A stretch of DNA of 32,761 bases from Nitrosotalea sp. (lineage in GTDB: Archaea; Halobacteriota; Syntropharchaeia; Alkanophagales; Methanospirareceae), in NCBI GenBank assembly GCA_020725315.1, contig DYFG01000002.1, positions 1-32,761 of the forward strand. Reading direction: 5' to 3'. A program made the position numbers and the translations under genes. The notes beneath the pieces are model-generated. The model saw nothing but the letters and a program-made list of their open reading frames with translations. It did not search any database and had not been told where the DNA came from. How positions within the stretch are numbered: the first letter of the stretch is position 1; every line of letters starts with the position of its first letter. Of the stretch, positions 1 through 32,761 are shown piece after piece.

Positions 1-95
1 TGGATGCATTTGGACTCCTCCAAGTCAATATGTATTATTGTTCTTGCTATAATAGACGTTCCTATATTAATTCCAAGTATTCCTTCAACATCCAT
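1..95 (-). CDS. partial CDS, N-terminus only (MDVEGILGINIGTSIIARTIIHIDLEESKC...), runs off the window
   Basis: Minus-strand ATG at 95 opens a frame with no stop to the window edge; lies 15 nt downstream of the 229-aa ORF on the same strand. Confidence 0.4.
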   Translation of the reverse strand, partial: MDVEGILGINIGTSIIARTIIHIDLEESKCI

Positions 96-110
96 AATGA
101 TTAATTATTC

Positions 111-800
111 CTAAACCGGTTCACTAAAATTATCCCATGTTGTTTTAAACCAACTCTTGAAGGAATCCAACACCATGAATCCTGGGCCAATCCTCGGGTC
201 GTCTAACTTTACAAGCTCCGTATCACGTGCGACATAGTCTGGGGCGACAATGGCCTTTCCTTGTATTGACTTAATATGCTTGGGATCTATTTTGTAGAAG
301 CCAAAAAATCCTCTGGAACCGTTAATCATGACTGCTTTCAATGAAGGTTCAAAGTTGTAGACCTTCAGCTCTACTTCGATGTTATCAGAGAGACTTTTCA
401 AGTTTTCTCTCCAAATTTGTATTCCATTGTCGGCCTTCTTTGCTACTTCTTCGTCATATAGTCTATAATTTTGATTCGCCTCACGATTGCGTATGAGAAA
501 GGGATAGTTGCAATTTCTTATAAGTATGTGAATTTCAACATTTCTGTCATCGAGCAACTTCTTTTCAATTTTATGTTGAAGCACTATAAAAATAGGTTCG
601 TACATAGTCTCACCTGTGTAGGAGTAGATATCTATTCTTATGTCCCCTTTTTGTGGATCAATCCACTTCATTAGGTTATCAATAGCTTTTTTCCACCATT
701 CTTTCCCTTTATAAATTCCAGGATATAATCGAATTACATTGTACGCCTCTCGAATAGCTATAGAAATTAATTCCCCTGATGCGGTAGAAGCAGTACTCAT
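111..800 (-). CDS. hypothetical protein, 229 aa
   Basis: Long ORF, same strand and close spacing with the aldolase gene; family not recognised. Confidence 0.65.
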   Translation of the reverse strand: MSTASTASGELISIAIREAYNVIRLYPGIYKGKEWWKKAIDNLMKWIDPQKGDIRIDIYSYTGETMYEPIFIVLQHKIEKKLLDDRNVEIHILIRNCNYPFLIRNREANQNYRLYDEEVAKKADNGIQIWRENLKSLSDNIEVELKVYNFEPSLKAVMINGSRGFFGFYKIDPKHIKSIQGKAIVAPDYVARDTELVKLDDPRIGPGFMVLDSFKSWFKTTWDNFSEPV

Positions 801-818
801 CTTATCTCCTCCATTTGG

Positions 819-1976
819 CTATCCTGTTTTAATTAAGTATTCCCTAACTTTATCCGCAGTACCTACGGCTCCAAAAGCTTTAAAGAACATCATTGCTTCC
901 GCATATGCCTTAGCTTCAAGTGCGTGTTTCGTCTCTTCAGAAACATTATATATTCTATTCTTAAATTCCTTTATTGCAAACTTACTGTACGTACCAAAAA
1001 TTTCATTATTTTTAGTTATACCTTTCTTTGCTGCTTCATCTCTGTATTTGTTCAAAGTCCAATTCCATATATCTTCATATAACTCAGGTTCAAATATTTC
1101 AAATACTTCCCATGCCAGATTTTGCCAGTGTGTACCAACATTACCTTTTAGAATCAAACCTTTAGGAAATTTTGTGCTTATGAATTTGAGCGGGGTGCCA
1201 GTAATGCCATGCTGTGCAACTCTTACTTTAAAAGGATCGATCGCTTGAGCTATTTCCACAGTTCGTTCTATATTTATTGAAACCTGCTCAATGAGATTCC
1301 CATACTCGTCATATATATTTCCATGTATTGACCCATTGGCAATAGCCAGAACTTGTGGAAATACATCCCTCTTATGCAACTCTTTGATAAACGTAGTTGC
1401 CTCTTCAACCGTTGTAAGGACTAATCCATCTTTATCTTTCTTCCCTATCTCACCAACTTCGACTTCTAAGCCAAACTCTCTTCCATCCATTTTTTCCTTA
1501 ATGAAGTTAGCAAGCTCTGAGGTTACATCAATATTCTTCTGAAATTGACCTAAAACGGTTGTTTCGCTCATATCAAAGAGAAAAGAAGCGTCTATCGCAA
1601 AGGAAGTATATCCAGCCGCAATTTGAGCCTCTATTAAGCTCTTTACTTCCTTTATTTCTTCGTCCGTCCCCTTCTTTATTGTTGTATGATCTGCATGTAG
1701 AGCCCACTCAGCAAAACCAACTTCTTTAGCAACGTTGCGAACAGCACTTGAAAAATCCTGTGGTGTTAAACCGGTATATCCCCCTTCTAAATCGCTTTCT
1801 GATTTTGCAAGCTCGAAAATAACCGCTGCTCTCAAACTTTTAGCCGCTCTAAATATTCCTTTAGCAATACCGGGAACAATCCTAGTATTTGCTGCCATTA
1901 TAATCCCTTCTGTGTTGTACAATGCCTCGAACATCTTATTCCCAAGAATTGGTCCAAATTTTCCACTTTCTTCCAT
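819..1976 (-). CDS. fba: class II fructose-bisphosphate aldolase
   Basis: Full-length 385-aa ORF with a class II aldolase-like HADHTT metal-binding motif and NGSIHG / GNVGTHWQNLAWEVFE segments. Confidence 0.85.
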   Translation of the reverse strand: MEESGKFGPILGNKMFEALYNTEGIIMAANTRIVPGIAKGIFRAAKSLRAAVIFELAKSESDLEGGYTGLTPQDFSSAVRNVAKEVGFAEWALHADHTTIKKGTDEEIKEVKSLIEAQIAAGYTSFAIDASFLFDMSETTVLGQFQKNIDVTSELANFIKEKMDGREFGLEVEVGEIGKKDKDGLVLTTVEEATTFIKELHKRDVFPQVLAIANGSIHGNIYDEYGNLIEQVSINIERTVEIAQAIDPFKVRVAQHGITGTPLKFISTKFPKGLILKGNVGTHWQNLAWEVFEIFEPELYEDIWNWTLNKYRDEAAKKGITKNNEIFGTYSKFAIKEFKNRIYNVSEETKHALEAKAYAEAMMFFKAFGAVGTADKVREYLIKTG

Positions 1977-2000
1977 GTGTCTTACCTTCTTTATTTTTTC

Positions 2001-2885
2001 TTACCTCAGTATTTTTTCCAACTTTTCAATTAGATTTTTGTTTCCAATGTATGTTGGAATTCTTTGATCTATATGTTCTGGCTCAACTTCTAGTATTGAA
2101 CACTTACCATTAGTTGAAGCCCCTTCTGCTTCTCTTGCTATAAATGATATGGGATTGCTCTCAACCAACAGTCTTAACTTTCCATTTGGATTTGTTGTTA
2201 GTGCAGGATAGGCAAAGAGTCCTCCATAGTGAAGTACTTGATTAAAGTCTCCAACAAATGCCCCACCATATCTTAATTTGTAACCCTCCATTTCTAACTC
2301 TTCAACGTATTTTCTAAATGATGGTAGCCAGTCCTTTCGTAGCCCGCCAATACCATACAACTTACCAGGTTCAGGAAGCTTTATGCTTTCTTCTCTAAAA
2401 ACAAATCCCTTTTTTGTGTGCAAGAATTCATGGACGCCATTCTGTGCCGTGTAAACTAAAGTTGTTACTGGACCATATAAGATATACATTGCAGCTATTT
2501 GGTGCTTCCCTTGTGTCGGCAAATCTTTTTTGTATATTCCAACTATTGTTCCAACCAAGTTGTTGCTCTCAATATTTGACGAGCCATCTAATGGATCCAA
2601 AGTGATATTGAATATCCCCTCTTCATTAAGCTTTACCAGGTCGGGTTGTTCTTCTGATGCTACTGTCTTAACTAGACCCGATTTTCTTAATTCATTAATT
2701 AAGAACTGATCTGCCCATTTATCTACAACCAGTTGAAGCTCACCAAATACATTTTTTGTGTTGGCTTTACCCCTCCTGTATGGAAGTTCGTTACTTATTG
2801 CATTTGCGATGCTACTTATTTTAAGAATTAAAGAAGCCAATTCGCTGTCAATTCCTTCCAAATGTTCTTCCAAAGTTTTTGTCAT
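2001..2885 (-). CDS. fbp: class I fructose-1,6-bisphosphatase
   Basis: LDPLDGSSNIE motif typical of class I FBPase; probable start MTKTLEEHLEGI at 2885. The longer supplied ORF (to 3113) extends through the neighbouring gene and is unlikely. Confidence 0.88.
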   Translation of the reverse strand: MTKTLEEHLEGIDSELASLILKISSIANAISNELPYRRGKANTKNVFGELQLVVDKWADQFLINELRKSGLVKTVASEEQPDLVKLNEEGIFNITLDPLDGSSNIESNNLVGTIVGIYKKDLPTQGKHQIAAMYILYGPVTTLVYTAQNGVHEFLHTKKGFVFREESIKLPEPGKLYGIGGLRKDWLPSFRKYVEELEMEGYKLRYGGAFVGDFNQVLHYGGLFAYPALTTNPNGKLRLLVESNPISFIAREAEGASTNGKCSILEVEPEHIDQRIPTYIGNKNLIEKLEKILR

Positions 2886-2969
2886 ATACCTTATTAATAT
2901 ATATCCTATAATAATATAAAAGGGTATTGTGATGGTGACCTCAAGCGTTAAAGGGAGGGAATAGCGGAG

Positions 2970-3740
2970 ATGGAATTCACGGAACGTGGATCTGAGCCAC
3001 TCGTTGCGTTTATGATGGACAAAACAGAGCCCGGCGCGTTCAACTATCCCATATACAAGATGTTTGCCGATCCGTTTAATACTGCTGGGCTTGTCGTAGA
3101 CCCCACCATGCATGATGGCTTCGTGTTTGAGGTGTGGGACATAAAGGAGAAGAAGCGCGTATTTTTACGAACCCCTGAAGAGCTGTACCATTTGCTCGCC
3201 TTGATAGGCGCGAAGAGCAAATACGTGATCAAGCGGGTGTATCCAAAGGAGACGAGCCCGTTACCGAAGGATGAGCCGGTAGCTGTAATAAGCACGGAGA
3301 AATTGTTCTTTACCGTGGGTAAATACGTGGGTAAGGATGATCCTGCCGCATTGGTGCGAGCCCAAGCGGGTTTACCGGCACTGGGTGAGGTGATAGAACC
3401 GTTTACCATGCCTCATCTCGTCAGTGGCTGGATGCGTGGTTCGCATAACGGACCGCTCATGCCAGTGCCTTTCATCTATTCGAAATGCACGCGGTTTGAT
3501 GGCCCACCACGAGTTGTTGCTGCAGGATTCCAGATAAGCCATGGGCGGTTAGTGGGGACTGCGGATCTGTTTGATGATCCTGCGTATGACCTTGCGAGGA
3601 GAAAGGCGGAAGAGATAGCCGATTATATGAGAGCACATGGTCCGTTCGGGCCACACAGGCTTCCCATAGAGGAGATGGAGTATACAACACTACCTAACGT
3701 CTTAAAGAAGCTTGAGGGAAGGTTTGAAGCGACTGAATAA
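2970..3740 (+). pseudogene. N-terminally truncated archaeal bifunctional fructose-1,6-bisphosphate aldolase/phosphatase (FBPA/P)
   Basis: 256 aa match the middle and C-terminal part of archaeal FBPA/P (FMMDKTEPGAFNYPIYKMFADPFNTAGLVVDP, KYVGKDDPAALVRAQ, HLVSGWMRGSHNGPLMPVPF, EEMEYTTLPNVLKKLE). In-frame homology continues upstream of the ATG as GIAE before a stop at 2949; the N-terminal portion is absent. Confidence 0.8.
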
Positions 3741-3793
3741 AAAGCTTTCTAAAGAAAGGTTTACCAAAGAACGCTAACGCAGTTTGAAGAAGA

Positions 3794-4489
3794 GTGAGGA
3801 TAAGGATGAGTGAACGGGAACGCATGAAAGTCGTCATTTCGTTGGGCGGCATATTCTTCTCGGACGTTGAGAAGATAAAGAAAATTGCTGCGGTATTCGA
3901 TGAACTTGCGCAATTGAACAATCTCTGCGTGGTGACCGGCGGTGGCGAAGGGGCTCGTGAGTATATAAAACTCGCACGCGAGCTGGGTGCGAACGAAGTA
4001 TTCTGTGATTATATAGGAATTGCTCTGACGCGAATCAATGCGAAATTGCTCATTTCCGCGTTAAAAAATGTATATCCAGAACCTTTTTTGGATTACAAAG
4101 AAGCTGCACTAGCTAAGGCGAACGATAGTGGTAAAATAGCGGTAATGGGCGGCGTAAGCCCTGGGTATACCACGGACGCGGTCGCTGCGATCCTTGCCGA
4201 ATACCTGGATGCTGATCTCCTCGTGAACGTCACCTCGGTCGATGGGATTTATGGCGCTGACCCGCGCAAATATCCAAATGCGAGGAAATACGACAAACTC
4301 TCACCAAAGGAACTCGTCGCACTCACCATGAAGGAGGAGCTCAAGGCAGGGTCGAGAATTGTTATCGACCCGGTTGCCGCGAAGATAATAGAACGGAGCG
4401 GGATAAAGACGATTGTTATTGACGGAAGCAATCCTCGTAATATTGTCGATGCCGTTCATGGGAAGCATCAGGGCACTGAGATATTGTGA
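3794..4489 (+). CDS. pyrH: archaeal-type UMP kinase (uridylate kinase)
   Basis: Amino acid kinase fold: MKVVISLGG, VVTGGGEGAREYI, GGVSPGYTTDAVAAILAEYLDADLLVNVTSVDGIYGADP. Start may be the internal MKVVIS. Confidence 0.85.
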   Translation: MRIRMSERERMKVVISLGGIFFSDVEKIKKIAAVFDELAQLNNLCVVTGGGEGAREYIKLARELGANEVFCDYIGIALTRINAKLLISALKNVYPEPFLDYKEAALAKANDSGKIAVMGGVSPGYTTDAVAAILAEYLDADLLVNVTSVDGIYGADPRKYPNARKYDKLSPKELVALTMKEELKAGSRIVIDPVAAKIIERSGIKTIVIDGSNPRNIVDAVHGKHQGTEIL

Positions 4490-4623
4490 CTTCAAACTTT
4501 AGGAAAGTTTCAAGTTCAATCTCTTCTATGCGGTCTCATCTATAATCATTTTTTCTCAGCTTTGAAGCCTAACAAGTAAGGATTTAGCCTGGTTGAGAGA
4601 ACTTGATAATGTATTCATGAGGG

Positions 4624-4716
4624 ATGAAGATGGAGAAAGAATTTACCATAACTATCGAGCAGGATGAGGATGGAATTTATGTTGGAACAGCATTTATTCC
4701 GCAGAACGTTGCATAG
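4624..4716 (+). pseudogene. HicB-like antitoxin N-terminal remnant
   Basis: 30-aa ORF MKMEKEFTITIEQDEDGIYVGTAFIPQNVA resembles the first strands of HicB/UPF0150 proteins, then stops; its 3' end overlaps the 3' end of rpl32e. Confidence 0.4.
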
Positions 4717-5053
4717 GATTGAGCACTGTTATACCAAGCGTTGCCGCTTCCTCTTCTATCGCTTCCCTTTTTCTCCTTCCAACGCTTGATGCTATTCGCA
4801 CTGCCATTTCCTCTCTTGCATCTTCAACCTGAGCAAGATCATTCGTATTGAAAACAAGTACTTCTCGTCGCCCAGAAGGATGCAAGCCCCGTTCTTCCTT
4901 CCTTCGCCTGTATCCCACTTGCACCCGCGCACCTTTCGCCGCTATATGCTCCCTCATCTTATTGTCATGCCCACGAGGTCTTCTCCAGCTCTTACTCAAC
5001 TTCTTCTTCGTCCACCAGCCATATCGCTCGAATTTTGGTTTCTTCCTCGTCAT
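4694..5053 (-). CDS. rpl32e: ribosomal protein L32e
   Basis: SWRRPRGHDNKMR, VGYRRRKEERGLHPSG, EVLVFNTNDL, LGITVLNP are L32e signatures. Confidence 0.9.
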   Translation of the reverse strand: MTRKKPKFERYGWWTKKKLSKSWRRPRGHDNKMREHIAAKGARVQVGYRRRKEERGLHPSGRREVLVFNTNDLAQVEDAREEMAVRIASSVGRRKREAIEEEAATLGITVLNPMQRSAE

Positions 5054-5337
5054 TTGCCTGACAACCTCCTTAACTCCTCAGCTATTCTTTTAGGTAGCTC
5101 AGCCTGCCCTTTCTGGATATCCCTCATAACAGAATACAGCAGGGCAACAGAAATGCCAGCTAGACAACTGATGAATGCGAGTATCACAGAGGCTAAGAAC
5201 AATTCTACCGCAATAAAAGAGCTAAAGTTTAGCTCGGTTCCCAATCCAAAGAGCCATAAGTAGACAAGCGCGCCAATTGAACCTGCTATCCCCAGCGAAA
5301 AAATAGTTATCAGTATTTTTATCAGTCTATTCACCAT
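5050..5337 (-). CDS. small membrane protein, 95 aa
   Basis: Two hydrophobic segments; overlaps the rpl32e start by 4 nt, suggesting translational coupling. Confidence 0.6.
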   Translation of the reverse strand: MVNRLIKILITIFSLGIAGSIGALVYLWLFGLGTELNFSSFIAVELFLASVILAFISCLAGISVALLYSVMRDIQKGQAELPKRIAEELRRLSGK

Positions 5338-5497
5338 ACCTCATCTAATTCTAAATTCATTTACATATATAAACTTTTCATTTCTCAGGGCTTTGGGATG
5401 CAATTCGTGTAACTCTCTTCTCATGGTTGATTTTATCGGCTTATAGCGCATTCCTTTCCACCTCTATTTAAAATTTTGCAGAAATGGAATAATTTTT

Positions 5498-6037
5498 TCA
5501 AAGCTTACCGCTCCGTTGTTCTTCTTCAGGTGGTAGTGGTAATAAACGTCTACCGATTTCAAGTAAAAGGCGCAATGTAAACCTCACATACAATCCTATA
5601 ATAAAGCATAATCCAGCAATAACTTCTATACTTTCTATAGCAGGAAGTATAAGTGATATTAGGCAGAAAAAAACAATAGCTAAAAGAGGAGCAACCATAG
5701 CTTTAGCAGTGTAATCTCCAAGAAACTTATACTCTAAAATCTCTTTTTTTCGATATCTACGCGCACTATACATGATAAGATGAACAACTCCGCCGGATAA
5801 ACCAAATATGGGAACGTAAAGAGGTATCCTACGACCAGTATTAAATATATCTGGACCAACAAATACTAAACGTCCACTCAATATAGAACTGATTAAACAA
5901 CCTTCCACAATCCCTGCAATTAGCATTAATGAAAAAAATCTTTTTGTACCTTCTTTTTGGTCAACAGGACGTTTATTTTCATCCTCCTTATAAAGACCGA
6001 ACAATAACCCTAAAAATGATTTCATTGATTTTTTCAT
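5498..6037 (-). CDS. multi-TM membrane protein, 179 aa
   Basis: Several hydrophobic segments; no recognised family. Confidence 0.6.
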   Translation of the reverse strand: MKKSMKSFLGLLFGLYKEDENKRPVDQKEGTKRFFSLMLIAGIVEGCLISSILSGRLVFVGPDIFNTGRRIPLYVPIFGLSGGVVHLIMYSARRYRKKEILEYKFLGDYTAKAMVAPLLAIVFFCLISLILPAIESIEVIAGLCFIIGLYVRFTLRLLLEIGRRLLPLPPEEEQRSGKL

Positions 6038-6080
6038 TCTTATCGCCTCTTATGTTTGCATCTTTATGCCCTCGCACCAC

Positions 6081-7727
6081 TTACAGCCTCACGAGCATCA
6101 CATCAAACATGTTCTCCACTTTCTTTATCTCTTCGATAATCCCATCACTAACCGGGCTGTCCACATTAAGCACCATAACCGCTTCTCCTCCTACCTTCTC
6201 CCTTCCCACCTGCATCCCCGCTATGTTTATGCCCTTGTCGCCCAAAATCATGCAAACAGGACCGATCACGCGTGGTTTATCGAGGAAGGAGCAGATGAGC
6301 ATGTAGCCAGAAGGAGATGCATCCACCCTATACCCATCGATTTTCACTATCCTTTGGTCATCTTTCCCGAAGATCGTGCCCGCAACAGTCTTTTCTTCTT
6401 CTTCGCCCTCCGTCCGTGTAATAGTTGTGATGCTAATCAATGAGCTGAAATTCTCAATCTCCTCCGTCATACTCTCCCTAACTTTTATCCCGAATTTCTT
6501 TGCTATCGCTTCGGCATTTACATAATTCACACCGTCGGTGAACCATGAGAGGAAGCTCTTCAAGATTACTGTAGTTATCAATCTCCTGTTTTTCCCTATC
6601 CCTTCTCCCGCCATTCCTAATTCACCTTCATAAGAGACGTTAAATTCTTCAATTCTACCCGGTCTCGGTATGAGCTGTGCAGAGAGTAGTCCCAGCTTCT
6701 CTGCTAATTCTAAATAAGGCTTTATGGACTCCATTAGTTCCTCTTCGACATAGAGCATATTCACGGCATTCTTTACCGGCTTATTCTTTAGCGCCTCGAT
6801 CACCTCTTCTGCAATAACCATCGCAGCAGCCTTCTGCGCTTCGGCTGTCGATGCCCCCAGATGAGGCGTAACAATCACTTCGTCCAGTTCCAACAATTCT
6901 CGTTCCTCTGGTGGCTCACGCTCGAAGACATCAAGAGCCGCTCCCGCTACTTTACCGCTCTTTATTGCATCCTTGAGCGCAGGCTCGTCTATTATCCCTC
7001 CTCGTGCACAATTTAACACACGAACACCATCTATCATCAATGCGAACTCTCTCTTACCGATCAAATGATGCGTATCCTTTGTCAGCGGTGTATGGAGCGT
7101 TATAAAATCTGCAACCTGAAGAACCTCATTAAAATTTGAAAGAGCAATTCCAAGTTCTCTCCCCCTCTCTTCTGGTATAAACGGGTCATATGCAACGACC
7201 CTCATTCCAAGCCCCTTTGCCCTTTTCGCAACTTCACTCCCAACTCTTCCCAGACCAATTATGCCTAATACCTTACCATTCACTTCCACACCCATGTGCT
7301 TTTTTCTCTCCCACTTCCCGGATTTGAGCGATACATTCGCAACTGGTATCTTCCTCGATAAGCTGAGCAGCATTGCGATCGTGTGCTCCGCCGCGGATAT
7401 CGTATTTGCCTCCGGAGCGTTCACCACCAATATTCCTTTCTCCGTCGCTGTTTCCACATCTACGTTATCCACGCCGACACCTGCCCGACCTATCACTTTT
7501 AAGCGGCCCATGCTCCCTGCTTCTATTATCTCCTTCGTCACTTTCGTGCCACTTCGGACGACTAACGCATCATAGCCGGCAATGCGTTCCGTTAATTCTT
7601 CCGTGCTTAACTCTAATTCAACATCAACTTCTGCAAACTCCCTCAGCTTCTCTATCCCCTCTTCCGAGATATGGTCGGTTACAAGCACTCTTTTCGTTTT
7701 TTCCGGTTTGTTCTCGTTTGCTTCCAT
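6081..7727 (-). CDS. serA: D-3-phosphoglycerate dehydrogenase
   Basis: 548 aa; GRAGVGVDNVD, GIIGLGRVGSEVAKRAKGLGMRVVAYDP, NCARGGIIDE, TPHLGASTAEAQ, C-terminal ACT-like domain. Confidence 0.93.
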   Translation of the reverse strand: MEANENKPEKTKRVLVTDHISEEGIEKLREFAEVDVELELSTEELTERIAGYDALVVRSGTKVTKEIIEAGSMGRLKVIGRAGVGVDNVDVETATEKGILVVNAPEANTISAAEHTIAMLLSLSRKIPVANVSLKSGKWERKKHMGVEVNGKVLGIIGLGRVGSEVAKRAKGLGMRVVAYDPFIPEERGRELGIALSNFNEVLQVADFITLHTPLTKDTHHLIGKREFALMIDGVRVLNCARGGIIDEPALKDAIKSGKVAGAALDVFEREPPEERELLELDEVIVTPHLGASTAEAQKAAAMVIAEEVIEALKNKPVKNAVNMLYVEEELMESIKPYLELAEKLGLLSAQLIPRPGRIEEFNVSYEGELGMAGEGIGKNRRLITTVILKSFLSWFTDGVNYVNAEAIAKKFGIKVRESMTEEIENFSSLISITTITRTEGEEEEKTVAGTIFGKDDQRIVKIDGYRVDASPSGYMLICSFLDKPRVIGPVCMILGDKGINIAGMQVGREKVGGEAVMVLNVDSPVSDGIIEEIKKVENMFDVMLVRL

Positions 7728-7844
7728 CTACCGTTCGCCTCTTTACCACTTTTCCGCTTATACTATAAACATAACATCGCTAACAATAAGTTAACGATGG
7801 AAGAAATAAATCGTCGGCAGGTATGATTATAATGTGAACCAACG

Positions 7845-9128
7845 ATGACAGTAATAGAGATGAGGGAAATAAAAGGCAGAGAGATTCTGGATTCGCGTGG
7901 AAACCCAACAATAGAAGTAGAAGTGAGTACAGCGAACGGGTTTGGCAGGGCGAGCGTGCCTTCAGGAGCATCAACCGGAAGTAAAGAGGCGTGGGAGAAA
8001 CGTGATGATGACAAGAAGCGATATAACGGCAAGGGGGTTCTCAAGGCAGTTGAAGCCGTGAATACGGTGATTAAAGGGGCACTCATTGGCATGAATACGC
8101 TCGAGCAAAGAGAGATAGATACGCAACTGATAGAACTGGATGGAACGGAAAACAAGTCGAGATTGGGTGCGAATGCTATCCTCGGGACATCGATGGCGGT
8201 CTGTAAAGCCGCTGCAGACTCGTTAAAAAAATCGCTCTTTGCATATATCTGTGAAGATGTCGCGGGAATGATGCTCCGGTATGAACTTCCAATACCGATG
8301 ATGAACGTGATAAACGGCGGTCAGCATGCAGGTAACGAACTGAGCATCCAGGAGTTCCTTATATTACCCAGGGGCTTTGACCGGTTCAGCGCTAATTTAC
8401 GAGCAGGTGTCGAGACTTATCACGCACTTAAAAAGGTAGTAGAGGATAAGCACGGGAAGATAGCCACGAATGTTGGAGATGAAGGCGGCTATGCACCGCC
8501 CATGCGTATGACGGCTCAGCCACTCGATGCGATAACCGAAGCGATAACCGAAGCTGGTTATTCTGAGGATGAAATACGGTTGGGTATCGACGCTGCGGCT
8601 TCCTCCTTCTTCGACTCGAAAGCACAAAAATATCAGATAGATGGCGTACAGAAAGACGGTCCTGAACTCATCGACTTTTATCACGCCCTTGTGGAACGCT
8701 ATCCGATCGAATTGATAGAGGACCCTTTTGAAGAGGAATCATTCGATCTCTTTGCGGAACTCACCGCTAAGATACCACAGAAAATAATCGTTGGCGACGA
8801 TCTTTTTGTAACGAATGTCGAGCGACTCGAAGAGGGCATAAAGAAAAAAGCAGCAAATGCAATTCTGCTGAAGTTGAATCAGATTGGCACTATTTCGGAA
8901 GCGCTGGATACTATTAGATTGGCTTCTCAAAACGGCTATAAGAAAGTAGTCAGCCATCGGTCAGGAGAGACTGAAGATACGCTTATCGCCGATTTCTCGG
9001 TGGCAATAAACGCGGATATAATAAAAACGGGCGCTCCCGCACGGAGCGAAAGAACGTGTAAATACAATCAATTGTTGCGGATAGAGGAGGAAATAGGGGA
9101 GAAAGCGAGGAGCAAGAAGATTTTTTGA
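7845..9128 (+). CDS. eno: enolase
   Basis: REILDSRGNPTIEVEV, GRASVPSGASTGSKEA, LLKLNQIGTISE, VVSHRSGETEDTLIADF. Confidence 0.96.
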   Translation: MTVIEMREIKGREILDSRGNPTIEVEVSTANGFGRASVPSGASTGSKEAWEKRDDDKKRYNGKGVLKAVEAVNTVIKGALIGMNTLEQREIDTQLIELDGTENKSRLGANAILGTSMAVCKAAADSLKKSLFAYICEDVAGMMLRYELPIPMMNVINGGQHAGNELSIQEFLILPRGFDRFSANLRAGVETYHALKKVVEDKHGKIATNVGDEGGYAPPMRMTAQPLDAITEAITEAGYSEDEIRLGIDAAASSFFDSKAQKYQIDGVQKDGPELIDFYHALVERYPIELIEDPFEEESFDLFAELTAKIPQKIIVGDDLFVTNVERLEEGIKKKAANAILLKLNQIGTISEALDTIRLASQNGYKKVVSHRSGETEDTLIADFSVAINADIIKTGAPARSERTCKYNQLLRIEEEIGEKARSKKIF

Positions 9129-9209
9129 CACCAGATATTGGATCCATTTTTAGTCAAGGTGAAAAATGAGCGAAAGTTTTGTTCGTCCAGAGTCCAAGGA
9201 GGGATTAAA

Positions 9210-9426
9210 ATGGGAAAACATGAGATAAATGAAGAGATACCGAATGGAAAATGCAGTCTTTGCTAATGTGTGTGGGAAAATTGCCACCCAAGTTTGCGCA
9301 CAATGTATCTATGAGGGCAAGGGGTGGCTTTGCGATAAGTGTGGTCGGAAACATGAGTGCGGTGAAGATATGCTCTTGCCAGTGGTTAATTCTCCACGGG
9401 TTGGAATGTGTGGATATACAGGATAG
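9210..9426 (+). pseudogene. frameshifted small zinc-ribbon protein
   Basis: ATG 9210 after a strong SD (aaggagg) encodes MGKHEINEEIPNGKCSLC then TAA; removing one T near 9264 gives CSLCNVCGKIATQVCAQCIYEGKGWLCDKCGRKHECGEDMLLPVVNSPRVGMCGYTG, a multi-CxxC protein similar to the C-terminal zinc segment of pRiA4b ORF-3-like proteins. Confidence 0.55.
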
Positions 9427-9457
9427 GAACATGATGCGTGCCGAACGTCAGATAACA

Positions 9458-9532
9458 CAGCATATACGCTTCGGGCTGACGCCCTTGCCCTGAGGGACAT
9501 TGCTCCCTTCGGTCGCAACGTCGTATATACTG
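9458..9532. repeat. structured intergenic element: long inverted repeat enclosing smaller hairpins
   Basis: CAGCATATACG (9458-9468) pairs with CGTATATACTG (9522-9532) at 10 of 11 positions; inside are GGGC-TGAC-GCCC (9473-9484) and AGGGA-CATTGC-TCCCT (9493-9508). Confidence 0.4.
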
Positions 9533-9618
9533 AAAACGTTGTGTAAAAACTCATGTTTGTATAAAAAGGAAAAATATATAATGTTATGAAATCAACAAAG
9601 CGAAAGGAGGTAAACAAA

Positions 9619-9663
9619 ATGCAAGTTGGAGCATGTGGTATATGTTGTGATGCCTGCGGATAA
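9619..9663 (+). CDS. 14-aa Cys-rich mini-ORF MQVGACGICCDACG, resembling the start of DUF3795 proteins
   Basis: Strong SD (aaaggaggt) upstream of ATG 9619; four Cys in 14 residues; stop at 9661. Confidence 0.35.
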   Translation: MQVGACGICCDACG

Positions 9664-9929
9664 AAAATTCCGTATTGAAGTTATAAAACCAAATGGATTA
9701 TTATTTCTCAGCACACTTTCTATAATCAACCCTGAACACTACGGGAAGGGGTTCCTATTCCCAAAGAATCCAATTCATTTCAAGATAGAGTATATCGCCA
9801 CTTCTGACTGGGAAATACGGCAGGTGGTTCTTATAAATAAAAGGATATAAATATCAATATGGAACGGATATGAAAACTGAATATCCCTTTGATGGTAAGA
9901 AGTATGAAAAATAGAGAGGAGATAAGCGT

Positions 9930-12900
9930 ATGCTGGTCTTACATGCGGTATGGGACAAAGACAGGCTTTATCTCTGGGCTGAATCTTCCACCCTGCCAGT
10001 AGCAGCCCCAAGAAGTCGTGGTCGGAAGCCTAAGAAGCACAAAATAAAAGCACATCCTTTATCTCTCGCCGGAGATGAGTTGAGGGAAGTTATTGAGAGC
10101 ATCTCAGACCAAACTTATCTAAAGTCTGTGAAGCATCTTGATCAAACTATCATAAAGTTTGAAACGAAAACATTCCTCTTACCCTCAACAGAAAACGGTC
10201 CGCTGCCGTCACCGTGGCTGATCCGAGAAGGGGATTACAGCGTTGAGAAAGCAACTGGGTTAGCGGGCTGGAATATTGAGACTTTGACTTTCGACGACCC
10301 CTATTTAACATTTGATTTCTTACTCGGACTGCCTGAACAGCCCCCTCATGGCTTTGCCTTCGGTAGTTCCTTACGATTCTGGATTGAAGTAGCCAAGTTC
10401 TCACTTGAACTTATTGCGAGAGAGCAGTTTATACCCTCAATCAAAGCCGTTAAGCAAGACTTTCGGGTTGCAGCATGGGAGGTGGTTATTACTGAAGAGG
10501 ACTCAGAACGCGTGCGTACGCTCTCAGAGGCGATGCCACCGAGCTGTCGAGCATTCTCGGACAAAGATAAATCGCCGATGTCATCATCGACAGACATGGT
10601 CTTGAGTTTTGTCAACCGAACCGTTGACGCGTTTATACGCAAAAGCTTAGCATCTACTTCGCTACTCCCTCCTCGTCGTGGTCGCCGCCCAGAAGTTCTC
10701 CCCTTGCCGGAGCAATGGCTTCAAGCTCTTTCAACTGATAATCCTGTTCTTGTGGCGTCACCTGAAGAATTAAACTCCTTTTCCACTGAGATTCAGGCAT
10801 GGCTCGCTCAACTTCGACCAGCCGCACCGGATGCACCGTTTCGCACCTGCTTTAGACTTGAACCACCTTCAGATTCAGGCGGAGAAGAAAATGGTGAGAG
10901 ATGGAAGGTTCGTTTCCTTCTCCAGGCAAAGGATGACCGGAGTCTACTGGTCCCACCGGAGGAGGTCTGGAAAACGAGGTCAAGCACACTTACTTTTCTC
11001 AAACGGAGGTTTGAAAACCCGCAGGAACAATTACTTGCCGACCTCGGAAGAGCGTCCCTGGTTTTTCCCGCCATCGAGATGAGCTTGCAAGCCGCGTCTC
11101 CCGTAGGACTGGAACTGGACGCAGAGCAGGCTTATTCCTTTTTGCGACAGTCAGCACCACTTCTGGAACAGAGTGGTTTCGGCGTACTTCTCCCATCGTG
11201 GTGGGAGAAGCCGGGTGCACGTATTGGCGTAAAACTCAAGCTGAAGCCTGCATCTGCACCAGATGGAAGTGGCAAAGTGGTAACTTCCGGGCTTCTTGGC
11301 GTTAAAGGTATCATCGCTTATGACTGGGAAGTTGCTGTGGGCGACGAAACGCTTTCTGAGACGGAATTCGAACATTTAGCCTCTTTAAAGGTACCTTTGG
11401 TTCAAGTACGAGGACAGTGGGTGGAATTGCGACCTGAAGCGATAGAAGCGGCAATCGAATTCTTCAAAAAGAAGCACGATGGCGGCGAAATGACTTTGAG
11501 CGAGGCGATACAACTTGGACTGGGTGCAGGTACTGAGGATGTGGAAACAGAATTTGGTCTACCCGTAGTGGAAGTGGAGACAGAGGGCTGGCTCGAGGAT
11601 ATGCTAAGCAGTTTCTCTGAAGGTGCTGAAATAACACCTGTTAAGACGCCACGAACCTTCCGCGGCAAGCTCCGCCCTTATCAGGTAAAAGGCGTCTCAT
11701 GGCTCGCATACCTGAATAAATTCGGACTTGGTGCCTGCTTAGCGGACGACATGGGTTTGGGGAAGACGATCGAGCTGATCGCCCTTCTTCTGCATGAGCG
11801 CTCGGATAAACGAAGGGAGAAGCTGGCACCAACACTTCTAATCAGTCCCATGTCAGTGGTTGGCAACTGGCAAAAAGAGGTTGAACGGTTCGCACCATCG
11901 CTAAAAGTCATGGTTCATCACGGCGCCGATAGACTTATGGGCGAAATCTTCGCGGGGGAAGCAAAGAAGCATGACCTCGTCATCAGCACTTACGCACTGG
12001 CGCATCGAGACGAAGATACGCTTTCCACGGTTCACTGGCGGCACGTCGTGCTGGACGAAGCACAGAATATAAAAAATCCGGCTGCTAAACAGACGAAAGC
12101 GATAAAGAAGCTCAAAGCAGAGCAGAGAATCGCACTCACCGGGACACCCGTAGAAAACCGTCTGTCTGAACTCTGGTCTATCATGGACTTCCTCAACCCC
12201 GGGTACCTGAAATCCGCACGAGATTTCCGCACGAAGTTCGCTTTGCCCATCGAGAGATATAGAAAGAAAGAGCGTGCCGAGATGCTTCGTCGCATAATTC
12301 AGCCCTTTGTGCTTAGGCGTGTGAAAACCGACCCCAAGATCATCAAGGATTTACCTGAGAAGATGGAGATGAACGTTTACTACAACCTTACAAAAGAGCA
12401 GGCTTCGCTTTACGAAGCTGTTGTTTCGGATATGATGGAAAGAATAGAGCAATCCGAAGGAATCGAACGTAAAGGACTGGTGCTCGCTACTCTAATGAAG
12501 CTGAAGCAAATCTGCAATCACCCTGCGTTGTTCCTCCAGGATGGTAGTATCTTAGAAGGTCGCTCCGGGAAGCTTGCTCGAGTGGAAGAGATGCTTGAGG
12601 AGGTACTTGCAGAGGGCGACAAAGCGCTTATTTTTACGCAGTTCGCGGGAATGGGTGTTATGTTGCGGCACTATTTACAGGAGAAGTTAGGGTGCGAGAC
12701 GCTATTCTTGCACGGAGGCACACCAAAGAAGCAGCGAGATGCTATGATCCAGCGGTTCCAGAATGACCATTACGGTTCACCGCTATTTATTCTTTCACTT
12801 AAAGCGGGCGGTTTTGGACTCAACCTGACCGCTGCGAACCATGTCTTCCACTTTGACCGGTGGTGGAATCCAGCAGTTGAGAATCAGGCAACGGACCGCG

Positions 12901-13109
12901 TCTTCCGCATCGGGCAGAAGAAAAATGTCCAGGTTCATAAGTTCGTCTGCATCGGCACGCTTGAAGAGCGCATAAACCAGATGATAGAGCAGAAGAAGGA
13001 GCTTGCAGACTCTATTATCGGCACTGGTGAGGCTTGGCTCACGGAATTATCAACAGAGCAGCTCAAAGAGGTCTTCACGTTGAGTCGTGATGCGATATGG
13101 GGTGATTAA
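9930..13109 (+). CDS. SNF2-family DEAD/DEAH-box helicase
   Basis: 1059 aa; DDMGLGKTIELIALLL, DEAQNIKN, LTGTPVENRLSELWSIMDFLNPGYL, LSLKAGGFGLNLTAANHVFHFDRWWNPAVENQATDRVFRIGQ. Confidence 0.95.
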   Translation: MLVLHAVWDKDRLYLWAESSTLPVAAPRSRGRKPKKHKIKAHPLSLAGDELREVIESISDQTYLKSVKHLDQTIIKFETKTFLLPSTENGPLPSPWLIREGDYSVEKATGLAGWNIETLTFDDPYLTFDFLLGLPEQPPHGFAFGSSLRFWIEVAKFSLELIAREQFIPSIKAVKQDFRVAAWEVVITEEDSERVRTLSEAMPPSCRAFSDKDKSPMSSSTDMVLSFVNRTVDAFIRKSLASTSLLPPRRGRRPEVLPLPEQWLQALSTDNPVLVASPEELNSFSTEIQAWLAQLRPAAPDAPFRTCFRLEPPSDSGGEENGERWKVRFLLQAKDDRSLLVPPEEVWKTRSSTLTFLKRRFENPQEQLLADLGRASLVFPAIEMSLQAASPVGLELDAEQAYSFLRQSAPLLEQSGFGVLLPSWWEKPGARIGVKLKLKPASAPDGSGKVVTSGLLGVKGIIAYDWEVAVGDETLSETEFEHLASLKVPLVQVRGQWVELRPEAIEAAIEFFKKKHDGGEMTLSEAIQLGLGAGTEDVETEFGLPVVEVETEGWLEDMLSSFSEGAEITPVKTPRTFRGKLRPYQVKGVSWLAYLNKFGLGACLADDMGLGKTIELIALLLHERSDKRREKLAPTLLISPMSVVGNWQKEVERFAPSLKVMVHHGADRLMGEIFAGEAKKHDLVISTYALAHRDEDTLSTVHWRHVVLDEAQNIKNPAAKQTKAIKKLKAEQRIALTGTPVENRLSELWSIMDFLNPGYLKSARDFRTKFALPIERYRKKERAEMLRRIIQPFVLRRVKTDPKIIKDLPEKMEMNVYYNLTKEQASLYEAVVSDMMERIEQSEGIERKGLVLATLMKLKQICNHPALFLQDGSILEGRSGKLARVEEMLEEVLAEGDKALIFTQFAGMGVMLRHYLQEKLGCETLFLHGGTPKKQRDAMIQRFQNDHYGSPLFILSLKAGGFGLNLTAANHVFHFDRWWNPAVENQATDRVFRIGQKKNVQVHKFVCIGTLEERINQMIEQKKELADSIIGTGEAWLTELSTEQLKEVFTLSRDAIWGD

Positions 13110-13112
13110 AAA

Positions 13113-14030
13113 ATGGGTTGGAACAGCTACTGGGGCTATTACAGACCTGCGAAACCGAAAGAAGTAAAAGATGGCATAAGAGCGAAGAGTAAACGAGGCG
13201 CAATTGGCGAGACCTGGTGGTCAAAACGATGGATTGACGTGCTTGAATCCTTCGATATGGGTGAAAGACTGAGCAGAGGGCGCTCTTATGCTCGTAAAGG
13301 ACAGGTAATCTCAATTGACGTCCATAAAGGGATTGTTACCGCTAAGGTTCAGGGCACACGACCAAAACCCTACGATGTCAGAATCCAATTGAAGCCGATT
13401 GCTGAACACGATTGGGACAAAGTAACGGATGCAATGGCATCAAAGGCGATATTTGCAGCTAAGTTGCTTTCAGGCGAGATGCCGCTCGACATCGAGGATG
13501 CTTTCAGTGAAGCTGGTATCGCTCTTTTTCCTAAAGCCAAGAAAGAACTAGAAACTGATTGCTCCTGTCCCGATTGGGCAAATCCATGTAAGCATATCGC
13601 AGCGGTCTATTACCTCTTAGCAGAGCGGTTTGACGAAGACCCGTTTCTTATCTTCAAACTCCGTGGTCGAACAAAGGATGAGATCATTGATGCTCTTCGT
13701 GAAAAGCGTGCTGCTGCCGCAACTGCGGAAGAAAAAAGCGAAGCGATAACCGAAACCGCTGTTTCCATCTCTGGCGAGAAAGTCAGACCTCTGGAGGAAT
13801 GTCTGGATTCTTTCTGGCAAGCGGGTGATGCGTTGGATTCCTTTTCCGTGAATCCTGCTCCTCCAGAGGTAGAGAATGCAATTCTTAAAAGACTGGGAGA
13901 TCTTCCTTTCTCCGTTGGCAAAGTCAATCTCGTATCGTTGCTGCCAAAGGCATACAAAGTGGCGAGCAGTAGGGCATTGCAGAAGGCATCCGGGGAATTG
14001 GAAGAAGGTGCAGAAAGCAGGAACGCTTAG
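13113..14030 (+). CDS. SWIM zinc-finger protein
   Basis: CSCPDWANPCKHIAAVYYLL (CxCx(n)CxH) SWIM motif; 3 nt downstream of the SNF2 helicase gene. Confidence 0.85.
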   Translation: MGWNSYWGYYRPAKPKEVKDGIRAKSKRGAIGETWWSKRWIDVLESFDMGERLSRGRSYARKGQVISIDVHKGIVTAKVQGTRPKPYDVRIQLKPIAEHDWDKVTDAMASKAIFAAKLLSGEMPLDIEDAFSEAGIALFPKAKKELETDCSCPDWANPCKHIAAVYYLLAERFDEDPFLIFKLRGRTKDEIIDALREKRAAAATAEEKSEAITETAVSISGEKVRPLEECLDSFWQAGDALDSFSVNPAPPEVENAILKRLGDLPFSVGKVNLVSLLPKAYKVASSRALQKASGELEEGAESRNA

Positions 14031-14145
14031 ATAATGGAATGGTCAACTGTGTTTAACCTCCTATTCACCAGAACACCTATTACAAAAAACTGTTAGAGGG
14101 ATGAACAGAAAATAAGATTGGAAAGGGAGTTAAGTATATGGTGAA

Positions 14146-16558
14146 ATGTTCTTAAAATCGCTCACGCTGAAGAATTACCGAAAATATAAAAATACGTCTG
14201 TTGAGTTCCCGGATGGCGTTATAGGCATTATCGGGTTAAATGGTGTGGGGAAGACCACTCTGGTTGAGGCGATAGGCTGGGCTTTATTTGGCCATCATGC
14301 AGCTCGAACAACTAAAGAGCAGATAAAAAGGGAAGGTGCATCGCCCCATGAGCCATGCAGCGTTGCCCTGGAATTCGAGCTGGATGGTGATAGTATGAAG
14401 TGGTAAGAGAGATGGTAGGCAAGAATTTAGTGCCAAAGGCACGTCTCGTCATCAATAGAAGACTCATAACGGACAATGCTGATGAGGTCACCGCAGTAAT
14501 AGAGGAAAAAATCGGCATGGATTACTTGTCCTTCTTCATTTCGGTCTTCGCACGGCAGAAAGAGTTGAACGCGCTCTCAGCTATGAGAGCCGCGGAGAGG
14601 AAGAAGCTCGTGCTCCGAATGCTCGGCATAGAGCAGATAGAGAGGAGTATACAGGCGATAAGAGAGGATAAGAGAGGTAAAGAGAAGCGGATAGAAGGTA
14701 TAAAAGCGGCAACTGTGGATAAAGAAGGCAGAAGGAAGATAGATGTGCTTACAAGTAAGCAAGAAGAATCGGAGAACGCGAAAGAGGCACTTTTACCGAT
14801 TATAAAAGATATAGAAGCCTCTACGCGTGCTAAAGAGAGAGAGGTGGAGAAATCAAAAGAAGATTTGGGGATCGCCACGAGAACCTATGAGAGATACGTA
14901 GCGTTGAGCACTAATCTGGGCGAGAGGCGAAGTGATTTGGATAATGTGAGGAAGCGGGGGGAAGAGAGGGAAAAGGAGCTCACTGATCTGCTTGAAAAGA
15001 AAGAACAGCTTGAAGGAATTGCTGATAAAGAGGCACATTACTTCCAGATGCGGGAGAAGAAGGAGGAACTCGATTCGTTGCGAGAGAGATATCAACGCAA
15101 GCTCGAGCTGGTGGAAAGGGAAGAGAAAACCTCGCTGGAGCTCCAAAAGCGTGAGGAGAACATAAGAGGGTTGAAGCAGCAGAGTGCAGAATTTGAAGGC
15201 GTCGAGGAGCAGGTGAAAGCGGTAAAGAGGATGAGGGATGAAGTACAGAAACAAAAGGAGATTATACATTCAAGACTCGGCGCTTTTAAATCACTGATAG
15301 TAGAGCATAAGAAGGAGATAGAAGAGAGTAAGGGAAAGAAGAAGGGAATAGAGGATTTGGGTCCTGAGGGCGAATGCCCGATGTGTGAAAGGAAATTGGG
15401 ATTACATTACGAAGGGCTCGTAAAGAAGCTCCACGAGGAGATACAAACCCAAACGAAAAAACTCCATTCGATTTTTAACGAATACAAAAGTAAAAAAGAG
15501 GAACTTGCTTCTTTGGAACGTGAAGAAGCATTGCTCGTACAGAGGGATAAAGAGCTGGATATGCGTATAAGGGAGAAGCGCGCGCTGGATATGCGAATTG
15601 TGCATGAAGGGCGTGAGTTAGAGCGGTGGAAGAAGGAATTTGAGTTGATAAAGAGCGATTTGAAACCGCTCATGGCTGTGGAATTTGATGATGATGCTTA
15701 TAGAGAGGTTATTTCCGCTATAAAGGATCTTGAAGTGGTTTATAGGAAGATACTCGGGTTACGAGCGGAGATAGGGAGGATTGACGAGGTGGAAAATAAT
15801 CTGCGAATGTTACGTGAATTGGAACGCAGAACTTCGGAGGATATAACGGTTCTGCAAAGACAGATAGACGAATTAGCATTTGATAAGAAGGAATATGATG
15901 AGAAGAGGGCGAGGTACGAACGGAAGAAGGAGGAATTGAACGAATTGAGGCTCAAGCTTTTGGAGAGGAGAAACGAGTTCGAGAACGTATGTAGAGAGAT
16001 AGCGCGTGTCATAGAAGAAATGGAGGAGCAAAAGAGGTTACTGGAGGAGAAGGAGAACGAAGAGACGGAGATACTGTATCTGAGCTTGCTGGACAAGCTC
16101 ATGAATGACTTCAAGGTGTACATGGTCGGCAGGATTCGTCCGATGCTCTCTGGTTATGCATCAGATATGCTGAGACGGTTAACGGATGGTAAATACAGCA
16201 TGCTGGAGCTGGATGAGAAGTATGATGTCTTCATCTATGACGAAGGCACACCGTATGAAATAAACAGGTTCTCAGGCGGTGAGGAGGACTTAGCAAATCT
16301 CTGCCTCAGACTTGCGATTTCCGCAGTGGTTGCCGAACGGAGTGCGATTCAAACGAATTTTATTATCCTCGATGAGATCTTTGGCTCACAGGACGCTTTT
16401 CGGAGACGGAATATTATTTTAGCATTGAATGAGTCTCGAAGAAGTTCAGACAGATATTTTTAATCACGCACATAGAGGACGTGAAGGATTATATGGAGTA
16501 TGTGCTGCGGGTGATCGAAGATGAAGAGGGCGTGAGTTCGGTGAAGATGGGGGAGTAG
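14146..16558 (+). pseudogene. Rad50/SMC-like ATPase broken by two frameshifts
   Basis: N-terminal Walker A (GLNGVGKTTLVEAIGWALFG), CPMC zinc-hook motif, signature FSGGEEDLANLCLRLAIS, Walker B FIILDEIFGSQD. Frame breaks near 14400 (SMK|VVREMVGK) and near 16440 (LNESRR|KFRQIFLITHIEDVKDYMEYVLRVIEDEEGVSSVKMGE, stop 16556-16558). Confidence 0.8.
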
Positions 16559-16648
16559 GCTAAGTCAATTCCGCAGATCTGCAAGGCACTAACTTGACTA
16601 TCAATTTATCTATTCTTCTATCATAATTATATGCTTTGGTAGAATGAT

Positions 16649-17506
16649 ATGAAATCAGTGGAAACTCTCATTATATTTTTGAAAGGGCTATTCATGGGAA
16701 TAGCAGATATAATACCTGGTATTTCTGGTGGTACAATTGCACTGATTACTGGTATTTATGAAAGGTTGGTTCATGCGATAAGTAAAATAGATTTTAAATT
16801 TGTTACTTTTTTTCTGAAAGGCGATTTTGACGAAGCAAAGAAAAATATCAGTGAAATAGATTTTAAATTATTCATTCCGCTGATTTCAGGTATTGGTTTA
16901 GCGATTTTACTTATGTCTAACATGATATATTTTCTCTTGCAAAACTTAACTGCTATCACTTATGCTTTCTTCCTCGGTTTAATCTTTGCGTCTGCAGTTT
17001 TACTTTACAAAAAGGGAGAGGGCATATCCGTCAAAAATATTTTATTTTCATTCATTGGATTTATATTCGCCTTTTTATTTGTGGGATCTGGTGCACTACA
17101 ACTTGGGCATTCCTTGCCCATTATTTTTATTTCTGGCACCTTAGCTATATGTGCAATGATACTGCCAGGGATTTCTGGCGCATTCATATTGCTTTTCTTG
17201 AACCAGTATGAATATATGCTTTTTGTACTGAAGAATTTGCGGTTCTTAGAAATGTTCACATTTGGTTTCGGCGCTTTAATCGGTATTTTATGTTTCTCCA
17301 GAGTTTTAGATTACGCACTGAAAAAGCATGAAAACTTTATTATCTCTTTTCTTATTGGCTTGATGTTAGGTGCATCACGGCTTCCATATCAAAATATCGT
17401 GAACACGTTGGATTCGATTTTGCCTGTTTTGATTTCAGCTATGCTTGGTTTTTCCATTATTTTTATCTTGGAATATATAAAAAATTATAGAGTACAGAGA
17501 GATTGA
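16649..17506 (+). CDS. DUF368 family membrane protein
   Basis: GLFMGIADIIPGISGGTIALITGIYERL and GTLAICAMILPGISGAFILLFLNQYEYML. Confidence 0.85.
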   Translation: MKSVETLIIFLKGLFMGIADIIPGISGGTIALITGIYERLVHAISKIDFKFVTFFLKGDFDEAKKNISEIDFKLFIPLISGIGLAILLMSNMIYFLLQNLTAITYAFFLGLIFASAVLLYKKGEGISVKNILFSFIGFIFAFLFVGSGALQLGHSLPIIFISGTLAICAMILPGISGAFILLFLNQYEYMLFVLKNLRFLEMFTFGFGALIGILCFSRVLDYALKKHENFIISFLIGLMLGASRLPYQNIVNTLDSILPVLISAMLGFSIIFILEYIKNYRVQRD

Positions 17507-17515
17507 GAACGAGCA

Positions 17516-19117
17516 ATGAAATTTGACCCAAAGCAGATAAGAGAAGATACGAGCACGGATTTTGAAGCTGCATGGATAGAAGGTGTGAAATACGCACGTG
17601 AGCGGAGACTTAACAGAGGATATCCACGCTCATTGCGCACGGTGAGCTATGGAAAGCCTCACCCTGTCTTTGAAACGATACAAAAGTTGAGAGAGGCGTA
17701 TCTGCGGCTCGGCTTTGAAGAAGTTATGAATCCGGTAATGATAGAGGAGGAGGACGTGAAGAAGCAGTTTGGAAAAGAAGCACTTGCTGTCTTAGACCGC
17801 TGTTATTATCTCGCGGGATTGCCTCGTCCTGATATCGGCATCTCGGAGGACCGGGTGAGGATGATGAACTCGTACTTGGGTAAAGAATTATCGAACGAGG
17901 AAATAGAGGGGCTCAAGACTACATTGCACCGGTATAAAAAAGGCGAAATAGGGGGCGATGATCTGGTCTATGAGGTGGCATACAGTATACGTGTGGGGGA
18001 TATGAAAGTAACGAAAGTGCTCGATACGGTTTTCCCGGAGTTAAAAACCCTCTCTCCTCTCTCCTCCCGTGCTACATTACGAAGTCATATGACCTCTGGC
18101 TGGTTCTTAACACTTGCCGAAATCTGGAATAAAAAGCCATTACCAATAAAATTATTCTCAGTGGATAGATGTTTCCGGAGGGAGCAGCGTGAGGATGAAA
18201 TAAGGCTTCGTAATTATCATTCTGCATCATGCGTCGTATGTAACGAAGAAGTGAGCATAGACGATGGTAAAGAGATCGCAACAGGGCTGCTTTCTCAATT
18301 TGGCTTTGATAAGATAAAATTCAGAAAGGACGAGAAACGCTCGAAATATTACATGCCTGAGACTCAAACAGAGGTTTTTTGCTATCACTCTCGAATTGGC
18401 TGGGTGGAATTAGCGACGTTTGGTATTTATTCCCCCACTGCATTGGCGCGCTATGACATTCCGTATCCCGTGGTGAACCTGGGGTTGGGTGTAGAGCGAT
18501 TAGCAATGATAGTGTACGAGCAGAACGATGCGAGAGCATTAGCATTGCCACAATTTTACGCACCATGGAAGTTGAGCGATATGGAACTAGCTGAGCTGAT
18601 AAGCATTGAAAAGACACCAAGCACGCTGGAAGGTGAGAATATAGTTAAAAGCATAGTACAAGTGTGCGAAGATAAGGGGAATGAGAAATCACCGTGCGAG
18701 TTCCTTGCCTATGGCGGTGCCCTTTTCGGGAAAGAGATAGAAGTATGGGTAATTGAGCAAGAGGAAAACACCCTTTTATGTGGTCCCGCGTATCTGAATG
18801 AGATAGTTGTATTCGAAGGATCTATAGTTGGCATACCGAGGAAGGAGGAATGGGAAAAGGTGTTTGATGAGGGGGTGCCCACAAACATACGGTTTGTAGA
18901 TGCATTTGCCGCATTTGCCGCTTATAAGATAGAGGAAGCAGCTAAAAGTGAAGGAATCGAGAGGGAAGACGTGGAAGTAAAAGTAAAGATCGTTAGAAGC
19001 GGCGCGGATATAAATATAAAGATAGATGACGTGGCGATGCGGTATATCACCGCGATGAAGAAGAAGATAGATATGCGGGGTCCTGTTTTCATTACCGTGG
19101 TTGGTAAAAAGGTCTGA
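17516..19117 (+). CDS. sepS: O-phosphoseryl-tRNA(Cys) synthetase (SepRS)
   Basis: 533 aa; class II synthetase resembling SepRS: MKFDPKQIREDTSTDFEAAW, GYPRSLRTVSYGKPHPVFETIQKLREAYLRLGFEEVMNPVMIEE, RSHMTSGWFLTL, GLGVERLAMI. Confidence 0.92.
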   Translation: MKFDPKQIREDTSTDFEAAWIEGVKYARERRLNRGYPRSLRTVSYGKPHPVFETIQKLREAYLRLGFEEVMNPVMIEEEDVKKQFGKEALAVLDRCYYLAGLPRPDIGISEDRVRMMNSYLGKELSNEEIEGLKTTLHRYKKGEIGGDDLVYEVAYSIRVGDMKVTKVLDTVFPELKTLSPLSSRATLRSHMTSGWFLTLAEIWNKKPLPIKLFSVDRCFRREQREDEIRLRNYHSASCVVCNEEVSIDDGKEIATGLLSQFGFDKIKFRKDEKRSKYYMPETQTEVFCYHSRIGWVELATFGIYSPTALARYDIPYPVVNLGLGVERLAMIVYEQNDARALALPQFYAPWKLSDMELAELISIEKTPSTLEGENIVKSIVQVCEDKGNEKSPCEFLAYGGALFGKEIEVWVIEQEENTLLCGPAYLNEIVVFEGSIVGIPRKEEWEKVFDEGVPTNIRFVDAFAAFAAYKIEEAAKSEGIEREDVEVKVKIVRSGADINIKIDDVAMRYITAMKKKIDMRGPVFITVVGKKV

Positions 19118-19208
19118 AGGACGATGATGAAGAACTATAAGAGCTTCTTGAATTCCTCTAGGAAAGCCAGACTGGAAAAGTCACCTGCTGAAGTTGCCTT
19201 GTTTTAAT

Positions 19209-22200
19209 TCAACCAAAAATCCTCTCTACTTTATCTTTGTTTTTCTCATATTTTTCACTTCGTATACATTCTTTTTTAATTTCCTCAGGCGATGGTATTT
19301 TCATATTCAACCCTCTAAAAGTTTCTTCAAATTCGTTTAAAAGCAATATTAGTTCTTCTTTAGAATTAATATTGCATTCAAAAATAACTTTCTTAAACCA
19401 AGAAATGATAGACCTATTAATCTTAGCGATAAATTCTTCTTTATTATCTACTTCGGATAGGGCTGTTTTAAATATAGAAGCGGTGTTCGCAAATATTGAT
19501 TTTTTTAGAGTTTTTAAGCCTATATAAAGGCTCGCATATATTTTATTGTGCCATGCAGAAGAGTACTTTCGATCAAAATCCAAAGCTTTATCACAACTCT
19601 CCTTAGCTCCTTCACATTCTCCCATTTCATTAAGAACATACCCTTTGTTATCCCATATCGAAGCAACGTATCTCGGATTAGATTTATCAAGACCAGACTC
19701 TAAAGCCAAATCCCAAGCTTTATCTAAACACTCTAAACTCTTTTTATACTCTCCTATTTTACCAAGAGCTTGACCTTTGTTATTCCAAGGTTTAACAAAT
19801 TTTGGATTGATCTTTATAGATTGATCAAAACATTCTATTGCCTCAGGGTATCTCTGTAGCATGATAAGCGAATATCCCTTATTGTCCCATGTAACTTCGT
19901 TATCGGGTTCTAATTCTAAAGCCCTATCATAGCATTTTACCGCTTTTTCTTCGTTCTCCTTCCCTCCTAAGCTATGAAGTGCGTACCCTTTGTTATACCA
20001 CGCAGGAGCATAATCTGAATATAATTCTATACTTTTATCATACCATCCTATTGCCTCCTTTATTGCTTCCTGGCTTTTCGCTAATTTAAAGAGATATAAG
20101 CCTTTATTGTGACATGCAAAAGCATTTTCTAGATTTAATTTTAAAGCTTCGTCGGCGCATTCTAATGCCTTATCATATTTCCCTAAATTACCCAAACTCT
20201 GTCCTTTGTTAATCCACACAAAAATGTTTTTCGGCTCTAACTTCAAAATTTTATCAGCATATTCTACCGCCTTCTTATATAAAGTCTTATCATATTTTCC
20301 TAACTTTGTAAAAGCATATTCTTTATCGTATAACGTATCTAATCTCTCAGGTTTTGATTCGATGGATAGTAAATCAACCAACGATGCATCTAAAATGTCA
20401 TTTAATGACAGCGTTGATATCTTTCTTTCCCCTGCCAATATCAATTCAATTCGCTTTTTAAGTAACTCAACTCTTGTTTGCGAGTCCGTTAGATTATTAT
20501 TTCTTGACATTTCTAAAGCCTTCTCACATTCTTCTAATGCATCTTTTAGAAATTCTGTTTTTTTCTCTTCAGGAATAGCGAGCAATCTTAAGTCTGTTAA
20601 GCTATTTGCTGTTGCTATTAGGGAGTCAACAACTTTCTGTGGATCACTCTCTCTATATACTTCTATGCATAAGTTAGCTCCTTCTTTGAACCAATTTGCA
20701 GCTGATATAGCATCTTCTCTTTCTTCATGTATCTTTCCAATTCCAATTTTTGAGAGATGGCTATATTTTCTTTTATTTTTTTCTTCTTCTATCTTTAAAT
20801 TTTTCTCAAAAGCCTCATGTGCTTTGTCAAGCCTTCCATCATAAAAATACTCCCATCCCAAATTATACCAAGAATCCAAATTATCTCGATTGAAAAATAC
20901 TGAGAACTCAAAACATATTACTGCTATCCTGTGTGGTATTTGTCCAATAAAATCATCAGCGATAGTTTTAGCTGCCTTGCCCCACCTTCCAGACAATATC
21001 CATCTATTTTCTTTCTCCTTCTTCATATCACCAGTTAGTAAGTGATAAGTAAAACCTCTAGTATTGATCGCTGCAGAAAAAATTCTATGAAAAACCTCTA
21101 AAATTTCTTTCTTACCTTTTAGTTTTTCTGCACTATCTTCATGATATTTTGCTGTACACTCTTTCTTCTCTTTCATTTCGTCAAAGGAAATATCAGTTAA
21201 TTCTTTCAAAGCTTGCTCTGCTATTCTATTGTTATCAATATCATAGGATTGATAGAGAGCGCTAATTTTTAAATTGTTGAGATCATTAGCATCCCAGCCA
21301 ATCAATCTTGGATCAATGTTGTCCAGCAATTCTTTAATTTTATACCACTTTTTCGATAGCTTTTCTCTTCCTTCTCCTTTAATGGCAGAATCCGTTATTT
21401 CAAAAATATGTTCTAATATTGGTATAACGAAACTTTTACTAACAAACCATTTGTTATATTCAAATAGCCATTTTCTATCATCTTCTACTTCAGACCTCCC
21501 AAGAGATGATCTTTTTTCTATTGCTTTCTCCAAATCGCTTATGGCTTCTTCTAGCCGACCAAGTCGTGCATTTGCACGTGCTCTTTTACTTAAAATTCCG
21601 CCAATTTCGTAGTTGTACAAATCTCTGCTTTCTTGTATTAGTTGTTGTGGTTGTAACTTTTCACTTATTTCTATTACTCTTCCGTACGCCTTTATTGCGT
21701 TATCAAAAACTTTTATAGCTTTCCGATACTTTTCTTGCTCTAACAAAATTTTTCCTTCCTTTTCTAAAGTGTTAGCCAAATCGATCCAGTTTCTATATTC
21801 ACCAGCATAACATTCGATTGCTTTTATTGCTGCTTTCTCTTGTAGTTTAATATATCCAAGTTCAATATCGACTGGTAATGCAGGTTTTTTGCAATAATCT
21901 TCCACTTTGTCTATCAAACTTCCATAACCTCTGGAAGTGTTCTGTATATTTGCCGATTCTATATACCAATTCAATGCTTCATCATCTTCATTCTTTTTCT
22001 TGTGGAAATCTCCAAGCATCCAGCAAGACCAATAATCTTTGCGATCTAAGTTTATTGTCTCTTTATAGAACTCAATGACTGAATCACAATCTTCAGCAGA
22101 TACTTCATTAAAAGCTCTTTTCCATAAAAGCGAAAAAGTTTTTAGAAGGAATTGCGAAGGTATCCCAAAATCTAAAATTTCAGGGCGTGATTTAAGAGTA

Positions 22201-24155
22201 CTTGTTAAAAAGTCTGTTTCCAATCTTAATATTTTTAATTTTGTTTGAATCTTTAGTCCCTTCGCCTCTATACCCCATGTTTTTGCCATATCTCCTACAA
22301 TGTGCCAAGTGTCTATCTCTTTATGTGAGAGCGAGCCATTCTTCAAGTCTTCCTGAAGTTTAAAAATAAAGCGAACAATCCAGTTAGATAATCTCCCGGT
22401 ATCTACAATTTCCACAAAATCACTGATTAACTGATTGAGTTCTTCAGGACGTTTTTGACTTTTTTTATCTAATAAATATTCTTCTATGGCTTCTTTCCAA
22501 TCTGCTCTTAAACGAAATTCGTCTACATTTTCGAACTTGGTGGATATGCAGTAAAATTTCAATAGATTTTCGACTCTCGTAAAAATTTCGTCAGGCAATA
22601 AATTTTTTGGTTTATTTTCTAATAAGTTTTTATCTAATTCATTAATACCCCACGCTACGAATTTATTAATAAACTCTTTAGTTATAGAATAATTTTGATG
22701 GGTTAAGAGTAAAAATAATGCGGGGAGAACTTTATCACCTGCTATATAATAATCCCGTTTAATGGTATTCCAAATAACCTCAGTTGTGCCAGGACCGTTT
22801 GGATATTCTTCAAGGATCTTTTTTGAGAATGCTTCCTCACGATGAGCTATGTCTTCAATTATAAATGCCATGTAACCAACATTCCCCTTGCTTTTCTCAA
22901 CTGTAATTTTTACACATTCATTAAATTCTGCACTATCGAAAGAAAAATCGCATTTGATTTTATAATAATCAAGGTATCTCATAAGAGTAGACCTTACAAG
23001 CTCTACCTTCTCAGAAGAAGATTCGGGTTTTAATAATGGCCACTCTCCTATGTACCAACTAATCCATTTATCTACCTTCCATTTCTCTTGATCGCTAAAT
23101 TCTTTTTTAAAAGTTTGACAGTGATCGTCTCGTAGAGTAGCAATTAATCTATAACCATTCTTAAATACACTCTCAAATAGTATCATACATTTCTCTATGT
23201 AGTTCTTATCACTCTCCGCTCGACGTAAACCATCTATTACCAATAAGATCTTATCTGGTCCATATTCTCTAAGTTTCAATTTACTATCAATTTGGTCCAG
23301 AACTTCTTTAAATTCCTCTGCTGTTAGAGAAGGATTTATGAAAAAAATTGTTTTCCAATCGCTGGTCTTCCTTTTAAAACATTCATCTATAAGAGATAGC
23401 AAAAACGTGGTCTTACCAACTTTTGGTTCGCCAGTGATTAATAATTTTTTATAATGATGTAATTTATCAACTACACTTTTTATATCTTCTTCAACTTTTG
23501 ATCTCTCTCCAAAATAGAACAAATTCTCTTTCTTCTTTTCAAATTCTCCTTCTTCAAATGGATACTCTATAAAGTACCCATTTGTTGTTATCTTATAGAA
23601 TTCGTCAGAAGTAGTAACCTCTTCAAACAAGTTTGATTCCTTAACTAATAGGATTCTCTCAAATTTTTCAACCTTTGGTTGCAAATCCAATACATACCAG
23701 TCTTTTGGAAAACACTCTTCAATTTCTTCAAATTTTTTAAAAGTAAATATGAATCTCGCATTTCTTAGGTGCTGACTATTCTCAATAATTTTGTTAACTA
23801 ACTTACGTATTTCCTCAATGTTGTTATGACAGTTTTCAATGATATAGTATTGTTTCTCGTTTTTATACCTTTCAAGATTTTTTATAATATACTCAAATGC
23901 ACTCCCATACTTAAACTTTTCATCTGCTCTTGCGAACAATATATGTTCTGTTTCTTCTTCAAGAAGAGTACCTATTCCCTTCCATAGCCCTTCCCTTTCC
24001 CTTTCTTCTCCTACAATAATACAATTTTTCCCTTCATCAAAATTCTTTAATACTTTTTTATAAATATCTAGATTAAGGGTAACCTTTTCTTTTATATCAT
24101 TCAGCTCGGTTTTAGAAATGCTACTCCAGTGGCTAAAGACGCCCTTCATTTTCAT
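19209..24155 (-). CDS. giant STAND-like NTPase with two P-loop-type domains and a TPR region
   Basis: 1648 aa; canonical Walker A LLITGEPKVGKTTFLLSL and Walker B KILLVIDGLRRA, preceded by a degenerate P-loop-like segment NCIIVGEEREREGLWKGIG; C-terminal TPR repeats (AWYNKGYALHSLG, TWDNKGYSLIMLQRYPEAIECFDQSIKINP, PWNNKGQALGKIGEYKKSLECLDKA). Confidence 0.85.
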   Translation of the reverse strand: MKMKGVFSHWSSISKTELNDIKEKVTLNLDIYKKVLKNFDEGKNCIIVGEEREREGLWKGIGTLLEEETEHILFARADEKFKYGSAFEYIIKNLERYKNEKQYYIIENCHNNIEEIRKLVNKIIENSQHLRNARFIFTFKKFEEIEECFPKDWYVLDLQPKVEKFERILLVKESNLFEEVTTSDEFYKITTNGYFIEYPFEEGEFEKKKENLFYFGERSKVEEDIKSVVDKLHHYKKLLITGEPKVGKTTFLLSLIDECFKRKTSDWKTIFFINPSLTAEEFKEVLDQIDSKLKLREYGPDKILLVIDGLRRAESDKNYIEKCMILFESVFKNGYRLIATLRDDHCQTFKKEFSDQEKWKVDKWISWYIGEWPLLKPESSSEKVELVRSTLMRYLDYYKIKCDFSFDSAEFNECVKITVEKSKGNVGYMAFIIEDIAHREEAFSKKILEEYPNGPGTTEVIWNTIKRDYYIAGDKVLPALFLLLTHQNYSITKEFINKFVAWGINELDKNLLENKPKNLLPDEIFTRVENLLKFYCISTKFENVDEFRLRADWKEAIEEYLLDKKSQKRPEELNQLISDFVEIVDTGRLSNWIVRFIFKLQEDLKNGSLSHKEIDTWHIVGDMAKTWGIEAKGLKIQTKLKILRLETDFLTSTLKSRPEILDFGIPSQFLLKTFSLLWKRAFNEVSAEDCDSVIEFYKETINLDRKDYWSCWMLGDFHKKKNEDDEALNWYIESANIQNTSRGYGSLIDKVEDYCKKPALPVDIELGYIKLQEKAAIKAIECYAGEYRNWIDLANTLEKEGKILLEQEKYRKAIKVFDNAIKAYGRVIEISEKLQPQQLIQESRDLYNYEIGGILSKRARANARLGRLEEAISDLEKAIEKRSSLGRSEVEDDRKWLFEYNKWFVSKSFVIPILEHIFEITDSAIKGEGREKLSKKWYKIKELLDNIDPRLIGWDANDLNNLKISALYQSYDIDNNRIAEQALKELTDISFDEMKEKKECTAKYHEDSAEKLKGKKEILEVFHRIFSAAINTRGFTYHLLTGDMKKEKENRWILSGRWGKAAKTIADDFIGQIPHRIAVICFEFSVFFNRDNLDSWYNLGWEYFYDGRLDKAHEAFEKNLKIEEEKNKRKYSHLSKIGIGKIHEEREDAISAANWFKEGANLCIEVYRESDPQKVVDSLIATANSLTDLRLLAIPEEKKTEFLKDALEECEKALEMSRNNNLTDSQTRVELLKKRIELILAGERKISTLSLNDILDASLVDLLSIESKPERLDTLYDKEYAFTKLGKYDKTLYKKAVEYADKILKLEPKNIFVWINKGQSLGNLGKYDKALECADEALKLNLENAFACHNKGLYLFKLAKSQEAIKEAIGWYDKSIELYSDYAPAWYNKGYALHSLGGKENEEKAVKCYDRALELEPDNEVTWDNKGYSLIMLQRYPEAIECFDQSIKINPKFVKPWNNKGQALGKIGEYKKSLECLDKAWDLALESGLDKSNPRYVASIWDNKGYVLNEMGECEGAKESCDKALDFDRKYSSAWHNKIYASLYIGLKTLKKSIFANTASIFKTALSEVDNKEEFIAKINRSIISWFKKVIFECNINSKEELILLLNEFEETFRGLNMKIPSPEEIKKECIRSEKYEKNKDKVERIFG

Positions 24156-24175
24156 CCACTATTTCTTCTAAGAGC

Positions 24176-24577
24176 TTAGTTTAATACTATTATTATGCCA
24201 ATGCCAATACTTACCAAACCACCAATAAACAGCGGCCAAAGAATCTTTCGTTGCTCATGAAGTTCTCCATGTAAATTATATTTTCTGGTAGCTTTATCCT
24301 CTCCTATAACCTCCGTATGTAAAAGCTCTAAAATAATGCTTATAACACAAAAACACACCGAAGATAGAAATATTAAAAAAATAGCTAATTTTACAAGTCT
24401 CATGGTAACATTTGCCCCTTCCGGAGCAAAAACCAGACCAGTCAATAAATTTGTCGCTGCACCGATCAAAGCCCCTGAAACTATCGCATAGAAAGAAGGA
24501 GGGAGTGAAAAAAGCCACTCTTCCATTTTGTCTAACTTATCTAACGCATAATGTATTTTGATCATCACTTCGCTCAT
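24176..24577 (-). CDS. small membrane protein, 133 aa, about three TM segments
   Basis: Hydrophobic segments FYAIVSGALIGAATNLLTGLVF, LAIFLIFLSSVCFCVISIILELL, LFIGGLVSIGIGIIIVL; ends 20 nt upstream of the start of the giant NTPase gene, same strand. Confidence 0.7.
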   Translation of the reverse strand: MSEVMIKIHYALDKLDKMEEWLFSLPPSFYAIVSGALIGAATNLLTGLVFAPEGANVTMRLVKLAIFLIFLSSVCFCVISIILELLHTEVIGEDKATRKYNLHGELHEQRKILWPLFIGGLVSIGIGIIIVLN

Positions 24578-24668
24578 ATGAATTATATAAAATGCTGAAA
24601 GTTTTATTATAGTATATATGCCTTCATCTTAGGTAAAAGATGTGTTTAAGTAAGGGATAGAACCTCTA

Positions 24669-24767
24669 ATGGATGGGGAAATAGGAAATAAGAGATTAAA
24701 AGCGGTTTTGAATACTGGTTCACGCAGATCATATATCAGAGAGAGCATGTCAAAGATTTTCCGGTAG
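24669..24767 (+). pseudogene. remnant of a retropepsin-like aspartyl protease
   Basis: MDGEIGNKRLKAVLNTGSRRSYIRESMSKIFR then TAG; KAVLxTGSRRSYI resembles a DTG active-site loop; a second frame continues as DFPVVPVQPFRVKEGKFIKT. Confidence 0.4.
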
Positions 24768-24818
24768 TGCCTGTTCAGCCGTTTCGTGTAAAAGAAGGGA
24801 AGTTCATAAAAACAATTT

Positions 24819-25286
24819 CTACAAGACCTTTCTCATCACGATCGCTCCTTCCCCATCCTTGTAATAGAACGGAATAAACCCAATATCCATGAATCCCATA
24901 CTTCGGTATAAGCTCTGTGCTATATAGTTACTTACCCGTACCTCCAGCCGCACGTACCCTATTCTTCGTTTTCTCAGTGTGTAAAAAGCCGTTTTTAACA
25001 ACGCCCTCCCCATGCCTCTTCCTTTATATCGTGAATCAACCGCAAGTGCAAATACGCGCCCTTCTCCCTCCGGCGTTAATACCAGAACTACGAACCCTAT
25101 CACCTCATCATCTTTCTCCGCAACTAAGAACCCCGCCCGCCATTCCTCGTACAATTCAAGATACAACCCTGCATCGCCATCCAAGAATGATTCCTCCTCT
25201 ATTTCCATCACCCTTCTGATATCATGCCTTTCAAAATTCCTTATTTTTATCGTCAATCCTTTTGCCGTTCTCACTATAAGTTCCAT
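24819..25286 (-). CDS. GNAT N-acetyltransferase, RimI-like
   Basis: FALAVDSRYKGRGMGRALLKTAFYTLRKRRIGYVRLEVRVSNYIAQSLYRSMGF. Confidence 0.88.
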   Translation of the reverse strand: MELIVRTAKGLTIKIRNFERHDIRRVMEIEEESFLDGDAGLYLELYEEWRAGFLVAEKDDEVIGFVVLVLTPEGEGRVFALAVDSRYKGRGMGRALLKTAFYTLRKRRIGYVRLEVRVSNYIAQSLYRSMGFMDIGFIPFYYKDGEGAIVMRKVL

Positions 25287-25292
25287 CTTTTA

Positions 25293-25592
25293 CTACTGCT
25301 CTTCCATCTCGTTTTTTACCGTGTATTCGAGTATGAGCTCAGCGATCTTACTCATCATCTCCTCACTCAAATCATATCCGCTGCTTCCTCTGTTCCTTCT
25401 TGCCCGCTCACGCCACTTCTCGATCACCTCGCTCTGGCGTTGCCGGTCAATGATAGGTTTTTTCATTCGCACTTTCTCAGCCTTCGTCTCTTTTGCATAC
25501 TGCATCCTTTGTGAAAGTAAATCTGCAATGGCATCGTCTATTTCATCTATCCTCTTCCGTATCTCTTCCAATTTGTTTTCGTTCGGTAACAT
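25293..25592 (-). CDS. chorismate mutase (AroQ type)
   Basis: 99 aa helical; EEIRKRIDEIDDAIADLLSQRMQYAKE, KKPIIDRQRQSEVIEKW. Confidence 0.85.
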   Translation of the reverse strand: MLPNENKLEEIRKRIDEIDDAIADLLSQRMQYAKETKAEKVRMKKPIIDRQRQSEVIEKWRERARRNRGSSGYDLSEEMMSKIAELILEYTVKNEMEEQ

Positions 25593-25753
25593 TTTTATTA
25601 TTTATAGTATAAAGAATGAGGTAGAGTAAGAAAAGAGCATGATGTCCAAGCAAGGAAGAGATAACGAAAGCGAAGCTGAGCACGAGCCTCCGGATAGCTT
25701 CAGCTTGGGCGTGAGAAGAATAAAAGGCTTACGTAACAGCATGGATAAAGGAG

Positions 25754-27091
25754 GTGCCTTCTGGTATAAGAAGGCAGGCAGAGGTAGAGCTAGGGGGCGG
25801 TATGAGTATGAGAATACAAATCCGAAGCATGCAGAAGAACGCCTTGGAGACTCCCCTCAGTCGTCTCTCTTCCTTTCTTCACAACTTCTCAGCCTTATTT
25901 AGGCAATCTCCTATCTCGCTCCTCTTTTGTTCGTTCACCGGTCTTTTGGCTGGAATTGTGCTGAGTTGGATGACCGATCTGCTGCAGCTCCTTCCCGGGC
26001 TCATCATACTCATTCCACCTGCAATTGACATGCGAGGTAATATTTACAGCGCGCTCGTCTCGAGATTAGGAACTTCAATGCACCTCGGTCTTTTCTCCCC
26101 GACTTTGAAAAAAGGGGGGATATTACACCAGAATGCGTATGCCTCTTTGCTATTGTCGCTCATCCTCTCTGTGATCCTCGGCTTCTTAGCTAAAATAGCT
26201 GCAAATGCGTTTGGAATGCACAGTATCTCTCTTCCCGCTTTCATTCTCATTTCGGTAATAGGCGGTTTGATCTCTGGAATCATTCTCCTCGGCATCGCTC
26301 TTCTCGTCTCTATCCTCGGATACCGTAGAAACTGGGATATTGATAACATCTCATCACCGATAATAACCTCTGCAGGAGACATGGTAACCATACCCTCTTT
26401 GTTCCTTGCCGGTATCTTATTATTAAACTTTAACCTTGATGGAAAGATCCTGGGGGGTTGGTTATCTCCATCCTCCTTATTTTTATTTTTATTTGTCTTT
26501 TTAGCTTTTTTATGCGCCATAAAAGGACTAAAATCAAACGAATGGGCTGTGAGGCGAATTATTGTAGAAAGCATTCCGATGTTCCTCATCAGTGGGCTTA
26601 TTGCCACTTTTGCAGGGTTAGCACTGAACATGAATTTGAGTAGTTTAATTGCGCTTCCCGCTATTTTAGTACTCATCCCACCCTTTTTGGGTGAAAGTAA
26701 CGCGTTAGGCGGTATATTAAGCGCTCGCCTCTCCTCCATGCTTCACCTTGGCACGGTGAATCCAAAGCGTCTTCCAGATAAGCTCGTCTCTGCGAATTTC
26801 GCCGTGATATATCTCCTTTCCATATTCTTCTCTCTCTTTGTTGGTTTAACATCATACGGTGCGAGTGCCTATCTTGGGATAGCCACCCCAAGTGTAGTAA
26901 AAATGCTCTCGATCGCCCTTTTAGGCGGTATTTTATGCACAACGTTTCTTAACTTCGCTTCTTATTACATCGCCATTTTATCCTTCAGATTTGGAATGGA
27001 CCCCGATAATGATACGATACCGCTCATAACCAGCTTAACAGACATAGTAGGCGTATTATCACTCCTTTTTGCGATGTTTATAATTCTGTGA
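25754..27091 (+). CDS. MgtE/SLC41-like divalent cation transporter with internal duplication
   Basis: Two related halves: PGLIILIPPAIDMRGNIYSALVSRLGTSMHLGLFSP and PAILVLIPPFLGESNALGGILSARLSSMLHLGTVNP. True start likely downstream of 25754. Confidence 0.8.
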   Translation: MPSGIRRQAEVELGGGMSMRIQIRSMQKNALETPLSRLSSFLHNFSALFRQSPISLLFCSFTGLLAGIVLSWMTDLLQLLPGLIILIPPAIDMRGNIYSALVSRLGTSMHLGLFSPTLKKGGILHQNAYASLLLSLILSVILGFLAKIAANAFGMHSISLPAFILISVIGGLISGIILLGIALLVSILGYRRNWDIDNISSPIITSAGDMVTIPSLFLAGILLLNFNLDGKILGGWLSPSSLFLFLFVFLAFLCAIKGLKSNEWAVRRIIVESIPMFLISGLIATFAGLALNMNLSSLIALPAILVLIPPFLGESNALGGILSARLSSMLHLGTVNPKRLPDKLVSANFAVIYLLSIFFSLFVGLTSYGASAYLGIATPSVVKMLSIALLGGILCTTFLNFASYYIAILSFRFGMDPDNDTIPLITSLTDIVGVLSLLFAMFIIL

Positions 27092-27201
27092 TGTCCATGT
27101 TCGTTCTTTCAATCTTTGAGCTGAATTTATCAGGTCGGTGCCTATGACGACACCCATTTTGATGCAACTTTGCTTCTCGTACGAAACTTTCAACGCCTCG
27201 C

Positions 27202-27218
27202 TCGTTTAAAATAAACGA
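27202..27218. terminator. hairpin TCGTTTA-AAA-TAAACGA followed by T-rich tract
   Basis: Perfect 7-bp inverted repeat with 3-nt loop, followed by TTTTTCTTTT, downstream of the transporter gene. Confidence 0.35.
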
Positions 27219-27240
27219 AATGTTTTTCTTTTAGCACAGG

Positions 27241-27263
27241 TTTTCTTTTTTGTAAAAAGAAAA
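27241..27263. repeat. perfect 10-bp inverted repeat TTTTCTTTTT-TGT-AAAAAGAAAA just upstream of radB
   Basis: Read directly; 6 nt before the radB ATG at 27270. Confidence 0.6.
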
Positions 27264-27269
27264 AGTGTA

Positions 27270-28037
27270 ATGCAACTTCCTACGAAATACAGCACGGGGT
27301 GTAAGAGCATAGATGAGCTGTTAGGTGGGGGGTTCGAGTCAGGTACGGTGACCCAGCTCTATGGAGAGGCAGGCAGTGGAAAGACCAATATCTGCCTCCA
27401 GGTAGCGGTAGACTGTGCGAGAAACGGGAAGAGTGTAATTTTTATAGACACCGAGGGGTTTTCTCCGGAACGGTTCTTACAGATAGCCAGTTCTGAGCCC
27501 TTACTGAGCCTTTCAGGCTTGCGGGCTCGCGGGGCGGAGCCCCAGAGTGGGAGTGAAGAGGTGGAAAGCATAGCACGGAGAATTATGATCTACGAGCCTC
27601 AGAGTTTCGAGCAGCAAATGTCCTGTATAAAGGAGATAGATGCGGTAATAAAGGATAAGGAGGGTAAAAACAAGGTTTCACTCGTAATCCTCGACTCAGC
27701 CACGCTTTTCTACCGCTTAGAGCTGGACGATGAAAGAAGTATGTATTTGAGGAGAGCGTTGGCAAACCAAATAATGCATCTCCTGGAAGTTGCGCGCAGG
27801 CATGACCTTGCTGTCCTTATAACCAATCAAGTATATACTGATATAGAGAATGGTAAATTACGACCTCCTGGTGGATCTGCTCTCGAGCATCTCTCAAAAG
27901 TAATTGTGCAGCTCGAGAAAGTGGCAGGAGGGCGTGGCAAAAGAAGAGCTATTTTAAGGAAGCACCGGTCTATGCCTGAAGATACGGCATGCGAGTTTTT
28001 TATCACGAGTAAAGGTGTTGAGGATAGCCCGAGATGA
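27270..28037 (+). CDS. radB: DNA repair and recombination protein RadB
   Basis: RecA-fold: QLYGEAGSGKTNICLQVA, VIFIDTEGFSPERFLQIA, LVILDSATLFYRLEL, AVLITNQVYTDIENGKLRPPGGSALEHLSKVIVQLEK. Contains an atypical insert of about 20 aa. Confidence 0.92.
   Translation: MQLPTKYSTGCKSIDELLGGGFESGTVTQLYGEAGSGKTNICLQVAVDCARNGKSVIFIDTEGFSPERFLQIASSEPLLSLSGLRARGAEPQSGSEEVESIARRIMIYEPQSFEQQMSCIKEIDAVIKDKEGKNKVSLVILDSATLFYRLELDDERSMYLRRALANQIMHLLEVARRHDLAVLITNQVYTDIENGKLRPPGGSALEHLSKVIVQLEKVAGGRGKRRAILRKHRSMPEDTACEFFITSKGVEDSPR
27493..27553 (+). repeat. GC-rich hairpin element inserted in frame in radB
   Basis: GAGCCC(27495-27500)...GGGCTC(27523-27528) enclosing AGCCT-TTC-AGGCT, then GGGGC-GGA-GCCCC (27531-27543); encodes SEPLLSLSGLRARGAEPQSGS between QIAS and EEVESIARR. 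Confidence 0.7.
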
Positions 28038-28139
28038 GTCATAAATAAAAGTTATAATACAATTAATGTAGTTTAGGAAGATAGAGTATATAAATCAACG
28101 TCAGAGATAGAGAAGAAAGAATGAAAAGGCTGATAGAAG

Positions 28140-28589
28140 ATGAAAGTGTTGGTGTATCCGCCAAATAGTTTGATATTGGCGGATTTGGTGGAACGGGGCG
28201 GACATGAACCGGTCGTTTTGATGAAGGAAGTCGGTGAACACGTGAGAGATGCGGAGATAGACGCACCACCACTGAATATTACGGAAGAGGACTTGAAGAG
28301 GGCACTGAGGTATGTCTCGGTGGAAGAACCTGCGGGACTCAAAGGGAGAATAGGACTGCTTGCACCGTTGTTGGAGAAAGCAGAAGCTGCAATAATATTG
28401 ACTGACGCACCCCCCACCTTTGGTTGTATGGGCTGTGCCGTCGCCGACGAATTCTTCAAGTTTTTGATAAGGAAGCGTGGAATATCGAGATTAGAAGTGA
28501 GGTATGAGGGTGGAGATCGGATGGAGGAGATGGTATCCGCGGTAATGAAATTTTTAGCGCTGTTATCAGAGGGACAGAAAGAAGCGTAA
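28140..28589 (+). CDS. methanogenesis marker protein 5-like
   Basis: 149 aa; MKVLVYPPNSLILADLVERGGHEPVVLM, LTDAPPTFGCMGCAVADEFFKFLIRKRGI; followed directly by a marker 15-like gene. Confidence 0.75.
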   Translation: MKVLVYPPNSLILADLVERGGHEPVVLMKEVGEHVRDAEIDAPPLNITEEDLKRALRYVSVEEPAGLKGRIGLLAPLLEKAEAAIILTDAPPTFGCMGCAVADEFFKFLIRKRGISRLEVRYEGGDRMEEMVSAVMKFLALLSEGQKEA

Positions 28590-28599
28590 ATAAGATAAA

Positions 28600-29829
28600 A
28601 TGACGCCCGTGAGAGTTGCGCAGATATCGTGCGGGACTGAATACTGTGGTATTCAATGGTTATTGGACGATATAGCAGAGCGATTAGGTATTGAACTGGT
28701 TTATCCGGAGATGGAGTTAGCGAGGGTGGAATTGGCATGCAATGAGATTGGATTCAAGGCAGAAAGCCCCAGCTTGAATTTGATGATGGCACGAGCGGTA
28801 TCTCTGCTGAATGACCCAACGATAAAAGGCGCTATACTGCTCACCTGCTTCAAGTGTGCGGAAGGAACGATTGTAAAAGACATGGTAAGGATGTTTCTCC
28901 ATGAGCGGACAGATATACCCATCATCGTCTATTCAAATGTGGAAAAGCAGAAGGAAATAGAGCTCTATTCGCGCTTTGAAGCACTGAAGACGTTAATAAC
29001 ACGGAAGGCGCTCTTGATGCGCGAGAAGCAGGAAGGCGTGACGATCGGTATTGATTCCGGCTCCTCTATGACGAAAGTAGTGGTGATGAAGGACAACGAG
29101 ATAATAGGGCAAGAATGGTTGCCCACTACAGACCCGATACGAAGTGCAGACGACGTGACGGAGAAAGTGATGAAAGACGCGGGGATTTCAGAAAAGGAGG
29201 TGGACGCGATCGGTGTGACGGGACATGGCAGAGAACTGGTAAGTGAACATGTCAAAGCGGATCTCAATTTAGAGGAAGTGAGTGTGGTCTCAAAAGGAGC
29301 GGCTCTTCTTGCCGGGCGACATAAAGGCGAGGCAACCGTGATAGACATCGGCGGGATGAACAACAAGCTGATTCTCATGCGCGATGGGATAGCGACGAGT
29401 TTCAGTTTGGGCGGTATTTGTGGTGGCTCTTCGGGGCGGTTCCTCGAAGTGGCATCGCACCGATTGGATGTTGACATCTCGGGGTTGGGGCAGCTGGCGA
29501 TGAAGTCAAAGGCAAAGAAGAAGGCGAAATTTGACTTGCAGAGCTATTGCATGGTATTCGGGATCCAGAGTCTCGTCGTTGCTCTTTCCGCTGGAGTGAA
29601 GCGTGAAGATGTCGCGGCTGCTGCGTGTCGTTCTGTTGCTGAACAGGTCTATGAGACGATGATCCATGAGATGGAGGTACGACCTCCGGTCATCTTTGTG
29701 GGAGGTGTATCATTAATAGAAGGCGTGAAGCGCGAATTCGAGGATATGCTTGGTGTTGAGATCATCGTGCCACCGTATTCACAGTATGCGGGCGCGGTGG
29801 GTATGGCTACGCTGGTGTCAGGCGTTTGA
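28600..29829 (+). CDS. methanogenesis marker protein 15-like (ASKHA ATPase related to hydroxyacyl-CoA dehydratase activators)
   Basis: 409 aa; Cys-containing N-terminal part (AQISCGTEYCGIQW, LLTCFKCAEGTIVKDMV) fused to an ASKHA ATPase domain (GVTIGIDSGSSMTKVVVM, GVTGHGRELV, VIDIGGMNNKLI, FVGGVSLIEGVK). Confidence 0.85.
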   Translation: MTPVRVAQISCGTEYCGIQWLLDDIAERLGIELVYPEMELARVELACNEIGFKAESPSLNLMMARAVSLLNDPTIKGAILLTCFKCAEGTIVKDMVRMFLHERTDIPIIVYSNVEKQKEIELYSRFEALKTLITRKALLMREKQEGVTIGIDSGSSMTKVVVMKDNEIIGQEWLPTTDPIRSADDVTEKVMKDAGISEKEVDAIGVTGHGRELVSEHVKADLNLEEVSVVSKGAALLAGRHKGEATVIDIGGMNNKLILMRDGIATSFSLGGICGGSSGRFLEVASHRLDVDISGLGQLAMKSKAKKKAKFDLQSYCMVFGIQSLVVALSAGVKREDVAAAACRSVAEQVYETMIHEMEVRPPVIFVGGVSLIEGVKREFEDMLGVEIIVPPYSQYAGAVGMATLVSGV

Positions 29830-29854
29830 AAGTTTGTTGCGTTGGATAGTATAT

Positions 29855-31219
29855 CTACAACTTCAACCGCTCCGGAATCACCTGATTTCGTATCAAATCC
29901 TCGACACTTTCTTCTGACCTTATCAAGTCCACCGAACCGTCGCAGACTAATACCTCCGCACATCTCGGTCTCCCGTTGTATTGCGAACCCATCGAGAAAC
30001 CGTACGCACCGACATCTAATATCGCAACGAGATCTCCTCTCTTCACCTCTGGCAGCATTCTATCCCGTGCGATTATATCACCTGATTCACAGATCGGTCC
30101 CACAACGGTATATAACTCAGAAGCGGGCTCGTTAAGCTTGTTCGCTACCACGACCTCATGATACGCGTCATACATCACGGGTCTTATCAGCAGGTTAAAT
30201 CCCGCATCGATTGCCACAAAATTTCTAGAAGCTGTGGGGCTCTGCCCCGTCACGGGCTCCGCCCGTGCCCCCGCATCATGGGCTCCGCCCATGTCCCCGC
30301 AAGCCCTGTAAGGGCTTAGCTTAACTGCATTTACCTTACTCACCAGAATTGAAGCCGGGCCAACGAGCGACCTGCCAGGCTCCAGGATCAACTTCGGAGT
30401 TATGCCCAGCGAGTTCAGCTTTGCTTCAAAAACGGGTAGTATCGCTCCGGCAAGGTCTTTTGGGGTTGGAGCTCTCTCCTTCTCTTTCTGGTAGGATATG
30501 CCAAGCCCTCCACCAAGATCCACAAACTCGAGTTCTATACCTCGTCCATGTAATCCTTCGACGAGATTCATCATCTTCTCGGTCGCTTCTCTATAAACGC
30601 TAACGTCCAGTATCTGAGAACCGATATGACAATGTATGCCTTTAATAGCAATGTTCGGCAGCTTTGCTGCTTCCTCATAAGTGGATAGTATCTCATAATA
30701 AGGAATACCGAATTTTGATTCACGGAGACCGGTGGCGATCTTTGGATTTACCTGTGGCGATACGTCTGGGTTCACTCGTATGGCGATTTCCGCTTCTTTG
30801 CCCATCTCACCTGCTACTGCTGATAAGGTTTCCAATTCGTCCAGCGAATCCACAGATACCCTTACCTGCGATTCGACCGCTGTTCTTAGCTCCTCTTCAC
30901 TCTTTGAATTCCCGTTGAACAAGATCTTCTCCAGGGGTATGCCTGCTAACTTCACCAGATGGAGTTCGCCTCCCGAAAACACATCAGCACCCGCACCTTC
31001 ACTTGCTAAAATTCGTAGTATCGCAAGATTACCATTCGCTTTGACTGCAAAATAGATATCATTCTCCACCGCTTTAAATGCGGTTTTGTACTTCCTGAAA
31101 TTGGCTCTTATTATACTCTCATCGGTGATGTACAGCGGTGTTCCGTACCGCTCTGCCAATTCTACGACATCCACACCACCGAAGACCAAATGGGCGCTTT
31201 GTTCTTCTCCTTGTGACAT
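29855..31219 (-). CDS. lysA: diaminopimelate decarboxylase
   Basis: 454 aa; YFAVKANGN, GIHCHIGSQI, ILEPGRSLVGPA, CESGD, IRPVMYDAYHEV. Contains an atypical insert of about 28 aa. Confidence 0.93.
   Translation of the reverse strand: MSQGEEQSAHLVFGGVDVVELAERYGTPLYITDESIIRANFRKYKTAFKAVENDIYFAVKANGNLAILRILASEGAGADVFSGGELHLVKLAGIPLEKILFNGNSKSEEELRTAVESQVRVSVDSLDELETLSAVAGEMGKEAEIAIRVNPDVSPQVNPKIATGLRESKFGIPYYEILSTYEEAAKLPNIAIKGIHCHIGSQILDVSVYREATEKMMNLVEGLHGRGIELEFVDLGGGLGISYQKEKERAPTPKDLAGAILPVFEAKLNSLGITPKLILEPGRSLVGPASILVSKVNAVKLSPYRACGDMGGAHDAGARAEPVTGQSPTASRNFVAIDAGFNLLIRPVMYDAYHEVVVANKLNEPASELYTVVGPICESGDIIARDRMLPEVKRGDLVAILDVGAYGFSMGSQYNGRPRCAEVLVCDGSVDLIRSEESVEDLIRNQVIPERLKL
30236..30317 (-). 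repeat. four tandem GC-rich hairpins inserted in frame in lysA
   Basis: Plus strand: GGGGC-TCT-GCCCC (30236-30248), CACGGGC-TCC-GCCCGTG (30251-30267), CATGGGC-TCC-GCCCATG (30277-30293), AAGCCCT-GTA-AGGGCTT (30301-30317). Encodes SPYRACGDMGGAHDAGARAEPVTGQSPTAS between VNAVKL and RNFVAIDAG. Confidence 0.85.
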
Positions 31220-31314
31220 GCGTTCACTCCTTTACAAATAAGTCCTTAATACATCCTTCCGTAAATAGTTTCTCTTTAATCATAATCAGAAGTAAAAAGA
31301 GAAATGAGCAAAAA

Positions 31315-31455
31315 ATGGATGATGAGATCGAAAAACGTGCGAGAAAAATTGGAGCACACGTAGAATTCCGGGGTAAGGTATCAGATAACGAACTAAAAGA
31401 CGGGCTAAGAAAAGCACGAGTACTTGATAAAATTGAAATTCTCTATAACAGGTGA
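31315..31455 (+). pseudogene. fragment of a GT4-type glycosyltransferase
   Basis: MDDEIEKRARKIGAHVEFRGKVSDNELKDGLRKARVLDKIEILYNR resembles the nucleotide-sugar-binding half of group 1 glycosyltransferases, then ends. Confidence 0.45.
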
Positions 31456-31461
31456 GAACCA

Positions 31462-32436
31462 ATGAAAAGAATTGCGGTAATTGTATCAGTCTCAGAATCA
31501 GAAGACTCGCAAGTGGTTTTAAATTCAGCACAAAAAATTATGACCTTAGACTATGAGAACCTTAGTGCAAAAATAGTGTATGTCATTGATGTTACTACAG
31601 AAAAGGATGAACGAATTACCTTACTTAAAAAGGATGGTTTAGAAGTCTTTTCACGGCAGAGGAGAGGAGAGAAGGCCGGAGCACTCAATGATGCTCTTCG
31701 ATGTCTTGCCGATTTCAAGCCCGATTACGTGGCACTATTCGATGTTGATTCCAGGCCAGAACGAAATTTTATTAACGAGTGTGTACATGCTCTTGAAAAG
31801 GACTCAATGGGATACATAGCCTCCTCTCCCCGTTATATATCAAATCCCGTGAATCTTGTTTCGAGAACTATTCAGGTTGAATATTACCTATTGAACTTCT
31901 TGCTCAAAGGATCTGCGTTCAAACAATTTAATGGCTTGATTGGTCTCCTTAGGGCTGATCTTCTTTACAGGTATAAACTAAATGAAGACGCAATCACTGA
32001 AGATGCAGATTACGCGACGAGAATGCATGCTAAAGGTTATAAAGCAATTCTTGTTAGTAGCACAACAATCTATGAACAATCTCCGATCAGCTGGATGGAT
32101 TTGCTGAACCAGAGAAAGAGGTGGTATTATGGTGGCTTGCAGCTCTGGAGATACTGGGATGAGGTTAAGAGCAGTAAGAACAAAAAATTTATCCGTTCAT
32201 GGGTGATGGCACTGACTATAACGTACGGTCTAATACTCCTTCTTCCGCTCGTTATATTTGCTCCTTTCATACTCCTCTATTACTCAAGCAAAGCATCGCC
32301 AAAGACATCGCTCGCAGTTCCCACAGGATTTGTCTTATACCTACTCATTCTTCAGTATTCTGCACTCATCGCTATCTTCAATTTTGCAAGGAGGAGAGGC
32401 ATTGAGTGGCAAGCAATGAAAAGAGTCGCGGACTGA
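31462..32436 (+). CDS. membrane-associated family 2 glycosyltransferase
   Basis: 324 aa; DVDSRPERNFINECV, LNEDAITEDADYATRMHAKGYKAI, NQRKRWYYGGLQLW, C-terminal TM segments. Confidence 0.85.
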   Translation: MKRIAVIVSVSESEDSQVVLNSAQKIMTLDYENLSAKIVYVIDVTTEKDERITLLKKDGLEVFSRQRRGEKAGALNDALRCLADFKPDYVALFDVDSRPERNFINECVHALEKDSMGYIASSPRYISNPVNLVSRTIQVEYYLLNFLLKGSAFKQFNGLIGLLRADLLYRYKLNEDAITEDADYATRMHAKGYKAILVSSTTIYEQSPISWMDLLNQRKRWYYGGLQLWRYWDEVKSSKNKKFIRSWVMALTITYGLILLLPLVIFAPFILLYYSSKASPKTSLAVPTGFVLYLLILQYSALIAIFNFARRRGIEWQAMKRVAD

Positions 32437-32761
32437 AGATATTTGCGGGAATATTGATAAGCATTGCATCACTACACGTCATCTTCAAGCTCACCGAGAT
32501 TAGAAAGGCGTTTCCGATTAATATGAGGATAGGGAGGGGAATCTCCCTTGACCTCCTTCATTTGGATTCCACTTATTTTATCTGTTTCCCTCCATATGGC
32601 GTTTAATCTACTAAAACCTTATCGAATTTCCATTGAATGTTTGTTATTACTTTTCTAAATTCTTTAATATTTTCACTACTGTACTCCCTTATTTTAGTTT
32701 TTCGCTATTTAAATTTTAGTCAGACCCTCCGTATTTGGGAACTGTATAAGTCACCTTATCT

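Follow-up and report, generated by a model that had tools for sequence, protein, structure and literature searches.

The radB and lysA genes of the window (the whole stretch of archaeal DNA that was analysed, 32,761 nucleotides) each carry an insert belonging to a dispersed family of short hairpin elements, the members of which recur far beyond chance. Copies of the element move to new sites and insert into one another, and the 44-nt type is exchanged for 2 nt of its target. It is very likely that the family represents a non-autonomous mobile coding element with paired hairpins. An initial annotation, made from the sequence alone, had placed related hairpin blocks in radB (27493-27553) and in lysA, and had proposed a mobile coding mini-element that spreads at the level of DNA or RNA. 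The blocks lie where it put them, with the bounds of the radB insert at 27494-27546, and its core claim is supported. Its statements that both hosts are conserved housekeeping ORFs with the frame kept (full-length RadB and LysA according to curated models), and that the two genes translate the shared blocks partly in different frames (a KPL-type reading in radB, a SPYRACG-type one in lysA), also held.

The basic unit, as seen in simple copies, is 43-46 nt long and comprises TAA, a first hairpin (AAGCCCT-TAC-AGGGCTT), a G-rich spacer (GCGGGGTC), a second hairpin (GTGGGGC-RGA-GCCCCAC, with a GGA or AGA loop) and a terminal A. The commonest layout, with these parts in this order, totals 44 nt. 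In a 46-nt type the sequences are AAACCC...GGGTTT and AACGGGGC...GCCCCGTT, and in a 43-nt type the second hairpin is shorter; the overall size range quoted for the two-hairpin family is 42-46 nt. The ends of the unit (T-A-A...C-A-C-A) are conserved and the flanking DNA has no consensus; the two ends, TAAGCC and CCACA, are not inverted repeats of each other. Compensating changes preserve the pairing in both hairpins, with a covariation of 0.21 in the stems versus 0.09 in shuffles, none of 500 of which scored as high, and this result was obtained in two alignments, a curated set and a set of 89 matches from two relatives. When folded as single strands, two consensus units gave z values of -3.6 and -4.1 versus shuffles and the lysA copy gave -5.1, while the radB copy folded alone is unexceptional (z -1.5). 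Nesting, whereby copies are found within other copies, is seen in both radB and lysA. The subfamily in one relative, G002, is homogeneous and has the loop GAA. At three loci (L049, L084 and L097) the second hairpin carries an inverted loop, with TCT or TCC in place of AGA or GGA, which is what strand-switching at hairpins would produce, and at four others (L035, L051, L066 and L072) the copies lie within another interspersed repeat, with flanks like AAATCCTAAGCACCAAATTA. A search of the window and of element-rich loci with the Rfam 15 covariance models gave no relevant match.

Genome-wide, the copy search that the initial annotation had put forward as a check found more than 120 copies. There are at least 121 covariance-model matches in the 1.88-Mb genome to which the window belongs, and this is a lower bound because some candidates were left unscored by the model. 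The exact motif GGGCGGAGCCC occurs 49 times in this genome and the leading block AGCCCTTACAGGGCTTGCGG, with up to 3 mismatches, 104 times, with no occurrence of either reversed control; within the window itself, GGGCGGAGCCC with at most one mismatch was found 4 times versus 0.18 expected. Among 51 genomes of the same family, all of which were compared as MAGs rather than isolates, 40 have matches, with 0 to 135 copies each, and the named carriers are almost all assemblies of the methane-oxidising ANME-1 archaea (Methanophagales). The assemblies behind G002 and G003 may recur among the named loci, and identical copies were collapsed by their flanks. Across the phylum (298 genomes) only two genomes outside the family were positive, with one copy apiece. 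One of these two, a closed genome from another family (G055), has a single exact copy (L375, reverse strand, at about position 2904), in frame within what we take, from our reading of the sequence, to be a dTDP-4-dehydrorhamnose-reductase-like gene, and this lone copy may point to horizontal transfer of the gene or of the element. No exact or similar copy was found in phages, plasmids or IMG/VR viral contigs that might identify a viral carrier. An assembly or adapter artefact can be excluded by the many independent assemblies, by orthologous sites with graded divergence and by the copy in a closed genome.

In radB (27270-28037, forward strand; 255 aa; TIGR02237, E 7e-73), which has orthologs with and without the insert, the element is carried in frame. 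Comparison with relatives shows that the whole insert (27494-27546) is a nested, degenerate copy, which amends the single hairpin element described in the initial annotation. It consists of an 11-nt remnant of an outer unit, TGAGCCCTTAC (27494-27504; TAAGCCCTTAC in G003), followed by an inner unit (27505-27546; 47.3 bits with the family covariance model, E 4.2e-10). The hairpins of the inner unit, recognised by sequence and folding, are AGCCT-TTC-AGGCT (27507-27519) and GGGGC-GGA-GCCCC (27531-27543), all of these features lying on the forward strand. The site is empty in two relatives (G042 and G023); compared with these, G038 has a 42-nt insert (versus G042) and G024 a nested one (versus G023). 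The nested copy in G003 is longer than that of the window, and in G002 only a 10-nt in-frame scar, TAAGCCCTTA, is left. The alternative recognised by the initial annotation, that hairpin-free radB homologs would have an equally long, unrelated sequence here, is not borne out, as those homologs are shorter at the site. AlphaFold2 modelling of RadB (mean pLDDT 67) places the insert in a disordered loop that separates helices 66-74 and 94-103, with residues 79-93 below a pLDDT of 50; this predicted loop is an example of a position where a protein tolerates such a linker. Insertions in radB at the identical nucleotide were observed across three genera (L079, L081 and L088), each with genus-typical flanks.

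The lysA gene (29855-31219, reverse strand; 454 aa; TIGR01048, E 4e-154) likewise holds a nested copy in frame. The covariance model and comparison with relatives define an insert at 30233-30318 that contributes a net 84 nt and is composed of a leading hairpin and three GGGC-RGA-GCCC hairpins. By folding these are AAGCCCT-TAC-AGGGCTT (30301-30317), CATGGGC-GGA-GCCCATG (30277-30293), CACGGGC-GGA-GCCCGTG (30251-30267) and GGGGC-AGA-GCCCC (30236-30248), all on the reverse strand. The best covariance-model match is the unit at 30318-30276 (68.2 bits, E 4e-15), accompanied by another at 30275-30250. Approximately 40 relatives align only up to residue 301 and again from residue 330. The site is empty in G001, G020 and G032, a simple single 42-nt unit is present in G002, and a unit lies at the same nucleotide in a representative of another genus (G050). 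In many genera the empty site holds a genuine, varying codon (Gln, His or Arg). The loci L346 and L347 show lysA insertions at the identical nucleotide in two different genera, again with genus-typical flanks. It is possible that such same-nucleotide insertions, in two genera for lysA and three for radB, reflect a target preference or recombination between species rather than separate jumps. Elsewhere in the window, a 1648-aa ORF (19209-24155, reverse strand) has the appearance of an NTPase followed by TPR-like repeats; it adjoins a small membrane-like protein (24176-24577) and is possibly a defence-type gene.

Comparison of occupied with empty sites, another check named by the initial annotation, found both among relatives, with radB and lysA included. 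The element is mobile, because relatives show empty sites, and species differ in its presence or absence at dozens of sites. Of 31 clean cases, 29 have the 44-nt copy in place of exactly 2 nt of the empty relative, giving a net gain of 42 nt without target duplication. This count covers all fetched loci, some of which are orthologous to one another, leaving approximately 25 independent sites when counted by eye. The replaced dinucleotides vary (TA, TC, AA, CC, GG, CG and others) and the exchange of two bases for 44 is seen both inside and outside ORFs. Since the unit ends are conserved and the flanks are not, the loss of two bases belongs to the reaction itself rather than to the choice of boundaries. 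For example, the UMP kinase gene of the window has an empty site, TA (4126-4127, forward strand), exactly where L178 has a 44-nt copy (at 1165): TAAGCCC...CCCCACA is present in L178 instead of TA, the flanks are 85-86% identical on either side, and the occupied protein reads ...AHD-KPLQGLRGRGAEPHS-GKIAV (L311). Deletion scars also exist, as in radB of G002 and at the L026 site.

Genes are disfavoured as targets, because only 30 of the 73 copies assessed in the window's own genome (~41%) lie within ORFs, versus 63% of random positions. ORFs were called mechanically by a stop-to-stop criterion for this comparison and the random positions were drawn in the relative G002. The enrichment inside ORFs suggested by the initial annotation therefore failed, and its description of the family as intragenic held only in part, as copies occur outside genes too; its other two expectations, lengths in multiples of three within ORFs and a preferred orientation, were both met. 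Within ORFs, 18 of 19 length differences between species are multiples of three; outside them, 18 of 43 are. Copies within ORFs of the window's own genome favour the sense orientation (24 sense, 6 antisense), as do those over all loci (74:18, p 3e-9, orthologs not collapsed). The KPL frame, which encodes the peptide KPLQGLRGRGAEPH, is used by 51 of the 74 sense copies, and the second commonest frame reads SPYRACGVVGRSPT. Just 4 copies use the frame containing TAA, and both of those that were read out have lost the T. Because the typical copy lengthens its target by 42 nt and two of its three sense frames are free of stops, insertion into a gene often gives rise to a 14-residue linker, KPLQGLRGRGAEPH. 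For the 44-nt type, neutrality with respect to frame is built in, because the gain of 42 nt is found outside genes as well. The 46-nt type usually adds a net 44 nt, but its three cases within ORFs that have an empty relative add 45, 45 and 42 nt; a selective filter is shown by its occurrence in genes only as +45 or +42, albeit in three cases. Hosts include radB, lysA, aroC, pyrG, truA, argC and RLI/ABCE1, and LeuA in antisense. These ORFs belong at full length to equivalog families, and the family match crosses the insert or, for LeuA, lies on both sides of it. A second family of in-frame inserts, which are AT-rich, was observed in IS200-type TnpA genes, at about position 1650 of L110 and L112. 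In L110 it reads HLFIK-PFKKAFTEKCFAD-PPKYS, L112 has two such inserts and L108 has none; the DNA resembles AAAGCGTTTACGGAAAAATGCTTCGC, which is itself a hairpin.

In the mechanism that we propose, a non-autonomous element would be moved by a trans-acting enzyme that recognises the hairpins when folded in single-stranded DNA or RNA. This is an inference, and taken alone the step of single-strand recognition could as readily prove wrong as right. The resulting linker would survive where the host protein tolerates 14 extra residues, and purifying selection is inferred to remove other insertions, which may account for the scarcity of copies in genes, for the frame rule and for some of the sense bias. 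As a guess, the loss of two bases would suit a staggered cut from which the overhang is lost, or target-primed insertion. Across the 51 genomes copy number showed no correlation with the number of Y1_Tnp (rho 0.07, p 0.60), RVT_1 (rho 0.14, p 0.31) or Resolvase (rho -0.10) matches, and G002, which is 93% complete and has 109 copies, has no match to any of the three. No autonomous or split version, with hairpins 1 and 2 up to 3.5 kb apart, was found in the DNA stretches examined. The failure of the searches made to find either a mobilising gene or a longer autonomous copy counts against the mobile-element view. It is also possible that strand-switching during replication, rather than recognition by an enzyme, keeps the stems paired, as the loop inversions (AGA to TCT at L049) show that such events take place.

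The alternative that survives best, although we consider it unlikely, is that the element is a minimal IS200/IS605-type derivative, similar to PATE or REP elements, that is moved as single-stranded DNA by a Y1 (HUH) TnpA acting on both hairpins. In favour of this, two hairpins without target duplication match the description of PATEs (PMC3119063), nesting within hairpins resembles the entry of small mobile repeats into PATE palindromes (PMC3119063), and ANME-1 has Y1_Tnp genes, with an element lying within a few hundred nucleotides of tnpA at 3 of the 5 Y1_Tnp loci of G003 (L112, L114 and L115). However, copy number is independent of Y1_Tnp number in the 51 genomes and the 109 copies of G002 exist without a Y1_Tnp match. 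Moreover, the TnpA loci of the window's own genome lack hairpins of the family and no split copy was seen, TnpB-only elements being outside the scope of this comparison; empty sites retain no conserved 5' target oligonucleotide, and it is 2 nt of variable sequence that are lost. Insertion of an RNA copy by reverse transcription at a staggered nick is likewise improbable. Such a route would explain both the loss of 2 bp of target and the conserved RNA-like hairpins, and the units are indeed structured, with compensatory changes; target loss is known for R2-type target-primed insertion. In contrast, no RVT_1 gene was found in G002 despite its 109 copies, no correlation exists over the 51 genomes, and neither tails nor 5' truncations, as are typical of target-primed insertion, were noticed.

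We regard it as very unlikely that no transposition takes place, such that hairpins arise or are homogenised by strand-switching, recombination or gene conversion between copies and empty sites represent deletions. Differing versions at orthologous sites across species, the deletion scars in G002 radB and at the L026 site, and the loop inversions at L049 and L084 can be cited in support. The evidence from most sites already contradicts this view: in 29 of 31 cases an ordinary dinucleotide of variable sequence occupies the empty site, the varying lysA codon (Gln, His or Arg) would require precise losses that restore different codons, which is not credible as the main process, and a single copy occurs in a closed genome of another family. 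Selection of the peptide KPLQGLRGRGAEPH as a protein-level module functioning in many enzymes is all but excluded, since, despite the identical peptide in many proteins and the preference for one frame, copies are read in all three sense frames and in antisense, the majority of copies lie outside ORFs and orthologs without the insert are common. Returning to the mobile element moved in trans, a bolder reading is that an undescribed mode of transposition gives up exactly two base pairs of target for a bare double hairpin of 44 nt, spreading a frame-neutral linker through essential archaeal genes, and that the enzyme responsible lies outside the usual hairpin transposases; we consider this reading possible but less likely than not.

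The initial annotation had called the element undescribed. This holds for the ANME-1 family, for which no prior description was found in the open-access literature searched, but the kind of element is already known. Rickettsia palindromic elements are dispersed, non-autonomous palindromic repeats found both between genes and in frame within conserved genes, where they mostly encode a conserved peptide (PMC2229807, PMC10969869). The ANME-1 family resembles them in kind, being multi-copy, dispersed, mobile (as judged by occupied and empty sites) and in frame within conserved genes with a conserved peptide. Whereas the Rickettsia elements are ~105-150 bp long, form one long stem with terminal inverted repeats and belong to alphaproteobacteria, the ANME-1 unit is archaeal, measures 43-46 nt, has two separate hairpins in direct order without a terminal inverted repeat, and also nests and replaces 2 nt of its target. 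We therefore view the two as the same kind of thing but as different families, a judgement with no sequence comparison behind it. Archaeal repeats fused into protein genes were described by Suyama 2005 (cited in PMC2229807, which says only "archaeon"); the repeats are reported to be palindromic, to have coding potential and to come from Methanocaldococcus jannaschii. They are likewise archaeal and located in protein genes, although the lineage differs from ANME-1.

The PATEs and small mobile repeats (SMRs) of Haloquadratum walsbyi lack a transposase, have palindromes near their ends and cause no target duplication, and SMRs enter the palindromes of other elements (PMC3119063). The ANME-1 element is similar to a PATE in having hairpins near both ends and no target duplication, but at the Y1_Tnp loci of the window's own genome it was not found to share its ends with an IS200/IS605-type transposon, and it lacks the conserved targeting oligonucleotide of PATEs; unlike SMRs, which are 80-110 bp long, it has no terminal inverted repeats. 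In-frame coding insertion is not described for PATEs or SMRs in the relevant sections of PMC3119063. REP, BIME and REPIN sequences with their RAYT transposases are also short hairpins of high copy number. REPs, however, are single palindromes that lie mostly outside genes, bear GTAG- or CGTC-type tags and are associated with a RAYT (Y1) gene, whereas the ANME-1 element showed no such tag, has many copies in genes and reaches 109 copies in G002 without Y1_Tnp. Terminal inverted repeats and target site duplication, the features of classical MITEs, are both absent.

The ANME-1 family provides a clear archaeal counterpart of the coding palindromes of Rickettsia, in a group of global importance. 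For annotation, it explains odd insertions of 14-28 residues in ANME-1 proteins and it marks recent divergence between strains. The constant net gain of 42 nt, together with the replacement of two bases, defines a reaction that is open to biochemical search. As the element touches central enzymes, it offers clean material on how selfish DNA enters essential genes without killing its host.
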